A DNA stretch of 63,800 nucleotides. Source: an uncultured Muribaculaceae bacterium. GTDB taxonomy: Bacteria; Bacteroidota; Bacteroidia; Bacteroidales; Muribaculaceae. The DNA lies in the NCBI GenBank assembly GCA_947629175.1, contig CANRCT010000015.1:1-63800 (forward strand), written 5' to 3'. The notes under the pieces were generated by a model. It did not search any database. It saw only the letters and a program-made list of their open reading frames with translations, and was not told where the DNA came from. This document shows positions 1 to 63,800 of the stretch, piece after piece. Made by a program: the position numbers and the translations under genes. How positions within the stretch are numbered: the first letter of the stretch is position 1; each line of letters starts with the position of its first letter.

Positions 1-720
1 AAGACTCGAACACCGTAAAATCAGCGTTCGAGCCATACTATATTGCGTTATCCCACTTTTATCGGACAGCAATATAAGGAAATATTGAATTTGATTGAGT
101 ATCGCTGTCTCCAGATCGCTTTCACTGAAAACATCAGGCAATCCGAGCATGTCAAGAAAATAACTGCTGCGGAATACCATATCCGGCTGTAATTCGTTTT
201 TCTCCTTTACTTTGTCAAGTTCAGCCTTGATGATCTCATCAGGCTTACGGCTGATGGCCGTGCGCTCAAACAGTTGTGCATCGATTTTCTCATCAAGAGT
301 ACGTGTCGACCAATGTTCAAGGCGGCACATCTCCATATAAAACTGACGGGCAACACTGTTGTCCAGCGCCATTAGTGACCGCAGGTGAGTCCAGCTCAAT
401 TGTGTACGCACTGCGTACATTATTTCGTCCTCGCTAAAAGTGTACGCAGCGCGTACACAATGTTGTAATTTCTGATAACCCCACCCACTGCCATACTTGG
501 CTTTCAGCCTTTGGGATAAAAGTTTAAGAATCTGTGCTCCGTAATCTGCACGTTTGTTGAGCAGCACGTCTTCCTTAATCCTTTTGCCGACATTCCAGTT
601 CATCATGGAGGCTTCGGAATTCACATATACAGCAACCCGATAACGAGCCTGCTCTATGATATTACAGACATCATCGTAAAGCTGATTTTCGAGATGGTGG
701 TCTATTTCTGGTGCCATCAT
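1..720 (-). CDS. DUF1016 (YhcG-like) nuclease-family protein, C-terminus beyond window
   Basis: Partial gene: 240 codons are open from the start to the window edge. The N-terminal ~160 residues match the DUF1016 N-terminal domain: a VAVYVNSEASMMNWNVGKRI segment, then YGAQILKLLSQRL, LSWTHLRSLMALD and LDEKIDAQLFERTA. The next segment, FLDMLGL..ESDLE..ILNQIQYFL, is the usual lead-in to the PDDEXK-type nuclease half. The expected LELGxGFxFVxRQ motif does not follow; SDKSGITQYSMARTL appears instead, so the nuclease half may be divergent or damaged. YhcG-type proteins are linked to DNA restriction and mobile elements; that is family knowledge. Base use is A/T-richer than in most neighbours, suggesting acquisition. 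Two ATGs are possible (ending at 720 and 717). Confidence 0.7.
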   Translation of the reverse strand, partial: MMAPEIDHHLENQLYDDVCNIIEQARYRVAVYVNSEASMMNWNVGKRIKEDVLLNKRADYGAQILKLLSQRLKAKYGSGWGYQKLQHCVRAAYTFSEDEIMYAVRTQLSWTHLRSLMALDNSVARQFYMEMCRLEHWSTRTLDEKIDAQLFERTAISRKPDEIIKAELDKVKEKNELQPDMVFRSSYFLDMLGLPDVFSESDLETAILNQIQYFLILLSDKSGITQYSMARTLILRCSSL

Positions 721-736
721 AATTGTTTTATCAGCG

Positions 737-744
737 CAAAATTA
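737..744 (-). promoter_or_regulatory. Bacteroidota -7 box for the DUF1016 gene
   Basis: The minus strand reads TAATTTTG, a perfect TAnnTTTG match, 16 nt from the start codon. No convincing -33 TTTG was seen. Confidence 0.55.
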
Positions 745-997
745 CAGATTTATCGGGAAAAATGGGACTACTCTTGAAAAAACAGCTGACTTTGCCGTAG
801 CAAGTCTTTGATTTGCATGTCTTTTTTTGAGAAAAAGAAGTATCATGCTTATCTTAAGATCAGTGGACGTACGAAATGCAAGAATCAGTACAAAAGATAG
901 CATAATGGTTCTCACGCTTATGGTAGGGGCTGCTACTATTCTCAATAATCGTGAAATAAATGCTACAAATGGCAGTCGGTAAGGATGATAGAAAGGG
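745..997. other. Intergenic stretch without a supported gene
   Basis: This is an A/T-rich stretch between two minus-strand genes. The only open frame (67 codons, minus) has no promoter box, no domain and biased hydrophobic composition. I see nothing else here. Confidence 0.5.
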
Positions 998-1031
998 AAG
1001 CGCCCCGCGCGGGAGGGCCGGCGGGGCGCTT
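998..1031 (-). terminator. Intrinsic terminator of the GH31 gene
   Basis: A perfect 11-bp inverted repeat, AAGCGCCCCGC / GCGGGGCGCTT, encloses a 12-nt loop. On the minus strand it is followed by a pyrimidine-rich CCCTTTCT run. It lies about 80 nt past the GH31 stop codon. Confidence 0.7.
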
Positions 1032-1109
1032 GGTTAAAGAGAGTGGAGAATTGTCGGGAGGGTGATTCAGCGGGTCGCTGAGCCGCGGGGCTGGATGGCG
1101 GCCGCGGGA

Positions 1110-4100
1110 TCAGAAGGGGAGGGTGTTGAGCTTCTTGTCGACAAGGAGGCCGTCGCGCACGGTGGAGGTGTCGAAGCGTGCGCCCTTGCGGCGTGCCTTG
1201 AAGCGGACAGTGAAGAGGCTGACGCCGCTGCCGCTCACTGCCGGACGCTCGCCGATGTTGACGAACGTCGGGTAGAGTTCGCGGTGGCCGTCGGTGTGGA
1301 GGCGGTCATAGGTCATGTTCTCCATGCCTTTGAGAGTCTCGGTGTCGGAACCGACGAATTCCCATTGTGTCTGGTCATAGGGGATGGCTACGCTGATGGC
1401 GTTGAGGGAGCTGACGGTGTCGGCGGTGAACTCTATGGCCAGAATCTCTTCGCCGTCGGCATCGGTCGAGCGCGAGGCCTTGTATCCGACTTTGCCTGCG
1501 AGCGGATCGGCGTAGTCGTCGGGCTCAACGCCTCCGTCGAGGCGCGTAGCCACGTTGGAGATGTCGAAGGCGTCGATGAGGTCATTGCGGTTGATGTCGC
1601 CGACGCTGACGTAGCCCTCGAAGTCGGAGTCGCCCCGGCGCAGGCCGGTGTAGTTGGTGTATGACATCAGGTCGGTGTCGTCGACCTTGCCGTCGGAGTT
1701 GATGTCGCCCGGGAGATAGGTTTCGGTGCCGGGCACCTTGAATACATAGAGCTCGCGTCCGCTGACGTAGCGGCCTACGCCTTCGTCGACGTGCAAACGG
1801 ATATAGCGTGCCTGCGGCTGATCCTTGAAGATGAATTCCTTGTCAAGGCCGTTGCGTTCCCAGCGGAAGGAGTCGACGGGAGTCCAGTGCTGCTTGTCGA
1901 GACTTATTGCTATGTCGCCCGAGAGGATGGTGCCGTTGCCGCCGTCCTTGCGCGGGAGGTAGCGCAGACGGTCGAGGGTGTTGACTCCCATCAGGTCGAT
2001 GACGAGATTCATCGGCAGGGCGTCGGCGCGGTAGCGCGAATGCATCATGTCGCCGCTTTCGGCGAAGTCGAAGAGGCGGCTTACCTCGAAGCCGGGCTGT
2101 ATCTCCTTGTCGGCCTCGCCGCGGATGCCGCGGATGGCAAACTCAAGCGGGTTGGACTTGGTGGTGGCGCTGAACTGGGTCCAGGGACCGGCTCCGTCGG
2201 CATTGACGGCGCGCACCTGCATGGTGTAGGGCGTCTCGGCTGTCAGATCGGCAAACGGGAGCGAGAGCTGGCGGATGTTGGAGTAGAGCAGCGAGTCGAA
2301 CATGATCTCGTAGGCGTCGGCTCCCTCTACGGCTTTCCATACGGGCGAGAGACTGTAGGCGCCTATCGAGTCGGCAGGAATGGAGGCCTCGGGAGCGCTT
2401 AGGGCTCCGTGCGACGAGAGCAGGTCGTTGCGGTGGTCGAAGCGGTAGCCGTCGACTGTTACTGCCACGGCGTTGTGGTTGACGTCGACCGGCGCGATTT
2501 TGACGAGAATCTGCGGATTTTTCTTAACGGAGAAAGAGGCGGCCGAAGTGCCGGGGGTGGAGAAACGGTTGAGCTCGGGAGCCTCGACATAAATCCATGC
2601 GTCAGTGGCATTTTTGAACGCCTCGGGTGAGGAGGCTTCGGCGAGACGCACCTTGCGTCGGCCGACGGTGGCCGTCACTTTCGAGGGTTTAGCGGTGGCG
2701 TTGATCACCAGTTGAGTCGATTTCATCGGGTCATATCCGTTGAACGAGCCCTGCGATGGATCGATTGTGACGGTGAGCCGCCCCGACTTAGCGAGATCCG
2801 AAACTATACGGGTGGTCACGGCCTCGCCGCTGCGGTAAAGCTCGGTGGTGCCGTCGTCGTCATATTCGGTCATTTCGGAGCGGCCGTCGGGATAGATCTC
2901 ATAGATGCGCTTCGTGCGGTCGATTTCCGAAGGATTGTTCGACGGGTCAGCCATCGGTATTATGGCTCCTGCGCGTACGAATACCGGCAGTTTCCATATC
3001 GGAGCCGGGAATGAGTTGAGCACGCGGCCCCCCTCGTAGCTCTGGCCGGTGAAGTAGTCGATCCAGCGGCCGCGGGGGAGGAATATGCCGTGGCGGATGT
3101 CGTTGCCGAGCGAATCGGAGGCTACCGACTCGTAGATCGGGGCCACGAGGAATTCGGGGCCGTAGAGATACTGGTAGCGTGTGGCGGCCGACATGGTGTG
3201 GCGGTCGGGATATTCGAGCATCATGGCGCGGATGAGCGGCTTGCCGTCGACAGCCTCGCGGGCGTATGTGTAGGCGTAGGGGAGCAGCTGAGATTTGAGC
3301 TTGAGATAGTTGCGGTTGATCGATGCGGCGGGTTCGCCGAGTGCGTGGGGATATTTCTCGTTGGAGCCCCATCCGTCCATGTTGAGCTGCATGGGCGAGA
3401 ATGTCTTCCACTGGAAGTCGCGGATATTGACCTGCGGGTTGCGTCCGCCGAAGATTCCGTCCATATCGGAAGTGATGTTTGGCTGTCCGGAGAGTCCTGA
3501 TCCGATGTAGGTCGGGATGTGGAAGCGGATATATTCCCATTCGCCGCCCACCTGGTCGCCGCTCCATATGCCGGCATAGCGCTGGGTGCCGGCCCATCCG
3601 TCGAGCGAGATGATGAAGGGGCGTGCGTTGGCTCCGTAATATGGCATGATCTGACCTACGTCGGCCACTCCGTTGAGGCCGAACGAGTAGCCGGCGCCGA
3701 CCCATGCTACGTCGGTCTTGAGCACGCGCACTCCGGCGTCGCGCACCTCACGGACTATGTCGCGCTGCAGCAGGGCGGGGATCCCCTCTTTGGGATGCAG
3801 GTCGCTCTGTGTCCAGAGGCCGATCTCCACACCCTTGGAGCGGGCATATTCGCCCAGCTGGCGCAGATTCTCGACGTTGCCGGTCAGGGAGTCGGTCTGT
3901 CCGTAGCCGGCGCCATAGCCGTCGTTGGGCAGGAGCCATCCGAGGGGCATGTCGTGGGCGGCATAGCGGTCGATGACGGCACGGGCGGAGAACTGATAGT
4001 TGCCCTTCTCGCCGTTGAGACTCTCGCGGATGCCTCCGTTGTCGCGCTGGCTCTCGCGGTAGCGCACGCCGTCTTCGAACATGATCCCCTTGCCGGTGGT

Positions 4101-4922
4101 GTCGGGGGTCCAGTAGTCGCGGTTGTAGGCGTTGAGATGTCCCTCGTAGAATCCGAATTTAGGCAGCAGCACCGGATTGCCGGTGAGCTGATAGAAGTCG
4201 GCGAGAAGCTCCGCCGGAGTCTCGTCGACCATGACGAATATGTCGATCCATGGTGTCTGATGCGTGAGGCTCACGGTGCCGGGCGTCTTTGCGCCGAAGT
4301 CGTAGGAGCCTTTGGCAAACGTGTGCCACATCACTCCGTAGCCGTCGGTGCTCCAGTAGAAGGGTGTCGGGGAGGCAACGCCTCCGTCGGTCCACGAATT
4401 CTGGTTTTCGATGGCTATGCGGCGTCCCTTGTGGGAGAAACGACCGTTCTGTACTCCTCCACCGTAGAAATATTCGCCCTTGTTCTCGCCAAGCGTTACG
4501 GTCGACGAACCTTTGGCGAATTCCATTGGCCCGGTCTGTCGAGCCACGACTTTGCCGCTGCGGCGGTCGGTTACGGTCATCAGTCCGTCGGCCTTGTGGA
4601 ATTCAAGGCTGACGGCCGGGGAGCTGACGATGAAATGATCACCTTGGTCGGCTACTGAAAGGCTGCCCGGCTGACGTCGCGGATTGTCCGTCAGGATTTC
4701 GGCAGGGGGATTGGCCTTGGGATTTCGTATGATGCCTCCCTGCGGATCATAGAAGAGCCGGAATATCTCCGGGCCGTAAAAGTCGACGGTCATACGGCTG
4801 CCGTCGGTGAGCTGCAGCTCGGCTGTGGTGGGATTGAGCAGTGATGTCTTTTTTACTCCCGGGCCAGCGTTAGCGGCAATGACGCATAGCAATGCGGCCA
4901 TTGCTGTGAGTAGTCGTTTCAT
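1110..4922 (-). CDS. Secreted multimodular GH31 glycoside hydrolase (alpha-galactosidase / alpha-N-acetylgalactosaminidase-like)
   Basis: 1270 aa with a signal peptide (1-19). A GH31 N-terminal sandwich spans about 20-245 and the catalytic barrel about 250-600. The nucleophile candidate is D404 in LKTDVAWVG and the acid/base candidate is D456 in GIWSGDQVGG. C-terminal sandwiches reach ~800, followed by an Fn3-like module (~820-910) and a CBM32/F5-8C-like module (~930-1065). A type I dockerin-like pair of calcium loops follows (GDINSDGKVDDTD and GDINRNDLIDAFD, ~1070-1135). The C-terminal ~125 residues look cohesin-like (IEFTAD, VAIPYDQTQWEFVG, GVSLFTVRFKAR). The KTDVAWVG and LPNDGYG motifs differ from classical alpha-glucosidases and recall the alpha-galactosidase or GalNAcase branches of GH31; this subfamily guess is inference. 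It probably acts outside the cell or in the periplasm on host or dietary glycans. It is a single-gene unit with its own promoter and terminator. Confidence 0.85.
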   Translation of the reverse strand: MKRLLTAMAALLCVIAANAGPGVKKTSLLNPTTAELQLTDGSRMTVDFYGPEIFRLFYDPQGGIIRNPKANPPAEILTDNPRRQPGSLSVADQGDHFIVSSPAVSLEFHKADGLMTVTDRRSGKVVARQTGPMEFAKGSSTVTLGENKGEYFYGGGVQNGRFSHKGRRIAIENQNSWTDGGVASPTPFYWSTDGYGVMWHTFAKGSYDFGAKTPGTVSLTHQTPWIDIFVMVDETPAELLADFYQLTGNPVLLPKFGFYEGHLNAYNRDYWTPDTTGKGIMFEDGVRYRESQRDNGGIRESLNGEKGNYQFSARAVIDRYAAHDMPLGWLLPNDGYGAGYGQTDSLTGNVENLRQLGEYARSKGVEIGLWTQSDLHPKEGIPALLQRDIVREVRDAGVRVLKTDVAWVGAGYSFGLNGVADVGQIMPYYGANARPFIISLDGWAGTQRYAGIWSGDQVGGEWEYIRFHIPTYIGSGLSGQPNITSDMDGIFGGRNPQVNIRDFQWKTFSPMQLNMDGWGSNEKYPHALGEPAASINRNYLKLKSQLLPYAYTYAREAVDGKPLIRAMMLEYPDRHTMSAATRYQYLYGPEFLVAPIYESVASDSLGNDIRHGIFLPRGRWIDYFTGQSYEGGRVLNSFPAPIWKLPVFVRAGAIIPMADPSNNPSEIDRTKRIYEIYPDGRSEMTEYDDDGTTELYRSGEAVTTRIVSDLAKSGRLTVTIDPSQGSFNGYDPMKSTQLVINATAKPSKVTATVGRRKVRLAEASSPEAFKNATDAWIYVEAPELNRFSTPGTSAASFSVKKNPQILVKIAPVDVNHNAVAVTVDGYRFDHRNDLLSSHGALSAPEASIPADSIGAYSLSPVWKAVEGADAYEIMFDSLLYSNIRQLSLPFADLTAETPYTMQVRAVNADGAGPWTQFSATTKSNPLEFAIRGIRGEADKEIQPGFEVSRLFDFAESGDMMHSRYRADALPMNLVIDLMGVNTLDRLRYLPRKDGGNGTILSGDIAISLDKQHWTPVDSFRWERNGLDKEFIFKDQPQARYIRLHVDEGVGRYVSGRELYVFKVPGTETYLPGDINSDGKVDDTDLMSYTNYTGLRRGDSDFEGYVSVGDINRNDLIDAFDISNVATRLDGGVEPDDYADPLAGKVGYKASRSTDADGEEILAIEFTADTVSSLNAISVAIPYDQTQWEFVGSDTETLKGMENMTYDRLHTDGHRELYPTFVNIGERPAVSGSGVSLFTVRFKARRKGARFDTSTVRDGLLVDKKLNTLPF

Positions 4923-4952
4923 GTGGATTGGTTATTTTAAGGGTTCAATTAC

Positions 4953-4960
4953 CAAAATTA
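4953..4960 (-). promoter_or_regulatory. -7 box of the GH31 gene
   Basis: The minus strand reads TAATTTTG, a perfect TAnnTTTG match, 30 nt upstream of the GH31 ATG. Confidence 0.6.
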
Positions 4961-4999
4961 ATGATTTTTCCTGGAATATCTTCTGAGCGTGGAGATTTT

Positions 5000-5788
5000 T
5001 CATTCATCGTCATCGCGTGGGACGGCGCCGATGCCTATGCCGAAGAGGGCGAAGTCGAACCATACGGGGTCGTCGGGGCGGCGCCGGCGCAGCAGCGATG
5101 TCAACTCTATTACGGTGCGGCGGTCGTTGGCCTTGCGGTCGATAAGTCCGAGCTGACGGGCGGTATTGCCTACATGTACGTCGATCGGTATGAAGAGCTG
5201 CGAGGGCCTAAGCGCTTTCCACATGCCGAGGTCGACGATGCCGTCGTCCCTGACGAGCCATCGCAGAGCCATATTGATGCGTTTGAGGGCTGTCGCCTTG
5301 AGGTTGAGAGGGAGGCAGCGGGAGTCGTCGACGCCGTCGTTGGCCTCGCGCAGCTCGTTGTTGAGTGCTTCTACCAGATGCCATGAGGGAGCCTCGGCCG
5401 CTGTGGCGCCGCAGGCACGGGCGAACTCCTCAAGGGTGGCGTGGCGGGAGTAGACGCGGTGCAGACCGCGGAGGAAGTGGCGCAGGTTGCGGTTGAAGAA
5501 TGTGCGGTGGATATTGCCGTCGGGCAGATCCTCATAGGCGCGGTCCATGACGTAGGCGTGCGGATCGTGGCCCATCAGTGCCAGCATGCGGTCGCAGTCG
5601 CGGCATATCATGCGTCGGTTGCCCCATGCTATCGTGGCCGAAAGCAGGGATGCGATCTCAGCGTCGGGCTGCGACGCGAAGCGCCGCGGAAACTGCACCG
5701 GGTCGTCGGCTATAAACGCCGGAGAATTAATGCGCCGGGCCTCCTCTTCAAGGAGCGTCCAGGTGTCTTCGGAAATATTGTCGATCAT
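5000..5788 (-). CDS. TIGR02757 / DUF2400 family protein
   Basis: The family of unknown function is recognised from INSPAFIADDPVQFPRRF, IASLLSATIAWGNRRMI and the C-terminal LRPSQLFIPIDVHVGNTARQLGL. The protein is soluble and has no signal peptide. The frame is open 21 codons further upstream, but a -7 box TAACTTTG lies 5 nt before the internal ATG. I therefore start at MIDNISED; the longer form would begin upstream of transcription. It is flanked by a GH31 gene and a KilA-N gene with no evident functional link. Family members are common in Bacteroidota and appear to be housekeeping proteins without an assigned reaction. Confidence 0.8.
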   Translation of the reverse strand: MIDNISEDTWTLLEEEARRINSPAFIADDPVQFPRRFASQPDAEIASLLSATIAWGNRRMICRDCDRMLALMGHDPHAYVMDRAYEDLPDGNIHRTFFNRNLRHFLRGLHRVYSRHATLEEFARACGATAAEAPSWHLVEALNNELREANDGVDDSRCLPLNLKATALKRINMALRWLVRDDGIVDLGMWKALRPSQLFIPIDVHVGNTARQLGLIDRKANDRRTVIELTSLLRRRRPDDPVWFDFALFGIGIGAVPRDDDE

Positions 5789-5793
5789 GGATG

Positions 5794-5801
5794 CAAAGTT
5801 A
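5794..5801 (-). promoter_or_regulatory. -7 box deciding the DUF2400 start; nearly leaderless mRNA
   Basis: TAACTTTG on the minus strand is only 5 nt from the ATG, so the transcript should begin at or almost at the start codon. Confidence 0.6.
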
Positions 5802-5972
5802 CGAAACGTCGGCTGACGGTGCAATAATCGGCTGACAACTATCTCCTGCACTCAAACATTATGGCCACAATTTTAAGCCAAGTTCTCGATGTCCCCTTTT
5901 GGGAAATCCCATAGTTGAAGAAACATTATTTGCCACCTGTTGTATGATTTTGTTATGACTGTTCAAACACAA

Positions 5973-6788
5973 TTATTTCAATAGTTTCCTGTCGTTGTCG
6001 CCGCTTTCCAGTACGCTCATCTGATGAATGGCTATCTGATTCAGCTTTACAAGCCGCTCGGTCTGCGTCATGCCCTGCTCAATGAAAACCGCATTGAGGT
6101 TTTCCATATTTGACAGGCAGATAAGTTCATTGATTGTAGCATAGTCGCGTATGTTTCCTTTGAGATCTGGATTAGCCTCGCGCCATTGCTTTGCCGTGAC
6201 ACCGAACATCGCTACATTCAGCACATCGGCTTCACTGGCATAGATAATACTCGCCTGTGCCTGAGTAATCTCCGCAGGGACAAGGTTGTGCTTTATAGCA
6301 TCGGTATGTATACGGTAGTTGATTTTCGACAACTCGCGCTTCGCCGACCAACCTAATAACCGCTGTTCCTTCGTTTTGAGCCGCTGAAATTCCTCGATAA
6401 GATAGAGTTTGAACGGCACACTTATTGCCGACCCAAACTCAAAAGCTATATCCTTATGAGCGTATGTGCCTCCATAACGACCTTTCTTTACTATTATTCC
6501 GATTGCATTCGTGTGCTCTATCCACTCCGAAGCACTCAGCACAAAAGAGGGCAAACCTGCACTCATTCTAAAGTGGTCAAATTCGACCACTTTGAAATCA
6601 GGGTTATGGATCAATTCCCATGTGCCGAGAAATTCAATAGTGTAGCGGTTTCGCAACCAGTTCTTGATTATATCGGCAGAACGGTTATCTCCCTCTTTGG
6701 CAGTTGCCATATCGGTGAGGGAGATATAATCCTGTTTCTCTAACGAGAGAACAGTGATAGGTGTATTTTGAACGATAATTTTAGACAT
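5973..6788 (-). CDS. KilA-N domain protein
   Basis: A KilA-N DNA-binding domain covers about residues 15-110: YISLTDMATAKEGDNRSADI, IKNWLRNRYTIEFLGTWE, SEWIEHTNAIGIIVKKGRYG, and the AHKDIAFEFGSAISVPFKLYL tail. The C-terminal ~150 residues are helical with no second domain I recognise. KilA-N proteins are typical of phages and nucleoid-associated defence or antirepressor genes. Here the gene is alone, without phage structural genes nearby. Its A/T-rich sequence contrasts with the DUF2400 and kup genes on either side, which suggests recent acquisition. The start MSKIIVQN is chosen because the -7 box lies over the more upstream ATG. Confidence 0.85.
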   Translation of the reverse strand: MSKIIVQNTPITVLSLEKQDYISLTDMATAKEGDNRSADIIKNWLRNRYTIEFLGTWELIHNPDFKVVEFDHFRMSAGLPSFVLSASEWIEHTNAIGIIVKKGRYGGTYAHKDIAFEFGSAISVPFKLYLIEEFQRLKTKEQRLLGWSAKRELSKINYRIHTDAIKHNLVPAEITQAQASIIYASEADVLNVAMFGVTAKQWREANPDLKGNIRDYATINELICLSNMENLNAVFIEQGMTQTERLVKLNQIAIHQMSVLESGDNDRKLLK

Positions 6789-6818
6789 TATTTCAAAGAT
6801 GACGTATATGTCAATAAG

Positions 6819-6826
6819 CAAAGTTA
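6819..6826 (-). promoter_or_regulatory. -7 box of the KilA-N gene
   Basis: The minus strand reads TAACTTTG, 30 nt upstream of the chosen ATG. The alternative upstream ATG overlaps this box, which argues against it. Confidence 0.55.
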
Positions 6827-6936
6827 CACTTTTTCCGCTGACATACAGTGTGGCTTGTTGAGATTTTGTGCTTTTTTGCCTCCTCTTTGTTTTATAGCGG
6901 TCAGTTGTCTCCCGCGACGAACATCATAGACCGCCA

Positions 6937-8910
6937 TTGCGTTTGAGTGGTGTGAAAGCTTATGACAGATATGAGGGATCGGCGCTGAAGCGCCTGTCGC
7001 TGGCCGGGATGCTGGTGGCTGTCGGGATCGTGTTCGGCGATATCGGCACGTCGCCGCTGTATGTGATGAAGGCCATAGCCGGGGTCAATCCCGGTTTTGA
7101 CAACGATTACATCATCGGGGCGATATCGTGCGTCATATGGACGCTGACGCTGCAGACCACCGTCAAATACGTGGCGATAGCGCTGCGGGCCGACAACAAC
7201 GGCGAGGGAGGGATACTTGCGCTTTTCGCGCTGCTGCGCCGACTCCCGAGGCGATGGCTCTACGTAGTGGCGGCGATTGGCGCCGCGATGCTTACGGCTG
7301 ACGGCGTCATCACTCCGGCCATCACGGTGACGTCGGCGGTGGAGGGCCTGCGGATTGTGGCGCCATCGGTGCCGGTGCTGCCCGTAGTCGTGGCGGTGAT
7401 ACTGCTTATCTTCATGATGCAGCGGGTGGGAACAGGGCGGATCGGCCGCTGTTTCGGCCCGTTCATGCTCGTGTGGTTTCTGATGCTGGGAGTGATCGGT
7501 GGGATCAATATCCCGGCGTGTCCGGCTGTGCTGAAAGCGTTCAATCCGTGGTTTGCCGTGAAGCTGCTTGTGTCGAGTCCGTCTTGGTTTCTGATCATGG
7601 GGGCTGTGTTTCTGTGCACCACGGGTGCAGAGGCACTGTATTCCGATCTGGGCCATTGCGGGCGGCGTAATATCACAGCCAGCTGGGTGTTTGTAAAGGT
7701 CATGCTGATACTCAACTATCTCGGGCAGGGGGCATGGATGATAAGGCATGTGGCCGAAGCCTCGGACGGTGCGAATCCATTCTATGCCGTCATGCCGCAG
7801 TGGATGATTCTTCCCGGTATTGTCATGTCGACAGGCGCGGCGGTCATCGCGAGCCAGGCGCTTCTCTGCGGATCGTTCACTATTTTCTCAAAGGCGATCA
7901 GTCTCGGGTTTTGGCCGCGGCAGAGGATCAGTTATCCGTCGGCCGAGAAAGGACAGCTCTACGTCTCGGCAGTCAACTGGTGTCTGCTTGCCGGATGCCT
8001 TCTCACGGTAGTGATGTTCAGGGATTCTGCCCATATGGAGGCCGCCTACGGACTGGCCGTGACCATCGCCATGCTCACCACCACACTGCTTCTCGCTTTC
8101 TGGCTGCATTCGAGAGGGGTCAACATGGTAGTGACGGCAGCATTCTTCATCTTCTTCACTGTCATCGAGGGAACGTTTTTCCTGGCCAACCTGTCGAAAT
8201 TCGTACATGGAGGATGGTACAGTCTGTTGATTGCGACTGTCGTAGCCGGGATTATGATCATATGGCGCAATTCGACACGCCGGAGAGCGACATTCATCGA
8301 ATACCGGCGCATGGCCGACTGTGCCGCTACGATCACTGCTATCGGCGCGGACCGTGAGATACCGAAATATGCCTCCAATCTGGTGTATCTGAGCCGGTCG
8401 GGTGATCCGTCGATGGTTGAGAGCAAACTGGTCTATTCGATTGTCAACAAGCAGCCCAAACGGGCCGATCACTACTGGTTCGTGCATATCGACAACGTGG
8501 ACCGTCCCGATGAACTGAGCTATTCGGTGAAAGTGATCGTGCCCCAGACGATATACGCCGTGACAATGCATCTCGGCTTCCGGGTGGCACCCAGGGTGAG
8601 CGTCTATCTGCGGCAGATCGTGGAGGATCTGACGGAGTCGGGAGAGCTTGACCTCCTGAGCGGATATCCGTCGCTGAGACGGGAGGGTATACCCGGCGAT
8701 TTCAGGTTCATCATCCTCCACCGGCTGTTTTCACCGACAAGCAACTGCAGCGGCGCGACGGCTCTGCTGATGCGGCTGCACGATCTGCTGCGCCATATCG
8801 GCATCTCCGACACCAAGGCTTACGGGCTTGATACGAGCGTGGTGACGTCGGAGACCGTGCCGCTGATCATCAACACTTCGTCGGCCCGGCGCATTGTCAG
8901 AGAGCGGTGA
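6937..8910 (+). CDS. kup: KUP/Trk-D family potassium transporter
   Basis: 657 aa. The N-terminus carries the KUP signature GIVFGDIGTSPLYV, followed by YVAIALRADNNGEGGILALFAL. About twelve membrane helices follow up to residue ~440, then a soluble C-terminal domain. The family takes up K+ driven by the proton gradient in the inner membrane. There is no in-frame ATG between the upstream stop (6895) and the first conserved residues. The start must be non-ATG: TTG 6937, TTG 6943 or GTG 6952. The gene is convergent with menA, with only 15 nt between the two stop codons and no clear terminator there. It appears to be a single-gene unit; no riboswitch-like leader was recognised. Confidence 0.92.
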   Translation: MRLSGVKAYDRYEGSALKRLSLAGMLVAVGIVFGDIGTSPLYVMKAIAGVNPGFDNDYIIGAISCVIWTLTLQTTVKYVAIALRADNNGEGGILALFALLRRLPRRWLYVVAAIGAAMLTADGVITPAITVTSAVEGLRIVAPSVPVLPVVVAVILLIFMMQRVGTGRIGRCFGPFMLVWFLMLGVIGGINIPACPAVLKAFNPWFAVKLLVSSPSWFLIMGAVFLCTTGAEALYSDLGHCGRRNITASWVFVKVMLILNYLGQGAWMIRHVAEASDGANPFYAVMPQWMILPGIVMSTGAAVIASQALLCGSFTIFSKAISLGFWPRQRISYPSAEKGQLYVSAVNWCLLAGCLLTVVMFRDSAHMEAAYGLAVTIAMLTTTLLLAFWLHSRGVNMVVTAAFFIFFTVIEGTFFLANLSKFVHGGWYSLLIATVVAGIMIIWRNSTRRRATFIEYRRMADCAATITAIGADREIPKYASNLVYLSRSGDPSMVESKLVYSIVNKQPKRADHYWFVHIDNVDRPDELSYSVKVIVPQTIYAVTMHLGFRVAPRVSVYLRQIVEDLTESGELDLLSGYPSLRREGIPGDFRFIILHRLFSPTSNCSGATALLMRLHDLLRHIGISDTKAYGLDTSVVTSETVPLIINTSSARRIVRER

Positions 8911-8925
8911 TGGAAGTCACGCGGT

Positions 8926-9798
8926 TCAGCGGATCGGAAAGGGGAGCACCAGAAACAGGAGCGAGTAGAGCAGCAGGAGCATGGCGGTCATGCCCAGCAG
9001 CGGAGTAAGCCGCGAGCCTTTGCGTCGGGTCATCGTCCACGCGATGTTGCCTGCGGCGACCGCGAGCAGAGGGGGTACGATCGGCATGCCGGCATCGGCC
9101 CACTGTGGATAAACGAGGCCGAAAGCCACAATGCCGTTGATGAGGTAGAGCCACGGCATGGCTTTCGGGCCGAGGATCACCGCGAGGGTGTGCTTGCCTA
9201 CGGCGCGGTCGTCGTCGGCGTCACGATAGTTGTTGACGATCAGCACGTTCGCGGCGAGGAGTCCGACAGCTACGCCTCCGAGCATTACCTGAACCGGACA
9301 CTGGCGCATCTGGAGCCATGACGTAAGCCATACAGGTATGACGCCGAAAAAGATGATGACGGCCACTTCGCCGAGACCGTGGCGCGACAGAGGCCACGGC
9401 CCTGCGCTGTAGGCGATGGCGGCTACGGCTATGGCTATGCCGAGCGGTATCAGCCAAAGGCCGCCGATGGGCACGAGCGCGAGCCCGACGAGGCATGCCA
9501 GAGCGAGAGTGCCGATCGTGGCTCCGAGCATGGCGCGGGGAGTGATGTCGCCCTCTGTGACCCCGCGGCGGGGGCCTTCACGGCCCGGGCGGTCGAGGCC
9601 GGCGGTAAAGTCGAAGTATTCGTTGGCGAAGTTTGACGCTATCTGTGCCAGAAGAGCGAACAGGAGGCATAGCGTGAATGGTATCCATGCGAAATCGCCG
9701 GCATGGACGGCATAGGCTGTGCCGGTGATGACTCCGGCCACCGATACCGGAAGAGTGCGGAGGCGCATGGCCTCTATCCAGGGCGAAGTGCTGTTCAT
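8926..9798 (-). CDS. menA: 1,4-dihydroxy-2-naphthoate polyprenyltransferase
   Basis: 290 aa UbiA-superfamily integral membrane enzyme that prenylates DHNA in menaquinone synthesis. The first Asp-rich motif is NFANEYFDFTAGLD and the second is NNYRDADDDRAVGKHTLAV, which together distinguish MenA from UbiA. Eight or nine membrane helices are visible. Its start overlaps the stop of the upstream ATPase-TOPRIM gene, so the two are translationally coupled. It is the third gene of the unit headed by tsaC. No other men gene lies in the window. Confidence 0.92.
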   Translation of the reverse strand: MNSTSPWIEAMRLRTLPVSVAGVITGTAYAVHAGDFAWIPFTLCLLFALLAQIASNFANEYFDFTAGLDRPGREGPRRGVTEGDITPRAMLGATIGTLALACLVGLALVPIGGLWLIPLGIAIAVAAIAYSAGPWPLSRHGLGEVAVIIFFGVIPVWLTSWLQMRQCPVQVMLGGVAVGLLAANVLIVNNYRDADDDRAVGKHTLAVILGPKAMPWLYLINGIVAFGLVYPQWADAGMPIVPPLLAVAAGNIAWTMTRRKGSRLTPLLGMTAMLLLLYSLLFLVLPFPIR

Positions 9799-11423
9799 TG
9801 TCGGGTTGTTGATGCTGTAGGGTCGATTTCTGACGGGTTCTCAATGCCGAAGCACCGCATGACTGCAAACCTTATGCGCCTGGCCGGAGCCTTTTCCTGA
9901 CGGAGCAGGGCTATGATGGCCCTGACATAGTCGTCCTTGTTGCCGAGTCCGCACAGGCCGGCTACGTTGGATCCGGGCACCATCGACTTCTGGTTGTAGA
10001 CCTTGAGCACCGAACGGTAATCGCCCGTTTCGAGATAACGCCGGAAGTCGCGGCAGAATTTTTCGTAAAGTCCCCGCGGGTTGAGTTCGTCGACCAGGGA
10101 GTTGATGTGTTGCTCAAACATGTTGATGTTGGTGAAGCGTCCGTCGATGCGGTATTCGACAGTGCGTTTCACACGGTGACGCGTGTGCAGGAGAGCCTGC
10201 TGGCGCAGATCGGTGCGGAACATAGTGAACACGGCGTGGCGCACCTTCTCGAACACGCGGTTCTCGTCCTTGCCCCGGCTCGATGCCACAGCACGGATGA
10301 CATCCTCAAGCATGAGGATGTTTTCTATCTCGGCCACGTCGGGCACCATGATCTTGCGCTTGCGCAGATATTCCACTTCCTTGTCGTCGCGCCGGTCGCG
10401 GTCGACAATGCCATGGGAGTCCATGTGGTGGAACGCCGCGAGATCGTTGAAAGAGCGAGTGGCTTCGATGACCTTATTGCAGCTGCCGAGCGACTTGACG
10501 GTGTAGGCCTTGAATATCAGCGGATACAGCTTGGCGTCGATGGAGTGAATGCCGTCGCCCTCGATAAAGAGCACCGGTTTGCGGGCTCCGATGATGGCCA
10601 TGTAGATCTCGTCGGAGAGGCCCTGGCGTGAGGTGAGCAGATCGTAGTCCCATGTAGTGCTGACGGGATTGTAGTCGCGGACCCATACGACTGTGGCGTC
10701 GGTGCGCGACGAGGCGAATTCGAGGTCGTGGGTGGTATAGACAAACATGCAGTCGGGGCGCATGGCCTCCACGCTGTTCCACAGCGCCTGCATGACCGAC
10801 GGATGAAAGAACATCTCGGGCGAGTCGACAAGCACGGCCGCTTCGGGCGGGGCATACAGTACTGCTCCGAGATAATAGATGGCGGCTTTCTCGCCGTTGC
10901 TGAGCTTGAGCGCCGAGTAGCCGGCGGCATTTTCTGATTCGGGTCGGCTGAACAGGAAGCGGCCTGACTCGATGAGTATGTTGTTGCCGGGGAAGATCTC
11001 TTTCCAGGCCTTTATCAGGCGGTCGATGCGTGTGGGCTGCAGAGTGGCGTCCTGGTCGGATGCACGGGCTACTTTGTAGGCTATGAGATTGAGCATCTCG
11101 TCGTGCATCAGCAGCGCGAGCAGGCGGTCGAGCTCTGTCTCGGCCGACGGCCTCAGGACTGTCGGACCATAGGCGAGTTCAAACAGGCGGTCGATGCCTG
11201 TAGGCGTGGAGGGGTGACCGAACAGGGCTGTCAGCGCCGACATGGTGAACGTGCGGTCGCCCAGATCTTCGGCGAGACGGGCCGTGAATCGCGATTTGCC
11301 CGCGCCGTTGGCTCCGATTATCACGAGCTGGCGCGTTGAGGCGGGTATGCGCAGCGGTTTTCCCTCGCGTCGCGGCGGCAGGGTGATCATGGCGCTTGCG
11401 GAGGTGTCGGTGTCGTTGCTCAT
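9795..11423 (-). CDS. ATPase-TOPRIM (DUF4435-type) protein, OLD-nuclease-like
   Basis: 542 aa. The N-terminal ABC-type ATPase has Walker A GANGAGKS (37-44), signature LSNGEK (174-179), Walker B VLVDSPE (197-203) and an H-loop histidine in YTTHD (232). A TOPRIM-like half follows: FIEGD with E288, then DSHGIVDRDRR with D341/D343, then a conserved acidic stretch EIENILML (365-372). This layout is that of DUF4435 ATPases, related in architecture to OLD-family nucleases. ATP-gated nucleic-acid cleavage is therefore possible, but no activity is known to me. It overlaps tsaC upstream and menA downstream by 4 nt each, an unusual housekeeping setting for a nuclease-like gene. The C-terminal 150 residues are basic and unassigned. 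Confidence 0.75.
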   Translation of the reverse strand: MSNDTDTSASAMITLPPRREGKPLRIPASTRQLVIIGANGAGKSRFTARLAEDLGDRTFTMSALTALFGHPSTPTGIDRLFELAYGPTVLRPSAETELDRLLALLMHDEMLNLIAYKVARASDQDATLQPTRIDRLIKAWKEIFPGNNILIESGRFLFSRPESENAAGYSALKLSNGEKAAIYYLGAVLYAPPEAAVLVDSPEMFFHPSVMQALWNSVEAMRPDCMFVYTTHDLEFASSRTDATVVWVRDYNPVSTTWDYDLLTSRQGLSDEIYMAIIGARKPVLFIEGDGIHSIDAKLYPLIFKAYTVKSLGSCNKVIEATRSFNDLAAFHHMDSHGIVDRDRRDDKEVEYLRKRKIMVPDVAEIENILMLEDVIRAVASSRGKDENRVFEKVRHAVFTMFRTDLRQQALLHTRHRVKRTVEYRIDGRFTNINMFEQHINSLVDELNPRGLYEKFCRDFRRYLETGDYRSVLKVYNQKSMVPGSNVAGLCGLGNKDDYVRAIIALLRQEKAPARRIRFAVMRCFGIENPSEIDPTASTTRQ

Positions 11424-12031
11424 ATCAGTTGTCCCGCTCCTTCGCGGATGATTACTGGTGACTGAGAGTCGGTGAGATCTACGACGGTAGTCAGCGCTCC
11501 GGGCCGGGATCCGGCGTCGATGAGCATGGCTATGGGCGAACGGTCGCCGTATTCCACTGCCACCTCGTCGGGCTCGCCCAGCGGATTGCCGTCGGGACCG
11601 GTGGCTGTCATGGAGAGGAGCGGGGCCCCTATGGCCTCCGCGATGGCTCTTGGCACCGGCGAGTCAGGTATGCGCACGCCCACCGATTTGCGCCCTTTGA
11701 ATACCTTGGGGAGCTCCGTGGATGCCGGCAGGATGAATGTGAACGGCCCGGGAAGATTGGCCCGGAGTATGCGGAAAGCCGCGTTGTCTATACGGGCATA
11801 GGCGGCAGCCTGCGACATGTCGGCGCAGATGACCGACAGTGTCTGACGCCTCGGGTCTATCCCCTTGAGGCGGCACAGCTCTTCGATCGACGACTGCCGC
11901 AAGGCATGGCAGCCGATGGCATAGTTGACGTCGGTGGGATAAGCTATCAGGCCCCCTTCGTCGAGCAGTGAGGCGGCGCGTTCGATGACTTTGGCGTTGA
12001 TGCTTGAGTCGAAAACTCTGTCGATTATCAT
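11420..12031 (-). CDS. tsaC: L-threonylcarbamoyladenylate synthase
   Basis: 203 aa YrdC/Sua5 family. It makes threonylcarbamoyl-AMP from threonine, bicarbonate and ATP for t6A modification of tRNA. Motifs seen are LIAYPTDVNYAIGC, CRLKGIDPRRQTLSVI, NLPGPFTFILPAS and FKGRKSVGVRIPDSPVPRAI. The length fits the short TsaC form without a Sua5 extension. It is the first gene of an operon with the ATPase-TOPRIM gene and menA, and overlaps the former by 4 nt. Confidence 0.92.
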   Translation of the reverse strand: MIIDRVFDSSINAKVIERAASLLDEGGLIAYPTDVNYAIGCHALRQSSIEELCRLKGIDPRRQTLSVICADMSQAAAYARIDNAAFRILRANLPGPFTFILPASTELPKVFKGRKSVGVRIPDSPVPRAIAEAIGAPLLSMTATGPDGNPLGEPDEVAVEYGDRSPIAMLIDAGSRPGALTTVVDLTDSQSPVIIREGAGQLI

Positions 12032-12083
12032 ATGCTCTGGCGCTGTCGGGTCGGGATGGTTGTCGGCCCTGCGCCCTTGACGG

Positions 12084-12091
12084 CAAATATA
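12084..12091 (-). promoter_or_regulatory. -7 box of the tsaC operon
   Basis: The minus strand reads TATATTTG, a perfect TAnnTTTG, 52 nt upstream of the tsaC ATG. Confidence 0.5.
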
Positions 12092-12168
12092 CGCAAAAAA
12101 GATGAGAAGTGAGCCTGACTACGCAAGGAATGCGACAAATTCCACCTGCAGGGAGATACGGCAGGGTG

Positions 12169-12176
12169 TAATTTTG
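12169..12176 (+). promoter_or_regulatory. -7 box of the holin-like gene
   Basis: TAATTTTG lies 17 nt before the ATG of the holin-like gene, divergent from the tsaC promoter. Confidence 0.6.
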
Positions 12177-12193
12177 CAAAAAAACGACGAAGA

Positions 12194-12658
12194 ATGAATA
12201 TAATTCCTGATGCCACAATGTCGCGCCTTGGATGGATAGCGGCTCTGGTGGCTGTAGACTATGCGTGTGTGATGCTTGCCGTGCTTGCCGACCTGCGAAG
12301 CGGCATACTGAAGGCCCGGCGCCTGAAGGAGAAGCGCACGTCGGGCGGTCTGCGCCGATCGGTGGAGAAAGCGGGGCGATACTACGTATTGCTCTTCGCG
12401 ATGACTCTCATCGACGTGATGGTGTGCGGCGCGCTGCTGTTTCTGGCTGCGTCCGACGGCCCTTCGCTTCCGCCGCTGCCTCTGTTTACGACTCTGTGCG
12501 CTATAGGGCTTGCCCTCATAGAGCTTAAAAGCATTTATGAGAACTCGCATGAGAAAGATGACTACGACCGGATCATCGGTCAGCTGCGGAAGCTGCTGGA
12601 TGATCCGGCCGTAGTAAAGCGTATGCTGGAACTGGCAGGAATCAGAAAATCTGACTGA
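12194..12658 (+). CDS. Phage-holin-family small membrane protein
   Basis: 154 aa with two or three membrane helices: WIAALVAVDYACVMLAVLADL, YYVLLFAMTLIDVMVCGALLF and FTTLCAIGLALIELKSIYE. The cytosolic tail is charged. The pattern LADLRSGILKARRLKEKRTS..LRRSVEKAGRY is the usual Bacteroidota holin-like signature (Phage_holin_4/TcdE-like superfamily). No endolysin or other phage gene is near it, so it may be a domesticated or chromosomal holin-like gene rather than prophage debris. It stands alone between divergent tsaC and convergent GH84. The role is unknown. Confidence 0.75.
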   Translation: MNIIPDATMSRLGWIAALVAVDYACVMLAVLADLRSGILKARRLKEKRTSGGLRRSVEKAGRYYVLLFAMTLIDVMVCGALLFLAASDGPSLPPLPLFTTLCAIGLALIELKSIYENSHEKDDYDRIIGQLRKLLDDPAVVKRMLELAGIRKSD

Positions 12659-12673
12659 ACCGGATTACGGAGG

Positions 12674-14911
12674 TCATTTCACCTGGATGAATTCTATCGG
12701 AGCTGCCGTCTCAGCGGGAGCGAGACCCGTGGAGTCGGGCACGAGGTAATGCTTGCCGGCATTGCCGCCCTGACGCACGGTGATGCCGCCGTCGGTGCGC
12801 TCGATGACGAACGTGTGCCACTCGGCATCGAACGGATTGGACTTGTCGCTGACGGTGAACGCTCCGCGTTCGTTGACGTAGCGGCCGTCCTTGGCGTTGA
12901 CTATGGAGTAGCGTCCGGTGGCGGCGTCGTAGGTTATGCGCCATATCTGACGGTCGGGGTTGACGTCATCTTCCGCAGCCTGCCATACGGGGCGTCCGCC
13001 GGTCGATCCGGCCTCAGGATTTCCGAGCCAGCGGCCGTCGTGGCGTATGCGGTAGCTGCCGCTTTCAAGCGCGAGTTGCGGGAACACGTCGAGCCGGTGG
13101 GTGAAGCGGTGGCGGTATTCGTCGACCATCATGCTGACCCCGCGGCGCAGCAGGGGCTCGGCATAGAGCGATCCGACCATTGGATAGGCCACCTTGACGG
13201 AGCCGGGGAAGTCGCGAGAGGAGATTTTCGAGGCGCGGTCGGTCAGGTCGGCGTATTCGAGATAGTCGTTGACAAAAGCGGTGGTGTCGGCGTTGAAGAG
13301 GTCGGTATACATCCCGGCTACGAGCACTCCGCGGCGTCCGAGAAGTTCGGCCACCTCGATCCATGGTCTGATCTCCGTAAGCATCGAGTCGGAGGGGGCG
13401 GCGGCGAGCAGAGTTGCTGACGCGGCCCGGAGCGAATCGAATTCGGCTGCGAAAGCCTCGGCGGCCTCGGGGAGGTAGGCGTGGGCCATCGGCTCGGCGT
13501 AGGCGTCGATCAGTTCCTTCAGCTCAGGCGACTCGTTGAGGCGGCGCAGGCGATGGGTGTTCTGGCCCAGATCGACGTTGTAGAGGCAGAATTTTCGGAA
13601 AGCTCCCTCGCGGCCGGGCTGCAGCCGCTCGGTGGCGAGCAGCCACGACTCCTGCGGATCGTAGGCAGCGGGATTCCAGAGAAAGTCGGCGTTGCTCAGC
13701 AGGCTGACTTTCGATGCATGGGCATATTCCATCGGATTGGCGGTGAATCCGCTGACCATTGCCGTGGCCTCGGGCTCGTTGCCGGTGAAGGGGCCCATGA
13801 GCAGATGGTTGATGCAGTAGTCGGTCACCGGATAGTTGAGCCAGATGAATGCTTTGCGTCCGATCTGCGGATTGATCCACTCCATGTCGGCCACGTCGAT
13901 CATGTCGACTACCGAATTGCCGGTCCACATCACTTTGATCGACGGATCCATCACCGAGATATCGGAGAGATACGTGGGCTGGAACGATCCTTTCCAGGCC
14001 TTGTTGTAGAGCGACGGGCACATGACGAACAGCTCGATGTCGGGGTGACGGTCGATGAAATGGCGCTTCACGTAGTCCATATACTGCGCGTGAAGCTTGC
14101 CGTCGGCCTGCTTGCCGAACACATCGTCGAAGAAAATCGAGAAGTTGCGGAATCCGAGGTCGTACATCTGCTCGAACTTGCGTACGGTGGCCTCGTTGTC
14201 GGCGTCGTTCCACTGATGGTCGCCTGCCGGATGTATGCCCCATACGAAGCGCACTTTGTGGCGGCGCGCCTCGTCGTTGAGCGCTTTCATTCGCGCCGCC
14301 TCTTCGGCCGGATACAGCTCGCGCCACTTCGCGCGGTGGTAGGGGTCGTCTTTGGGGCCGTAGATGTATGTGTCGAGCTTATTGCGGCCGTAGAATTCAA
14401 ACTGGTCGACGCGGTCGGCAAAGCTCCAGGCGTTGCCGTAGAAGCCCTCGACGACTCCGCGATAGGGGGTCGAGGGCCAGTCGGCGATCTCCACGCCCAT
14501 CACTTCGGGCTGCGAGGCGACCTGCAGGAATGTCTGCACGCCGTAATAGGTGCCGGTGGGATCATTGCCGGCGATGATCACCTCGCCGGGTTTTACGCTT
14601 AGGTAATATCCCTGAGGCTTGTCGGGGATCTTGGCGGCCACGGAGCGCACAGCCTTGTCGCCGCGCTCGCCGATGGTCACCTTTACGCCTTTTCCTTTGG
14701 CGAAAGCGCCGAGCAGGGCAGCCACGGCGTCGGCGTCGGCGGTGTCGGCTCCCCGCAGACTGATAGCCTGGGGGCGGTCAAATGCCTTCGGCCCCCATGT
14801 GATGCTCTGAGGGGTGGGAGAGATTGCTGTCTGCTGCGCTGTGGCGGCAGTGGCCGATACGCCGGTCAGGGCGATGGCAAGAGCTGATTTCAGCAGTATA
14901 TTGCTTTTCAT
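12674..14911 (-). CDS. GH84 beta-N-acetylglucosaminidase (O-GlcNAcase/NagZ-like hexosaminidase)
   Basis: 745 aa, exported (signal peptide about 1-25). The N-terminal GH20/84-type sandwich (~30-145) contains GYYLSVKPGEVIIAGNDPTGTYYG split by loops. The catalytic barrel starts at YRGVVEGFYGNAWS. Catalytic Asp pair D262-D263 lies in FSIFFDDVFGK, matching the substrate-assisted GH84 mechanism. A C-terminal helical part is followed by a ~120-residue beta-rich module (RIRHDGRWLGN to the end) that resembles a lectin-like beta-trefoil; that last call is inference. It removes terminal beta-GlcNAc from host glycans or mucins. Its ATG is 27 nt after the stop of the PNGase F-like gene, so the two form an N-glycan-processing operon. 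Confidence 0.9.
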   Translation of the reverse strand: MKSNILLKSALAIALTGVSATAATAQQTAISPTPQSITWGPKAFDRPQAISLRGADTADADAVAALLGAFAKGKGVKVTIGERGDKAVRSVAAKIPDKPQGYYLSVKPGEVIIAGNDPTGTYYGVQTFLQVASQPEVMGVEIADWPSTPYRGVVEGFYGNAWSFADRVDQFEFYGRNKLDTYIYGPKDDPYHRAKWRELYPAEEAARMKALNDEARRHKVRFVWGIHPAGDHQWNDADNEATVRKFEQMYDLGFRNFSIFFDDVFGKQADGKLHAQYMDYVKRHFIDRHPDIELFVMCPSLYNKAWKGSFQPTYLSDISVMDPSIKVMWTGNSVVDMIDVADMEWINPQIGRKAFIWLNYPVTDYCINHLLMGPFTGNEPEATAMVSGFTANPMEYAHASKVSLLSNADFLWNPAAYDPQESWLLATERLQPGREGAFRKFCLYNVDLGQNTHRLRRLNESPELKELIDAYAEPMAHAYLPEAAEAFAAEFDSLRAASATLLAAAPSDSMLTEIRPWIEVAELLGRRGVLVAGMYTDLFNADTTAFVNDYLEYADLTDRASKISSRDFPGSVKVAYPMVGSLYAEPLLRRGVSMMVDEYRHRFTHRLDVFPQLALESGSYRIRHDGRWLGNPEAGSTGGRPVWQAAEDDVNPDRQIWRITYDAATGRYSIVNAKDGRYVNERGAFTVSDKSNPFDAEWHTFVIERTDGGITVRQGGNAGKHYLVPDSTGLAPAETAAPIEFIQVK

Positions 14912-14938
14912 GCGGTAGTGTCTGTATGATTGGTATGG

Positions 14939-16639
14939 TCAATATAGAAGAGTGCCGGAGATGCACCAGTAGCTGTTGCTCGATCCGGCCGGCTTGCCCT
15001 GCGGTATGCGTACGGTGAGCTTGTGTTTGCCGGCGCTAAGATTGCCCAGATAGATGTAGTCGGGGTTGGTCACGGTGCCCGGACACCAGTTGGAGCGGCT
15101 CAGATCGGAGGAGCTCATGCCGTTGGAGAAGTTGCCCGAGCAGGGATTGTTGTTGCGGTAGGTGCCGCAGTCGTCGCGCCAGGGGATGAAGGTGATCACC
15201 TCGCGGCCGTCGAGTATGATGGTGTTGGGCTTCTTGTTGAATTCGTCGCCGCCTCCCCAGCCGCCGTGGCCGGTGGTGGTGTAGCTGAGCATGGCGTTCT
15301 CGACCGGATGGTCGAGCGTGAACTCAACCTGCAGCGAGTCGTTGAGCATGAATATCGGATAGGGCTGGCCTGCCTGTTCGAGATAGTTGACGGTGTTGAA
15401 GAGCGGCATTGCCGTCACTTTGCGCTTGTCGCCGCCGGGATAGTATTTAAGGTCAAGCGACACGATGTGGCCTTTGCCGTCCCAGTTGCCGATATACGCG
15501 CCGATCCACTGCTCGCCGCTGAGATGCGACGCGAGGTCGGTGATCTCGGTCTTGTAGAGCACGGAGTCGACCCAGTCCTGACCGGGCACCACATTCCTGT
15601 TGTATGCTCTGACTCCGAAGCCTGTGAAGAAGCGCATCAGCTCAAGGGGCACGTCGTATTCCGGAGTCGATACGAGGCCGTGGTAGGCGACGCTGTCGCT
15701 GACAAACGCCGGCACCGACTTGAGGTCGCGGAGCGCGTCGACAAACGACTGTTTCTTGTCGGTCGGTATGACGAAGATGGAGCCGGTGCGGTCGTAGGCG
15801 TCGCCCTCGGAGTACTGCTCCACTTCAGCGAAGATGTAGCGTCCGGCCGTGGCGGCAGTGTCGGGAAGAGTCACTTTCTTTATGACTATCGTGCCGCCGC
15901 CCACGTTGTAGACCTCGCCGTCAGCGAGCTGATCGGGGATGGCCGCTCCGGAGAAGTTGATGCGTGCATGGTCGAAAACGGGCACGGTGATCACTCCGCT
16001 CTGATTGATGGCATATAGATATTCCGGGTCGGAGAGCCGCTCGCCCCACTGCGCGGGGAAGAGGCTTCCGGCAGTCTTTACGGCCGTGATGCCGGTGGCT
16101 TCCTGCACGGAGTCGCCGTTGCGGGTGACTTTCAGCACCAGTCCGGAGGGTACTCCGACGCCGGGCTGCGGCGTGCCGCTGAAGGGCAGTGCGGTGGTGT
16201 ACCACACCTCGATCGTGTTGGAGTTGATGCTCGTGCGGGCTACGGTGCAGTCGAGGCCGAGGATCTTTTCATGGCGCTGCACGGTGAAGCCGCTGTCGGG
16301 CGAGAAAGTGCGCACCGACGATATCTCTCTGCCACCGGGCAGCGTCGCTACCTTGTACCACTGATGGGTGGCGTAGTCGATGTAGGTGGTCTGGACGGGA
16401 GCGTCGTCATCGTGCCGGCGTTCGCCGGGCATGCGGCTGCCGATCTTCACCTCTTCGCCGCATATGCTGACGACGGTCTCTCCGGGATAGACGTGGCCCT
16501 TGTAGGACGACTGGTATGTCACCTCTATGGCCTTGGCTCCGCGAAGTTTCTTGGCGTAATTTACCGCCGCCTCCGACGGAAGGGCGCTGATGACCGCGGC
16601 GACAAGCAGCGTCATCACTCCTGCGATTGCTCTTTTCAT
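14939..16639 (-). CDS. Secreted PNGase F-like peptide-N-glycosidase
   Basis: 566 aa with a signal peptide (about 1-24). The C-terminal ~330 residues carry the PNGase F fold signatures: TTTGHGGWGGGDEF, then WRDDCGTYR (from 487), CSGNF, SSSDLSRSNWCPGTV and a terminal SNSYWCISGTL. These match the second jelly-roll domain of Elizabethkingia PNGase F. The enzyme class cleaves the Asn-GlcNAc amide bond and releases whole N-glycans. An additional ~190-residue N-terminal domain (AIEVTYQSSYKGHVYPGETV through VWYTTALPF) precedes it. It resembles the GLPGLI/bowl-like N-terminal domains of PNGase F-II-type enzymes, by inference. It is the first gene of the operon with GH84 downstream. Active-site residues of the first jelly roll could not be assigned with confidence. 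Confidence 0.88.
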   Translation of the reverse strand: MKRAIAGVMTLLVAAVISALPSEAAVNYAKKLRGAKAIEVTYQSSYKGHVYPGETVVSICGEEVKIGSRMPGERRHDDDAPVQTTYIDYATHQWYKVATLPGGREISSVRTFSPDSGFTVQRHEKILGLDCTVARTSINSNTIEVWYTTALPFSGTPQPGVGVPSGLVLKVTRNGDSVQEATGITAVKTAGSLFPAQWGERLSDPEYLYAINQSGVITVPVFDHARINFSGAAIPDQLADGEVYNVGGGTIVIKKVTLPDTAATAGRYIFAEVEQYSEGDAYDRTGSIFVIPTDKKQSFVDALRDLKSVPAFVSDSVAYHGLVSTPEYDVPLELMRFFTGFGVRAYNRNVVPGQDWVDSVLYKTEITDLASHLSGEQWIGAYIGNWDGKGHIVSLDLKYYPGGDKRKVTAMPLFNTVNYLEQAGQPYPIFMLNDSLQVEFTLDHPVENAMLSYTTTGHGGWGGGDEFNKKPNTIILDGREVITFIPWRDDCGTYRNNNPCSGNFSNGMSSSDLSRSNWCPGTVTNPDYIYLGNLSAGKHKLTVRIPQGKPAGSSNSYWCISGTLLY

Positions 16640-16691
16640 GGTTGAGTCGTTGTATTGCTGTTGATTGATGTTGTTGTCAAGGTATATGGAG

Positions 16692-16699
16692 CAAAGTTA
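16692..16699 (-). promoter_or_regulatory. -7 box of the PNGase-GH84 operon
   Basis: The minus strand reads TAACTTTG, 52 nt upstream of the PNGase-like ATG. Confidence 0.6.
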
Positions 16700-16721
16700 G
16701 TGAAATTCCCGAGAATCGGCA

Positions 16722-16793
16722 AATCGGAGAGATCAGAACAATCAGAGATTTCGGAGCAAGCTGAGCAATCAGAGCGATCGGAGCAATCGGAAG
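16722..16793. repeat. Eight-unit degenerate 9-bp tandem repeat (consensus AATCRGAGC)
   Basis: Consecutive nonamers read AATCGGAGA, GATCAGAAC, AATCAGAGA, TTTCGGAGC, AAGCTGAGC, AATCAGAGC, GATCGGAGC and AATCGGAAG. They lie between the PNGase promoter and the end of the GntR operon. The last two units form the left arm of the hairpin that follows. Confidence 0.75.
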
Positions 16794-16820
16794 CGCTGGG
16801 CGGATCCGATTGCTCCGGTC
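16776..16820 (-). terminator. Hairpin at the 3' end of the GntR/ABC operon
   Basis: The 16-nt arms GATCGGAGCAATCGGA and TCCGATTGCTCCGGTC pair fully with one wobble around a 13-nt loop. They lie 28 nt past the gntR stop. A T-run on the minus strand is weak, so this may be a processing or attenuation hairpin rather than a strict intrinsic terminator. Confidence 0.45.
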
Positions 16821-16847
16821 AGGGAGGGTATAGTAATATATCAATCG

Positions 16848-17204
16848 TCAGAGGGTGTTGGGGAGGGCGGCGAGGAGGTCGTCGGTGGTGATTCCGAGGA
16901 GACGCATCTCCTCGGCGAGGGCGGGGACCGTGGATGAGAAGAATTCCTCGCGGCGGGTTGCGGCGATGCGCTGCGGGGCGTCGTCGGTTAGGAAGAATCC
17001 CATGCCGCGCCGCGGTGCGATGATGCCGTGGGCCTGCAGGAACTCGAAAGCCTTGAGGACGGTATGGGTATTGACGGTCATCATGACGGCGAGCTCGCGC
17101 ACCGACGGTATGCGGCTGCCCGGGGGCCAGTCGCCGGCGAGTATCCGCGCGAAGCAGTAGTCGGCGATCTGCCGGTAGATGGGTCGTTCGCTTTTGAATT
17201 CCAT
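16848..17204 (-). CDS. GntR-family (YtrA-type) transcriptional regulator
   Basis: 118 aa, the short YtrA class. A winged-helix domain covers residues ~5-75 (PIYRQIADYCFARILAGDW, GSRIPSVRELAVMMTVNTHT, GIIAPRRGMGFFL), followed by only a ~40-residue dimerisation tail. It is the last gene of a four-gene minus-strand operon; its ATG shares one base with the stop of the permease gene. YtrA regulators usually repress their own ABC-transporter operon. The palindrome beside the operon promoter (19218-19237) is a natural candidate operator, by inference. Confidence 0.9.
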   Translation of the reverse strand: MEFKSERPIYRQIADYCFARILAGDWPPGSRIPSVRELAVMMTVNTHTVLKAFEFLQAHGIIAPRRGMGFFLTDDAPQRIAATRREEFFSSTVPALAEEMRLLGITTDDLLAALPNTL

Positions 17205-17971
17205 CAGAGCTGTCGGTTACGGATTCTACGGACGGTGATCACGATGATTATCGCTGTGGCTATGACCACGATGGCGAAGTAGCCGAGCATCCACGGCATG
17301 AGAGTGTCGAGCAGATGCCGGGCCATCTCTTCCTGCGAGGGGAAGTCGACACGGTCAAAGCCATCCTTGATTCCTGCATGAAAAGCTCCTATGCCGCCGA
17401 TGATGCCGGCGATAAGGGATACGATCAGGAGGGAGACGATGGTCCACACGACCGGCATCAGCACGCGCCGGTGGCGGTAGACTATGACCGACAGCAGGCA
17501 TACTGACATGGGGAGTAATGCCGTGACATTGGAGATGACCGCCATCACCGGGCTTTCAAACGCCATGTGGGCGCCGCTCACCAGCAAAGACGCCGATATG
17601 TCGTCGGAAAAGAGCCTGGCAGCCGGCACCGCGAGCAGCATTGAGAGCCCGATAAGCATCGGGATGACTACAAGGGCGTAGACGGTCATCATAGCCGCTT
17701 TCTCGCTTTTGGTGGCCGGGAACATTACCTCGGCTACCGGATCGGATCCTATGGCGAAGACGAGCGGAGCGAGGTAGGCCATGAAGGATATCACCGAGGA
17801 AAGAAGCGAGCCAAGCAGGAGTCCTACCGTATTGGTGGATATGACGAGCGCGAATGTATATATCACGAAGGTCACGATCGGATATATTATCATCTGGCGC
17901 TTTATGCCTGTCCCGAAAAGGCGCCCGTAGGCCACGGCGCGGCGCAGGCTGAATGATTGGTCGGTTGTCAT
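17204..17971 (-). CDS. ABC transporter permease-like membrane protein
   Basis: 255 aa with about six hydrophobic helices, including QMIIYPIVTFVIYTFALVIS, SSVISFMAYLAPLVF, MMTVYALVVIPMLIGLSMLL and LGYFAIVVIATAIIIVITV. There is no recognisable ABC-2 permease signature beyond topology. The assignment rests on the 4-nt overlap with the ATPase gene and the one-base overlap with gntR. Together these give a YtrABC-like export or stress transporter unit in the inner membrane. The substrate is unknown. Confidence 0.65.
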   Translation of the reverse strand: MTTDQSFSLRRAVAYGRLFGTGIKRQMIIYPIVTFVIYTFALVISTNTVGLLLGSLLSSVISFMAYLAPLVFAIGSDPVAEVMFPATKSEKAAMMTVYALVVIPMLIGLSMLLAVPAARLFSDDISASLLVSGAHMAFESPVMAVISNVTALLPMSVCLLSVIVYRHRRVLMPVVWTIVSLLIVSLIAGIIGGIGAFHAGIKDGFDRVDFPSQEEMARHLLDTLMPWMLGYFAIVVIATAIIIVITVRRIRNRQL

Positions 17972-18819
17972 GACTGCTGTGGAGTTTTGTTGGACATTAT
18001 CCGCGATATGATTTCATCGGCCGCAGGGCTCTGGAGGGCGAGATGGAGCAGGCGGTAATCGATATCGCATTCTTCTGTCTGATCGGCTTCGACGATGGAG
18101 CGGAAGAGCCCGGCCGACTGGTGGGTGAACAGTGCCTTGACGGGAGGAATCATGTCGGCCGTGAACGCTATGGCGTCGAGAATCTCGGATAGAGTGGCGG
18201 CAAGCTGCAGGCGGTTGCGACGCAGGGATATCACTCCGTCGAACATGTTGTTGAAGTCCTGCGTGACGTGGGTGGAGACGATGATCGTGCGGTCGTCGCC
18301 GGCGGATTCGGCGAGCATCTTGCCGAGTATCTCCTTTGAGGCGATGTCGAGTCCGTTGGCCGGCTCATCGAGGAGCACTACGGAGGTGCCGAGCGACAGC
18401 GCCAGCGCTACGAGCGATTTGCGCCGGTTGCCGAGCGAGAGTTTTTCGAGCCGTTCGCCACCGGTGAGGCCGAATCTTTCCAGATAGTCTGACAGTATGT
18501 CGCAGTCAAATTCCGGATACTCTGCTCCGGCTATTATGCCGAAGTCCATTACGGAACCTCCGGGAAGATTCATCTCGTCGCCGAGGAAGAATATGTCGTT
18601 GAGAAACTTCGGTTCTCGCTGACGTGGCGAAAACCCGTTGACCTCTACAGATCCTGCGGTGGGATAGAGCAGTCCGGCTATGATATGGAGCAGGGTGGTC
18701 TTGCCGGCGCCGTTCTCACCCATAAGCAGGTGGAGGCCCGGCGGTATTGTGGCAGTGACGCCCGAAAGGGCTTCAGGCCCTTTCGGGTAATGGTATGAAA
18801 GATCGTTGAAGGTTATCAT
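17968..18819 (-). CDS. ABC transporter ATP-binding protein
   Basis: 283 aa. Walker A is GENGAGKTTLL near residue 35; Walker B is VVLLDEPANGLD. The signature motif is the degenerate KLSLGNRRK, and an H-loop follows in IIVSTHV. About 80 residues follow the nucleotide-binding domain and are unassigned. It pairs with the overlapping downstream permease gene. The organisation (ATPase, permease, YtrA regulator) recalls the B. subtilis ytr operon, although gene order differs. Confidence 0.9.
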   Translation of the reverse strand: MITFNDLSYHYPKGPEALSGVTATIPPGLHLLMGENGAGKTTLLHIIAGLLYPTAGSVEVNGFSPRQREPKFLNDIFFLGDEMNLPGGSVMDFGIIAGAEYPEFDCDILSDYLERFGLTGGERLEKLSLGNRRKSLVALALSLGTSVVLLDEPANGLDIASKEILGKMLAESAGDDRTIIVSTHVTQDFNNMFDGVISLRRNRLQLAATLSEILDAIAFTADMIPPVKALFTHQSAGLFRSIVEADQTEECDIDYRLLHLALQSPAADEIISRIMSNKTPQQS

Positions 18820-18841
18820 GTCGTAGATGGATTTTGCGGTG

Positions 18842-19201
18842 TCAGCGACGTAGAGGATTGACGCGCGGCGACAGCCCCGTCGCGATAGTGATGACGGCTG
18901 TCACCGGTATGGCTCCGAGAAGGAGTTCGATCCATCCGGTGGCGCTCCCTGCGGCGGAGTCGCCGGCAGCGGATTCCCCCGGTATGACAGCTGCGATAGC
19001 TCCGCGCAGATCTCCCGCCATATAGGCCTCGGAGAACGATGCGGGGTCGGTGGTTTTTCTGGCTGACGAAGAGATGATTTCGTTGGCTGCATCGGCTATG
19101 CGTCCGGCTCTGAAAAGGGTTGAAGCAGGGTCGGCGGCAATGGCCGTGCAGGCTATTGTCAGTGTCAGAGCGGTGAGAATGAGAAGTTTTTTCATTGCCA
19201 T
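18842..19201 (-). CDS. Small exported protein with C-terminal membrane segment, first gene of the GntR/ABC operon
   Basis: 119 aa from MAMKKLL; the second ATG (MKKLL, 19195) is equally possible. An N-terminal signal peptide ends near CTAIAADP. A polar mid-section (LFRAGRIADAANEIISSSAR) is followed by a hydrophobic helix, WIELLLGAIPVTAVITIATG, and a short basic tail. I recognise no family. The frame is chosen over an overlapping longer one because it starts with a signal peptide and follows the -7 box. The gene ends 22 nt before the ABC ATPase ATG, so it is probably a component or target of that transporter. Confidence 0.6.
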   Translation of the reverse strand: MAMKKLLILTALTLTIACTAIAADPASTLFRAGRIADAANEIISSSARKTTDPASFSEAYMAGDLRGAIAAVIPGESAAGDSAAGSATGWIELLLGAIPVTAVITIATGLSPRVNPLRR

Positions 19202-19217
19202 CAGTGTGTTGGTTGAG

Positions 19218-19237
19218 TGTTGTAGGCATCTACAACA
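19218..19237. promoter_or_regulatory. Perfect 8-bp inverted repeat, candidate GntR operator
   Basis: TGTTGTAG and CTACAACA flank GCAT. The palindrome lies 4 nt downstream of the -7 box and 17 nt before the first ATG of the ABC operon, where a bound repressor would block initiation. TGT...ACA ends fit the YtrA-type operator style. A leader hairpin is the alternative. Confidence 0.5.
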
Positions 19238-19240
19238 CCG

Positions 19241-19248
19241 CAAAGGTA
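19241..19248 (-). promoter_or_regulatory. -7 box of the GntR/ABC operon
   Basis: The minus strand reads TACCTTTG, a perfect TAnnTTTG, 39 nt upstream of the first gene of the operon. Confidence 0.5.
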
Positions 19249-19286
19249 AGGAGATTTTTTTAATCTCCAAAGAAAATCGAAAAAAA

Positions 19287-19313
19287 TATCGGAAGGATCG
19301 GAATAATCGGAGA
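19287..19313. repeat. Three units of the 9-bp RATCGGARN repeat
   Basis: TATCGGAAG, GATCGGAAT and AATCGGAGA are contiguous. They belong to the same nonamer family as the array near 16.7 kb and the copies near 63.7 kb. Confidence 0.6.
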
Positions 19314-19327
19314 GGCTGCGCTTAGGG

Positions 19328-19381
19328 TAGCTAAAATTGCTATAATAGCTATGATAGCTGTAATAGCTGATATAGCTAATG
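19328..19381. repeat. Six units of a second 9-bp repeat (consensus TAGCTATAA)
   Basis: TAGCTAAAA, TTGCTATAA, TAGCTATGA, TAGCTGTAA, TAGCTGATA and TAGCTAATG run in perfect 9-nt phase. They end 8 nt before the yifB stop codon on the minus strand. The period matches the neighbouring RATCGGARN array although the unit sequence differs. Confidence 0.75.
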
Positions 19382-19388
19382 ATCTGAA

Positions 19389-20930
19389 TCAGAAGCGGCC
19401 CCAGGAGGAGCGGTCGAGGGCGCGGTAGCTGACGGCCTCGCGCATGTGCTCGGGGAGGATGTCGGGGGAGCCGGCAAGATCGGCTATGGTGCGGGAGACT
19501 TTGAGTATGCGGTCGTAGGCGCGGGCCGACATGTCGAGGCGTATCATCGTGTCGCGGAGTATCTTCATGGCCTCCGGGGTGGGACGGACATGTGTGGTGA
19601 GGAGCCGCGAGGTCATCTGGGCGTTGCAGTGCACGCCCGGGCAGTCGCGGAACCGCTCTTCCTGCACTTTGCGCGCCTTGACTACTCGCTCTCTTATGGC
19701 CGCGCTCGACTCGCCGGGGCGCCCGCTCTGCATCTCGTCGAAATCCACCGGCAGGATCTCAACCTGCAGGTCGATGCGGTCGAGAAGCGGGCCGGAGATG
19801 CGGTTGAGGTAACGCTCCACGGCTCCCGGCTGGCCTACGCAGGCTCGGGTGGGATGGTTGTAGTATCCGCAGGGACATGGGTTCATGCTCGCCACGAGCA
19901 TGAATCCGGCGGGATATTCTATGGAGTATCTGGCGCGCGAAATGCTGATCGTGCGGTCTTCGAGGGGCTGACGCATCACTTCGAGCACCGACCGTGAGAA
20001 TTCGGGAAACTCGTCGAGAAACAGCACGCCGTTGTGGGCAAGCGATATCTCTCCCGGCATGGGGTTGGCGCCTCCGCCTACGAGTGCCACGGGGGAGATA
20101 GTGTGGTGGGGCGAGCGGAACGGCCGGCGGGTAAGCAGACGTGATCCGGCTTTTAGTTTGCCGGCCACGGAGTGGATCTTTGTTGTCTCCAAGGCTTCCT
20201 GCAGCGTCAGTGGCGGCAGTATGGAGGGGAGTCTTTTGGCCATCATCGACTTGCCTGATCCGGGAGGGCCCACGAGGAGTATGTTGTGACCTCCGGCGCA
20301 TGCCACCTCGAAGGCCCGCTTCACCTGCTCCTGGCCCTTGACTTCGGCGAAATCGCAGTCGAAAACCGATGACTCGGCGGCAAACTCCGCCCGCGTATCC
20401 ACGACCGTCGGCTCTATCGCGGCTTTCCCTGAAAGGAAGTCGATCACCTGGCGCAGACTACGGGCGCCGTAGACGTGGAGGTTGTTGACCACCGCTGCCT
20501 CTGTGGCGTTGTCAAGCGGCACTATCATGCCCTTGAATCCGAGCGAACGCGCCTTTATGGCCATAGGGAGCACCCCCTTGATGGGGAGCAGGGATCCGTC
20601 GAGCGATAGTTCACCCATGATCATCATGCCGTCGAGGCTTTCAGCCGGCAGCTTGCCGTCGGCGGCGAGGGCCGCGATGGCTATAGGCAGATCGTAGGCG
20701 GCTCCCTCCTTGCGCACGTCGGCCGGACTGAGGTTGATGGTCACCTTGCGCCGGGGCCAGCCGGTGCCGCTCTGCGCCATGGCTGCCTGAACGCGCTGAT
20801 AGCTCTCCTTGACGGCCGTGTCGGGGAGTCCGACCATGCAGAAAGAGAATCCCTGTTCGACGACGGTCTCGATGGTGACCACTATCGCGTCGATGCCTTG
20901 TACGGCGGCTCCGTAGGTCTTGACGAGCAT
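19389..20930 (-). CDS. YifB/ComM-family Mg-chelatase-like AAA+ ATPase
   Basis: 513 aa. The N-terminal Lon-S5-like ChlI domain (GFSFCMVGLPDTAVKES, VTINLSPADVRKEGAAYDLP) is followed by the AAA+ core: Walker A VGPPGSGKSMMAKRLPS, Walker B in NGVLFLDEFPEF, then SMNPCPCGYYNHP and a C-terminal helical domain. ComM homologues act as helicases that extend recombination branches during natural transformation. The specific role in Bacteroidota is unproven. It is the last gene of a long minus-strand run, 21 nt after the DUF4369 lipoprotein gene. Confidence 0.92.
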   Translation of the reverse strand: MLVKTYGAAVQGIDAIVVTIETVVEQGFSFCMVGLPDTAVKESYQRVQAAMAQSGTGWPRRKVTINLSPADVRKEGAAYDLPIAIAALAADGKLPAESLDGMMIMGELSLDGSLLPIKGVLPMAIKARSLGFKGMIVPLDNATEAAVVNNLHVYGARSLRQVIDFLSGKAAIEPTVVDTRAEFAAESSVFDCDFAEVKGQEQVKRAFEVACAGGHNILLVGPPGSGKSMMAKRLPSILPPLTLQEALETTKIHSVAGKLKAGSRLLTRRPFRSPHHTISPVALVGGGANPMPGEISLAHNGVLFLDEFPEFSRSVLEVMRQPLEDRTISISRARYSIEYPAGFMLVASMNPCPCGYYNHPTRACVGQPGAVERYLNRISGPLLDRIDLQVEILPVDFDEMQSGRPGESSAAIRERVVKARKVQEERFRDCPGVHCNAQMTSRLLTTHVRPTPEAMKILRDTMIRLDMSARAYDRILKVSRTIADLAGSPDILPEHMREAVSYRALDRSSWGRF

Positions 20931-20951
20931 ATCCGGGGAGAGTTTAGAGCG

Positions 20952-21983
20952 TTAATGGCGTGAAATTATGCCGTCGACGGCCGCTGACGCTTTCAGTGCG
21001 CTGCTTCCGCGGTAGATCTGTGTGCCGGTGGAATCGGCCACAATGAAGAAAGGGGTCCGCGGCACGGCGAGCCGGCGCATGGCCGGCGATGCGATGGTGG
21101 CGGGAGCCCATGCCTGGATCCACGACGCAGAGTCGCGGGCCGTCAGGCGCTTCCATTCGGCGGAGTCGGGCACCAGCGTCACCTCCACGGCCTTGAAGCG
21201 CCGGCGGGGCAGACTGTCGGAAAGCGAGCGGATGGCGCATATGACGGAGTCGCGCTGGCGCGGCAGGTCGGAAACGAATGCTATCATGCAGACCGACTGA
21301 TTGTAGGGCGCGAAGTAGACAGTGGTATCGCGACGGTCGTAGAGAGTCATGTTGGAGAGTTTTCCACGGGCGTCGCTCGATATCTGAGTGGAGAGAACTT
21401 CGCTGAAATTGTGCATCACTTCCACCGGGCGAGCTTCGGGATCAATAAGGGCCACGAGCGAGTCGGCCATGGCTTCATAGCCGGGAGTGCGGAATACTGT
21501 GACCATGAGCGCCGCAGCGCTGATGTCGGACGGGTGTGATCTGACATAACCGGCCACGAGGCGGTTGATTTCGGCGTCGCTTCCCGATGAGAGGATCACG
21601 CTGTTGCCGGATAAGAATTTCCATATTTTCTCGCTCTGGTCGCTGCCTGAGAGGCGTGTCAGCCCTGTCATGGCGCTGTCGACGGCAAGGCGTATCTTCT
21701 CGCCGTCGCGGGTGATGAGAGTGGCGGCCGGCAATCCTCCCGACACGGTCAGAAGCGCCAGCGTGGGCTGCTGCGATGCTCCTTTAAGGACAAACTTGCC
21801 GTTTTCGGCCACGGTGGATGTCCGTCTGATGCCTCCGTCGGCATAATAGGTCATCTCCACGTTGGAGGTGGCTCCGCCGGGGAGTTCGCCCTCCACGGTG
21901 AAGTGATCGGCCCGGCTGCAGCTCCAGAGCATAAGCATGAGGGCGCATGCCAGCGGGATTGCGTGTGAATGGCGGCGCTGCAT
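20952..21983 (-). CDS. DUF4369 lipoprotein with redox-dead thioredoxin-like C-terminus
   Basis: 343 aa from the ATG that shares one base with the stop of the M28 peptidase gene (TGATG). The frame is open 10 codons further upstream, but that would overlap the peptidase. A lipoprotein signal ends LMLWSC. The N-terminal ~110 residues are DUF4369-like (FTVEGELPGG, VAENGKFVLKG, LITRDGEKIRLAVD). The C-terminal ~120 residues have the order of a TlpA-like fold (VEVTLVPDS, FFIVADSTGTQIYRGSS). The usual WCxxC site is replaced by IQAWAPATIAS, so it cannot act as a dithiol oxidoreductase. It is probably anchored in a membrane facing the periplasm. Confidence 0.65.
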   Translation of the reverse strand: MQRRHSHAIPLACALMLMLWSCSRADHFTVEGELPGGATSNVEMTYYADGGIRRTSTVAENGKFVLKGASQQPTLALLTVSGGLPAATLITRDGEKIRLAVDSAMTGLTRLSGSDQSEKIWKFLSGNSVILSSGSDAEINRLVAGYVRSHPSDISAAALMVTVFRTPGYEAMADSLVALIDPEARPVEVMHNFSEVLSTQISSDARGKLSNMTLYDRRDTTVYFAPYNQSVCMIAFVSDLPRQRDSVICAIRSLSDSLPRRRFKAVEVTLVPDSAEWKRLTARDSASWIQAWAPATIASPAMRRLAVPRTPFFIVADSTGTQIYRGSSALKASAAVDGIISRH

Positions 21984-23002
21984 CAGTAGGCGGTCATGTT
22001 GGCGAGATTCCACAGATTGAGATATGCCGCGCGGGTGATGTCGACGGTCTTGTCCCAGTTGATGCGGTCGGTGTGGTCAGAGGGCATGTGGTAGTCGGGA
22101 TGTCCGTCGGTATGGTACCAGATGATGGGTACATCGCGTTTGGCGAACGATCCGTTGTCGCCTCCTCCGATGGGCCGGTCCCACGGACGGTAGTTGGGCT
22201 TCAGTCGGAGTCCGCGCTGCTCTATGTCGCTGCGGAGCCATTGCTCGAACACCGGATGGGCCTCGGTATAGAAGTAGACCACATGCTCCGGGTTGGCCTC
22301 ATTGTTGTTGCGGCCGATCATGTCGAAGTTGAGATAGCCCTTGATCTTCGACGGATCGGGCCACTGCAGCATGAAATGCTCGGAGCCCAGAAGGCCTTTC
22401 TCCTCGCCGTCCCAGAGGGCGAAGATGACTGTGCGCTCCGGCTGCACACCGCTGGCCATGAAGGCACGCGCTATCTGCAGCACGGCCGCCACGCCCGAAG
22501 CGTTGTCGTCGGCGCCGTTGTAGATCTGGTCGCCGTCGAGCAGCGGATCTACTCCGAGATGGTCGAAATGCGCTCCGATGATCACCACCTCATCGGGATT
22601 CTTGCCGGTGATGCGGCCCATGATGTTGGTGAGAGGCAGCCGCTGATGCACTTCCTTTTCAAGACGCGCGATGGAGTCGGGGTGGACTGTGTAGCGGCCC
22701 TTTTTCTGACGTTCGCGGCGGTAGGCGTCGAAAGGCTGGCGGAAGGATTTGCCGTCCCACGGCTCCAGTCCGATGGATCGCAGGCATGCCTCCACATAGT
22801 TGGCGGCTATGCGGCCCGACGGGTAGCCTGCCTCGCGCCCCTGCAGCTCGTCGGAGGCGAGGAAGCCTATATGCGCCTCGGCTGTGGGGCGGTTGATGGT
22901 GAGATAGCCGCGCTCCTTGCCTTCGGCTTTGTCATCGGCTATGGCTGTGGCGGCTGAAGCCGATATGACGGCTGCCGCAAGGATAAGTCTGAGTCTTTTC
23001 AT
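21983..23002 (-). CDS. M28-family zinc aminopeptidase-like exported protein
   Basis: 339 aa with a signal peptide (MKRLRLILAAAVISASAATA). A longer frame exists upstream, but it overlaps ribH and lacks a signal peptide. Peptidase family M28 ligands are visible: HFDHLG, ADDNASG, WDGEEKGLLGS, FDMIGRN and the final HMPSDH. Such enzymes remove N-terminal residues from peptides in the periplasm; some homologues cyclise glutamine. It follows ribH by 20 nt and is translationally linked to the DUF4369 lipoprotein downstream. Confidence 0.9.
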   Translation of the reverse strand: MKRLRLILAAAVISASAATAIADDKAEGKERGYLTINRPTAEAHIGFLASDELQGREAGYPSGRIAANYVEACLRSIGLEPWDGKSFRQPFDAYRRERQKKGRYTVHPDSIARLEKEVHQRLPLTNIMGRITGKNPDEVVIIGAHFDHLGVDPLLDGDQIYNGADDNASGVAAVLQIARAFMASGVQPERTVIFALWDGEEKGLLGSEHFMLQWPDPSKIKGYLNFDMIGRNNNEANPEHVVYFYTEAHPVFEQWLRSDIEQRGLRLKPNYRPWDRPIGGGDNGSFAKRDVPIIWYHTDGHPDYHMPSDHTDRINWDKTVDITRAAYLNLWNLANMTAY

Positions 23003-23022
23003 GATGGTGTCTGTGCTGTGTC

Positions 23023-23505
23023 TTATAAGTCGAGGCGGGGGACGCTTCGGTCGAACGTTATCATTTTCAGTGCCGTGAGGGCTGCTTCGGCTCCCTTGTT
23101 GCCTGCAGGGCCCCCTATGCGGTCGAGCGCCTGTTGCTCGGTGTCGACGGTCAGCACTCCGAAGATCACCGGCACCTCCGCGCGGAGATTGAGCTCTGTG
23201 ACGCCCTGTGTCACCGACCGGCATACGTAGTCGAAGTGGGGTGTGTCGCCGCGGAGCACGCAGCCGAATACAATGACGGCGTCGTACGACGAACGAGTGA
23301 GCCTGGCGGCGGCATAAGTAAGCTCAACGGCGCCCGGCACCTCGTGGAGTCCTATGGCGTCGTCGGCTAATCCGTGGGCTTTGAGGGTATTCACGGCCTC
23401 GTCGCGCAGGCTGTGGGTTATATGGGAGTTCCATTCGGCTGTGACGATCGCTATGCGTGCATTTGCCGGAGTGGCTGCGTTGGTCTGTGGTGAGTATGTC
23501 GACAT
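23023..23505 (-). CDS. ribH: 6,7-dimethyl-8-ribityllumazine synthase
   Basis: 160 aa. It condenses 5-amino-6-ribitylamino-uracil with 3,4-dihydroxy-2-butanone phosphate, the penultimate step of riboflavin synthesis. Motifs seen are TAEWNSHIT, EVPGAVELTYAA, VLRGDTPHFDYVC with the catalytic His, and GNKGAEAALTAL. No other rib gene and no FMN riboswitch are seen in the window. It sits between the repeat protein (35 nt upstream) and the M28 gene. Confidence 0.95.
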   Translation of the reverse strand: MSTYSPQTNAATPANARIAIVTAEWNSHITHSLRDEAVNTLKAHGLADDAIGLHEVPGAVELTYAAARLTRSSYDAVIVFGCVLRGDTPHFDYVCRSVTQGVTELNLRAEVPVIFGVLTVDTEQQALDRIGGPAGNKGAEAALTALKMITFDRSVPRLDL

Positions 23506-23540
23506 TGTGCGGGATTTATCGGATATGAGGGGTTTTCGTC

Positions 23541-24560
23541 TTATCGGGGGAACAGTTTGTGCCAGAGGCCGAGGATGTCGAGCCGGCGGGTGTTGGCGTT
23601 GAGGAGTATCCCGACGATGCGGCGGTGTTGGTCGTCGGCTCCGAGACGCGTGGCCTTGTGAAGCATCGTGTTGAGGAGATGTACGCCTTTGTCGCGCTGT
23701 CCCTTGATGTTGAGGAGGCTTTCGCCGAGATCAATGGAGAGAGTCAGCTGGCGCAGGGTCATCTCCGGCTCGATGTCAACGAGGTATTTCAGCGCCCGGG
23801 TGTAATATTGCACTGCCTGGCGGTGCTTGTCCATGCGTGCGAGCGTATGGCCCTCCTCGGCGAGAGAGTCGACAAGCCGGTCGGTGGCATCAGGCACTTT
23901 GGCCGCCACCATTGCCATATAGGTTTCCACCGCCGCTTGGGTGTGGGCAAGGAGGTTGGCCTGCTTCATGCGGGAGTGCATCACCTGCGTGACCGATCCC
24001 TGGGCCATGACGAGAGCAGAGGCGTAGCGGCGCGGATCGGTGCGCGCAAGCCGTTCGAGTATTTTCATCGACTTCTCCACTTCTCGCTCGGCCTGGCGGT
24101 ATTCTCCGCGTGCGGAGTGGAGCAGGGCCACATCATGGAGCAGCGAGGCCAATACACTCAGGAAAGCTTCGTCGCGGCGCTTCGGGCTTGCCGCGAGCAT
24201 GTTGAGTGTGTCGGCAGCCGTCTGCATGGCTTCAGCGTTTTTCCCTGCCGACAGGTGCAGTGCGGTCAGCACCTGTTTTATCGCCGCGCGTTTGTCGGCG
24301 ATATCAGTAGTGTCGGCGTCGGGAGCCATGGCTATCACAGCGTCGATGGCTGTAAGGGCGTCGATGGCATGCTGCCCTTGGCCGGCGGTTATCGCGTCGG
24401 AAGCGTAGCGGCGCAGGCCGTCGTAGGCCTCGTTGAAAGCGGCGCTCCGCAGGTGGGAGGTGGCTTCTTCCACTGTCAGGGCTTCCACTATCGGCTCGCC
24501 GGCTTTAAGGGAGTCGCCCGGAAGAAATCCGGAGGAGAGGGATGTATCGTTGGTTTTCAC
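23541..24560 (-). CDS. Helical-repeat (TPR-like) protein
   Basis: 339 aa, entirely alpha-helical by eye, cytoplasmic, no signal peptide. Repeats of the A-G-Y/A type occur (RRYASDAITAGQGQHAIDAL, AGKNAEAMQTAADTLNML, ARGEYRQAEREVEKSMKIL, RMDKHRQAVQYYTRAL), consistent with four or more TPR units. No catalytic motif was found. Its ATG overlaps the stop of the PfkB-like gene by 4 nt, so the two are made together; ribH follows by 35 nt. TPR proteins beside ribH are common in Bacteroidales, but the function is unknown to me. Confidence 0.65.
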   Translation of the reverse strand: MKTNDTSLSSGFLPGDSLKAGEPIVEALTVEEATSHLRSAAFNEAYDGLRRYASDAITAGQGQHAIDALTAIDAVIAMAPDADTTDIADKRAAIKQVLTALHLSAGKNAEAMQTAADTLNMLAASPKRRDEAFLSVLASLLHDVALLHSARGEYRQAEREVEKSMKILERLARTDPRRYASALVMAQGSVTQVMHSRMKQANLLAHTQAAVETYMAMVAAKVPDATDRLVDSLAEEGHTLARMDKHRQAVQYYTRALKYLVDIEPEMTLRQLTLSIDLGESLLNIKGQRDKGVHLLNTMLHKATRLGADDQHRRIVGILLNANTRRLDILGLWHKLFPR

Positions 24561-25438
24561 TTTCGGGATGATATGAAGGCGGAGGTGTGGGAAAGAAGCA
24601 TGCGCAGCAGTCCGGCCGGAAGGCTGGAGGAGTTGTCGTGGGTAATGCCGAGTTCGATAAGCGCGTCGGTCAGAGCTGCGAGTGCGAGCGAGTTGACTTT
24701 CATCGGCTGCTGATCAGAGGCGAAAGTCTCGGAGAATGTGTCGTTGCCGTGAAAAATGGTTATCTCCCGGCGCTGATCGTCAACGTTGGCCATAAGCCGG
24801 GTGTAGAAACTGATATGGTCGCGGTAGCTTGACGCCGGAGTGGCGTTGGGCCCGAAGATGTTTGCGAAATCTCCGCTACGGGTCACCACCATGTCGGCAA
24901 ACTGCAGATTTTCGAGTATGAAGGGCATCACTTTGGTGATGCTCGGCTCAAGCTTTTTCAGGAATCCCGGAAGATATATGATCGTGGCCTTGCGCTCCGC
25001 AGCATTGGCCAGGAAATCGGTCAGGTTGGGCCGTATGCGCTTGTCGAGGGCGAAGTAAGAGCCGAATATCACTATGTCGTCGGCGTCGATGCGCGGCCAT
25101 ATGAAGTCGAAGCCCTCGGCCGTGTTGCTCCGCATGGCCACCGTAGCCTCGTCGCGCTGTTCGAAAATGAAATATGACGGTGTGACTCCGGCCGTATACC
25201 GGTCGATGGATCGGGTGCCAACGTGATGACGGGTGAGAAAAGCTGTGATGATGTCGCCGGTCAGGTCGCGGGAGGCCTCTCCGGCGAATTCCACGCTGTG
25301 GCCGCAGTCGCCGAGTATGGCGGCGGCGTTGAGCAGGCGGCCTCCGGGATGTGCCGTCAGACTGATGGTGTCGCCGTCGGTGTCGGCAGGGAATATTATG
25401 TCAAGCGAGCATTCGCCCGCAACTATGATCTTTCTCAA
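24557..25438 (-). CDS. Degenerate PfkB/ribokinase-fold protein lacking the GAGD motif
   Basis: 293 aa. The fold is recognised from IIVAGECSLDIIF, HPGGRLLNAAAILGDCGHSV, FAGEASRDLTGD and the middle strand order of PfkB kinases. The second PfkB signature, which should contain DTxGAGD with the catalytic Asp and anion hole, is absent. The corresponding region reads SETFASDQQPMKVNSLALAA. It is therefore probably not an active sugar kinase and may bind nucleotide or a protein. The downstream TPR-like gene overlaps it by 4 nt, hinting at a complex. The SIS isomerase gene lies 64 nt upstream and may be co-transcribed. Confidence 0.7.
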   Translation of the reverse strand: MRKIIVAGECSLDIIFPADTDGDTISLTAHPGGRLLNAAAILGDCGHSVEFAGEASRDLTGDIITAFLTRHHVGTRSIDRYTAGVTPSYFIFEQRDEATVAMRSNTAEGFDFIWPRIDADDIVIFGSYFALDKRIRPNLTDFLANAAERKATIIYLPGFLKKLEPSITKVMPFILENLQFADMVVTRSGDFANIFGPNATPASSYRDHISFYTRLMANVDDQRREITIFHGNDTFSETFASDQQPMKVNSLALAALTDALIELGITHDNSSSLPAGLLRMLLSHTSAFISSRK

Positions 25439-25502
25439 AGTAAAATGGGATTATGAGGTTAAAGGAAGTTGATGGGCGTCAGCCGTTTCCCATTGAGTGG
25501 CG

Positions 25503-26117
25503 TTACTGGCGGCTTTTGTGTCCGAGATAACCTCCGTGATGACGTTTGGCATATTCGGCCTTGGTGAATCCGGTGGCCTTCATGACGTTCACCACCAGGA
25601 CGTCGCCGATGACGGTCATGAGCGTGGTGGAGGTGGTGGGAGTGAGTCCGAGCGGACATACTTCAGGGGCGCCTCCCGTGAAAAGCATGGCGTCGGCCCG
25701 CTGTGCGAGCTCGCTGTCGGCGTTGCCGGTGATGACGATCGAGGGGATGCCGGGATAGAGCTCGTCGGCCAGACCGAGAAGCTCCACAATCTCGCGTGTG
25801 CGGCCCGAATTGCTGACGAGGAGCATCACGTCATCGGGCTGCAGCACTCCCAGATCGCCGTGCTGGGCCTCGCTCGGATGGAGGTTGACCGCCGGGATGC
25901 CGGTGGAGGAGAAAGTCGTGGCTATATTCATGGCTATCTGGCCCGCTTTGCCCATGCCCGATGTGACGAGCTTGCCTCCGCGGCGTTTCACGTGGTCGAC
26001 TATGAGTTCCACGGCTTTGTCGAAGTCGGGTGTGTAGGGAATGGCTGCCACGGCTTTGCTCTCGGCTTCGAGTATGGCGGCCATCGTGCCCTTTATGTCG
26101 TTAACGGTATCAGTCAT
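25503..26117 (-). CDS. Single-domain SIS sugar-phosphate isomerase (arabinose-5-phosphate isomerase-like)
   Basis: 204 aa. The SIS domain has the KpsF/GutQ-type signatures KLVTSGMGKAGQIA, HPSEAQHGDLGVL, LLVSNSGRTREIVELL, ADAMLFTGG and PLGLTPTTSTTLM. These fit interconversion of ribulose-5-phosphate and arabinose-5-phosphate, the entry to Kdo. The two C-terminal CBS domains of typical KdsD are missing; the protein ends right after the SIS fold (YAKRHHGGYLGHK). Single-domain forms are known in the family, so it may still be active. It heads the run SIS, PfkB-like, TPR, ribH, M28, DUF4369, yifB. Confidence 0.85.
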   Translation of the reverse strand: MTDTVNDIKGTMAAILEAESKAVAAIPYTPDFDKAVELIVDHVKRRGGKLVTSGMGKAGQIAMNIATTFSSTGIPAVNLHPSEAQHGDLGVLQPDDVMLLVSNSGRTREIVELLGLADELYPGIPSIVITGNADSELAQRADAMLFTGGAPEVCPLGLTPTTSTTLMTVIGDVLVVNVMKATGFTKAEYAKRHHGGYLGHKSRQ

Positions 26118-26133
26118 TTGGGGATGTTTTTTG

Positions 26134-26141
26134 CAAAATTA
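26134..26141 (-). promoter_or_regulatory. -7 box of the SIS-to-yifB run
   Basis: The minus strand reads TAATTTTG, 16 nt upstream of the SIS gene start. Confidence 0.6.
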
Positions 26142-26167
26142 ATGCATAGGCTCGTAATCTGCAAATC

Positions 26168-26638
26168 TCAGAGCTTCCTCTGCTCGTACTTTTCCACGGC
26201 CTTGACCCATTCACGGTCGAGCGCCTGCCCTTTGGCCGTGGCCGGATCGAATCCGGCCATGACGGTGTGGCCTACGCATTTCGTCTGTCCGGTGACGCCG
26301 TTGACTATGCGCTGCTCCATCCTGAAGCTGTGGGTGCTGACCGAAGTGACCTGCGTCCATACTTCGAGCGATTCGTTGAAATAGCTCGGCGAGTAGAAAT
26401 CGCAGCCGATATGCACCACCACGGCCTTGAGGCTGCGCCAGTCCATCCCGTCGGGGAGCACCGCCGAGAAATAGTTGACCTTGGCCAGATCCATGAAGCT
26501 CAGATAGACATTGTTGTTGAGATGTCCGAGCATGTCGATGTCGGTAAAACGCATCTGTACCGGGAGCACGTGCCGGAACGGAAACTGTGCTTCCGGCACC
26601 TTCGGATTGTCGGACGGGAGATATGTGCCTGCTTCCAT
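26168..26638 (-). CDS. Acyl-CoA thioesterase, 4HBT hotdog family
   Basis: 156 aa single hotdog domain. The signature VQMRFTDIDMLGHLNNNVYLSF (in two parts here: RFTDIDMLGHLNN and NVYLSFMDLA) carries the catalytic Asp and the helix of the YbgC/4HBT class. The following VHIGCDFYSPSYFNESLEV supports the fold. It hydrolyses acyl-CoA or acyl-ACP thioesters; the chain specificity cannot be read from sequence. One nucleotide separates it from the DUF721 gene upstream, so it is the last gene of the M48-recF-DUF721 unit. Confidence 0.85.
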   Translation of the reverse strand: MEAGTYLPSDNPKVPEAQFPFRHVLPVQMRFTDIDMLGHLNNNVYLSFMDLAKVNYFSAVLPDGMDWRSLKAVVVHIGCDFYSPSYFNESLEVWTQVTSVSTHSFRMEQRIVNGVTGQTKCVGHTVMAGFDPATAKGQALDREWVKAVEKYEQRKL

Positions 26639-26639
26639 G

Positions 26640-26930
26640 TCAGTGAATAGTTATTGAGGTTATAACGTTGCGGCCTACCCGGCGGTTGATCTGTTCGATC
26701 AGAGCGGCCTTGTGGAACCCGAGCTCGTTTTTGAGCGACGCGGATGTGATGTAGACATGCATCGTGCCGTGATCCACATACCGGTGGGTGGTGTAGCGGT
26801 TGACTCCCTGCCCCACGACCTCGGGCCATACGAAGCAGGCGCGCTGTTCGGCGTAGGTGTCGGCATGGCCGCTCTGCTCCACCACACGGTTGAATATCTC
26901 GGAGAAAAGAAGTGGTTCGGTGCGTTTCAT
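26640..26930 (-). CDS. DUF721 / DciA-like protein
   Basis: 96 aa. The core FVWPEVVGQGVNRYTTHRYVDHG plus LKNELGFHKAALIEQIN (each read in shorter blocks) is typical of DUF721, the KH-like domain shared with DciA, the helicase operator of bacteria without DnaC. The start is set by the ATGA overlap with the recF stop; an upstream in-frame start would lie inside recF. Coupling with recF supports a role in replication or repair, by inference. Confidence 0.85.
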   Translation of the reverse strand: MKRTEPLLFSEIFNRVVEQSGHADTYAEQRACFVWPEVVGQGVNRYTTHRYVDHGTMHVYITSASLKNELGFHKAALIEQINRRVGRNVITSITIH

Positions 26931-28036
26931 CGTTCGGGCGTGAATTGTCCGTCGCTGACCGTCCACATCCTGAAGTCGCCGGCCATATGGCCCACGATCT
27001 CGTCGAGATGCTTTCGGTTGGTGTCGGTGATGAATATTTGTCCGAAGTCGCGGCTCGCCACGAGCTGTATTATGCGCTCCACGCGCCGCGAGTCGAGCTT
27101 GTCGAAGATGTCGTCGAGGAGCAGCAGGGGACGCATTCCCGTGGCTTCGCGCAGGAATTCGTACTGCGCCAGCCTCAGGGCGGTGGTGAAGGTCTTGGTC
27201 TGACCCTGCGAGGCGGTGCGCCGCAGCGGCATCTCGGCGAGAGTCATCGCTATATCGTCGCGGTGAGGGCCGACAGTGGTATGGCGCATCGCTTCGTCGC
27301 GACGGCGGACCCGTGCCAGGGCGTCGGCCAGACGCGTGGGAGAGCCATCGGGATCGGCGGTGCTGTCCTCGTATGACAGATCCACCTTCTCATCCTCCCC
27401 CGCTATGGCTGCATAAAACGCACCGAAGCGTGTGCGCAGCTTGTCGATCCACTCCTTTCTGGCCGAGGTGATCACCTCGGCAGCCATCTCCATCTGCATC
27501 TCCACAGCCTCGAAGAGTGCGCCGTCGCCCGAGGCGTCGCGCAGCATGCGGTTGCGCTGTGTGAGCGCCGTGGCGTAGCGCATCAGGGCGTCGAGGTAGC
27601 GGTGGCTCTCCTGCGATATGACCATGTCCATCCATCGGCGTCGCTCCTCGGCCGCTCCCCGCGCCAGATCGGTGTCGGAGGGGGCGGTCATCACTATCGG
27701 GAATGCCCCGATGTGGTCGGCCAGCCGGGTGTATTCCTTGCCCGACCGCTTTAGGCTCTTGCGGCGTCCGCGCTGCATGCCGAGCTGGAGCTCCTCGTCG
27801 GCGTCGCGACGGCGGTAGAGTCCGCGGGCCATGGCGAAGTCCTCTCCGCGGCGTATCACCATCGCGTCGGCCACGCCGGTGAAGCTGCGGCAGAAACTCA
27901 GGTAGTGGATGGCGTCGAGCAGGTTGCTCTTGCCCATGCCGTTGTCGCCGAGGAAACAGTTGATTTTAGGCGAGAAGTCGAGCGACGCCCCGCCTATGTT
28001 CTTGAAATTGGTGAGTGTGAGCGACCGGAGCTCCAT
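26927..28036 (-). CDS. recF: DNA replication and repair protein RecF
   Basis: 369 aa SMC-like ATPase that helps load RecA at ssDNA gaps. Walker A is GDNGMGKS at 30-37, within LTLTNFKNIGGASLDFSPK and NLLDAIHYLSFCRSF. The C-terminal part has GPHRDDIAMTL, RRTASQGQTKTFTTALRLA and Walker B PLLLLDDIFDKLD. It starts 4 nt after the M48 protease gene and overlaps DUF721 by 4 nt. It is separated from dnaA/dnaN here. Confidence 0.95.
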   Translation of the reverse strand: MELRSLTLTNFKNIGGASLDFSPKINCFLGDNGMGKSNLLDAIHYLSFCRSFTGVADAMVIRRGEDFAMARGLYRRRDADEELQLGMQRGRRKSLKRSGKEYTRLADHIGAFPIVMTAPSDTDLARGAAEERRRWMDMVISQESHRYLDALMRYATALTQRNRMLRDASGDGALFEAVEMQMEMAAEVITSARKEWIDKLRTRFGAFYAAIAGEDEKVDLSYEDSTADPDGSPTRLADALARVRRRDEAMRHTTVGPHRDDIAMTLAEMPLRRTASQGQTKTFTTALRLAQYEFLREATGMRPLLLLDDIFDKLDSRRVERIIQLVASRDFGQIFITDTNRKHLDEIVGHMAGDFRMWTVSDGQFTPER

Positions 28037-28040
28037 GCTC

Positions 28041-28862
28041 TTATTTCCGGGCTGCTCCCTCTTCCGTGGCTGCGGGGCGCGTGAATCCGTCCTTTGTGGC
28101 GCGTTCGGTCATACGCTTGATGCGCTTGGCTGTCTCGGGATGGGAGCTGAACATCTTCTGCACGTAGCTCGTCTTGCTGCCGCTGTCGCCCTCCATCTTC
28201 TGAAATTTCTCGAATGCCATAACGATGCCCCAGGGGTTCTTGCCGTTGGCCACGAGGAAGTCGTAGCCGGCATCGTCGGCCTCGTTCTCCTGCTTCTGCG
28301 AATACTTCGCTCCTATCAGGCCCTCGCCGAGCGCTCCCAGCTGGGAGTCGGTCAGCACTGCTGCTTTCGAAGATGCCGCACCGACGGCGTCCTTGGCGGC
28401 GCCGGTGAGAAGCTGCTGCTTGAACTGATTTTTGGAGTGGCGGCGGGTGACGTGGCCGATCTCATGGCCGATGATGCCGAGCAGCTCGTCGTCGCTCATG
28501 ATGTCCATCAGCGAGGAGAACACTCTGACACTGCCGTCGGGGCAGGCGAAAGCGTTCACGTCGATCACGTCGTAGACCTTGAAGTTGAGGGGTATGCCGT
28601 CGGCGTCCTTCAGTCCGTCGGTGAGACGGCGCAGACGCTTGGTGTATTCGTTGTTTTCATCGGGCACCGGATTGTTCTTGTCCATCCAGTCGACCGATTC
28701 CTTGACGTAGGCGGCCATCTGCTCGTCGGTGAGGGTCATGGCCTGGGCTGCCTTGCTGGCGGCTCCTACGGCTTTCTTGAGGTTGAACTGCGCTGAGGCG
28801 GGCGCTGCGGCAGCCGCCATGAGGAGGAGGGAAACTACCTTGATTGACAGATTCTTCAACAT
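28041..28862 (-). CDS. M48-family zinc metalloprotease, exported
   Basis: 273 aa. The signal peptide runs to about residue 24 (ending PASAQF). The zinc motif HEIGH is at 133-137, in ELLGIIGHEIGHVTRRHSKN. The third ligand is in QKQENEADDAGYDF. The layout resembles the BepA/LoiP-type single-domain periplasmic M48 enzymes that act on outer-membrane proteins; no TPR domain is present. It is the first gene of the recF unit, with a ~55-nt leader that holds a GC-rich hairpin (GCGGCC/GGCCGC, 28895-28909). Confidence 0.9.
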   Translation of the reverse strand: MLKNLSIKVVSLLLMAAAAAPASAQFNLKKAVGAASKAAQAMTLTDEQMAAYVKESVDWMDKNNPVPDENNEYTKRLRRLTDGLKDADGIPLNFKVYDVIDVNAFACPDGSVRVFSSLMDIMSDDELLGIIGHEIGHVTRRHSKNQFKQQLLTGAAKDAVGAASSKAAVLTDSQLGALGEGLIGAKYSQKQENEADDAGYDFLVANGKNPWGIVMAFEKFQKMEGDSGSKTSYVQKMFSSHPETAKRIKRMTERATKDGFTRPAATEEGAARK

Positions 28863-28915
28863 GTCTATAAGTTTTGTTTGAGTTTACAGTCTTCGCGGCC
28901 TGCGGCCGCCGGATG

Positions 28916-28923
28916 CAAAATTA
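28916..28923 (-). promoter_or_regulatory. -7 box of the M48-recF operon
   Basis: The minus strand reads TAATTTTG. A short GC-rich inverted repeat lies between it and the M48 ATG. Confidence 0.6.
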
Positions 28924-28975
28924 CTCAACTTCGCCGAATCCACCAACACCCTCCTACATTCCTTTTTTTGAAAAA

Positions 28976-29503
28976 TCAGTCGGTGATTTTCATCTGTCCG
29001 CTGAAGATGCGGTTGAAGTTTTCCTCTGCTTTAGGTGTCTCGCATGGATTTCCGATGGAGACTACACGTCGGGCTGAGTCCAGAAGCAGTACGAAATCCT
29101 TGTCGAGATCATCAGTCAGGCCGTTATTTTCAATAAAAGAAATATCTTTTCCGACGATAGCATGATCGTCGAAGTCATACATTTCGAGAATGTCTCTGGC
29201 TTCGTCGGTGTTTGTAGTGTTAATGACAAACACGTAGTCAATGCCGTCGCCGAAAGCGTTCTGCATCCGTCGCCGATAAACGCGCCAGTCGCCCATGTGG
29301 AGCTGGCATGAGGTACAAACGGGATTATCGATGTATCTGATGATTGTGAACCTGTAGGCGCTGCTGTCCGGTTCCGTCCTTTCCCACGTGATCTCTTTGC
29401 CGATCGTTTCAATTACGGCTCTTTCAATTCTCCGGTTCTTGCATGATGATGCAGCGAGAGTCAGGGTGCCGATCAGCACCAAGGTGTAGATTCTGTTGCC
29501 CAT
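28976..29503 (-). CDS. Thioredoxin-fold-like lipoprotein with CxxC (peptide/propeller island)
   Basis: 175 aa from MGNRIYT. An upstream in-frame ATG would overlap the propeller gene. A lipoprotein signal ends LAASSC, with lipidated Cys 21. The central segment FTIIRYIDNPVCTSCQLHMGDW places CTSC (C63/C66) at the end of a beta strand, as in thioredoxin-like thiol oxidoreductases. Then come YVFVINTT, HAIVGKDISFIENNGL and FVLLLDSARRVVSIGNP, the usual strand order. The ending is ...GNPCETPKAEENF. It lies 2 nt after the propeller gene. A role in disulphide handling of the neighbouring Cys-rich peptide is a hypothesis. The sequence is A/T-richer than the flanking housekeeping genes. Confidence 0.65.
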   Translation of the reverse strand: MGNRIYTLVLIGTLTLAASSCKNRRIERAVIETIGKEITWERTEPDSSAYRFTIIRYIDNPVCTSCQLHMGDWRVYRRRMQNAFGDGIDYVFVINTTNTDEARDILEMYDFDDHAIVGKDISFIENNGLTDDLDKDFVLLLDSARRVVSIGNPCETPKAEENFNRIFSGQMKITD

Positions 29504-29505
29504 CG

Positions 29506-30663
29506 TCAGCGGAATATCTGAAGCACCTTGCATCCGTCGTCCAATGCATTTTTGACGCTGTCGGGCAGCGTGTCGGCGTCATCGAGGTATCTGAGGATTT
29601 CAGGTGACAGCACTCCGATGATATGCCCCTCGCTATCAATATTCAAGGGAGTGACAACACTGTAAGCGGACATGTTTGCGCCGAATTTTTTCAGCCCGTG
29701 CCGTTTTGTTTTGGTATCGTTGCAGGAATAATAATAATTTCCTCGATTCTTGACGGTTCCAAAAATCAGTCCGTTGGAAGTTATGAGCGGACTGTCGTAA
29801 TATTGCATTCCATGTTTTTCTATTAATCCTTCTTCGCGAGCTTTGACGTAGTTGATTTTAGCAAGGTTGTCAATGGCTCCATCTTCAAAGTCTAATACGG
29901 TTTTGCCTGTCATATTTCCAATGAGGTCAAAATGATATATGGTGTCTGATGGCGAGGAGTAGTAAGTGATACAGTTGCCGTTTTTCCTGATAATGTCGTT
30001 GTTGAGAAATCCTCCCACACAACCTTTCGGATATTTCAAAATAAATTTTTTTGCGGTAAGATTGGAATCTGTTATGCAGATTTGGTATGTATTTTCCTCG
30101 TTTGGGAGAAGGTTGAACATGAAATTGCCGTTGTTAAGTCTGCAGAAAGCGTTGGCATAGAACGGCATTTCTGATTTTTTGATAAAATTGCCTGAAAGGT
30201 CGTATGTTAAAAGCTGCTTTCCAGCGTTGTTCAGAAGATATACTGCAGTAGAGTCAACATCACAATAATCGGAAGTGATGTATTCCCCGGGACCGTTGCC
30301 TCTTCTTCCATAACAAGTGATAGGGTTTCCATCGTGATCAAACGAGATTAATTTCCGGGCGCCCCACGCATCAAGAATAAAATACTTGCCGTTAGCGTCA
30401 ATTACTCTTGATATTTCGGAATACATTGTGGCGTCGTTTTCCTTTAGTATTACAAAATGCGGGGAAGGTAGTGTATTGATCGCGCTGTCGTAGAACGTCA
30501 TATTATATGAAATACTCAACGTGTCAACTTTACAATCAATTGACGATTGACGGGAAATGTTGCCGTTATGGTTGCACCCGGCAAGCCATGCCATAGAGAT
30601 AATGTAGAGGGTCAGCATGATGACTCTCTGCATTATCGAGAATTTACCTTTAGTCAGTTTCAT
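29506..30663 (-). CDS. 6-bladed beta-propeller lipoprotein
   Basis: 385 aa. A lipoprotein signal ends AWLAGC (C30, or C20 if translation begins at the second Met, MQRV). Propeller-type repeats include ISRVIDANGKYFILDAWGAR, KLISFDHDGNPITCYGRRGNGPGEY, VDSTAVYLLNNAGKQLLTYDLSG, HFDLIGNM and NIDSEGHIIGVLSPE. The R-G-N-G-P-G-E-Y blade motif is the hallmark of the Bacteroidota 6-bladed propeller family. Family members commonly sit beside NVEALA-type peptides, as here (15 nt upstream). It is probably surface or periplasm anchored; ligand unknown. The gene is A/T-rich. Confidence 0.85.
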   Translation of the reverse strand: MKLTKGKFSIMQRVIMLTLYIISMAWLAGCNHNGNISRQSSIDCKVDTLSISYNMTFYDSAINTLPSPHFVILKENDATMYSEISRVIDANGKYFILDAWGARKLISFDHDGNPITCYGRRGNGPGEYITSDYCDVDSTAVYLLNNAGKQLLTYDLSGNFIKKSEMPFYANAFCRLNNGNFMFNLLPNEENTYQICITDSNLTAKKFILKYPKGCVGGFLNNDIIRKNGNCITYYSSPSDTIYHFDLIGNMTGKTVLDFEDGAIDNLAKINYVKAREEGLIEKHGMQYYDSPLITSNGLIFGTVKNRGNYYYSCNDTKTKRHGLKKFGANMSAYSVVTPLNIDSEGHIIGVLSPEILRYLDDADTLPDSVKNALDDGCKVLQIFR

Positions 30664-30678
30664 TTGCTGAAGGATTGT

Positions 30679-30933
30679 TTAGAAACAATCTGTTTCAGTA
30701 CATACAGGATAGCCTGGCAGGCATCTGCACAATTTTTTGGTGTAGCCTTCTTGCGCGCATGGTTTATCATAGGATGGTCCATAGTTGTTGGCTGATTCTG
30801 ATTGCGCAACAGCTTCAATCGAGGCTACAACGAGGTCGGACGTTTCCTGTGTCGAGGTGGATTTCGCTGTCACGGCTGCGATCGCAGCGATCATGATGGC
30901 TGCAAAAATCGCGAAGTGAATTTTCTTTTTCAT
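30679..30933 (-). CDS. NVEALA-type small secreted Cys-rich peptide
   Basis: 84 aa. A basic start and hydrophobic signal (MKKKIHFAIFAAIMIAAIAA) lead into VVASIEAVAQSES, which aligns with the NVEALA motif that names the family. The mature C-terminus has five cysteines: PCAQ, KLCRC, PVC and TDCF. NVEALA peptides are a gut-Bacteroidota family without known function, often beside 6-bladed propeller lipoproteins. The gene heads a three-gene minus-strand unit in a markedly A/T-rich stretch. No double-glycine leader was seen, so it differs from bacteroidetocin-type bacteriocins. Confidence 0.8.
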   Translation of the reverse strand: MKKKIHFAIFAAIMIAAIAAVTAKSTSTQETSDLVVASIEAVAQSESANNYGPSYDKPCAQEGYTKKLCRCLPGYPVCTETDCF

Positions 30934-30964
30934 AGGCGAATTGGTTTAGAGATTAATACATTCG

Positions 30965-30972
30965 CAAAAATA
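30965..30972 (-). promoter_or_regulatory. -7 box of the peptide/propeller operon
   Basis: The minus strand reads TATTTTTG, 31 nt before the NVEALA-type ATG, in very A/T-rich DNA. A TTTG lies about 23 nt further upstream, slightly beyond the usual -33 spacing. Confidence 0.55.
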
Positions 30973-31053
30973 CGTAATTATAAAATAAAAATAATCAAAA
31001 AAAAAGATAATAAAAATTAAATGCTGATAGGCTTATCTTTTTTAATGTGTAAG

Positions 31054-31072
31054 CCGCCCGGTCAGCGGGCGG
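31054..31072 (-). terminator. GC hairpin over the stop codon of the EEP-family gene
   Basis: CCGCCCG and CGGGCGG enclose a 5-nt loop that contains the stop codon. There is no clear T-run, so terminator function is uncertain. Confidence 0.35.
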
Positions 31073-32114
31073 GGGCGAAGAGGAAGATTTCGGTGGGGAA
31101 GTGGTCGGAGTAGCCGCTGAGGAAGCGGCCGCCGGCGTAGGTGCGCCAGGGGGTGCCTTCGTAGCGGGGATCGCCGCGCTGCTTCAGGAAGTCGAGGTCC
31201 ATGATGCGCGCGCCGGTGTAGACGAGCGAGCGGGCTCCGTTGGAGCGCAACAGGGTGCCTCCGACGAGTATCTGGTCGAAAAGGTTCCATTGTCCGCGAT
31301 AGGTGAGTGTTCCGCGTCCGGAGGCGTGGATCTTCATCCAGGGGTTGAAAAAGTCGTGCGGGGCGGTTTGCGCCTCGCTTTCGCGGCCGCCGAGCACGCC
31401 CGTGCAGGAGATGTCGGCGGGGTCGTCGTTGAGATCGCCCATCACGATGACGGCGCGCGAAGGGTCGGCAGTCCACAGCGAGTCGGCTATGTCGCGCGTC
31501 AGCGCGGCTGCTGCCAGACGCATCGGCTCTGACATCTCCTGCCCTCCGAGACGCGAGGGCCAGTGGTTGACGATGACGCTGACGGTGTCGGAGCCGAGAA
31601 GGCCGGTGACGCACAGCTGGTCGCGGGTGCGGAAGTCGGGATTGTCGGGGATGTAGAGGAAATGGGGCTCATAGGAGAGGAGTGTGAACATGGCAGGGTC
31701 GTAGAGCATAGCCACGTCGATGCCGCGGGCGTCGGGCGAATCGTGGTGCACATAGGCCAGGCCGCGGCTGCGGAGAGGCTCGGCCTCCACAAGGTCGCGC
31801 ACCACCGATTCGTTTTCGACCTCGGCTATGCCTATGACGGCAGGGCCACCCGGGGTTGATTCGGTGACGAGATTGGCTATGGCGTTGGCGAGATTGTTGA
31901 CTTTCAGGCGGTATTTTTCCGAATCCCACCGTCGCGATCCCTGCGGCGAGAATTCGAGGTCGAACTTGCCGTTGGAGTTGATCGTGTCGAAGAGGTTCTC
32001 AAGATTGTAGAATGCGATGCCGTAGACGGTGCCGTCGGCCCGGCGTCCGGTGCGTGCGCCGAGCGATGTGGCGAGGATGAGCCCCATGAGGGCGCAGAGG
32101 ATAAGTCGTTTCAT
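31062..32114 (-). CDS. Exported endonuclease/exonuclease/phosphatase-family protein
   Basis: 350 aa with a signal peptide (MKRLILCALMGLILATSLGA). EEP fold signatures are FYNLENLFDTI, VIGIAEVENESVVRDL, SVIVNHWPSR, VIVMGDLNDDP, LFDQILVGG and a terminal GYSDHFP. The DLNDDP and SDHFP motifs carry the catalytic metal and His residues. The substrate could be DNA, phospholipid or a phosphoester; Bacteroidota have many such secreted copies. The N-terminal NLENLF motif is typical of the secreted bacterial branch. It is divergent from the membrane-protein gene, with both promoters inside 50 nt. Confidence 0.88.
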   Translation of the reverse strand: MKRLILCALMGLILATSLGARTGRRADGTVYGIAFYNLENLFDTINSNGKFDLEFSPQGSRRWDSEKYRLKVNNLANAIANLVTESTPGGPAVIGIAEVENESVVRDLVEAEPLRSRGLAYVHHDSPDARGIDVAMLYDPAMFTLLSYEPHFLYIPDNPDFRTRDQLCVTGLLGSDTVSVIVNHWPSRLGGQEMSEPMRLAAAALTRDIADSLWTADPSRAVIVMGDLNDDPADISCTGVLGGRESEAQTAPHDFFNPWMKIHASGRGTLTYRGQWNLFDQILVGGTLLRSNGARSLVYTGARIMDLDFLKQRGDPRYEGTPWRTYAGGRFLSGYSDHFPTEIFLFAPAR

Positions 32115-32132
32115 CTTTTCAAAATTTGCTCG

Positions 32133-32140
32133 TAAAGTTA
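32133..32140 (-). promoter_or_regulatory. -7-like box of the EEP-family gene
   Basis: The minus strand reads TAACTTTA, one mismatch from TAnnTTTG, 18 nt before the ATG. Confidence 0.4.
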
Positions 32141-32154
32141 CACAAAATTTTGGC

Positions 32155-32162
32155 TAACTTTG
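32155..32162 (+). promoter_or_regulatory. -7 box of the membrane-protein gene; nearly leaderless
   Basis: TAACTTTG lies only 4 nt from the ATG, so the mRNA should start at about the start codon. Confidence 0.55.
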
Positions 32163-32166
32163 CAAC

Positions 32167-33402
32167 ATGAACCAGTCAAGCATACGACCTAAATCATGGC
32201 AACTTGAGCCGGGTGTTGGCGACGACGCCTTCAATGATCTGTTTCTCAATGCCGAACGAATATATCTTCTCGACCGGATGGCTGACGGAAGCACTCTCGT
32301 CAGTCTGATTGAAGGACACTGCGAGAGGCGCATCAGGGTTGACGCCGGCGAGGAAGCTTCCGGAAGCGTCATGCTCCGGGCCCTCCAGGCTCCTGATGCC
32401 GAGCCTATAGCCGGTGGCGGCGATCCGCTGCAGCTTGCAGGGCGCACAATACGGCGCTATATGTCGCGCACCGATGTGGAGCGGATTATCGACGACTTCA
32501 TTTCCCGCGAGGGGCATCCCTCGCCGGAACTGGTGGTGGAAGCCACCGTGGTGGCCTCGCGCAAGGGGGAGCGTCTCGAACGCGACACCACCGTGACTGT
32601 GCCTCTGCCCGACTTCAAGGTGACCACTCCTCCGCGGCCGGCCACAGCGGCCTCTCCGCGCGACCGACGCAATCTGCGCGGCTGGCTTGAAGATTCCGAC
32701 AATGAAGGGGCCGACGACAGTGCTGATCATACCGACGGTATGGGCGTTCCCCGCTCGCGCCACAGTCGCCGCCGGAGCGGATGGGTGTTCGTGCTGCTGG
32801 CTGTCGTGGCGCTTGGAGTCGGTTACGCGGCAGTGCGCTGTCTGCCCGGACTGATACCGGAGGCTGACCCTATTGCCTCGACGGAGAGTACGGACGTGAG
32901 CGGCGTGAAGCCCCACGACGACGGCGTGCCCGTGCACTTCGTGCCGGATTCCGCGGAGTCCGACAGCGTTGTCGCGGCAGCCATACCGCCCGACACAGCA
33001 ACAGTCATGGCGCCTGATACTGCTTCAGTCGCGGCGGTTCAGCCGTCGCAGGCTGCCGACGAGGCTGCCGACCTGCAGTATCTCAACGCGCAGCGAGTGT
33101 GGCGCCGCGCCAGCCTGAAAAGCGACCGTTACAGGGCGTTTTTCGATCTGTTTGCCGCCGGCAGCATCAAGGATATAGCCGAGGCAGATTATTTCGCCCG
33201 CGAGGGCGTGGCCACCAACCGCGACGCTCAGCGGGTGGCCGACATGCTCTGGGGCGCCTACCGCACTCCGACACAACGCTCCAACGAGCGCGAGCTGCGC
33301 AAGCTCGTCAGGAACGGAGAGATAGATCTTCCGCGTATCTATGACACTCTTTCGAGATATCGCGATGCGAAACCAAACAAAACGCCTCGTCCGAGACGTT
33401 AA
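32167..33402 (+). CDS. Single-pass membrane protein of unknown function
   Basis: 411 aa, no recognised family. The N-terminal ~155 residues are soluble with strand-rich patterns (ERIYLLDRMADGSTLVSLIEG, VVEATVVASRKGERLERDTT). A basic linker (SRHSRRRSG) precedes one membrane helix (about 205-226, GWVFVLLAVVALGVGYAAV). An acidic, Ala/Pro/Asp-rich spacer (~230-300) then leads to a helical C-terminal ~100 residues (YRAFFDLFAAGSIKDIAEADYF, ELRKLVRNGEIDLPRIYDTL). The linker is positive, so by inside-positive rule the N-terminus should be cytoplasmic and the C-terminus periplasmic. This resembles an anti-sigma or cell-wall-sensor layout, but there is no family match. A short hairpin overlaps its stop codon. 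Confidence 0.6.
   Translation: MNQSSIRPKSWQLEPGVGDDAFNDLFLNAERIYLLDRMADGSTLVSLIEGHCERRIRVDAGEEASGSVMLRALQAPDAEPIAGGGDPLQLAGRTIRRYMSRTDVERIIDDFISREGHPSPELVVEATVVASRKGERLERDTTVTVPLPDFKVTTPPRPATAASPRDRRNLRGWLEDSDNEGADDSADHTDGMGVPRSRHSRRRSGWVFVLLAVVALGVGYAAVRCLPGLIPEADPIASTESTDVSGVKPHDDGVPVHFVPDSAESDSVVAAAIPPDTATVMAPDTASVAAVQPSQAADEAADLQYLNAQRVWRRASLKSDRYRAFFDLFAAGSIKDIAEADYFAREGVATNRDAQRVADMLWGAYRTPTQRSNERELRKLVRNGEIDLPRIYDTLSRYRDAKPNKTPRPRR
33381..33400 (+). terminator. Short hairpin at the end of the membrane-protein gene
   Basis: AACGCCTCG and CGAGACGTT pair with one mismatch around 2 nt; the last base of the arm starts the TAA stop. A/T-rich sequence follows. It may be a weak terminator. 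Confidence 0.35.
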
Positions 33403-33431
33403 TTATACATGCTGAATATATTCTCCCGACA

Positions 33432-33815
33432 ATGAATACAGAAGGATACAAGGTAAAGAGATTCGAGGGCCCGACGAAGCGCTACGTGCGCACGATGGAG
33501 CTCCGGGGCGATACGCCCGAGTTTTTCCGCGAATACGAGCGTCGCCACGCCGAGGGCAACGTATGGCCCGAAGTGCTCGAGGGAATCCGTGAGGTCGGAA
33601 TCCTCGAGATGGAGATCTACCGTTGCGGCAAGCAGCTTGTCATGATAGTGGAAGCGCCTGAGGATTTCGACTGGGATGCGTCCATGGCCCGTCTGGCCAC
33701 GCTGCCGCGTCAGGCCGAATGGGAGGCCTATATGGCGGAAGTTCAGCAGGCCTCGGCCGAAGCGACGTCATCGGAGAAATGGCGTCAGATGGACCGCATA
33801 TTCAATCTCTATTGA
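33432..33815 (+). CDS. L-rhamnose/L-fucose mutarotase-family protein (RhaM-like)
   Basis: 127 aa dimeric alpha+beta-barrel fold. Signatures are YVRTMELRGDTPEFFREYERR, HAEGNVWPEVLEGIREVGI and MEIYRCGKQLVMIVEA, ending MDRIFNL. The family interconverts anomers of L-rhamnose or L-fucose. No rha or fuc catabolic gene is near, so the sugar is not decided by context. It is the first gene of the plus-strand run that continues with dtd and deoC (13 nt to dtd). Confidence 0.85.
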   Translation: MNTEGYKVKRFEGPTKRYVRTMELRGDTPEFFREYERRHAEGNVWPEVLEGIREVGILEMEIYRCGKQLVMIVEAPEDFDWDASMARLATLPRQAEWEAYMAEVQQASAEATSSEKWRQMDRIFNLY

Positions 33816-33828
33816 CCTACAGGGAGAG

Positions 33829-34281
33829 ATGAGGATAGTGATACAGCGCGTCGGCCATGCCGCCGTAAGTATAGGCGGTGAACTCCGCAGCTCCATAGGC
33901 CGCGGCCTGATGGTGCTTGTCGGGGTGGAGCATGGCGATGAGATGTCCGATGCAATGTGGCTGGCGGCCAAAACCGCCGCGCTGCGCATCTTTCCCGACG
34001 AAGCCGGGGTGATGAACCGCTCCGTGATAGACTGCGGCGGCGAGATTCTAGCCGTCAGTCAGTTCACTCTGACGGCCTCGACGCGCAAGGGCAACCGTCC
34101 CAGCTATATACGAGCTGCAGGGCATGAGACCGCCACCGCTCTTTATGAAGCCTACTGCTCCGAGCTGACGCGTCTCACCGGCCGCCCGACGGCAACCGGG
34201 GTGTTTGGCGCCGACATGCAGGTGGAGCTTGTCAACGACGGCCCTGTGACTATAATAATTGATTCAAAACTAAAAGAATAA
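33829..34281 (+). CDS. dtd: D-aminoacyl-tRNA deacylase
   Basis: 150 aa, the standard length. It frees tRNAs mischarged with D-amino acids. Family motifs are MRIVIQRVGHAAVSI, SQFTLTASTRKGNRPSY and the cross-subunit NDGPVTI. The start is at MRIVIQ, preceded by AGGGAGAG, one of the few Shine-Dalgarno-like sites here; an upstream in-frame ATG would lie inside the rhaM-like gene. deoC follows after 4 nt. Confidence 0.95.
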   Translation: MRIVIQRVGHAAVSIGGELRSSIGRGLMVLVGVEHGDEMSDAMWLAAKTAALRIFPDEAGVMNRSVIDCGGEILAVSQFTLTASTRKGNRPSYIRAAGHETATALYEAYCSELTRLTGRPTATGVFGADMQVELVNDGPVTIIIDSKLKE

Positions 34282-34285
34282 CGAT

Positions 34286-35170
34286 ATGGCAGACAAGTAT
34301 CACGACACGGTGGCGGCAAGCGCCGTGACAACCGACGATCAACAGGTGGCCGATGCAGTGGCCAGAATAATAGCCGAGCACAAGGCCGAGAACATGACTC
34401 CGGAGGTGATGCGCATGCTGCTGGGGTGCATCGACCTGACCACGCTCAAGGCCACCGATTCACAGCAGTCGGTAGCTGCTTTCACCGAGAGAGTGAATGA
34501 TTTCGAGAACGAGCATGGCGATCTGCCCAGTGTGGCCGCTATCTGCGTCTATCCCAATTTCGCGCAGGTGGTGCGCACAGTTCTCGATGTGAGTGAGGTC
34601 AATGTGGCCTGCGTGGCCGGCGGATTCCCTTCGTCGCAGACATTCCCGGAGGTGAAGGTGGCAGAGACGGCTCTTGCCGTGGAGGGAGGAGCCGATGAGA
34701 TCGACGTGGTGATCAACCTCGGCGATTTTCTCGACGGCGACTGGCAGCAGGTGTCCGACGATCTCGACGAGATCAAACATTCATGCCGCGAGCGTTGCCT
34801 CAAAGTGATATTGGAGACCGGCGCGCTCAAGACGGCTAAAAACATCCGCGATGCGGCTATCCTGGCCATGTATTCCGGAGCTGATTTCATCAAGACCTCC
34901 ACCGGCAAGGAATATCCCGGAGCGTCGCTGGAGGCAGCCTACGTCATGGCGCTCGCTATAAAGGAATACGAGGCGAAGACCGGGCGTATGGTAGGCCTTA
35001 AGGTAGCCGGCGGCATCACGACAGCCGACGAGGCCGTGGCCTATTATACGATTGTCAAGGAGGTGCTCCGCGAGAAATGGCTCAGCAAGGAGTATTTCCG
35101 TATAGGCGCCAGCCGTCTGGCCAACAATCTGCTCGGCGAGATCCTTGGCGAGGAAACCAAATTTTTCTGA
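34286..35170 (+). CDS. deoC: Deoxyribose-phosphate aldolase
   Basis: 294 aa, the longer DeoC form. It cleaves 2-deoxyribose-5-phosphate to glyceraldehyde-3-phosphate and acetaldehyde. Motifs are VAAICVYPNFAQVVRTVL, VACVAGGFPSSQT, GGADEIDVVINLGDFLDGD, LKVILETGAL, ADFIKTSTGKEYPGAS and GLKVAGGI, the last with the Schiff-base Lys. It lies between dtd and the GYF-CD225 gene, with 4-nt and 11-nt gaps, so it is part of the same operon. Confidence 0.95.
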   Translation: MADKYHDTVAASAVTTDDQQVADAVARIIAEHKAENMTPEVMRMLLGCIDLTTLKATDSQQSVAAFTERVNDFENEHGDLPSVAAICVYPNFAQVVRTVLDVSEVNVACVAGGFPSSQTFPEVKVAETALAVEGGADEIDVVINLGDFLDGDWQQVSDDLDEIKHSCRERCLKVILETGALKTAKNIRDAAILAMYSGADFIKTSTGKEYPGASLEAAYVMALAIKEYEAKTGRMVGLKVAGGITTADEAVAYYTIVKEVLREKWLSKEYFRIGASRLANNLLGEILGEETKFF

Positions 35171-35181
35171 TCTGTCATATC

Positions 35182-35679
35182 ATGGATACTCAAAACTACT
35201 GGGCGATATCGACCACAGGCGAACGGCTCGGGCCGATGACGCTCGAACAGCTCGTCAGTCTGCATCCGCAGCCCGATACGCCCGTGTGGCGTCAGGGACT
35301 CAATGACTGGACTGCCGCCTGTCAGGTCGAGGAGCTCCGGCAGCTCTTTGTCGCGGCGGCTCCTCCTGTGCCCCCGGTGTCGGCTCCTTATCAGGCGCCG
35401 GCGCCACGGACTATGCCATATAACTATCAGTCGGCGGCCAATCCGCAGCAGACCATGCCTCCTACATATCTGGCGTGGTGCATAGTGGCGATGCTCCTCT
35501 GCTGTATAGTGACCGGCGTGGTGGCCCTTGTCTACTCCACCAAGGTGTCGGGCCGCTATTATGCCGGCGACTACGAGGGTGCGCGCAAGGCGTCGGAGAC
35601 CACTGCGATATGGCTTGCCGTGACGGTGGTGTGCGGTCTGATCGCCGTGCCGTTTCAGATCGTGCTGTCGCTCCTATGA
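35182..35679 (+). CDS. GYF_2 plus CD225/dispanin membrane protein
   Basis: 165 aa. The N-terminal ~55 residues form a GYF_2-type domain (YWAISTTGERLGPMTLEQLV, PVWRQGLNDWTAA). A Pro-rich linker follows. The C-terminal two helices are CD225/dispanin-like (YLAWCIVAMLLCCIVTGVVALV, YYAGDYEGARKASETTAIWLAV, VCGLIAVPFQIVL). Such fusions are common in Bacteroidota and may shape membranes or bind proline-rich peptides. The true start is after deoC; an in-frame upstream start would lie inside deoC. DUF2752 overlaps its stop by 4 nt. Confidence 0.8.
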   Translation: MDTQNYWAISTTGERLGPMTLEQLVSLHPQPDTPVWRQGLNDWTAACQVEELRQLFVAAAPPVPPVSAPYQAPAPRTMPYNYQSAANPQQTMPPTYLAWCIVAMLLCCIVTGVVALVYSTKVSGRYYAGDYEGARKASETTAIWLAVTVVCGLIAVPFQIVLSLL

Positions 35680-36053
35680 CCCGGCGCAGTGCGCTATGGG
35701 TCGTGGGGGCGGTGGTGTTGGCGGCCGCTGTGGCGGTCTATGCGCTGTTCGACCCGGCCACGGCGCCTTTCCCGCGGTGTCCGTTTCTTTCGCTGACGGG
35801 CCTGCAGTGCCCAGGCTGCGGTTCGCAGCGTGCGATCCATGCGTTGCTCCACGCCGATATCGCCGGAGCGTGGCGCAGCAACGCTCTGCTCGTGGCGTCG
35901 CTGCCGCTCGTGGCGCTGCTGCTTGTGGCGCAGACGATGAGCCGCCGGTGGCCGCGGCTGCACAACGCCCTCAATTCCCGGACGGTGATATGGACAGTGT
36001 TTGTTGTCATTATAATCTGGTGGATAGCCCGAAATATATGGATCTTACCATAG
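35676..36053 (+). CDS. DUF2752 membrane protein
   Basis: 125 aa. Two or three helices with the DUF2752 signature CPFLSLTGLQCPGCGSQRAIHALLH (as CPFLSLTGLQCPGCGS and QRAIHALLHADI). The CPxCG pair suggests metal or disulphide chemistry at the membrane face; the function is unknown. It overlaps the CD225 gene at its start (ATGA) and overlaps the HMA-AraC gene by 16 nt at its end, so the three are translationally linked. Confidence 0.85.
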   Translation: MTRRSALWVVGAVVLAAAVAVYALFDPATAPFPRCPFLSLTGLQCPGCGSQRAIHALLHADIAGAWRSNALLVASLPLVALLLVAQTMSRRWPRLHNALNSRTVIWTVFVVIIIWWIARNIWILP

Positions 36054-36607
36054 CCGGAATGGTTTGCCGCCATTGTGTGGCCGAGGTGGACCGCGTGCTC
36101 CGCAGCCAGGGTCTGACGGTCGAGGAGGTGGAGCTTGGACGCGCCCGCGTGGCCGAGAGCGGCCTGACTGACGGTCAGCGCCGTCATCTGGCCGAGGCTC
36201 TGGAAGCCTCGGGGTTCAGGCTCGTGACCGATCATGCGGCCGAAGTGGTGGAGCGGGTGAAGCTCGCCGTGATGCATCATGTGCGCGAAGAGCCCGACTG
36301 CCGTCTCAACCTGTCGGCGTGCATAGAGCGTCAGACCGGGGAGCCATATGCCGTAGCGAGCCGCATTTTCAGCCATAGCGAGGGGCGCACCATCGAGAAA
36401 TACCACATAGCCCAGAAAGTGGAGCGCGTGAAGGAGCTGCTGGGCTACGGCGACCGCACCGTCAGCGAGATCGCCTGGCTGACCGGATATTCCACCACAG
36501 CCCATCTCTCACGCCAGTTCAAGGAGGTCACCGGCATGACCCCCTCGCAATACGTCAGCGCCCTCGCCTCCGGCCATGCCCGCCGCACCCCTCTCCCCGA
36601 CGTCTGA
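36038..36607 (+). CDS. HMA-AraC fusion transcriptional regulator
   Basis: 189 aa. Residues 1-~65 form a heavy-metal-associated domain with the metal site GMVCRHC (C10, C13) and the betaalphabeta pattern AEVDRVLRSQGLTVEEVELG, ending in ALEASGFRLV. After a linker, residues ~95-180 are an AraC-type double HTH: KVERVKELLGYGDRTVSEIAWL, TGYSTTAHLSRQFKEVTGMTPSQY. A metal-binding sensor fused to an AraC reader implies metal-responsive control. The obvious target is the efflux permease 206 nt downstream, with a phased direct repeat between. Annotators sometimes place the start inside DUF2752; MDLTIAG is chosen because it begins the HMA fold. Confidence 0.85.
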   Translation: MDLTIAGMVCRHCVAEVDRVLRSQGLTVEEVELGRARVAESGLTDGQRRHLAEALEASGFRLVTDHAAEVVERVKLAVMHHVREEPDCRLNLSACIERQTGEPYAVASRIFSHSEGRTIEKYHIAQKVERVKELLGYGDRTVSEIAWLTGYSTTAHLSRQFKEVTGMTPSQYVSALASGHARRTPLPDV

Positions 36608-36715
36608 CCTGACGCTTCCCCATCCCCCGTCGGAATGTCGGTCTGGTTGGTATTATAAGATTGTATTTTCCGACAAGCTTCAATTCCAATGATTATGATT
36701 ATAAGAAAAGTGAAT

Positions 36716-36749
36716 GGAATCAGGCAACATTTTTGCGGAATGATGCAAC
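36716..36749 (+). repeat. 21-bp-phased direct repeat upstream of the efflux gene, candidate AraC operator
   Basis: GGAATCAGGCAAC and GGAATGATGCAAC start exactly 21 bp apart, two helical turns. This is the spacing AraC-type dimers use. They end 21 bp upstream of the first -7 box. Confidence 0.5.
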
Positions 36750-36770
36750 GCGGACGGGGGCGGCGTGATG

Positions 36771-36778
36771 TAATTTTG
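36771..36778 (+). promoter_or_regulatory. First -7 box upstream of the efflux permease
   Basis: TAATTTTG, perfect TAnnTTTG, 35 nt before the permease ATG. A nearly identical unit is repeated 30 nt downstream. Confidence 0.55.
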
Positions 36779-36800
36779 CAGCATGAAATTCACGCTAATG

Positions 36801-36809
36801 TAATTTTTG
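36801..36809 (+). promoter_or_regulatory. Second -7-like box, 4 nt from the permease ATG
   Basis: TAATTTTTG is the same element with one extra T. The context TGTAATTTTGCAGCATG / TGTAATTTTTGCCGCATG shows a short tandem duplication of the promoter core. Confidence 0.45.
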
Positions 36810-36813
36810 CCGC

Positions 36814-38073
36814 ATGGACATCACGCATATATTCCAGTCGCTTGGCGCCATAGTGTTCGAGATGGCGCCCTACATATTGCTCGGCTTTCTTTTCGCCGGG
36901 CTGCTCAATGAGTTCGTGAAGCCGCGCACTATGGCGCGCCATCTTTCGGGGCGCGGACTGCTGCCGGTGGTCAAGGCAGCGGCGCTCGGGGTGCCTCTGC
37001 CGCTATGCTCGTGCGGCGTGCTCCCGACAGCCGTGTCGCTGCGGCGACGCGGTGCGAGCCGGGCGGCCTCGACGTCGTTTCTGATAGCCACGCCTCAGAC
37101 CGGCGTGGATTCTATAGCTGCCACTTATTCGCTGTTGGGCCTGCCGTTCGCGATGATCCGCCCTGTGGCGGCCCTTGTCGGGGCCGTGGCCGGAGGATGG
37201 GCTGTGGGACGGTTCGGCGGTGAGGAGAAGGCGGCCTCTGACGAGGAAAGCTGCTGCGTGGTCGGCGAGGAGGAGGCTTCATCGGGCGATGCCTCGCTTG
37301 GATGCCGCCTGCTGCGCGCCGTGCGCTACGGTTTCGTCGACATTGTGGGGAGCGTTGGCGGATGGCTTGTCGTCGGCCTGATTGTGGCCGCGCTGATCAC
37401 CGTGACGGTACCTGAAAGCTTCTTCACCGCGCTGAGCGACAACCGTCTGCTGGCCATGCTCGCCGTAGTGGTGGTGGCTGTGCCGATGTATGTGTGCGCC
37501 ACCGGGTCGATACCTATCGCCATGTCGCTCATGATGAAGGGGCTGAGCCCCGGCATCGCGTTCGTGATGCTGATGGCGGGGCCGGCGGCCAACTTCGCTT
37601 CGGTGATGATCCTGTCGCGTACCAACGGGCGGCGCGCCACGGCGATCTATATAGCGTCGGTTGTCGCTACGGCTATCGGTTTCGGCCTGGTGATCGACTG
37701 TCTGCTGCCTCAGTCGTGGTTCGCTCTGCCGATGTCGGGCGCGGGCGCCTGCCATTCGGCCGAGGCGATAGGATGGTTCCCCAAAGCCTGCGGAATATTG
37801 CTGACGCTTCTTCTTGGATATACACTCATAGTGCAGCGCCTGATGAGGCGCCGCCGCAACAAAAATATCGAAAAGCAAATGAACAAGGATTATCGCATCA
37901 AGGGGATGAACTGCCCCCACTGCTCCGCCACGGTGGAGCGAACGATCCGCGGCCTTGAGGGCGTGGAGGAAGTATCGGTCGATCTGGCCAAGGGAGTGGC
38001 CCACGTGAAAGGCAATGTCGACGATGAGGCTCTTGCCCGCGCCGTGGAGCTCGCCGGTTTCAGCGTGGAGTGA
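36814..38073 (+). CDS. SO_0444-family Cu/Zn efflux permease with C-terminal HMA domain
   Basis: 419 aa. Eight or more membrane helices carry the family motifs GVPLPLCSCGVLPTAVSLR, GASRAASTSFLIATPQTGVDS, VPMYVCATGSIPIAMSL and MLMAGPAANFASV. A Cys-containing loop (ESCCVVGEEE) separates the two halves. The last 64 residues (from M356) form an HMA domain, GMNCPHC with C367/C370, that could deliver metal to the channel. The family exports divalent or soft metal cations across the inner membrane. The neighbouring HMA-AraC regulator makes a sensor-effector pair with HMA on both sides. An internal ATG at M356 could give a free HMA protein, which is speculation. Confidence 0.88.
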   Translation: MDITHIFQSLGAIVFEMAPYILLGFLFAGLLNEFVKPRTMARHLSGRGLLPVVKAAALGVPLPLCSCGVLPTAVSLRRRGASRAASTSFLIATPQTGVDSIAATYSLLGLPFAMIRPVAALVGAVAGGWAVGRFGGEEKAASDEESCCVVGEEEASSGDASLGCRLLRAVRYGFVDIVGSVGGWLVVGLIVAALITVTVPESFFTALSDNRLLAMLAVVVVAVPMYVCATGSIPIAMSLMMKGLSPGIAFVMLMAGPAANFASVMILSRTNGRRATAIYIASVVATAIGFGLVIDCLLPQSWFALPMSGAGACHSAEAIGWFPKACGILLTLLLGYTLIVQRLMRRRRNKNIEKQMNKDYRIKGMNCPHCSATVERTIRGLEGVEEVSVDLAKGVAHVKGNVDDEALARAVELAGFSVE

Positions 38074-38091
38074 TCTCCGCAGACCGGCTGA

Positions 38092-38916
38092 TTACCAGCT
38101 GATCTCTATGACACGCTGCTCGCGCGTTGTGCCGTCCTGATTCTTATCGGTGACGGTGCAGCGCGCCGGCATTTTGTCGGCTTTCAGCTCCCAGTCGTAT
38201 TCATGGGTGTCGGTCGATGTCTTGTCGGCCGAGAGGAAGGTGCGCTTCGCCGGCAGGTTGACCGATGCGCGTCCGAGAAGTCCGGCGAAGTAGGCGTAGT
38301 GCATGTTGCCGATGTCCACGCCGTAGTTGTCGGCGAAGAGCATGATGCATCCCTTGTTGGTCTTGTTGAGGGCGTTGGAGATGGTCTGCGTGTTGGGGTT
38401 GTCGTCGCCCTCGTTGCCGAATGTCACCTTGCCGATGCTCTGCATGTAGTAGGTGAAGTTTGCCACGTTCCATCCGGGGTTGCCGCTCACCTTTATCTGT
38501 TCGAGACGGTCCTGCTTGTTGTAGACGAAGTCCCACTCCTTGGTGCCAGACGGGCCGGTCTCGGTGCAGTGCGAGGCGTAAAGTTCGTCGTTGAGGGTGA
38601 AATAGCAGGTGGTGACGGCTCCGGAATGGCTCCTGACTGTCATCGACATGCTGTAGCTGACCGGCGACGAGCCGGAAAGATAGCTGAAGCTGATGTCGTT
38701 GGCGGCGTCGGACATGCTGCTGACACGCGCGGTGTTGTCGACCACGATGTTGAGATCGCCTACTTTTGTCGGCACACCTGCCGTGAAGACCCTCATTGGC
38801 ACGATCTGAGCCTCGATCACCTCTTCCTCCACTTGTTTCTTGTCGTCATCGCAGGCAGTAAGGGCCGGCAGGAGGATGAGCGCCGATGCCGCCGCGATAA
38901 ATAAATTCCTGTACAT
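38092..38916 (-). CDS. DUF4595-like lipoprotein
   Basis: 274 aa from MYRNLFI; an in-frame ATG 11 codons upstream precedes the signal peptide and is less likely. Lipoprotein signal LPALTAC. The body is beta-rich with the pattern of DUF4595 (WDFVYNKQDRLEQIKVSG, ANFTYYMQSIGKVTF, YAYFAGLLGRASVNLPAK), a family of Bacteroidota surface lipoproteins of unknown role. It is convergent with the efflux gene and stands alone with its own promoter. Confidence 0.6.
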   Translation of the reverse strand: MYRNLFIAAASALILLPALTACDDDKKQVEEEVIEAQIVPMRVFTAGVPTKVGDLNIVVDNTARVSSMSDAANDISFSYLSGSSPVSYSMSMTVRSHSGAVTTCYFTLNDELYASHCTETGPSGTKEWDFVYNKQDRLEQIKVSGNPGWNVANFTYYMQSIGKVTFGNEGDDNPNTQTISNALNKTNKGCIMLFADNYGVDIGNMHYAYFAGLLGRASVNLPAKRTFLSADKTSTDTHEYDWELKADKMPARCTVTDKNQDGTTREQRVIEISW

Positions 38917-38965
38917 TTTCCCTGTATGATTGGTAATAGGCACTTGCAACGGTTTACACCGATGG

Positions 38966-38973
38966 CAAAATTA
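38966..38973 (-). promoter_or_regulatory. -7 box of the DUF4595-like gene
   Basis: The minus strand reads TAATTTTG, 50 nt before the chosen ATG. Confidence 0.55.
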
Positions 38974-38994
38974 TAAAAAAAACGCTAAAACCAA

Positions 38995-39030
38995 TGCGCC
39001 CCGGCCGGAAAAAACTTCGGTCGGGGCGCA
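38995..39030 (-). terminator. Terminator of the arginine operon
   Basis: TGCGCCCCGGCCG and CGGTCGGGGCGCA pair over 13 bp with one mismatch around a 10-nt A-rich loop. On the minus strand T-rich runs follow (TTGGTTTTAGCG then eight Ts). It lies 33 nt past the argH stop. Confidence 0.75.
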
Positions 39031-39063
39031 AGCAGAGGCCCGGATGGGTCAAATTGTCGCAGC

Positions 39064-40356
39064 TCAGGCGAGACGGTCGAGCACGCGCTGCATCTTGAGC
39101 GCGATCTCGGCGTTGCAGAGGTTGCCTATGGAGCCGGCGTGGGTGTGGTGTACTTCGCGGGTGGGGCGGTAGGTGCCCTCCTGCACCTGACGCCCGATGG
39201 TGCGGTAAGCCTCGCGGAACGGCGTGCCGGCGAGCGTGAGGCGGTTGACGTCCTCCACGGTGAAGAGATAGTCGTAGCGGGGATCGTCGAGGATGTCGGC
39301 GCGCACGCGTATGTGCTGGAGCATGAAGTCGGCCATCTCCAGGCATGAGCGGAGTTCGGTCGTAGCCGGGAATATGATGTCCTTGAGCAGCTGAAGGTCG
39401 CGGTTATAGCCCAGCGGCAGGTTGGCCGTCAGGAGCGCTATCTCGTTGGGGATGGCCTGGAGGCGGTTGCATTTGCCGCGCATGATCTCGAACACGTCGG
39501 GGTTCTTCTTGTGCGGCATTATCGACGATCCGGTGGTGAGTTCGTCGGGGAAGGATATGAATCCGAAATTCTGACACATCCACATGCATACGTCCATGGC
39601 CAGATGGCCGAGGGTGGAGGCGATGGAGGCTATGGCCATGGCGGCTGCACGCTCAGTCTTGCCGCGCGACATCTGCGCGGCCACTACGTTGTAGTGCATT
39701 GTCTCGAAGCCGAGCAGGCGTGTGGTCATCTCGCGGTCGAGCGGGAACGACGATCCGTAGCCGGCGGCCGATCCGAGCGGATTCTGGTTGGCTACGTTGT
39801 AGGCTGCGACGAGCATCTGCATGTCGTCGACGAGGTTCTCGGCGTAGGCGCCGAACCAGAGTCCGAACGACGAGGGCATGGCAACCTGCAGATGGGTGTA
39901 GCCGGGCATCAGCTTGTCCTTGTGCATCTCCGAGAGCTCCTGCAGGCGGTCGAAGAGATGCTTGACGCTTTCGGCCGTGAGCTTCAGCTCGCTGCGCATG
40001 AAGAGCTTGAGGTCTACGAGCACCTGGTCGTTGCGCGAGCGGCCCGAATGTATCTTCTTGCCGGTGTCGCCGAGGCGAGCCGTGAGCATGAACTCCACCT
40101 GTGAGTGGACATCCTCCACTCCGGGCTCGATCACGAATTCGCCGCGGTCGATCACGGCGAGTATGTCGGTGAGCGCGTCGAGCAGCGTGGCGAGCTCGTC
40201 GGCCGTGAGAAGCCCGATGCTCTGGAGCATGCGGATATGGGCCATTGAGCCCTCCACGTCAAATCGCGCCAGGCGCAGGTCGAGCTCGCGGTCGCGGCCT
40301 ACAGTGAACTGTTCTATCATTTCGTCGGGCTCGAAGCCCTTGCTCCAGAGTTTCAT
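39064..40356 (-). CDS. argH: Argininosuccinate lyase
   Basis: 430 aa fumarase/aspartase superfamily. It splits argininosuccinate to arginine and fumarate. Motifs are WSKGFEPDEMIEQFTVGRD, VHSQVEFMLT, HSGRSRNDQVLVDLKL, MPGYTHLQVAMP and the signature GSSIMPHKKNPDVFE with the catalytic Ser loop. It is the last gene of the operon and starts one base after argE ends. The terminator lies just downstream. Confidence 0.96.
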   Translation of the reverse strand: MKLWSKGFEPDEMIEQFTVGRDRELDLRLARFDVEGSMAHIRMLQSIGLLTADELATLLDALTDILAVIDRGEFVIEPGVEDVHSQVEFMLTARLGDTGKKIHSGRSRNDQVLVDLKLFMRSELKLTAESVKHLFDRLQELSEMHKDKLMPGYTHLQVAMPSSFGLWFGAYAENLVDDMQMLVAAYNVANQNPLGSAAGYGSSFPLDREMTTRLLGFETMHYNVVAAQMSRGKTERAAAMAIASIASTLGHLAMDVCMWMCQNFGFISFPDELTTGSSIMPHKKNPDVFEIMRGKCNRLQAIPNEIALLTANLPLGYNRDLQLLKDIIFPATTELRSCLEMADFMLQHIRVRADILDDPRYDYLFTVEDVNRLTLAGTPFREAYRTIGRQVQEGTYRPTREVHHTHAGSIGNLCNAEIALKMQRVLDRLA

Positions 40357-41433
40357 TCAGATATGTTTTTTGAGGTTGGAAATAAGCGAGGAGTAGAAGG
40401 GGATTGCCTGGCCGATCTCGTCGCGAAGCACGTATTCGTCGGCCGTGTGGCTGCGTTCGGAGCGTCCCGGGCCGATCTTCAGCGAGGGGATGCCGTGAAG
40501 CAGCGACATGTCGCTTGTGGTGGGGGATACGAATGTCGTGGCTCCGAGTTGGGTCGCGGTCTTTACGAGCGGATGGTCAGTGGAAATGACTGAGGCCTGC
40601 ACGCGCGTGGATCGCGGCTTGCAGTCGCTTTCGATGAGATCGGCGAGCATGCGGGCAGTCTCTTCGTTGGAATAGGCATCGGTGGTGCGCACGTCGACAA
40701 CGAAACGGCATTCGTCGGGTATGACATTGTGCTGGCGCCCCGCCTCGATCTGCGTGACCGAGATCTTCACCGGGCCGAGCACGTCGGAGACGCGCGGGAA
40801 GCTATAGCCGCGCAGCTTCTCTATATCGGCCAGAGCGCGATAGATGGCGTTGACACCCTCGTTGCGGGCGGCATGGCCGGTCACTCCATGGGCCACGCAG
40901 TCCAGCACCACGAGGCCGCGCTCGGCCACGGCTGCCTGCATGCCTGTGGGCTCGCCGACGATGACCATCGAGGGTTTCAGACCGGCTTTCTCCAGATGAG
41001 GGAGGAGCGAGCGCATCCCATGTTCGCCTCCCACCTCTTCTTCGGCGGTGATGGCCACAAGGAGATTGAACGGAAGCGCGGCCGGATCGGCCTGATGAAA
41101 GGCCGCGAGCAGGCTTGCCGCGGAGGCTCCTGCGTCGTTGCTCCCGAGGCCGTAGATGCGGCCGTCGGCCTCGTCGGGCGAATAGGGGTCGCGGGTATAG
41201 GCCGGGGATGGTTTGACAGTGTCGTGGTGGGAGTTGAGCATCACGACCGGCAGCCCTTGACGCAGCGGCGCGGCAAGAGCGTAAACGTTGTTGTCGACGC
41301 GCACAGCATCGTGTCCGCGCTCATTGAGCCACTGCTCGATAATGTCGGCGGTGGCACCCTCGTTGCGGCTTGTCGACGGGGTGGCGATCAGTCGCTTCAG
41401 CAGCGTTATTGCTTCGTCGGCTGTGGCTGTCAT
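40357..41433 (-). CDS. argE: M20 deacylase of the arginine pathway (N-acyl-citrulline/ornithine deacylase)
   Basis: 358 aa zinc hydrolase of the M20 family. Metal-site motifs are MLNSHHDTV, GLGSNDAGAS, ITAEEEVGGEHG and a late SDMSLLHGIPSLKIGPG. In an operon whose carbamoyltransferase acts on N-acylated ornithine (argF'), this enzyme should remove the acyl group from N-acylcitrulline rather than from ornithine. That assignment is inference from the pathway order. It overlaps argB by 4 nt. Confidence 0.85.
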   Translation of the reverse strand: MTATADEAITLLKRLIATPSTSRNEGATADIIEQWLNERGHDAVRVDNNVYALAAPLRQGLPVVMLNSHHDTVKPSPAYTRDPYSPDEADGRIYGLGSNDAGASAASLLAAFHQADPAALPFNLLVAITAEEEVGGEHGMRSLLPHLEKAGLKPSMVIVGEPTGMQAAVAERGLVVLDCVAHGVTGHAARNEGVNAIYRALADIEKLRGYSFPRVSDVLGPVKISVTQIEAGRQHNVIPDECRFVVDVRTTDAYSNEETARMLADLIESDCKPRSTRVQASVISTDHPLVKTATQLGATTFVSPTTSDMSLLHGIPSLKIGPGRSERSHTADEYVLRDEIGQAIPFYSSLISNLKKHI

Positions 41434-42215
41434 AGGGTGATTACTGTCCCCGACTGTTCAAGCAGATCGGAGGCATGCTTTATGGTGACGGTGCGTACGC
41501 CGGCTTCCACAGCCGAGATCGAACCGTCGATTTTCGGTATCATTCCCTTGCTGACTATGCCGCTTGAACGCAGATAGGAGTAGCTTTCAGGAGTGATGGA
41601 GCGGATGACCGAACGGGGATCGTTGACATCGCGCATCACTCCGGGCATCTCGAAGCAGTAGACGAGATGTGTCTCGGCGACGCGCGCGCAGGCTTTGGCC
41701 AGACATGAGGCCACGGAGTCGGCGTTGCAGTTGAGCAGCTGTCCCTCGCCGTCCGACATGATGGCGCTGAACACAGGTGTGATTCCCGATTCGAGGAGCC
41801 ACGAGAGCGTCAGGATATCGACTCCCATCGGATCAAGATCGCCTACGAAGCCGAAGTCCACGCCGTCGCGCGGAGGCCTCCGTGTGGCTCTGACCAGTCC
41901 GGCGTCGGCGCCGCAGAATCCGGCGGCATTGCAGCCGAGGCTCTGCAGCAGCGCGACTATGCGCTTGTTGACCAGACCGGAATATACCATTGTCACGACG
42001 TCGAGAGTGGCGGCGTCGGTGACGCGTCGTCCGTCGATCATGGTTGTCGGTATGCCGAGCGCCTGGCTCATGCGGGTGGCCTCCTTGCCGCCTCCATGCA
42101 CGAGGATACGGCGTCCCTGCAGCCGGGCGAAGTCTGCTGCGAAGCGGCGGAGAGCTTCGGGGTCATCGACGACGTTGCCTCCGATTTTTACTATGGTGAT
42201 GTTTTTAAGGGTCAC
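41430..42215 (-). CDS. argB: N-acetylglutamate kinase
   Basis: 261 aa amino-acid kinase family. It phosphorylates N-acylglutamate, the second arginine step. Motifs are IVKIGGNVVDD, ILVHGGGKEATRMSQALG, RRVTDAATLDVVTMVYSGLVN, GLVRATRRP and KGMIPKIDGSISAVEAGV. The start is GTG in a GTGA overlap with the argF' stop; the first ATG of the longer frame lies inside argF'. The length matches ArgB. Confidence 0.93.
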   Translation of the reverse strand: MTLKNITIVKIGGNVVDDPEALRRFAADFARLQGRRILVHGGGKEATRMSQALGIPTTMIDGRRVTDAATLDVVTMVYSGLVNKRIVALLQSLGCNAAGFCGADAGLVRATRRPPRDGVDFGFVGDLDPMGVDILTLSWLLESGITPVFSAIMSDGEGQLLNCNADSVASCLAKACARVAETHLVYCFEMPGVMRDVNDPRSVIRSITPESYSYLRSSGIVSKGMIPKIDGSISAVEAGVRTVTIKHASDLLEQSGTVITL

Positions 42216-43165
42216 AGCGATTGAAGCATGCGTTTTAATACTGTCTGTGCGGAGATCTCTCGGTTGGCCGCTTCCGGAATTACGAGCGAGCGGTCTGATT
42301 CGATGACGTCGTCGGTGACGATCATGTTGCGGCGCACCGGAAGGCAATGCATGAAGAATGCGTTGTCGGTGAGCTCCATCGAGCGGGTATCTACTGTCCA
42401 GCCGCGGTCGGTCGAGAGGATCTTGCCGTAATTCGGGTCGGCGTAGGCCGACCAGTTTTTGGCATAGATGAAATCGGCTCCGCTGAATGCTTTCTCGCGG
42501 TCATACTCGATTGTGGCGCCGGCAGTGAATTCAGGAGCGAGCTCGTAGCCGCGGGGATGGGTGATGACAACGTCATAACCTGCAGCCACGGTCCATTGCG
42601 CGAATGAGTTGGGAACGGCCTGGGGAAGCGCTCTCGGATGCGGAGCCCAGGTCAGCACTACTTTCGGACGCTCCTTTGTCTTGTGCTCCTCAATGGTGAT
42701 CACGTCGGCGAATGCCTGCAAAGGATGGCCTGTGGCGGCCTCCATGCTGAACACAGGCTTTCCGGAGTAGCGTATGAACTGGTTGATGACCTGTTCCTCG
42801 TAGTCGGCTTTCTTGTCGGTCAGCGAGGCAAAGGCGCGCACCCCGATGATGTCGGCATAGCAACCCATGACGGGTATCGCTTCGAGCAGATGTTCGGGCT
42901 TGTCGCCGTCCATTACGACGCCGCGCTCCGTCTCAAGCTTCCATGCGCCCTGATTGATGTCAAGCACAATTACGTTCATCCCCAGATTTAGCGCCGCCTT
43001 CTGGGTGGAGAGGCGCGTGCGCAGGCTGGAGTTGAAAAAGACCATGAGCAGTGTGCGGTTGCGTCCGAGCGATGTATATGCGAAGCGGTCGGCTTTGATG
43101 GCCCTCGCTTCGGCTATGGCTTCGCTGACCGGGCCTATGTCGGCCACTGAGGTAAATGTCTTCAT
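42212..43165 (-). CDS. argF': N-succinylornithine carbamoyltransferase-type enzyme (ArgF')
   Basis: 317 aa. The carbamoyl-phosphate motif SLRTRLSTQKAAL is followed by HLLEAIPVMGCYADIIGVRAF, QFIRYSGKPVFSMEAATGHPLQ, TWAPHPRALPQAVPNSFA and FMHCLPVRRNMIVTD. It closely follows the Bacteroides fragilis enzyme, which carbamoylates N-succinylornithine. The proline in EAIPVMG is in the loop that separates succinyl- from acetyl-ornithine enzymes, so succinyl specificity is likely but inferred. The start MKTFTSV replaces a longer frame without conserved residues. Classical ArgF is absent from the window. Confidence 0.9.
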   Translation of the reverse strand: MKTFTSVADIGPVSEAIAEARAIKADRFAYTSLGRNRTLLMVFFNSSLRTRLSTQKAALNLGMNVIVLDINQGAWKLETERGVVMDGDKPEHLLEAIPVMGCYADIIGVRAFASLTDKKADYEEQVINQFIRYSGKPVFSMEAATGHPLQAFADVITIEEHKTKERPKVVLTWAPHPRALPQAVPNSFAQWTVAAGYDVVITHPRGYELAPEFTAGATIEYDREKAFSGADFIYAKNWSAYADPNYGKILSTDRGWTVDTRSMELTDNAFFMHCLPVRRNMIVTDDVIESDRSLVIPEAANREISAQTVLKRMLQSL

Positions 43166-43196
43166 AAGTATAAGTTGCGGTGTAGAGCTATGCTGA

Positions 43197-44333
43197 TTAT
43201 TTGGTGTAGGATGCGATAAGCGAGCTGAATTCGGAGATAAACCGTCGTGCCTCATCCATCGGAAGCGAGAGAGCGGGGAGCAGACGCACGGTGTGGGCTC
43301 CGGCGCCCCCGGTGAAGATATGCCGCTCGAAGAGCAGGCGTTTGCGGAGCTCGGCCGCGTCGCCCTCGATCTCTACGCCGATCATCAGTCCGCGGCCGCG
43401 CACCTCCTTGAGCTGCGGCATGCGGCGGAGCTCCGTCAGCAGATAGTCGCCTACCCGTGCCGCGTTTTCCACCAGATGCTCCTCCTCGATGACGTCGAGC
43501 ACGGCGAGAGCAGCAGCGCAGGCAAGGTGGTTGCCTCCGAAAGTGGTGCCGAGCATACCCTTGCGGGGCTCGAAGCGGGGCGATATCAGCACGGCCCCCA
43601 TCGGGAAACCGTTGGCGATTCCCTTGGCGCACGTGATGAGATCAGGTCGTATGCCCGAAGGCTGATGGGCGAAGAATGAGCCAGTGCGGCCATATCCGCT
43701 CTGTATCTCGTCGAGTATCAGCATGGTGCCGGTCTCTTCGGTGATCTGCCGGAGCTGACGCAGAAATTCGGGCGACGGCTCGTGGATGCCCGATACGCCC
43801 TGGATACCCTCGATTATCACAGCTGCATACTGGCGTGTGGCGAGTTCGCGGCGCACGGCCACGATGTCGCCGAGCGGCACGAAGGTGACGTGGTCGGTGG
43901 CGTTGAACGGCGATACGATCTTCGGATTGTCGGTGGCGGCTACGGCTCCCGATGTGCGTCCGTGGAAAGCCTGCGAGAAAGCGAGCAGCCGCGCGCGTCC
44001 GGTCTGGAATGAGGCGAGCTTTATGGCGTTTTCGTTGGCTTCGGCTCCGGAATTGCACAGAAACAGCGAGTAGTCGTCATAGCCGGAGACTTTGCCGAGG
44101 CGCTCGGCAAGCCGTGTCTGGAGGGAATTGCCTACGGAATTGGAGTAGAATCCGAGTCTGACGGCCTGCGAGGCGATGGCCTCCACGTAGCGCGGATGGG
44201 CATGGCCGATGGATATGACGGCGTGGCCTCCGTAGAGGTCAAGATACTCCGTGCCGTCGGCGGTATATACGTGTGAGCCTTGTCCTCTGACGGGCTCTAT
44301 GTCGTAGAGCGAATATACGTCGAAAAGTTTCAT
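43197..44333 (-). CDS. argD: Acylornithine aminotransferase
   Basis: 378 aa class III PLP aminotransferase. It forms N-acylornithine from the semialdehyde. Seen are NSVGNSLQTRLAERLGKVSGY, FLCNSGAEANENAIKLA, FHGRTSGAVAATDNP, ILDEIQSGYGRTGSFFA and the PLP-lysine motif CAKGIANGFPMGAVLI. A GNHLACAAALAVLDVI helix follows. Gap to argC is 8 nt, to argF' about 31 nt. Confidence 0.94.
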   Translation of the reverse strand: MKLFDVYSLYDIEPVRGQGSHVYTADGTEYLDLYGGHAVISIGHAHPRYVEAIASQAVRLGFYSNSVGNSLQTRLAERLGKVSGYDDYSLFLCNSGAEANENAIKLASFQTGRARLLAFSQAFHGRTSGAVAATDNPKIVSPFNATDHVTFVPLGDIVAVRRELATRQYAAVIIEGIQGVSGIHEPSPEFLRQLRQITEETGTMLILDEIQSGYGRTGSFFAHQPSGIRPDLITCAKGIANGFPMGAVLISPRFEPRKGMLGTTFGGNHLACAAALAVLDVIEEEHLVENAARVGDYLLTELRRMPQLKEVRGRGLMIGVEIEGDAAELRKRLLFERHIFTGGAGAHTVRLLPALSLPMDEARRFISEFSSLIASYTK

Positions 44334-44341
44334 GCTGGTTG

Positions 44342-45301
44342 TTAGAAAGCTGATGGTTTGAGCCGCAATCCGGCGGTCTCGTCGAATCCGGCCATTAGGT
44401 TCATGTTCTGCACGGCCTGACCGGAGGCCCCTTTGAGTAGATTGTCGATGGCGCAGGTGACGAGCAGACGCCCTTCGACGGCAGTTATGCCGATGACGGC
44501 CTTGTTGGTGTTGACGGCCTGCTTGAGGTCTACTTCACCCGGCGCCACTACGGTGAACGGAGCGTCGCGGTAGTAATCGGAATACAGTCGGCGGGCATCG
44601 GCCTCGGTCATGCCGGTATGGATCCACGTCATGGCGTAGATGCCGCGGGCGAAGTCGCCGCGAACGGGCACGAAGTCGATCTCTCCGTCCCATCCGGGCT
44701 GCAGCGACGCCAGAGAGCGGCGGATCTCCGCCAGATGCTGGTGGGTGAACGGCTTGTAGACCGACAGATTGTCGCTGCGCCAGCTGAAATGGGTGGTGGC
44801 TCCGGGCTTTACACCGGCTCCGGTCGATCCGGTCACGCCTGTCACGCTGACGCGCTCCGGAAGCAGCCCGGCCGATGCGAGCGGCAGCATCGATAGCTGC
44901 AGGGCGGTGGCGAAGCATCCCGGATTAGCCACGAGCCGGGCTGAGCGGATGCGGTCGCGCTGCAGCTCGGGGAGCCCGTAGACATATCCTGCCGATTCGT
45001 CGCGGAAGTCCTGCGCGAGATCCACTACGCGGAGCGATTCAGGCAGAGCGTGCTCGGCCCAGAACTGGGTGCTTTTGCCGTGTCCCTGGCAGAGAAAGAG
45101 TATGTCGACGGCGTTGAGGTCGAAGTCGGCTGCGAAGCATAGATCGGTATCGCCCAGCAGCCCCTCGTGGACGGAGCTGACGGGCTGCCCGGCGTGGCTG
45201 GTGGAGTGGATGAATCCGATCTCCACTTCGGGATGGTTGATGAGCAGGCGTGTGAGCTCTCCGGCCGTATAGCCGGCTCCGCCTATGATTCCCGCTTTCA
45301 T
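44342..45301 (-). CDS. argC: N-acetyl-gamma-glutamyl-phosphate reductase
   Basis: 319 aa. It reduces N-acylglutamyl phosphate to the semialdehyde with NADPH. The N-terminus KAGIIGGAGYTAGELTRLL is the nucleotide site. The catalytic Cys lies in NPGCFATALQLSMLPLA; SVTGVTGSTGAGVKPGATTHFS and NKAVIGITAVEGRLLVTCAIDNLLKGASGQAVQ (in shorter blocks: CAIDNLLKGASGQAVQNMN) complete the family signature. It overlaps argG by 4 nt. Confidence 0.95.
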   Translation of the reverse strand: MKAGIIGGAGYTAGELTRLLINHPEVEIGFIHSTSHAGQPVSSVHEGLLGDTDLCFAADFDLNAVDILFLCQGHGKSTQFWAEHALPESLRVVDLAQDFRDESAGYVYGLPELQRDRIRSARLVANPGCFATALQLSMLPLASAGLLPERVSVTGVTGSTGAGVKPGATTHFSWRSDNLSVYKPFTHQHLAEIRRSLASLQPGWDGEIDFVPVRGDFARGIYAMTWIHTGMTEADARRLYSDYYRDAPFTVVAPGEVDLKQAVNTNKAVIGITAVEGRLLVTCAIDNLLKGASGQAVQNMNLMAGFDETAGLRLKPSAF

Positions 45302-46506
45302 TCGTCCTTGCCGTTGCGGCGCTGTACGTTATGGTATATCTTCATCTGGTTGCCCAGTATCTTTGTGAAGCCTTTGACGTCGTCGGCGCTCCATGCCTTG
45401 TTGACCTCGCCGTATTCGCCGAAGTCGGTCTTCATCAGGTCGAACGGCGAGTCAACGCCTACCAGCGTGTAGGAATAGGGGCGCAGGCGTATGGTGACTG
45501 TGCCGCTGACGTTGCGCTGCGAAGATGCAAGCATGGCCTCGATGTCGCGCATCACAGGCTCCAGATACTGCGCCTCGTGGAGGAACATGCCGTACCACGT
45601 GCCCACCTGGTCTTTCCAGTATTGCTGCCACTTGGTGAGGGTGTGCTTCTCGAGCATCTTGTGGGCCGCGATGATCAGTATCGGGCCGGCGGCCTCGAAG
45701 CCTACGCGTCCCTTGATGCCGATGATGGTGTCGCCTATATGCATGTCGCGGCCGATGGCGTAGCGTGCGCCAAGGCGCTCCACCTCGCGGATGGCCTCGA
45801 CCTTGTCGGCGTAGGGCTTGCCGTTGACGGCGGCTATCTCTCCCTGCTCGAAGGTGATCGTCATGTCCTCTTCGCCGTGGGCCTCAAGCTGCGAGGGATA
45901 TGCGCTTTCGGGGAGAGTCTGCTCTGAGTGGAGAGTCTCCTTGCCGCCGATGCTCGTGCCCCACAGTCCCTTGTTGATGGAGTATTCCATCTTGGTGAAG
46001 TCGGCCACGTAGCCATGATCGCGCAGATAATTGATCTCATATTCGCGGGTGAGAGTCATGTCGCGTGTGGGCGTTATGATCTCAATTTCGGGCGCGAGGA
46101 TCTGGAATGTGAGGTCGAAACGTACCTGGTCGTTGCCGGCTCCCGTAGATCCGTGGGCCACGGCGTCGGCGCCGATCTTCTTGGCGTATTCGATGATGGC
46201 GATAGCCTGGAATATGCGTTCGGAGCTGACGGATATGGGGTAAGTGCCGTTGCGGAGCACGTTGCCGGCCACCATATAGCGTATGCTGCGGTCGTAATAA
46301 TCTTTGGTGATGTCGAGGGTGGCGTGCGAGGCCGCTCCCAGACGCTTGGCTTTGTCGGCGATCACTTCGAGCTCTGCGTCGGTGAATCCGCCGGTGTTGG
46401 CAATAGCGGTGTGTACTTCATAACCGAGATCCTCGGTAAGATATTTTACTGCGAATGAAGTGTCGAGGCCTCCCGAGAAGGCGAGCACCACTTTTTTCTT
46501 GCTCAT
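45298..46506 (-). CDS. argG: Argininosuccinate synthase
   Basis: 402 aa. It joins citrulline and aspartate with ATP. The pyrophosphatase loop is LAFSGGLDTSFA, followed by GNVLRNGTYPISVSSER, AHGSTGAGNDQVRFDL and TLPESAYPSQLEAHG. A longer frame reaches into the upstream GNAT gene; the start MSKKKVVL is fixed by homology and lies 65 nt after that gene. It is the second gene of the arginine operon. Confidence 0.96.
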   Translation of the reverse strand: MSKKKVVLAFSGGLDTSFAVKYLTEDLGYEVHTAIANTGGFTDAELEVIADKAKRLGAASHATLDITKDYYDRSIRYMVAGNVLRNGTYPISVSSERIFQAIAIIEYAKKIGADAVAHGSTGAGNDQVRFDLTFQILAPEIEIITPTRDMTLTREYEINYLRDHGYVADFTKMEYSINKGLWGTSIGGKETLHSEQTLPESAYPSQLEAHGEEDMTITFEQGEIAAVNGKPYADKVEAIREVERLGARYAIGRDMHIGDTIIGIKGRVGFEAAGPILIIAAHKMLEKHTLTKWQQYWKDQVGTWYGMFLHEAQYLEPVMRDIEAMLASSQRNVSGTVTIRLRPYSYTLVGVDSPFDLMKTDFGEYGEVNKAWSADDVKGFTKILGNQMKIYHNVQRRNGKDE

Positions 46507-46571
46507 AGCTGTAGGCTTTAATATGTTGTTGCGATTGTTTGACGTTTTATTGAAAGATGCCGCGCGGCCGG

Positions 46572-47192
46572 TCATTTGAGATGCAGTATCTTGCCGATCT
46601 TGTTGCGCAGCAGCATCATGTAGGGGGTGGCTTTCGAAGGTTCTTCCGAGGCAGGCTGCGCCGGATCGAAAAGCATTCCGGTGCAGAGGCACCGCTTGCG
46701 GTCGTTGCGCTGGAGCACGTCGTAGTTGACACAACCCTTGCATCCTTCCCAGAACTCCGCGTCGTCGGTCAGCTCGGAGAACGTCACCGGCATATAGCCC
46801 ATGCGTGAGTTGAGCTTCATGACGGGGAGTGAAGTGGTGATGCTGAATATTTTGGCGTAAGGAAATCTCTGGCGTGCGAGCTCGAAGGTCTTCTCCTTGA
46901 TGCGTTTCGCCAGACCCATATGGCGGTATTCCGGGTCGACTATCAGGCCCGATGTGGCTACGAAATCGCCATGACCCCAGCACTCGATGTAGCTGAAGCC
47001 TACGAGTTTGTCGCCGTCGAGCGCCACTACGGCTTTTCCGCCGGTGATTTTAGCCGAGATATATTCGGGCGAGCGGCGTGCTATGCCTGTGCCGCGCTGC
47101 AGGGCTGATTCGTAGATAAGGGTGCAGATGCGTTCGGAGTGGACTGCATGTTCAGGCTCCGCAAAAGCCACCTTGATGTCGTTTATCTCCAT
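46572..47192 (-). CDS. GNAT acyltransferase heading the arginine operon (possible N-acylglutamate synthase)
   Basis: 206 aa GNAT fold: IYESALQRGTGIARRSPEYI, VVALDGDKLVGFSYIECW, SGLIVDPEYRHMGLAKRIKEK with the acyl-CoA loop, and TTSLPVMKLNSRMGYMPVT. A CKGC...RCLC cysteine cluster follows. No argA or argJ is in the operon, although every other step is present, so this gene is the best candidate to acylate glutamate. The acyl donor, succinyl-CoA or acetyl-CoA, cannot be told from sequence. It is the first gene after the arginine promoter. Confidence 0.8.
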   Translation of the reverse strand: MEINDIKVAFAEPEHAVHSERICTLIYESALQRGTGIARRSPEYISAKITGGKAVVALDGDKLVGFSYIECWGHGDFVATSGLIVDPEYRHMGLAKRIKEKTFELARQRFPYAKIFSITTSLPVMKLNSRMGYMPVTFSELTDDAEFWEGCKGCVNYDVLQRNDRKRCLCTGMLFDPAQPASEEPSKATPYMMLLRNKIGKILHLK

Positions 47193-47232
47193 GAGTTGAT
47201 ATGTTGTGTTCAGATAGAATCCAATGACGCTG

Positions 47233-47240
47233 CAAAGTTA
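47233..47240 (-). promoter_or_regulatory. -7 box of the arginine operon
   Basis: The minus strand reads TAACTTTG, 40 nt before the GNAT ATG. Confidence 0.6.
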
Positions 47241-47250
47241 AATAAAAATA

Positions 47251-47265
47251 CTGAATAAAATACAG
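47251..47265. promoter_or_regulatory. Candidate ArgR operator
   Basis: CTGAATAAAATACAG is an inverted repeat (CTGWAT - 3 nt - ATWCAG) resembling an ARG box, although the A/T centre is one base shorter than the E. coli type. It lies between the -33 and -7 positions of the arginine promoter. Confidence 0.4.
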
Positions 47266-47319
47266 AAATCACCAAAAACTTCATTTTCCGGCGAAATTTT
47301 ATCAACATTATAATAAAAT

Positions 47320-47350
47320 AAAAGCTGTCAGCAGACTGCTGACAGCTTTT
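47320..47350 (-). terminator. Terminator of tRNA-Pro
   Basis: AAAAGCTGTCAGCAG and CTGCTGACAGCTTTT form a perfect 15-bp inverted repeat, followed on the minus strand by ATTTTATT. It begins one nucleotide past the tRNA 3' end. Confidence 0.85.
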
Positions 47351-47351
47351 G

Positions 47352-47426
47352 TCGGGGTGAGAAGATTCGAACTTCCGACCACACGCCCCCCAGACGCGTA
47401 CTCTAACCTGGCTGAGCTACACCCCG
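47352..47426 (-). tRNA. tRNA-Pro(GGG)
   Basis: 75 nt without an encoded CCA. The acceptor CGGGGTG pairs with CACCCCG, discriminator A. D-arm TAGCTCAGCCAGGTTAGAGT, anticodon loop CTGGGGG (anticodon GGG) and T-arm GGAAGTTCGAATCTTC are all present. The C1-G72 pair is normal for tRNA-Pro. A -7 box precedes it and a strong terminator follows. Confidence 0.93.
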
Positions 47427-47447
47427 GTGCTTTTCCTAAAAGCGCTG

Positions 47448-47455
47448 CAAAGTTA
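47448..47455 (-). promoter_or_regulatory. -7 box of the tRNA-Pro gene
   Basis: The minus strand reads TAACTTTG, 21 nt before the tRNA 5' end. Confidence 0.6.
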
Positions 47456-47595
47456 AGCCCTTTTTGTGTACTGTGCAATAGATGCGATGGTATTTTCACA
47501 AATTTTCACACTATTGTTTGGTTCTCATGATCCCTTTGACAGCTTTTCCAGCGTCGGCCAGTATGGCCGATGATGGTATGTAGTGCCGATGGCTT

Positions 47596-48564
47596 TCAGC
47601 GGCCGAGCATCTTGCGCCGGGCGGTGCAGACGGCCCAGAGCAGGATGCTCGTCGGGGCATAGGAGAGCATGAGACGCATTGCGGCGCTCCGCACCGAAGG
47701 CAGTGCCTCATGCCCGGCGCGAGGCGTGCCTATGGGCAGCAGCGAGCGCCGGATCGCAAGTTTCTCTGACGTCGGCAGGCATGTGTGGCCAAGCTGCTTG
47801 AGCGCTTCGAGTTTGTAGTGGGCTATCCAGCGCATGGCGGCGGGGCGATATGTATCTGACCATGGCAGGGATGTCAGACGCTGAAGAATCCGGCGCCAGC
47901 ATTGCATTTTGGCTGAATCAGCCTGATAGCCTTTGGCGCGGCTGACTGACCCGCTGCGGATCATATAGTTGTAGATCGGTTTCCGGAGATGGGCAATCCT
48001 GGAGCAATGTTCATAGAGTTCCAGGCAAAAAGCATAGTCTTCCATGGTGACTCCTTCCTGAAAGCGGATGCCGTCAAGAATGATGCGTCTTATGATATAA
48101 CAGCATGGTGAATGTTCGACTGCATAACGCAGGGCGTAAGTGGGCCCGTCAACAATAAGGTCGGGTTTTCCGGTTAGGTTTGTCGCACGGCAGTCTCTAT
48201 CGGTATGCTCGTCGATGCCGAAAGTCAGTAAGTCAAGTCTGTCGGATTCCATGCGCTGTATCAGGAGGCCGATGCTGTCGGGCTTGATGGTATCGTCGGC
48301 GTCGATCATCATCAGATACTTCCCTCTGGCGGCTTCCAGGCCTCGGTTGCGGGCGCGTGCGGCGCCTCCGTTTGACGTATGGATAGTCCTGATACGATTG
48401 TCGGCGGCAGCCAGATCGTCGCATATTTCGGAAGATCCGTCGGTCGAGCCGTCGTCGATCAGTATGATTTCGGCATTTTCCGGGAGTTGGTTCGTCAGGC
48501 TGCCGATGCATCTTTGAAGATATGGCCTGACATTGTAGACCGGTATTACAACGCTTAATATCAT
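47596..48564 (-). CDS. Family 2 glycosyltransferase
   Basis: 322 aa GT-A fold: LSVVIPVYNVRPYLQRCIGSL, IILIDDGSTDGSSEICDDLA, SNGGAARARNRGLEAARGKYL and the metal-binding MIDADDTIKPDS. The C-terminal half is basic and helical, ending in one hydrophobic segment (MRLMLSYAPTSILLWAV). It would add one sugar to a lipid-linked cell-surface glycan. It overlaps the flippase-like gene by 4 nt. A longer in-frame start lies inside that gene and is rejected. The module is next to tRNA-Pro, but no integrase or repeat marks an insertion. Confidence 0.88.
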   Translation of the reverse strand: MILSVVIPVYNVRPYLQRCIGSLTNQLPENAEIILIDDGSTDGSSEICDDLAAADNRIRTIHTSNGGAARARNRGLEAARGKYLMMIDADDTIKPDSIGLLIQRMESDRLDLLTFGIDEHTDRDCRATNLTGKPDLIVDGPTYALRYAVEHSPCCYIIRRIILDGIRFQEGVTMEDYAFCLELYEHCSRIAHLRKPIYNYMIRSGSVSRAKGYQADSAKMQCWRRILQRLTSLPWSDTYRPAAMRWIAHYKLEALKQLGHTCLPTSEKLAIRRSLLPIGTPRAGHEALPSVRSAAMRLMLSYAPTSILLWAVCTARRKMLGR

Positions 48565-50180
48565 TTCAGGTGACTTGTTATCCGCGCTGTGAACCTGCGG
48601 AACGGTTGGATGCAGACAAACATCGCTATGGACAGAAGAATGGCGGTGGCGGAGCCGGAAACAATGATTGCGACAAGAAGCCATTTTGCTGATACGGCTG
48701 CGTTGGCTGCGAGTGCCACGCCTGTATGCGAGTGCTGAAAAAAGAGGAGGGTCAGCCCGAGGACAGCGCATCCAATGGCTGTGTGACCGGCATAGAGGCC
48801 GATGTAAGTCCATCCGAATCCCTTCATGCAGCGGGTGATCAGATAATATGGTTTCCATATCACTATGACTGCGGCTTGTGCAAGTATGAAGCCCGAAAGA
48901 ATTCCGTCGAGTCCATATCGCATTCCCAGGACAGAAGACAGTCCCAGGCTTAAAATTGTCTCCACCACTGGAGCTCCGGTGTCGGAGAACAGTCCGAAAG
49001 CATAGCGGAAAGCATCGGTCGTGAATCGTGTCAGGCCAATATACAGGATGATGCACATGAGAGCGAGAGTGTGTCGGGGAAGCAGAAACGACGGTCCGAG
49101 CCAAAGTGTCACAAACGGCGGTGCAAGCAGGTATATGTTGATTACCAGAATTGCCGAAAGAAAAAATCTTGCCGAAAAGATTTCGGCGAAAACGCTGCGT
49201 ATTTTAGTCTGATCGCCTTCGGCCACAAGGTTCCCCACGCTTGGATTGGCGGAGTCGAACAGCGCTCCCATCAGTCTCTCCCCGCCACGTATTATGATGT
49301 AATAGTTGATATAGGCTGTCACCGATGCGAGTGAACCGAACGCGTAGATGATGAGCGGAGTGCCGTATTCAATCGAGAAACCGGCAATTTTATGAAAGAA
49401 GAGCTGGCGTACTTTAAGTTCTATATCCGGGAATCGTCGGCGTAGCGTGTGAAACCGTTCCTTTGAAGATTTGAGATATGGAAAGGATCGCCTGACGGCC
49501 AGATCCACGGCCCAGGCTCCGGCTGCGGCGAATGTGCCTTCGAGTATCAGCCACCAGATGTATCCGTCGGTCAATCGGCTTACGGCCCACATCTGTACGA
49601 GTGTCTTCACTATCATGACCGTCCTATAGCTCAGGCACACTTTATAGTCTTGCTGGTCGGCCGTGAGGAGAACCTGCCGATAATTCACGAAATATCCGAG
49701 AAGCGCACTCCACAGCATCACTCCGAATGAGGCATAGGCGTACCACAGCGGCAGTGTCATGGTCTCGAAAATCAATGGGAAAAATGCCATCAGGAGAGTC
49801 GCCCCGCCTCCGATGATAGCCGCGATGCGCCGGTAAATGGCGCCTTGCAGCGATATTATCGACGATATCAGTCGCCGATCGCCGTCCATCAGTGGCCGGT
49901 AGAGAGAGAAACCTATTGCTGCTCCGATGCCGAGTTCCGCTATGTTGAGCGCCTGAAGAAGGTTTGACGCAGTAGAGTTGAGGCCGAGTATGTCCGCGCC
50001 AAGATGGGCCAGAAATACTTTGCGCGAGAAGAACTCCAGCGTCAGCATGACGATGAAATAGGCTGAGGCCACAGCGCTGTTGCGGACACTGTTGCGTGTA
50101 CGGGATGCGCAACGGCAGTACGCGGGCTGAGGATTGTCGTCTTTCGCCGATATGGTTGCTGTCATTTCCGGACGTTCCAT
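48561..50180 (-). CDS. Wzx-like polysaccharide flippase (MOP superfamily)
   Basis: 539 aa with about twelve to fourteen helices. Typical MATE/Wzx-like N-terminus: RNSVRNSAVASAYFIVMLTLEFFSRKVFLAHLGADILGLNS (read as blocks), then LLQALNIAELGIGAAIGFSLY and a central YGTPLIIYAFGSLASVTAYINYYIII. It should move lipid-linked glycan repeats across the inner membrane. It is the upstream partner of the GT2 gene. The ATG ending at 50180 is preferred; a GTG 8 codons upstream is possible. No clear TAnnTTTG box lies before it. Confidence 0.85.
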   Translation of the reverse strand: MERPEMTATISAKDDNPQPAYCRCASRTRNSVRNSAVASAYFIVMLTLEFFSRKVFLAHLGADILGLNSTASNLLQALNIAELGIGAAIGFSLYRPLMDGDRRLISSIISLQGAIYRRIAAIIGGGATLLMAFFPLIFETMTLPLWYAYASFGVMLWSALLGYFVNYRQVLLTADQQDYKVCLSYRTVMIVKTLVQMWAVSRLTDGYIWWLILEGTFAAAGAWAVDLAVRRSFPYLKSSKERFHTLRRRFPDIELKVRQLFFHKIAGFSIEYGTPLIIYAFGSLASVTAYINYYIIIRGGERLMGALFDSANPSVGNLVAEGDQTKIRSVFAEIFSARFFLSAILVINIYLLAPPFVTLWLGPSFLLPRHTLALMCIILYIGLTRFTTDAFRYAFGLFSDTGAPVVETILSLGLSSVLGMRYGLDGILSGFILAQAAVIVIWKPYYLITRCMKGFGWTYIGLYAGHTAIGCAVLGLTLLFFQHSHTGVALAANAAVSAKWLLVAIIVSGSATAILLSIAMFVCIQPFRRFTARITSHLK

Positions 50181-50345
50181 GATAGGATAACGCGGCGCCC
50201 TCACCTTTATTACATGAATTTCAAATAAGAGAGATATTGATTAAATAATGGTAAATAAGGTTAACTAACTGTTAATTTCATGTGTCATCCCCTCCCGAAG
50301 CGTGAAATATGGGCCAAACAGAGCGCTTTAATGGAAAATATGTTG
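50181..50345. other. A/T-rich divergent intergenic stretch
   Basis: This holds the start regions of the flippase and rimP transcripts. A short palindrome TTAAC-TAACT-GTTAA and ACATGAA/TTCATGT pairs are visible, but I cannot assign them a role. Confidence 0.4.
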
Positions 50346-50353
50346 TAACTTTG
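50346..50353 (+). promoter_or_regulatory. -7 box of the rimP-nusA-infB operon
   Basis: TAACTTTG lies 87 nt before the rimP ATG. The leader carries a GGAGG/CCTCC inverted repeat (50371-50395). Confidence 0.55.
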
Positions 50354-50440
50354 CAACACCAAGCAGTCGCGGAGGAGGCCAGAGAGCTTCCTCCTTTTGT
50401 TTACGGCTGCGCAATCATAAACCGAACCAACCGACTACAG

Positions 50441-50917
50441 ATGATAGACAGACAGCGACTGACCAGGACGGTGGAGGAGGCGCTTGAAGGCACCGACCTC
50501 TTTCTGGTGGATGTGGACGTTACCCCCGACAACCGTATCACGGTGGAGATCGACAGCTCTGAAGGCGTTGATATCGACACGTGTGTGGAACTTTCGCGCA
50601 AAATCGAGGCTGCTTTTGACCGCGATGCCGAGGACTATGAACTGGAAGTGGGGTCGGCCGGACTGACTTCGCCGCTCAAGGTCAAGGGACAGTTTGACAA
50701 AAACATCGGCCACGAGGTGGAGGTGATGATGCGCGAAGGGGGCAAAAAGCTTTGCGGAGTGCTCCGTTCGGTCAGCGACGATATGTCGGAGATCACCATT
50801 ACGGTCAGCCGCAAGGTGCGTCCGGAAGGGAAGAAAAAGCCGGTGATGGTGGAGGAGACGATACCCGTGAGGATCGCCGACACAAACCGCATCACTCCCG
50901 TTCTGGACTTCAAGTGA
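50441..50917 (+). CDS. rimP: Ribosome maturation factor RimP
   Basis: 158 aa. It assists 30S subunit maturation. Signatures are VDVDVTPDNRITVEIDSSEGVDIDTC (in blocks), ELSRKIEAAFDRDAEDYELEVGSAGL and the SH3-like C-terminus (GKKLCGVLRSVSDD, IPVRIADTNRITP). The start MIDRQRL is used because the frame upstream crosses the promoter. It is the first gene of the conserved rimP-nusA-infB set, 59 nt ahead of nusA. Confidence 0.93.
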   Translation: MIDRQRLTRTVEEALEGTDLFLVDVDVTPDNRITVEIDSSEGVDIDTCVELSRKIEAAFDRDAEDYELEVGSAGLTSPLKVKGQFDKNIGHEVEVMMREGGKKLCGVLRSVSDDMSEITITVSRKVRPEGKKKPVMVEETIPVRIADTNRITPVLDFK

Positions 50918-50976
50918 ATTACCGCTCAAACTCAATACAGATACAATAAAATAAAATCCACAAGATATTACCGGTT

Positions 50977-52269
50977 ATGGCAAAGAAAGAGGAAACTCCC
51001 AATCTGGTGGCATGTTTCGCCGAATTCAAGGAGCTCAAGAATATCGACAAGATCACGATGATCAATGTGCTTGAGGAATCGTTCCGCAACGTGCTGGCGA
51101 AGATGTTCGGCACTGACGTTAATCTCGATGTGATCCTCAACCCCGACAAGGGCGACGTGCAGATCTTCCAGAATCTCGAAGTGGTGGAGGACGGCACCGT
51201 CACCGATCCCAACCTGCAGATAGGTCTGACCGACGCCAAGGCCGATCAGGATCCCGACGCTGAGATCGGCGACGAGCACACACGCGAGATATTCTTCGCC
51301 GACTTCGGGCGCCGCGCCATCCTCAACCTGCGTCAGACGCTTCAGTCGAAGATCCTCGATCTGCAGAAGGAGGCTATCTACGACAAGTTCAAGGAACTGG
51401 AGGGCGAGCTCGTGACCGGCGAGGTCTATCAGACCTGGGCGCGCGAGACTCTGCTTCTCGACGATGACAAGAACGAGCTTCTCCTTCCCAAAAGCGAGTC
51501 GATACCCGGCGACTTCTTCCGCAAGGGCGAGACTGTGAGAGCCGTTGTGGCCAACGTCGACAACAAGAACAATAATCCCAAGATCACCGTAAGCCGCACC
51601 AACGAGAATTTCCTGCGCCGTCTCTTCGAGCTTGAAGTGCCCGAGATCCACGACGGCCTGATCAGCATCCGCGCCGTGGCCCGCATACCGGGAGAGCGCG
51701 CCAAGATCGCTGTGGAGAGCTACGACGAGCGTATTGATCCCGTAGGAGCCTGCGTGGGTGTCAAGGGATCGCGCATCCACGGCATCGTGCGCGAGCTCCG
51801 CAACGAAAATATCGACGTGATCAACTACACGTCGAATCCGTCGCTGTTCATACAGCGTGCCCTCAGCCCCGCCCGCGTGTCGACCATCCGCATCGACGAG
51901 GAGGAGAAGAAGGCCGAGGTGTTCCTCCGTCCCGAGGAGGTGTCTCTTGCCATTGGCAAGCAGGGCCTCAATATCAAACTCGCCTCGATGCTTACGGGTT
52001 ATGTGATCGACGTATACCGCGAGAGCGACGAGGTGCAGGAAGAGGATATCTACCTCGACGAGTTCAAGGACGAGATCGATCCCTGGGTTATCGAGACCCT
52101 CAAGAATATGGGACTGGTCACAGCCAAGAACGTGCTGGCTATGCCGCGTCAGGAGATCATCGACAAGGCCGACCTCGAAGAGTCGACCGTCGACCAGCTG
52201 CTGCAGGTGCTCCGCGCCGAGTTCGAGGATACCCCCGAAGGCGACGCCGAGGCCGACGCACAGGCCTGA
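50977..52269 (+). CDS. nusA: Transcription termination/antitermination factor NusA
   Basis: 430 aa. N-terminal RNAP-binding domain (MITNVLEESF-like, here ITMINVLEESFRNVLAKMFG), then an S1 domain (LVTGEVYQTWARE, FFRKGETVRAVVANV) and two KH domains (IAVESYDERIDPVGACVGVKG, RPEEVSLAIGKQGLNIKLAS). A C-terminal acidic tail with a helix-hairpin-like LVTAKNVLAMPRQEII follows. Length is the short Bacteroidota form. infB follows after 63 nt. Confidence 0.95.
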   Translation: MAKKEETPNLVACFAEFKELKNIDKITMINVLEESFRNVLAKMFGTDVNLDVILNPDKGDVQIFQNLEVVEDGTVTDPNLQIGLTDAKADQDPDAEIGDEHTREIFFADFGRRAILNLRQTLQSKILDLQKEAIYDKFKELEGELVTGEVYQTWARETLLLDDDKNELLLPKSESIPGDFFRKGETVRAVVANVDNKNNNPKITVSRTNENFLRRLFELEVPEIHDGLISIRAVARIPGERAKIAVESYDERIDPVGACVGVKGSRIHGIVRELRNENIDVINYTSNPSLFIQRALSPARVSTIRIDEEEKKAEVFLRPEEVSLAIGKQGLNIKLASMLTGYVIDVYRESDEVQEEDIYLDEFKDEIDPWVIETLKNMGLVTAKNVLAMPRQEIIDKADLEESTVDQLLQVLRAEFEDTPEGDAEADAQA

Positions 52270-52332
52270 CCGAAGAGCTCCGGGCTGTGACAACTCTCCT
52301 CCAACAAACAATAAAAACTGTCAAAACATTAT

Positions 52333-55296
52333 ATGGCGAGAACGAAAATCAGTAAAATAGCAAAGGACTTCAACGTGGCCCTCCCCACGCTGATCGACTT
52401 TTTGCACAAGAAAGGCATCACCATCGAGGATAATCCCAACGCACGCATCGACGACAGCGTGCTCGACATCATCGTCAAGGAATACCAGACCGACAGAGCC
52501 CAGAAAACCAAGAGCGACAATCTTTCGGGCGAGCGTCACAAGCCCAGAGACCGTCAGCCGGAGCAGCGTCAGGCTCCGGAGATAAGGATCGAGGCGCCTG
52601 TACAGCAGGGTCCGAAGGTAGTAGGACACATAGATCTTGGCGGTCGACGCCCGGTGGTCACGGAGCCTTCCCGACCGGCCGCAGAGCCAGTGGCGCCGGA
52701 AGCGGCCGGCAAGCCTGAAAAGACTGTCGCCGAACCCGCCAAACCCGTGGCCAAGCCCGCGGAGCCCGCAGTCGTGGAGAAGCCCGCTGCTCCGGAGCCG
52801 TCAGCTGAAGTTTCGGAGACTCGCAGTCAGCCGGCAGAAGCCTCTCCCGCTGCTGCAAAGGCCGACGAACCCTCGGCACAGCCCCGTACAGAGACTGCCC
52901 AGGAGGCTCCCAAAGCTGCCGCCCCTGCCGCAAAGGCTGCCGCGCCGGAAGAGAAGCCGGCTGCAGCAGGCGTTAAGGAGAAAGCTCCGGTGACGGCTGC
53001 CGCGACGACGTCCGATGATTCGGGATCGGAAGCCGTGTTCAGTCCGAATGCCCGCCCGACGCTCAACATCAACGTCGTGGGCAAGATTGATCTTTCGGCC
53101 ATCAACCAGTCGACGCGCCCGCGCCGCAAAAGCAAAGAGGAGAAGCGCAATGACCGTATAGCCGCAAGCCGTCAGGGCCAGGGCGCAGCCGTAGGAGGAG
53201 GAACGGCTGCATCGGGCGACCGCAAGAAACGCAAACGTATCGGAGGCAAAGAGAAGATCGACATAGAAAAGACCGCACAGCAGGCTGCACAGAATGGCGG
53301 CGGACAGCGCCAGAACCAGCAGAAAGGCGAGCGTGACCGCCAGCGCGGACGCGACCGTCAGCGCCACGGCTCTCAGCAGCATGCCGAGGTGACCGAGGAG
53401 GATGTTCAAAAACAGGTCAAGGAGACTCTCGCCCGACTGACCAACAAGGACAAAGGCCTCAAGAAAGCCGCCAAATGGCGTAAGGAGAAAAAAGAGATCA
53501 ACGCGGAGCGTGAGCGCGAGGCCCACGAACTGGAGGAGGCCGAAAGCCGTGTGCTGAAGCTGACGGAGTTTGTGACTGCCAACGATCTGGCCTCGCTGAT
53601 GGACGTCCCCGTCAACAAGGTCATCGGCACATGTATGAGCCTCGGTGTGATGGTCAGCATCAACCAGCGTCTCGACGCAGAGACGATCAATATCGTGGCC
53701 GAGGAGTTCGGTTTCGAGACCGAATATGTGTCGGCCGAAGTGGTCGAGGCGATCAACCAGGAGGAAGATACGGAGGACCAGCTCGTCAACCGTCCGCCTA
53801 TCGTGACCGTCATGGGTCATGTCGACCACGGCAAGACCTCGCTGCTCGACTATATCCGCAAGGCAAATGTGATCGCCGGCGAGGCCGGAGGCATCACACA
53901 GCATATCGGCGCCTACAACGTGAAGCTTGCCGACGGACGCCATATCACGTTCCTCGACACTCCCGGCCACGAGGCATTCACCGCCATGCGTGCCCGAGGC
54001 GCAAAGGTGACGGATATCTGTATCATCATTGTCGCAGCCGACGACAACGTAATGCCCCAGACCGTCGAAGCCATCAATCACGCATCGGCTGCCGGCGTGC
54101 CTATAGTGTTTGCTATCAATAAGATCGATAAGCCGGCCGCCAATCCTGAAAAGGTGAAGGAGGAGCTGGCCAACATGAATTACCTCGTGGAGGAATGGGG
54201 CGGCAAATACCAGTCGCAGGATATCTCAGCCAAGAAAGGCACGGGTGTCGAAGAGCTTATGGAGAAGGTGCTCCTCGAAGCCGAGATGCTTGAGCTCAAG
54301 GCTAATCCCGACCGGCGTGCCACCGGCTCTATCATAGAGTCGTCGCTCGACAAGGGCCGCGGATACGTGGCTACGGTGCTCGTGCAGAACGGTACGCTCC
54401 GCGTCGGCGACGTCATACTCGCCGGAACGCATTTCGGACGCATCAAGGCGATGTTCAACGAGCGCAACCAGCGCATCAAGGAGGCCGGACCCTCCGAACC
54501 GGCCCTGATACTCGGCCTCAACGGCGCCCCGACTGCCGGCGACACGTTCAACGTCATGGAGTCGGAGCCCGAAGCCCGCGAGATAGCCAACAAGCGCGAG
54601 CAGCTGCAGCGCGAGCAGGGCGCCCGCACCAAGAAGATACTCACTCTGGAGGATATCGGCCGCCGCCGAGCCATAGGCAACTTCCAGGAACTCAATATCA
54701 TCGTCAAGGGCGACGTGGACGGCTCGATAGAGGCGCTGAGCGATTCGCTCATCAAGCTCTCGACAGAGGAGATACAGGTCAATGTGCTCCACAAGGCTGT
54801 CGGAGAGATCTCGGAGAGCGATGTCACTCTCGCAGCCGCATCCGATGCCATCATCATCGGTTTCCAGGTGCGTCCGTCGCAGGCGGCGCGTCGCGAGGCC
54901 GAGCGTGAGGGCGTGCAGATACGTCTCTATTCGGTCATCTACCAGGCCATAGAGGAGGTGAAGGATGCCATGGAGGGCATGCTTGCTCCGGAGATCAAGG
55001 AAGAGGTGACCGGCACTGCCGAAGTGCTTCAGACTTACAAGATCTCGAAGGTGGGCACGGTGGCCGGATGTATCGTGCGCGAGGGCAAGATCAAGCGTTC
55101 GTGCAAGGTGCGCGTGATCCGCGGAGGCATCGTGCGCCATACAGGCGAACTCGGATCTCTCAAACGTTTCAAGGACGATGTCAAGGAGGTGCTTTCGGGC
55201 TACGACTGCGGTCTTAACATCAACAACTACAACGATATCCAGGAGGGCGACATGATCGAGGCCTTCGAGGAGGTTGAGGTGAAGAAGACGCTTTGA
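52333..55296 (+). CDS. infB: Translation initiation factor IF-2
   Basis: 987 aa. An IF2_N motif is at the start ([21 protein letters not shown]), followed by a long Ala/Pro/Lys/Glu-rich linker and a second IF2_N motif (~395-450). The GTPase has G1 GHVDHGKT at 495-502, G3 DTPGHEAF and G4 NKID. Domains II-IV follow with [19 protein letters not shown] and the C-terminal fMet-tRNA-binding [18 protein letters not shown]. Essential factor that delivers initiator tRNA to the 30S subunit. Confidence 0.96.
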
Positions 55297-55721
55297 CAGC
55301 ACATATAAATATCGGATCCAATATCGGCGACCGTCTGGCTCTAATAGGGCGGGCGGTCGCTGCCTTATGCAGGCGTTTTCCGGGTGCCGCTGTAAGTGGG
55401 CCGGTTGAGTCGGAGCCGTGGGGTTTCGACAGCCCGAATACGTTTGTCAATGTCGGTGTGATGATAGAGTGCGATCTTGGCCCGGAGAGTCTCCTGTCGG
55501 TGTTGCTTGAGATCGAACGTTCGGTAGGGAACGGCATATCCCACCGCGACTCGGCCGGCCGATATGCCGACAGGCCGATTGACATAGATCTGATAGATTA
55601 CGGTCGTATGGTATACCTGAGCCGACAGCTGACGCTGCCGCATCCGTGGGCTTCGGAGAGGCCTTTTGTCATGGGGCCTCTGCTGGAGCTGGAGCCGGAT
55701 TACCGCAGTCCGCTCGATTGA
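55293..55721 (+). CDS. folK: HPPK: dihydropteridine pyrophosphokinase
   Basis: 142 aa, slightly short for FolK. It transfers pyrophosphate from ATP to hydroxymethyl-dihydropterin in folate synthesis. Motifs are [39 protein letters not shown] and the signature [12 protein letters not shown], then [24 protein letters not shown]. The start is TTG in a TTGA overlap with the infB stop; there is no ATG before the first conserved residues. Translation is therefore coupled to infB. Confidence 0.9.
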
Positions 55722-55743
55722 GCCGCTGCAAGGAGGGAAGCGG

Positions 55744-58299
55744 TCAGTAGGAGAACGACAGGGCGTCGACCCACAGGGTGCTTCCGCTGTAGGTGGATGT
55801 GACGGGGTCTGCCACGGTCACCACGCCTTCGGTCTCTTCGGCGATAGTGCCTACAGCTGTCGACGATGCGAGGAGCACCTTCACTTTTGTGGCCTTGACG
55901 CCAAACATCGAATAGGAAAGGGGCACAGTAAACGCCGTGTAGCCCGTTGCTACCGGTAGAGTCGCCTCCGCACGCGCGATAGTCACCTCCGTTCCGTCGG
56001 CCACGCCGATCACTTCCACTCTGACGAGTCCCTGCTCGCTTATGCCTGGAGCGGCCGGGATGTATTTGTAGAAGCCGTTGAGAGCCGTAGGACGGGAAGA
56101 GAACTCCAGTCCTTCGTCGTAGGTCTCCGTGAGGGTCGGCGGATCGAACCGGTAGGAGCCGAGGAAAAGGCGCCCCGCCGAGCGGTGTCCGGGCCGGGGG
56201 ATGTTGAGGCTGTAGTCGGTGTAGGGTGTGCCTGTCTGACGGTAGTCGGGGATCTCGGGACCGTCAATATCCCACCCGACGCTCTGTATCTTCACTCCGT
56301 AGGAGTTCTGGTAGGCGTCGATCACCGCTTCGGTCGACGGCTGCATATACCAGGTGTTGTGGCGTGCGGCCGATGTGCAGAATGTCTTGGCGTTGACATT
56401 GGCCCATTTAAGCGGCACTTCCTGTTTTAGGCTCACGCGGTTTTGCCGGTTGAAGATTCCCACTATGGTCTGCGAGTATCGGCCTCCGCTCGGAAGGTCG
56501 CGGTATCTGACGGATTCGCGACGGTCCTCAAAATCGGCGTTGGGTAGTTCGGCGGCTTTTTCTGTGGTTATGGTAACCGGCGCGGTGAAGTCGCTGATGT
56601 CGCGTGGCTGCGCGAGTACTGTGGCCCGGAGTGTGTATCTGGTGTCGGCTTTCAGGCCTGTGACGATAATCTGGCCGTTCTCTTCATTGCGCGAGAGCTG
56701 CAGTGTGGGCTCGTTTCCGGCGTAGATCGATGCCGTGCGGGTGATATAGGCTGTGAGTTCAGGCATCTGCGGCTCTATTCTTATGACGGCGCTGTGGGCG
56801 AACGCGTCGACATTGATGCCGAACGCTGGCGCTTTGCGCCGTATAGTGGCTGTCGTCTTGACCGCTCCGCAGTAGATGATCCGTGCGCTGATATCAGCCT
56901 GTCCGGAGGGCACATCGAAAGTAATCGAGGCGCCGGTGCCGTCGGCGTCGGGGATCCTTCTGATGGAGGCAGGGCTGATCCACTGGCCGTTCTCCGACAG
57001 CAGCTCCACCCCGAGGTCGGGGAGCGACGCGTCGGCAGGCAGTGAAAGATGCATCGTGCAGCTGTCGACGCCCATGACTGCGTCGCTCACCGACGTGAGG
57101 CCTACGTCGACGCTTCCTAACTCCACGGCGAGGATGGCGGGTTCAGACTCGATGTTGGCCACGGTGCGTGCCTGAAGCTGGAAGCGGTGCTGCGGCAGGC
57201 CCGGTATTGTCCGGAGCCGTGGTATTACATCGGTGAAGTCCACCGTCATCAGTCCCTCTGACCGTGACAGTGACAGTCCGAGAGAGTTCATGGTCTGGAG
57301 GTCGGTGGCCGATGCTTCTATGAGGTTCACTTCGGCCGGCCAGCCGGCCGAAAGGAGCGACGGCGAGTTGGTGCTGAGATAGAGGCCGCGCAGCTGAGTG
57401 CCGTCGACCGATGCAATGATCCGGCCGGAGGGGGCGGCGCCTTCGGTCACTTGCAGGGGCGTGCCGTCGGCAAAGCCCTCGCACTGTATTCTTGGCACCG
57501 TAGCGTCAAGAAGTTCCGGCGTCAGACGTATTGCGACGTCGTCCGATGAGATCCGAGGGTCGAGCGACAGAGTGACGACCGGCGCTTCCTGGCCGTCGGT
57601 CGAGATGGTCAGCGTGGCCGTATAGCAGTGGCGGGGCAGGGCATTCTTGATGCTGGTCATGTAGACGGAGCAGCTGCGCCCGTCGGGCAGCGTCAGGTCG
57701 AGGCTTACGTCGATGTCGCCGGGCCGAAGATATATGCAGCGCTTTTCGCCCGACGAGAAGCTCACGTAGCGTCCGCCATGGCTGTGGAACGTCACAGAGC
57801 ACTCCGTGAAGTAGTCGCTGAAGCCGTCGGCGAAGTCGACGTCGAGCATCGTGTTGGCGAGCGAACAGACTATCTCCGGCCTGGCCGTCTCTCCTCCGGC
57901 AACAGTGAATTCGGTCGTTCCGAAAAAATACGGACAGTCAAATCCCTCGGTCATGTCGGCAGCGGAGCCGACGGTAAGGGTATATGTCCCGGCCAGAAAG
58001 GGCTGGTCGGCGGGAAAATCGGCCATCGAGGGCCACGATCGAGACAGCGATCCGTCGGCTGTGGAGAGTTGTCCCCCGAGCTCCTCCGGAAGCGGAGGCT
58101 CGCCTACGGTGGTCTGCGGGGATCCGTTGCCGGTGTCGACAGTCGGATCCACCGTGATGAACGGATTGATGAGGCCGCTGTCGTTGACGGGCGATGACGA
58201 TTCGGAAGAGCAGCTGCCGAGGATTGTCAGGATGGCGGCGGCGAGAGCGGCTGTAATGAAGCGATATGAATGAGTCAATGTCGGACGGTTGTTTATCAA
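55744..58299 (-). CDS. Large DUF4493/PCMD surface lipoprotein
   Basis: 851 aa. Lipoprotein signal ends TILGSC (C30). A DUF4493-type N-terminal domain covers ~70-270 (MADFPADQPFLAGTYTLTVGS, GFDCPYFFGTTEFTVAGGETA, TMLDVDFADGFSDYF). Fn3-like beta sandwiches follow (LKADTRYTLRATVLAQPRDI). The C-terminal ~250 residues match the PCMD domain, putative carbohydrate metabolism (LPNADFEDRRE, WANVNAKTFCTSAARHNTWYMQPS, RLFLGSYRFD, TLWVDALSFSY). Both domains are typical of gut Bacteroidota surface proteins; a glycan-binding role is suspected. The start is TTG; no ATG occurs before the lipobox. Confidence 0.85.
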   Translation of the reverse strand: MINNRPTLTHSYRFITAALAAAILTILGSCSSESSSPVNDSGLINPFITVDPTVDTGNGSPQTTVGEPPLPEELGGQLSTADGSLSRSWPSMADFPADQPFLAGTYTLTVGSAADMTEGFDCPYFFGTTEFTVAGGETARPEIVCSLANTMLDVDFADGFSDYFTECSVTFHSHGGRYVSFSSGEKRCIYLRPGDIDVSLDLTLPDGRSCSVYMTSIKNALPRHCYTATLTISTDGQEAPVVTLSLDPRISSDDVAIRLTPELLDATVPRIQCEGFADGTPLQVTEGAAPSGRIIASVDGTQLRGLYLSTNSPSLLSAGWPAEVNLIEASATDLQTMNSLGLSLSRSEGLMTVDFTDVIPRLRTIPGLPQHRFQLQARTVANIESEPAILAVELGSVDVGLTSVSDAVMGVDSCTMHLSLPADASLPDLGVELLSENGQWISPASIRRIPDADGTGASITFDVPSGQADISARIIYCGAVKTTATIRRKAPAFGINVDAFAHSAVIRIEPQMPELTAYITRTASIYAGNEPTLQLSRNEENGQIIVTGLKADTRYTLRATVLAQPRDISDFTAPVTITTEKAAELPNADFEDRRESVRYRDLPSGGRYSQTIVGIFNRQNRVSLKQEVPLKWANVNAKTFCTSAARHNTWYMQPSTEAVIDAYQNSYGVKIQSVGWDIDGPEIPDYRQTGTPYTDYSLNIPRPGHRSAGRLFLGSYRFDPPTLTETYDEGLEFSSRPTALNGFYKYIPAAPGISEQGLVRVEVIGVADGTEVTIARAEATLPVATGYTAFTVPLSYSMFGVKATKVKVLLASSTAVGTIAEETEGVVTVADPVTSTYSGSTLWVDALSFSY

Positions 58300-58306
58300 A
58301 AGACCG

Positions 58307-58314
58307 TAAAGTTA
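58307..58314 (-). promoter_or_regulatory. -7-like box of the DUF4493/PCMD gene
   Basis: The minus strand reads TAACTTTA, one mismatch from TAnnTTTG, 7 nt before the TTG start. Confidence 0.4.
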
Positions 58315-58334
58315 ATAAATATAGGTTAACCGGA

Positions 58335-58367
58335 TTTGTCCTGGCCGCTTAAATATGGTTAAATTTG
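58335..58367 (+). promoter_or_regulatory. Complete -33/-7 promoter of the DUF4923 gene
   Basis: TTTG (58335-58338) and TAAATTTG (58360-58367) are separated by 21 nt, the textbook Bacteroidota spacing. The ATG follows 35 nt downstream. Confidence 0.65.
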
Positions 58368-58402
58368 CAGCGACAATTATCTGAACCAACAAAACATCTG
58401 AT

Positions 58403-59020
58403 ATGATCAAACGCATTATCGCCGCCTGTGTGTTCGCTTTAGCGGCAGCCGGAGCGGCCGATCTCAGCGCTCAGACCGACCTGCGCAGCCTTATCGGCGG
58501 AATTCTCGGAACAGACAGTAAGATTACGCCTGAATCGATAGCCGGAACGTGGAAATACAGTTCGCCGGCCGTGTCGTTCAAATCCGACAATCTCCTGAAG
58601 AAGGCCGGCGGGGCTGCTGCCGCGGCGGCTGTAGAGAAAAAACTGGAGCCGTATTACCGCTCGGCGGGTCTCGACAAGGCCGAAGTGACATTCTCGCCCG
58701 ACTCCACCTTCACTATGAAACTCGGGCGCATCAGTCTCGCCGGTGTCATCGAGGCGCCCCAGGAGGGGATCGACGCAACGATGACTCTCTGTTTCAAGCT
58801 CGGTGGAAAGGTGCCGTTGGGAAGCATGGACGCCTACATAAAGCGCAACGGCAAGGAGAGCATCGACCTGACGTTCGATGTCACCAAACTCATATGGCTG
58901 GTCGACAAGGTTGCTGCCGTAAGCGGCAATGCGTCGGCCAAGGCTATGTCGAAACTGCTGTCGTCCTACGAGGGCATTACAGCAGGCTTCACTCTGCGCC
59001 CGGCGGCAGCTGCCAGATGA
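58403..59020 (+). CDS. DUF4923-family exported protein
   Basis: 205 aa with a signal peptide (IIAACVFALAAAGAADLSAQ). The DUF4923 pattern is clear: ITPESIAGTWKYSSPAVSFKSDNLLKKAGGAAAAAAVEKKLEPYYR (in blocks, GTWKYSSPAVSFKSDNLL), then TFSPDSTFTMKLGR. The rest is strand-rich (MTLCFKLGGKVPLGSMDAYI). The family is nearly confined to gut Bacteroidota and has no known function. It stands alone between two minus-strand genes. Confidence 0.8.
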   Translation: MIKRIIAACVFALAAAGAADLSAQTDLRSLIGGILGTDSKITPESIAGTWKYSSPAVSFKSDNLLKKAGGAAAAAAVEKKLEPYYRSAGLDKAEVTFSPDSTFTMKLGRISLAGVIEAPQEGIDATMTLCFKLGGKVPLGSMDAYIKRNGKESIDLTFDVTKLIWLVDKVAAVSGNASAKAMSKLLSSYEGITAGFTLRPAAAAR

Positions 59021-59083
59021 CAGCGGGCCGTCTGTTGCGGAGCGAAGCCATGAGAGAAACGGGCTGTAAATTGCGTCGTTTCG

Positions 59084-59584
59084 CTATTTGAGTACTGACA
59101 GGGCGGCTTCGTAGTCGGGCTCGTGGGTGATTTCGTCTACGAGCTGCACATACTCCATCCTGCGGTTGCGGTCGATGATCATCACCGCGCGGGCCAGAAG
59201 TCCGGCGAGCGGGCCGTCGGTCATCATCACTCCGTAGTTCTGTCCGAATAGCGGCGATCTGAATGCCGAGGCGAATGTCACTCCTGTGATGCCCTCAAGC
59301 GTGCAGAACCGGCTCATAGCGAAAGGCAGATCCATCGACACGCACACCACCGCCGTGTCCTTCAGCCGGGCTGCCTCTTCGTTGAAGCGGCGCACGGAGC
59401 GTGCGCACACTTCGGTGTCGAGACTCGGGAAGATGTTGAGCACGATGCGTTTTCCTGTGAAGCTGTCGAGCGAGCAGTCGCTCAGGTCGGGGGCTGCGAG
59501 ATGAAATGCCGGAGCCGGTTGTCCGACCATAGGGGGCAGGCCGTAGGTGTGGCACGGCTCTCCCTTGAAGTAGATTGTCTGCAT
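59084..59584 (-). CDS. tpx: Thiol peroxidase, atypical 2-Cys peroxiredoxin
   Basis: 166 aa Tpx, reducing hydroperoxides with thioredoxin. Peroxidatic C60 is in SLDTEVCARSVRRFN and resolving C94 is in SRFCTLEGITGVTFAS. MVGQPAPAFHLAAPDLSD and LLARAVMIIDRNRRMEYVQLV complete the family pattern. It is 27 nt downstream of the exported thioredoxin-fold gene and is probably co-transcribed with it. No OxyR box was recognised. Confidence 0.94.
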   Translation of the reverse strand: MQTIYFKGEPCHTYGLPPMVGQPAPAFHLAAPDLSDCSLDSFTGKRIVLNIFPSLDTEVCARSVRRFNEEAARLKDTAVVCVSMDLPFAMSRFCTLEGITGVTFASAFRSPLFGQNYGVMMTDGPLAGLLARAVMIIDRNRRMEYVQLVDEITHEPDYEAALSVLK

Positions 59585-59611
59585 GATATAGTCGTTTGTT
59601 TTAGTCGCCGG

Positions 59612-60856
59612 TCACTGCCCGGCGATTGTCGTTTTCTGAATAACGTCGGCGGCGAGATTATTGTTGAATCCCACTATTATGTCGGCCACCGTGCCGTCCT
59701 TGCCGCATATGACGGCCACGGGCAGCGTAGCGGCTCCGCAGTCGCGTGCCAGACCGCGGGCGCTGATGAGCGTGGTCTCGCCCATGCGCGAGGGGCCGGT
59801 ATGTCCTTCGATCGTGTCGCCGTGGCTTCCGGTGAAGGCCCATATGATCTCTGCGGCGAAGGGGAGCTGCGCCACTCCCTGCCTGACGCCCTCGATGAAG
59901 GCCTGCGTGAATCCTCCGTCAGGATCGAGGATCGCTATCACTGTGGGAGCCGCGAAGCGGTCGGAGGCGCGGCGCGAATACCGTTCGCCGGTTAGCGTCG
60001 GGAGCGAGAATCCGGGCATAGGCTGACCGGGCAGACTCTCCACACGGAAGTTGCTGCGGCGGTAGCTGGCGAATATGTCGGGGTAGAGCGCGATGAGTCT
60101 GTCCTCCGTCAGGTGGTCGGTGTCGGCTGAGAGGGTCGCTCCGCCATACACTGCGTCGACAGTCTGCTCGCTGACCGTGCCGGGCGAGTTCTCGTAGTGG
60201 AGGCTTACCGGGAGCAGCGTTGCGCGGTCGAAGATCATTTCAGCTTCCGAGGCGGTGCGCTGATCCCCTTCGAGCCTCCTGACAATGCGCAGGCCTGTCC
60301 TTCTGACGCCGCCCACGAGAGTGTCGGGCCTCAGGCTGACGCTGTATGCCGTATCCGAAGCCTGGCGCTCTATCTCGTCGGCGAGAAGCGCCGGAAGGAG
60401 GCTGGCGAACTGTGCCGTGCGCTGCACCCCTTCCCCTTTGAGCTGCCCGATTTCGCGCGGCCTGAAGGCCATCGAATCGGTCGAATAATGGTATTCCTGA
60501 AGCTTGCGGGCCGAATAGCGGTAGTGATTGCCCCCGAAATATGCCGAGAAGCCGCGCACCGGTTCGTCGCGTCCTGTCAGCTCCCAGTCGATCAGATAGG
60601 AGCAGGGGAGCAGCGGGTCGCCGTCGGCAGGTTGCTGCGACAGCGCCACCGTATAGACCACGTCGTCCGACAGCTGCGGCATCCCGACGGTGAAACGCAC
60701 CGTGTCGCTGTAGCCGCCCGCGGCCCGCAGCGCCTTCACGATAGGTTCAATCCCCCGGATAGTGTTATCCGGGGGAACGTTGTTGCCCGCATTGGCTGTC
60801 GCGATTGCGATTGCCGCGGCTGCCGCAGCCAGGGGCGATCGTGAAATCCCTTTCAT
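59612..60856 (-). CDS. Exported protein: LolA-like N-terminus plus redox-dead thioredoxin fold
   Basis: 414 aa with a signal peptide (about 1-23). The N-terminal ~250 residues look like the LolA/outer-membrane-lipoprotein-sorting sandwich (VRFTVGMPQLSDDVVYTVALS, SAYFGGNHYRYSARKLQEYHY, SLRPDTLVGGVRRTGLRIVR, MIFDRATLLPVSLHYENS). Residues ~280-414 follow the peroxiredoxin/TlpA order (PGQPMPGFSLPTLTGERYS, PTVIAILDPDGGFTQAFIEG, LPVAVICGKDGTVADIIVGFN). The active-site WCxxC is replaced by DPDGGFT, so dithiol chemistry is excluded. The pair with tpx suggests a link to oxidative-stress handling, unproven. Confidence 0.6.
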   Translation of the reverse strand: MKGISRSPLAAAAAAIAIATANAGNNVPPDNTIRGIEPIVKALRAAGGYSDTVRFTVGMPQLSDDVVYTVALSQQPADGDPLLPCSYLIDWELTGRDEPVRGFSAYFGGNHYRYSARKLQEYHYSTDSMAFRPREIGQLKGEGVQRTAQFASLLPALLADEIERQASDTAYSVSLRPDTLVGGVRRTGLRIVRRLEGDQRTASEAEMIFDRATLLPVSLHYENSPGTVSEQTVDAVYGGATLSADTDHLTEDRLIALYPDIFASYRRSNFRVESLPGQPMPGFSLPTLTGERYSRRASDRFAAPTVIAILDPDGGFTQAFIEGVRQGVAQLPFAAEIIWAFTGSHGDTIEGHTGPSRMGETTLISARGLARDCGAATLPVAVICGKDGTVADIIVGFNNNLAADVIQKTTIAGQ

Positions 60857-60874
60857 AGCTCTCCGATAATAAAC

Positions 60875-60942
60875 AAACAGTTGAATGTGAATGGCGGGAT
60901 CTGAATCCTGCCATTATAACGCCCCGCGGGGGCCAACTGTTT
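60875..60942 (+). other. Nested inverted repeats that can fold as a three-way junction
   Basis: Outer arms AAACAGTTG (60875-60883) and CAACTGTTT (60934-60942) enclose two hairpins. One is ATGGCGGGAT-CTGA-ATCCTGCCAT (60891-60914), 10 bp with one G-T pair. The other is GCCCC-GCG-GGGGC (60921-60933). The G-T pair is allowed only in a plus-strand transcript, which points to the leader of the FdtA operon. An operator is the alternative. Confidence 0.5.
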
Positions 60943-60978
60943 TGCCGGACCGTGAAATAAATCGCCTGCGGCATCGTT

Positions 60979-61614
60979 ATGGTTATGATGCCGATTACAA
61001 GAATCAATATACCTGCCGTCACCGACGCCCGCGGCTCGCTCGCCTATATTGAGCGGGGAGGAGCGATCCCGTTCTCGCCCGCTTCGGTGGAGCTCGTCGC
61101 TGCGTCGGGCCCGCTCCCTTCCGGCCCGGGTATCGTCGTGGCGCTCCGGGGATCGCTGACAGTGGGGGCGCTCGCGGTTGACAATCCGGCCGACGGACTG
61201 CTGTTCGACAGCGTCGGCGGCATGGAGCTTTCGCCCGGCGGAGTGGCTCTCGTGGCGCGGCCTGTGCGCTGCGGCATCGAAGTGCCGTTTGAAATGCGGC
61301 GCATCTACTATATATGGGATATCCCGCAGGGCTGCACGCGCGGAGGCCACGCTCATCTGCGCCAGCGCTCCCTGCTGATGGCCGCCTCGGGCTGCTTTGA
61401 CCTGACATGCGACGACGGAGTGCGCCGCACGTGCCGCCATCTCACTTCCGGGTGCCTTCCGGTGGCCGTCGAGGCGGGAGAGTGGCGCACACTCCACGGA
61501 TTCAGCCCCGACGCTGTGGTGCTTGCGGTGGCATCAACCTCCTACGATCCGACTGATTATCTGTATGATCATGAACAATTCCTCCGGCGGCGTGCCGCGC
61601 TATCCGTTTCTTGA
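60979..61614 (+). CDS. FdtA/QdtA-like sugar 3,4-ketoisomerase (cupin) with internal insertion
   Basis: 211 aa. The C-terminal ~115 residues are a normal FdtA/WxcM cupin: EVPFEMRRIYYIWDIPQG, RGGHAHLRQRSLLMAASG, then AGEWRTLHGFSPDAVVLAVAS and YDPTDYLYDHEQFL. FdtA converts dTDP-4-keto-6-deoxyglucose to the 3-keto sugar for amino-sugar synthesis. The usual N-terminal opening, DARGSLAYIERGGAIPF, is separated from the cupin by ~65 extra residues. These look like a second, partial cupin half (IVVALRGSLTVGALAVD, ELSPGGVALVARP). Several ATGs are possible at the start. It overlaps the aminotransferase gene by 50 nt. Confidence 0.8.
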   Translation: MVMMPITRINIPAVTDARGSLAYIERGGAIPFSPASVELVAASGPLPSGPGIVVALRGSLTVGALAVDNPADGLLFDSVGGMELSPGGVALVARPVRCGIEVPFEMRRIYYIWDIPQGCTRGGHAHLRQRSLLMAASGCFDLTCDDGVRRTCRHLTSGCLPVAVEAGEWRTLHGFSPDAVVLAVASTSYDPTDYLYDHEQFLRRRAALSVS

Positions 61615-62731
61615 CCTCGCGGCGGCCAATGCGCCGTATGCCGACCGTCTGAAAGCCGCCGCCTGCCGGGTGATCGACAGCGGCAGATATATCGGCGGCG
61701 AGGAAGTCGAGGCATTCGAGGATGAGCTTGCGAAGCTTGTAGGCTCCCGATATGCCGTGGGCGTCAGTAACGGCTACGACGCCCTAAGGCTGATATTGCG
61801 TGCCTGGATAGCGATGGGAAGGCTTTGCCCCGGCGACGAGGTGATAGTGCCGGCCCATACGTTTATTGCTTCCATGCTGGCTGTTGCCGACGCGTCGCTT
61901 GTCGCTGTGCCGGTCGACGCCGATCCGCTGACGATGAATCTCGACACGTCGCTCGTGGAGGCTGCCCTGACGCCGCGCACGCGGGCCATAATGCCGGTTC
62001 ATCTCTACGGCCGCGTATGCTGGGACACGACGCTCGCCGCCCTGGCTTCTTCGCGCGGGCTCTTCGTGGTGGAGGACTGCGCGCAGGCCATCGGGGCGCG
62101 CGCCACAGCCGACGGGCTTTGCGGAAGCCGCCGTGCGGGAGCTCTCGGCCATGCCGCGGCCATAAGCTTCTATCCTACGAAAAATATCGGCGCTCTCGGC
62201 GATGCGGGAGCCGTGGTGACCTCCGATCCGCAGCTTGCGGACACCGTGCGCGCGCTCGCCAACTATGGCAGCGACCGCCGGTATCATAATATCTATGAGG
62301 GCGCCAACTGCCGTCTCGACCCGATACAGGCTGCCATGCTCCGCGTCAAGCTCCCTCACACTGCGGAGGAGAATGCGGCCCGCTTTGCTCGCGCCATGGC
62401 CTATGAGCGCACGATAAGCCGCCCGGGACTGGTCAAGCCGCTGATGTCGGCCTCCGTGACCGACTGCGTGTGGCATCAGTATGTGGTGCGCGTCGACGGC
62501 CGGCAGCGCGATCTGTTCCGCCGCCGGCTGCTCGAAGCCGGCGTGGCCACCGACGTACATTATCCCGTGCCGCCGCATCTGCAGCCCTGCTATGCCGGGC
62601 GACTGGCGCGCACGCCGCTTCCGGTGGCGGAGAGCATATGCCGCGAGGCGGTAAGCCTGCCGGTAGCGGGTGCGCTGACGGTGGCCGACGCTGCCGCCAT
62701 AGCCCGTATAATCAACGATCTCGACCTATGA
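61565..62731 (+). CDS. DegT/DnrJ/EryC1/StrS sugar aminotransferase
   Basis: 388 aa PLP enzyme that aminates a nucleotide-linked keto sugar, here probably the FdtA product at C3. Motifs are FLDLAAANAPYADRL, DSGRYIGGEEVEAFEDELAKLVGS, GVSNGYDALRLILRA, VEDCAQAIGA and the PLP-lysine SFYPTKNIGALGDAGAVV. NCRLDPIQAAMLRVKLP and a VWHQYVVRVDGR core follow. The start could be either of two ATGs six bases apart; a farther upstream ATG lies deeper in the FdtA gene. It overlaps the acyltransferase gene by 4 nt. Confidence 0.9.
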   Translation: MIMNNSSGGVPRYPFLDLAAANAPYADRLKAAACRVIDSGRYIGGEEVEAFEDELAKLVGSRYAVGVSNGYDALRLILRAWIAMGRLCPGDEVIVPAHTFIASMLAVADASLVAVPVDADPLTMNLDTSLVEAALTPRTRAIMPVHLYGRVCWDTTLAALASSRGLFVVEDCAQAIGARATADGLCGSRRAGALGHAAAISFYPTKNIGALGDAGAVVTSDPQLADTVRALANYGSDRRYHNIYEGANCRLDPIQAAMLRVKLPHTAEENAARFARAMAYERTISRPGLVKPLMSASVTDCVWHQYVVRVDGRQRDLFRRRLLEAGVATDVHYPVPPHLQPCYAGRLARTPLPVAESICREAVSLPVAGALTVADAAAIARIINDLDL

Positions 62732-63681
62732 ACGCCGCCCGCATACAGCTTGTCCCGTATACCCCCGGCATGGCGGAGGAGTGGAATGAATTTGTAGCCC
62801 GCTCGAAAAACGGCACATTTCTCTTCGACCGCCGCTATATGGACTATCATTCCGACCGTTTCGCCGACTCGTCGGTTACATTCCGCCTCGGCGGGCGCCT
62901 GGTGGCCGTCATGCCGGCAAATGTCGAGGGAAATGTCTGCTACTCCCACCAGGGACTGACCTACGGCGGTCTCATCACCGACACCAGGGTCAATGCTGCG
63001 GCCGTACTGGCCATGATGCGCCTGCTTGCGGAGTGGCTGCGCCGCAGAGGCATCGTCCGGCTTGTCTACAAGCCGGTGCCCTATATCTACCACCGGATTC
63101 CGGCCCAGGAGGATCTCTACGCTCTTTTCGCCATGGGTGGAGCTGCGCTGATAGGGCGCCATCTGTCGTCGGCCATCTGCCGCGACGGCCGTCTGCCGCT
63201 GGTCGAATCGCGCCGCTCGGGTCTGCGCAAGGCCCTGCGCGCCGGAGTGGAGATCGCGGAGTCAGCCGATTACGGTTCGTTCTGGAAGATACTTGCCGAC
63301 AACCTCCGGGAGCGCCACGGAGTAGCGCCTGTGCATTCGCTTGAGGAGATCACGCGCCTGGCATCCGCCTGGCCGGGGCATATACGACTTCATGCGGCCA
63401 TGCTTGGCGGCAGTATGCTTGGCGCCACGGTGGTCTATTCAGCCGGATGCGTGGCTCATACGCAGTATATATCCGCTTCGCCCGAGGGGAAGCGCCTCGG
63501 CGCGCTCGATCTGCTCCTCGACACCATCATCCGCCGCGAATACGCATCGAGCCCCTACTTTGATTTCGGCGCCAGCACGGAGCAGATGGGCCGCTGCCTC
63601 AACGACGGGCTGATATTTCAGAAGGAGGGATTCGGCGGCCGCGCCGTCTGCTACGACACCTATGAGATAGATCTCACCTGA
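62728..63681 (+). CDS. BioF2/FemAB-type acyltransferase of the deoxyamino-sugar operon
   Basis: 317 aa GNAT-like double fold: EWNEFVARSKNGTFLFDRRYMDYH, VAVMPANVEGNVCYSHQGLTYGG (in blocks), RRGIVRLVYKPVPYIYHRIP, RSGLRKALRAGVEIAES and the C-terminal AMLGGSMLGATVVYSAGCVAHTQYISASPEGK... LDLLLDTIIRREY. It resembles acetyltransferases of the BioF2 domain family. In standard Fuc3NAc/Qui3NAc sets the N-acetyltransferase is a left-handed beta-helix enzyme (FdtC/QdtC); here a GNAT-type enzyme takes that place. It would acylate the amino sugar made by the preceding gene. Its stop lies inside a 16-bp tandem duplication. Confidence 0.75.
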   Translation: MNAARIQLVPYTPGMAEEWNEFVARSKNGTFLFDRRYMDYHSDRFADSSVTFRLGGRLVAVMPANVEGNVCYSHQGLTYGGLITDTRVNAAAVLAMMRLLAEWLRRRGIVRLVYKPVPYIYHRIPAQEDLYALFAMGGAALIGRHLSSAICRDGRLPLVESRRSGLRKALRAGVEIAESADYGSFWKILADNLRERHGVAPVHSLEEITRLASAWPGHIRLHAAMLGGSMLGATVVYSAGCVAHTQYISASPEGKRLGALDLLLDTIIRREYASSPYFDFGASTEQMGRCLNDGLIFQKEGFGGRAVCYDTYEIDLT

Positions 63682-63694
63682 GATAGATCTCACC
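63663..63694. repeat. Perfect 16-bp tandem duplication over the stop codon
   Basis: TGAGATAGATCTCACC occurs twice in direct tandem. The stop codon TGA is the first triplet of the second copy, so the duplication does not change the protein. Confidence 0.85.
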
Positions 63695-63695
63695 C

Positions 63696-63722
63696 GATCG
63701 GAACAATCGGAATAATTCCGAT
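63696..63722. repeat. Two units of the 9-bp RATCGGARN repeat with an inverted copy
   Basis: GATCGGAAC and AATCGGAAT are followed by the inverted AATTCCGAT, making ATCGGAAT-A-ATTCCGAT self-complementary. The same nonamers occur near 16.7 and 19.3 kb. Confidence 0.6.
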
Positions 63723-63732
63723 CCCCCTGAAA

Positions 63733-63776
63733 ATACAGCGCGCCCCCGATTCACATCGGAGACGCGCCTTCTGTAT
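63733..63776 (+). terminator. Terminator of the deoxyamino-sugar operon
   Basis: The outer arms ATACAG/CTGTAT enclose a GC-rich hairpin (GCGCGCCCCCGAT-TCAC-ATCGGAGACGCGC, imperfect). T-rich sequence on the plus strand is weak after the arm, so strength is uncertain. Confidence 0.55.
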
Positions 63777-63800
63777 ACTAACTAAAAAAACTGTCTGTTT

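Follow-up and report, generated by a model that had tools for sequence, protein, structure and literature searches.

What might three genes do that are packed together in a markedly AT-rich part of a Muribaculaceae genome? The locus lies in a 63,800-nt stretch of contig CANRCT010000015.1 from an uncultured bacterium, referred to here as the window. All three open reading frames are on the minus strand and encode an NVEALA peptide precursor of 84 aa (30679..30933), a DUF5128 six-bladed beta-propeller lipoprotein of 385 aa (29506..30663), and a CxxC lipoprotein of 175 aa with a modelled thioredoxin fold (28976..29503). The layout described in the first-pass annotation, with gaps of 15 nt (30664-30678) and 2 nt (29504-29505), five C-terminal cysteines in the peptide and a CTSC motif in the last protein, was confirmed. 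The best reading of the locus is a satellite cassette made up of a peptide, its cognate propeller and a thiol enzyme, and on balance the three genes are probably the cargo cassette of a system for secreted peptides that is met with repeatedly in Bacteroidales.

The locus is indeed an AT-rich island, as had been noticed, its two 1-kb bins having GC values of 0.465 and 0.409 where the surroundings have about 0.6. The GC of the peptide, propeller and CxxC genes is 0.47, 0.42 and 0.49, respectively, while the 46 ORFs longer than 150 aa called in the window, two of the trio among them, average 0.59. Across the same genome such genes are likewise AT-rich (mean GC 0.44 for CxxC, 0.45 for propeller and 0.49 for NVEALA genes, against 0.59 for the other called ORFs). 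Genes were called with a greedy ORF picker rather than a trained gene finder, and an Rfam scan of the window returned only one tRNA. A 110-220-bp repeat is found close to several of these loci. A single promoter for the three genes had also been proposed. An exact match to TTTG-N23-TANNTTTG, which we take to be the Bacteroides promoter consensus, occurs at 30965..30999 (minus strand) and ends 31 nt ahead of the ATG of the peptide gene; its spacer exceeds the usual length of about 19-21. The TTTG/TANNTTTG pattern with spacers of 17-24 matched five times in the window against 0.18 expected from shuffles, and a general scan, which was uninformative, gave seven promoter-like sites (against 3.8 +/- 2.1) and one terminator-like site (against 2.8). 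The three genes would be transcribed from the motif as one unit.

The assignment of the peptide to the NVEALA family was borne out by a PF14055 match of 33.7 bits, above the cut-off of 27; as scanned, this match spans only the first 50 residues, and most of the cargo lies outside it. By eye and from family statistics, the NVEALA-type motif was located at residues 38-43 (30805..30822, minus strand), where it reads SIEAVA, a variant also present in the paralogue L051. This site is the predicted boundary, and putative cleavage site, between a leader and a cargo of residues 44-84 (30682..30804, minus strand), which holds all five cysteines in the same layout as in L051 and L129. Each unique peptide sequence was counted once in the motif, cysteine, subtype, identity and 138-pair covariation analyses. 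After 17 of the 244 unique peptides were dropped for want of a scoring motif, the last motif position was a small residue in all 227 that remained (A 216, G 4, S 4, T 3), and NVEALA peptides therefore have the small residue at -1 that type I signal peptidase substrates need. They depart from such substrates in the distance between the hydrophobic stretch and the junction, with a median of 23 residues; ordinary signal peptides have a far shorter one. Since the junction is this remote, and since residue 23 of the window peptide offers another, canonical-looking VTA/K site, NVEALA may instead stay on the product.

The two sides of the motif differ in several respects. Cysteine makes up 7.9% of the residues after the motif and 1.0% of those before it (91/96 peptides), and the part after NVEALA, with a median length of about 40 aa, is the variable one, with a mean identity of 0.21 compared with 0.45 for leaders. 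In B. fragilis, the records L206 and L207 have, by eye, a near-identical cargo and different leaders, joined at NVEALA. Among 207 non-redundant cargos, the cysteine number is even in 176 and odd in 30, one cargo having none; that of the window peptide is itself odd (5).

The excess of even cysteine numbers lends support to the earlier proposal that the CxxC lipoprotein handles disulphides of the peptide, and so is the predicted fold of this protein. Its model (pLDDT 87.3) has a thioredoxin fold, Foldseek retrieved ResA, DsbE and AhpC/peroxiredoxin-type folds with TM values up to 0.67 by target length, and the profile matched StoA (3erw, E 2.7e-6), while no Pfam or NCBIfam family was matched at E values up to 10. 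Both cysteines of the CTSC motif (residues 63-66; 29306..29317, minus strand) are invariant in the 24/24 and 52/52 aligned sequences, and the lipobox cysteine (residue 21; 29441..29443, minus strand) in 24/24. Among homologues the two motif cysteines are kept in 55/55 and 54/55, and the CxxC pattern in 54/55. Many longer relatives, of which one was scanned, are fused to DUF1573. The protein is thus a predicted thiol enzyme of the ResA/StoA/TlpA type and would act on the peptide. Because the known role of StoA and ResA is mainly that of a reductase, this enzyme may likewise break disulphides instead of making them.

The propeller matches DUF5128 (PF17170) with 81.5 bits against a cut-off of 22.9, and its Cys30 is invariant in the 36/36 aligned sequences. 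The AlphaFold2 model (pLDDT 83.1) is a propeller whose top Foldseek match is PDB 4raa (E 1.2e-18, TM 0.70/0.76), followed by NHL propellers. XusB and BtuG also appear among the structural matches, at ranks 42, 44 and 49, as would suit peptides that bind a metal, haem or another cofactor and a propeller that works as a BtuG/XusB-like surface lipoprotein. Under iron depletion, B. thetaiotaomicron BT0662 (O-antigen ligase, -9.3 fold, P 0.132) and BT0664 (6-bladed propeller, -4.2 fold, P 0.353) are tabulated as lower (PMC10434189); neither P value is significant, and their membership of an NVEALA locus is not established. As 4raa and NHL-type propellers are the better matches, and the strongly varied cargos revealed no common metal-binding pattern beyond their even cysteine number, ligand handling of this kind seems quite improbable.

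What distinguishes the propellers is that they follow the cargo. For 138 peptide-propeller pairs, the partial Mantel correlation between cargo and propeller given the leader was 0.317 (0/1000 permutations), and that between leader and propeller given the cargo 0.035. With cargos below 60% identity only (134 pairs), the former was 0.263 (0/1000) and the latter 0.052 (12/1000), so that a small leader correlation remains; phylogeny was not modelled in these tests. The variable cargo therefore covaries with its propeller, and the leader hardly does. This covariation supports the earlier suggestion that the propeller is the partner of the peptide, which it would bind.

The association of the three families was confirmed beyond the window. 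The CxxC family served as the sole query for 79 loci, drawn from the best 80 of 201 relatives, mostly Parabacteroides and Bacteroides; NVEALA was present in 70, a propeller in 71 and the trio within 6 kb in 68, and in 60 the trio consisted of three consecutive same-strand genes in varying order. The CxxC gene itself was not called in two of these loci (L204 and L222). The gene next to an NVEALA gene encodes a propeller in 193/245 cases, duplicates included; the two locus sets are not fully independent, at least five loci (L155, L157, L166, L191 and L214) being apparently in both. With the window CxxC protein as query, matches were found in 16/295 genomes, and 10 of the 14 matched genomes, own genome left out, that are shared with a survey of 392 genomes were positive for Pfam-NVEALA, against 29/392 overall. 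Throughout this survey NVEALA occurred in 29 genomes, the CxxC family in 38 and both in 24 (Fisher 7e-24, the counts retaining a probably false NVEALA match in a 568-aa frame of G053), and Pfam-NVEALA lay within 5 kb of 43/75 CxxC matches. An O-antigen ligase subfamily occurred in 39 genomes, 24 of them in common with NVEALA; genomes without a Pfam-NVEALA match include 15 with the ligase and 14 with the CxxC family. The CxxC, ligase and peptidase queries were drawn from loci chosen near NVEALA or CxxC genes, which makes the genome-level tests partly circular, and the first two were repeated without the query genomes: the NVEALA-CxxC association persisted when 17 query-row genomes were left out (8/13 vs 13/362, 2.5e-8), as did the ligase-NVEALA association without 11 (14/19 vs 14/362, 3e-14). 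The signal peptidase query matched 4/104 genomes, of which G105, G106 and G055 had supplied query rows and only G000 had not. A transglutaminase-like family was rejected as a specific marker, with matches in 196/392 genomes.

These data bear on another alternative, namely that genes for small secreted proteins gather in an AT-rich hotspot without working together. The base composition of such genes in the own genome and the repeat near several loci would agree with it, but the trio in 68/79 loci, the position of the propeller next to the peptide and the cargo-propeller covariation would not; a chance neighbourhood was rejected by gene order and by the genome-wide association, also with the query genomes left out, and is hardly credible. 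The three points on which the first-pass annotation could have failed, namely the NVEALA match, the co-occurrence and the conservation of CxxC, were all tested and none turned against it; its interpretation as a whole is partly supported, and the peptide would be secreted, processed and perhaps active. A phage or plasmid origin was rejected on a viral-contig scan, in which 0/43 pattern matches were confirmed, and on tblastn with a single CxxC homologue, taken from a different genome (L127), which matched 4/72,556 plasmid records, all from Phocaeicola, and 0/50,697 phage records. Given these few plasmid and no phage matches, the loci are mainly chromosomal, as far as this one query tells.

Counts for the own genome reach at least 15 for NVEALA genes, 28 for propeller matches and 7 for CxxC homologues. 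Beside the trio in the window there is no gene for a regulator, a signal peptidase, a transglutaminase, a ligase or an exporter; a ligase-peptidase pair is on contig C2 of this genome and transglutaminase-like genes are on C6 and C5. Richer loci, one of which is in L189 (Phocaeicola vulgatus ATCC 8482), also carry genes for a membrane regulator, for signal peptidase I and for an RND exporter, together with a transglutaminase-like lipoprotein and an O-antigen-ligase/TPR protein. The ligase protein has a Wzy_C ligase domain with TPR, and the transglutaminase-like family (15 members) has Transglut_core in 8/15, an F5/8-type C domain in 6/15 and a profile with carbohydrate-binding-module matches. 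These domains, and the fact that the partner proteins are lipoproteins, would fit decoration of the envelope, in which NVEALA peptides, instead of being released, stay on the cell surface, either displayed or cross-linked there; peptide or glycan would be attached by the transglutaminase-like lipoprotein and the O-antigen-ligase-type enzyme, with propellers as scaffolds on the surface. We consider this unlikely, for RND-type exporter genes are next in several loci, cargos are hypervariable with partners that follow them, and, C5 excepted, the peptide loci of the own genome have none of these enzymes nearby.

Signalling, also raised in the first-pass annotation, finds indirect support in related loci, where a different, conserved peptide subtype lies beside a membrane regulator; the window locus itself has none. 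A conserved two-cysteine NVEALA subtype adjoins the regulator in 36/42 cases, compared with 21/164 for other peptides. This subtype was set by a regular expression, narrow for the adjacency count and wider for identity and covariation, and the narrow one missed subtype variants and counted them among other peptides. The regulators belong to one homology group (34/34), and 31/34 are hydrophobic in two places, at the N-terminus and around residue 170-280. Identity within the subtype is 0.35 in the mature part and 0.34 in the leader, a figure partly built in by its definition; when the matched span is excluded, the mature part has an identity of 0.28, compared with 0.21 in other cargos. Another two-cysteine subtype, assigned by eye, adjoins a histidine kinase in six loci (L116, L118, L121, L139, L145 and L146), all from one family of genomes, and in four a response regulator is next. 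Subtype and regulator covaried given CxxC (0.37, 0/2000; 29 loci; Mantel, phylogeny not modelled), and less so once near-duplicates were dropped (0.15, 77/2000; 24 loci).

Both adjacencies, together with the single homology group of the regulators, might suggest a system that only signals, between cells or at the cell envelope, and has no antagonistic role, in which all peptides are ligands that propellers tune or sequester. Against this, most peptides are hypervariable and, the window peptide included, have no adjoining regulator (143 + 6 of 206), propellers outnumber peptides in the own genome (28 matches vs 15), and the subtype-regulator covariation is weak after de-duplication, so that signalling alone is rather unlikely. 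A possible and more tentative elaboration of the cargo-cassette reading is a communication-and-conflict system peculiar to Bacteroidota, in which a locus-associated signal peptidase I cuts the junction, the conserved two-cysteine peptide is a pheromone, and a two-TM, periplasm-sensing winged-helix regulator is its receptor. This pair would turn on a locus with other NVEALA peptides, which would be disulphide-bonded effectors, each neutralised or bound by a cognate propeller of an immunity or receptor class not described before, and the window cassette would be a stand-alone unit of effector, propeller and thiol enzyme. Its weight was reduced once de-duplication had weakened the covariation between peptide and regulator.

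From the gene content, conservation, association, covariation and modelled folds given above, we infer the following course for the cargo cassette. The N-terminal hydrophobic helix would take the precursor into or across the inner membrane, and LxDLxLxNVEALA, as the junction between leader and cargo, would be cut, most likely by signal peptidase I; the candidate peptidase here is of the locus-associated type, and its gene neighbours that of the O-antigen-ligase/TPR protein on a different contig. Once released, the cysteine-rich peptide would get or keep its disulphides aided by the CxxC lipoprotein, and the propeller lipoprotein would bind its particular mature peptide, whether as its cognate immunity protein, as a carrier or as a receptor. 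For export through the outer membrane the peptide would use shared machinery, in some richer loci probably the RND-type pump. In many of these loci the conserved two-cysteine peptide is possibly the signal for the adjacent membrane-bound winged-helix regulator, and the variable NVEALA peptides may be effectors. Literature searches gave no account of such a system, its families being known by name; PF14055 and PF17170 are Pfam names without function, and no function for NVEALA was found in the literature searched. The data make these families a testable system, with a candidate junction, a thiol enzyme and a cognate partner for each cargo, to which the richer loci add a signal peptidase and an exporter, and relatives a peptide that adjoins a membrane regulator. 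If true, Bacteroidota would have a peptide effector, perhaps pheromone, system, and two protein families would gain a function.

Compared with known families, the window peptide is an NVEALA member by the curated cut-off. The propeller shares its fold with DUF5128/4raa (BF0058, Bacteroides fragilis), titled only a putative exported protein; here the propeller sequence follows the cargo of the adjacent peptide. With the extracytoplasmic thioredoxins ResA, StoA and TlpA the CxxC protein has in common the motif, the lipoprotein character and the thioredoxin fold, but it lacks a Pfam thioredoxin match and is tied to NVEALA peptides. Class II bacteriocin loci have a conserved inducer-like peptide beside a sensor, and variable effectors with paired partner genes, an arrangement much like that of NVEALA loci; in the latter a one-component membrane regulator mostly serves as the sensor, and the recurring exporter is RND. 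A double-glycine leader was rejected, there being no GG at the junction, which reads ALA, often followed by x-G-E (SIEAVAQSE in the window), and ten neighbour representatives scanned included neither a C39-ABC transporter nor DUF3267.

The TMcin RiPPs of Gram-positive bacteria have a TM-helix precursor, leader removal by a membrane protease, a CxxC disulphide enzyme and clustered secretion genes (PMC13252029), and NVEALA loci would work in a similar way. TMcins employ a DUF3267 protease, the DsbA-type TmcD and an ABC transporter, and their helix stays in the product (PMC13252029); the NVEALA counterparts would be signal peptidase I, the ResA-like lipoprotein and the RND pump. Polymorphic toxin-immunity systems, in a review that states that beta-propellers had not been found among immunity proteins, exchange cargo at a conserved junction and have linked partner genes (PMC3482391). 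NVEALA loci have both the junction exchange and the linked partners in common with them, with a cargo that is a peptide of about 40 aa.

The locus is most economically accounted for as part of a secreted-peptide system in which cargos can be exchanged, leader and processing machinery are shared, and each cargo has a partner protein of its own. The three genes claimed in the first-pass annotation were borne out exactly, all on the minus strand: an NVEALA peptide gene (30679-30933, 84 aa), a propeller gene (29506-30663, 385 aa) and a CxxC lipoprotein gene (28976-29503, 175 aa), separated by the gaps of 15 and 2 nt described there and lying in a stretch that is indeed A/T-rich. The peptide and the propeller scored above the Pfam cut-offs for NVEALA (PF14055) and DUF5128 (PF17170), respectively, and the CxxC protein matched no family in Pfam or NCBIfam. 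An exact match to the Bacteroides-type promoter consensus was found 31 nt upstream of the first ATG of the trio. By eye, the neighbouring genes encode an M48-type metalloprotease and an endonuclease/exonuclease-type protein, and they do not seem to belong to the trio. Elsewhere in the window, two further AT-rich genes (1-720 and 5973-6788; GC 0.45) look on inspection like genes for a YhcG/DUF1016-like nuclease and a KilA-N-like protein, of kinds typical of mobile or defence islands. At the gathering threshold, Rfam matched nothing in the window except a tRNA gene (47352-47426, minus strand).

In the stretches around NVEALA and CxxC matches of a Bacteroidales survey, 1273 ORFs were called; HMMs built by iteration assigned 96 of them to NVEALA, 56 to CxxC and 151 to the propeller. 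Recurrent neighbours included a signal peptidase I of ~280 aa (PF10502) with Ser45 and Lys120 invariant in all 13 aligned members, a transglutaminase-like lipoprotein with an F5/8-type C domain (Transglut_core in 8/15 members), an O-antigen ligase with TPR, RND-pump parts and regulators. Named genomes were then scanned with the CxxC family as the only query (alignment A3, eight homologues excluding the window's own), yielding 79 loci from the best 80 of 201 relatives, in Parabacteroides species, Phocaeicola vulgatus ATCC 8482, Bacteroides fragilis, Tannerella forsythia and Petrimonas, among others. Although many contigs are cut, NVEALA lay at most 6 kb from the CxxC gene in 70 loci, a propeller in 71, the transglutaminase-like gene in 43, the signal peptidase in 30 and the ligase in 19. 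The expected three-gene co-occurrence held in 68 of the 79 loci over the same distance, and in 60 the trio formed three consecutive same-strand genes in varying order; among loci longer than 20 kb, NVEALA was found in 36/38. A typical order was a divergent regulator followed by NVEALA, propeller, CxxC, NVEALA, propeller, transglutaminase-like, signal peptidase I, O-antigen ligase, MFP and RND genes, and few loci had every part.

Among 392 Bacteroidales genomes, NVEALA was detected in 29, CxxC in 38 and both in 24 (Fisher 7e-24), and the ligase in 39, 24 of them together with NVEALA (Fisher 1.8e-23). Since the CxxC and ligase queries contained rows from those same genomes, both tests were repeated without them, and the association was confirmed (8/13 vs 13/362, 2.5e-8, for CxxC; 14/19 vs 14/362, 3e-14, for the ligase). 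Searched alone, the window's own CxxC protein found 16/295 genomes; of the 14 other matched genomes present in the 392-genome survey, 10 were NVEALA positive. The locus-type signal peptidase (E <= 1e-75) occurred in 4/104 sampled genomes, three of which had supplied query rows; a Pfam-NVEALA match was present in three of the four, and in the fourth our own HMM detected an NVEALA-like peptide. The system is patchy, because in six genomes of the window's family these searches found no NVEALA and no CxxC; one of the six has the ligase. The transglutaminase-like family was ruled out as a marker, being broad (196/392 genomes).

The NVEALA proteins numbered 251, of which 244 were unique and 227 carried a scoring motif, mainly [N][VI]EALA and often followed by x-G-E, which is the proposed junction between the leader and the cargo. 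The last motif position was A, G, S or T in all 227, where the pattern would also have accepted L, E or N. This junction lies a median of 23 residues downstream of the hydrophobic stretch, a distance unusual for signal peptidase I. Cysteine accounted for 7.9% of residues downstream of the motif vs 1.0% upstream. Once cargos above 60% identity had been filtered out, a step that removes relatedness in part only, the cysteine number was even in 176, odd in 30 and none in 1 (binomial 2e-26). The window peptide has an odd number, five, in a layout common to its paralogue on contig C10 and to a locus of another family (L129), whose propeller, at 24% identity, is about as distant from the window's propeller as the average (22%). 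Two B. fragilis loci, L206 and L207, have a near-same cargo (three differences by eye) behind two different leaders, and the L206 leader stands before a different cargo in L207, an apparent recombination at NVEALA. This apparent exchange was noted at L206 8499 and L207 8044-8490.

The propeller had been proposed as the peptide's partner, and cargo-propeller covariation is the best evidence for a cognate partner. Over 138 neighbour pairs, cargo and propeller distances correlated at 0.317 with the leader removed (0/1000 permutations as high), whereas leader and propeller distances correlated at 0.035 with the cargo removed (49/1000); restricted to cargos below 60% identity (134 pairs), the values were 0.263 (0/1000) and 0.052 (12/1000). 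Propellers were 43% identical where cargos were similar (>40%, 51 pairs) and 23%, the background, where similar leaders preceded unrelated cargo (274 pairs). By these comparisons, the propeller tracks the cargo and hardly the leader. Its AlphaFold2 model (36 sequences, pLDDT 83.1) best matched 4raa, an exported B. fragilis protein, followed by NHL propellers.

Both cysteines of the CxxC motif, whose conservation had been put forward as a check, were invariant in 24/24 and 52/52 aligned homologues, and the motif was kept in 54/55 in an HMM alignment. The AlphaFold2 model (52 sequences, pLDDT 87.3) has a thioredoxin fold, in line with the earlier thioredoxin-like assignment; Foldseek returned thiol-disulphide oxidoreductases (ResA and DsbE types) and peroxiredoxins with modest scores (TM 0.35-0.67 among the 50 matches listed), and a profile search found the sporulation thiol-disulphide oxidoreductase StoA (E 2.7e-6). 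The protein is a predicted thiol enzyme, which may make or break disulphides.

The window's genome (2.94 Mb in 79 contigs) contains 14 matches to NVEALA at E <= 0.001, of which 9 exceed the cut-off, a fifteenth found with our HMM (in L236), and 28 DUF5128 matches, 24 above the cut-off. Six of its seven CxxC homologues, the window's own included, adjoin an NVEALA gene. Contig C10 (locus L051) has a complete paralogous trio (cargo 54%, propeller 46% identical to the window's), and other copies have the order CxxC-NVEALA-propeller. In this genome the signal peptidase and ligase genes stand side by side on contig C2, while transglutaminase-like genes are found on C6 and also on C5, where a further NVEALA-propeller pair is close by; the window locus is therefore best regarded as a satellite cassette. 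A free-standing 96-aa gene on C38 resembles, by eye, the DUF1573 portion that is elsewhere fused to CxxC. Large TPR proteins belonging to a single family are encoded upstream of CxxC genes at two other loci of the same genome (L046 8286-10184, L054 5785-7500) and no more than 6 kb from the CxxC gene in 7/79 named loci; they are possibly sensors of another type. A small exported-looking non-NVEALA protein of 121-123 aa near some CxxC genes (L054 7736-8107, L173, L203) is possibly an alternative cargo. A repeat of ~85-225 bp (74-92% identical) lies beside several NVEALA loci of this genome (L053 3101-3400, L045, L047, L052) and perhaps has to do with how the cassettes spread or rearrange; no copy was found in the window, which was part of the searched database.

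The suggestion of signalling drew indirect support from relatives. Peptides of a two-cysteine subtype, C-x-G-x-G-[SDN]-[ILV]-x-C, adjoin a regulator in 36/42 cases vs 21/164 for other peptides (Fisher 2.5e-19), an adjacency that is firm. With a wider pattern, the 34 adjacent regulators formed one homology group; in 31, a hydrophobic N-terminus and a near-middle stretch flank a region of ~140-185 residues by hydropathy scan, and the representative at L134 has a Trans_reg_C domain close to its C-terminus. Mean identity of 35 subtype peptides was 0.35 in the mature part, partly built in by the regular expression (0.28 outside the matched span), and 0.34 in the leader, vs 0.21 and 0.45 for 92 other peptides of named loci. 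Another two-cysteine subtype, in three genomes of one family (G106, G206, G398), adjoins by eye a histidine kinase, in most cases accompanied by a response regulator. Subtype and regulator distances correlated at 0.37 with CxxC removed (0/2000; 29 loci; subtype-propeller -0.02), but at 0.15 (77/2000; 24 loci; subtype-propeller -0.12) once near-duplicates were dropped, so that co-evolution is only suggestive. A purely signalling system, with the regulator-adjacent peptides in its favour, is an improbable explanation and was for this reason marked down slightly further. A fuller reading, in which the subtype peptide is the pheromone of a combined communication and conflict system, was likewise marked down to a somewhat less likely one, and the standing of the main reading was unchanged. 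Neither the regulator nor the histidine-kinase arrangement occurs at the window locus. Signalling is possibly one part of the secreted-peptide system, whose variable cargos may serve antagonism or signalling.

The peptide and propeller families themselves are already known. In the literature searched, with most subscription papers outside its scope, the word NVEALA and an account of the system were absent. In the iron-depletion transcriptome table of one B. thetaiotaomicron report, BT0662 (O-antigen ligase; P 0.132) and BT0664 (6-bladed propeller; P 0.353) were lower (PMC10434189). The TMcins of Gram-positive bacteria have a comparable way of working, although the proteins are unrelated (PMC13252029).
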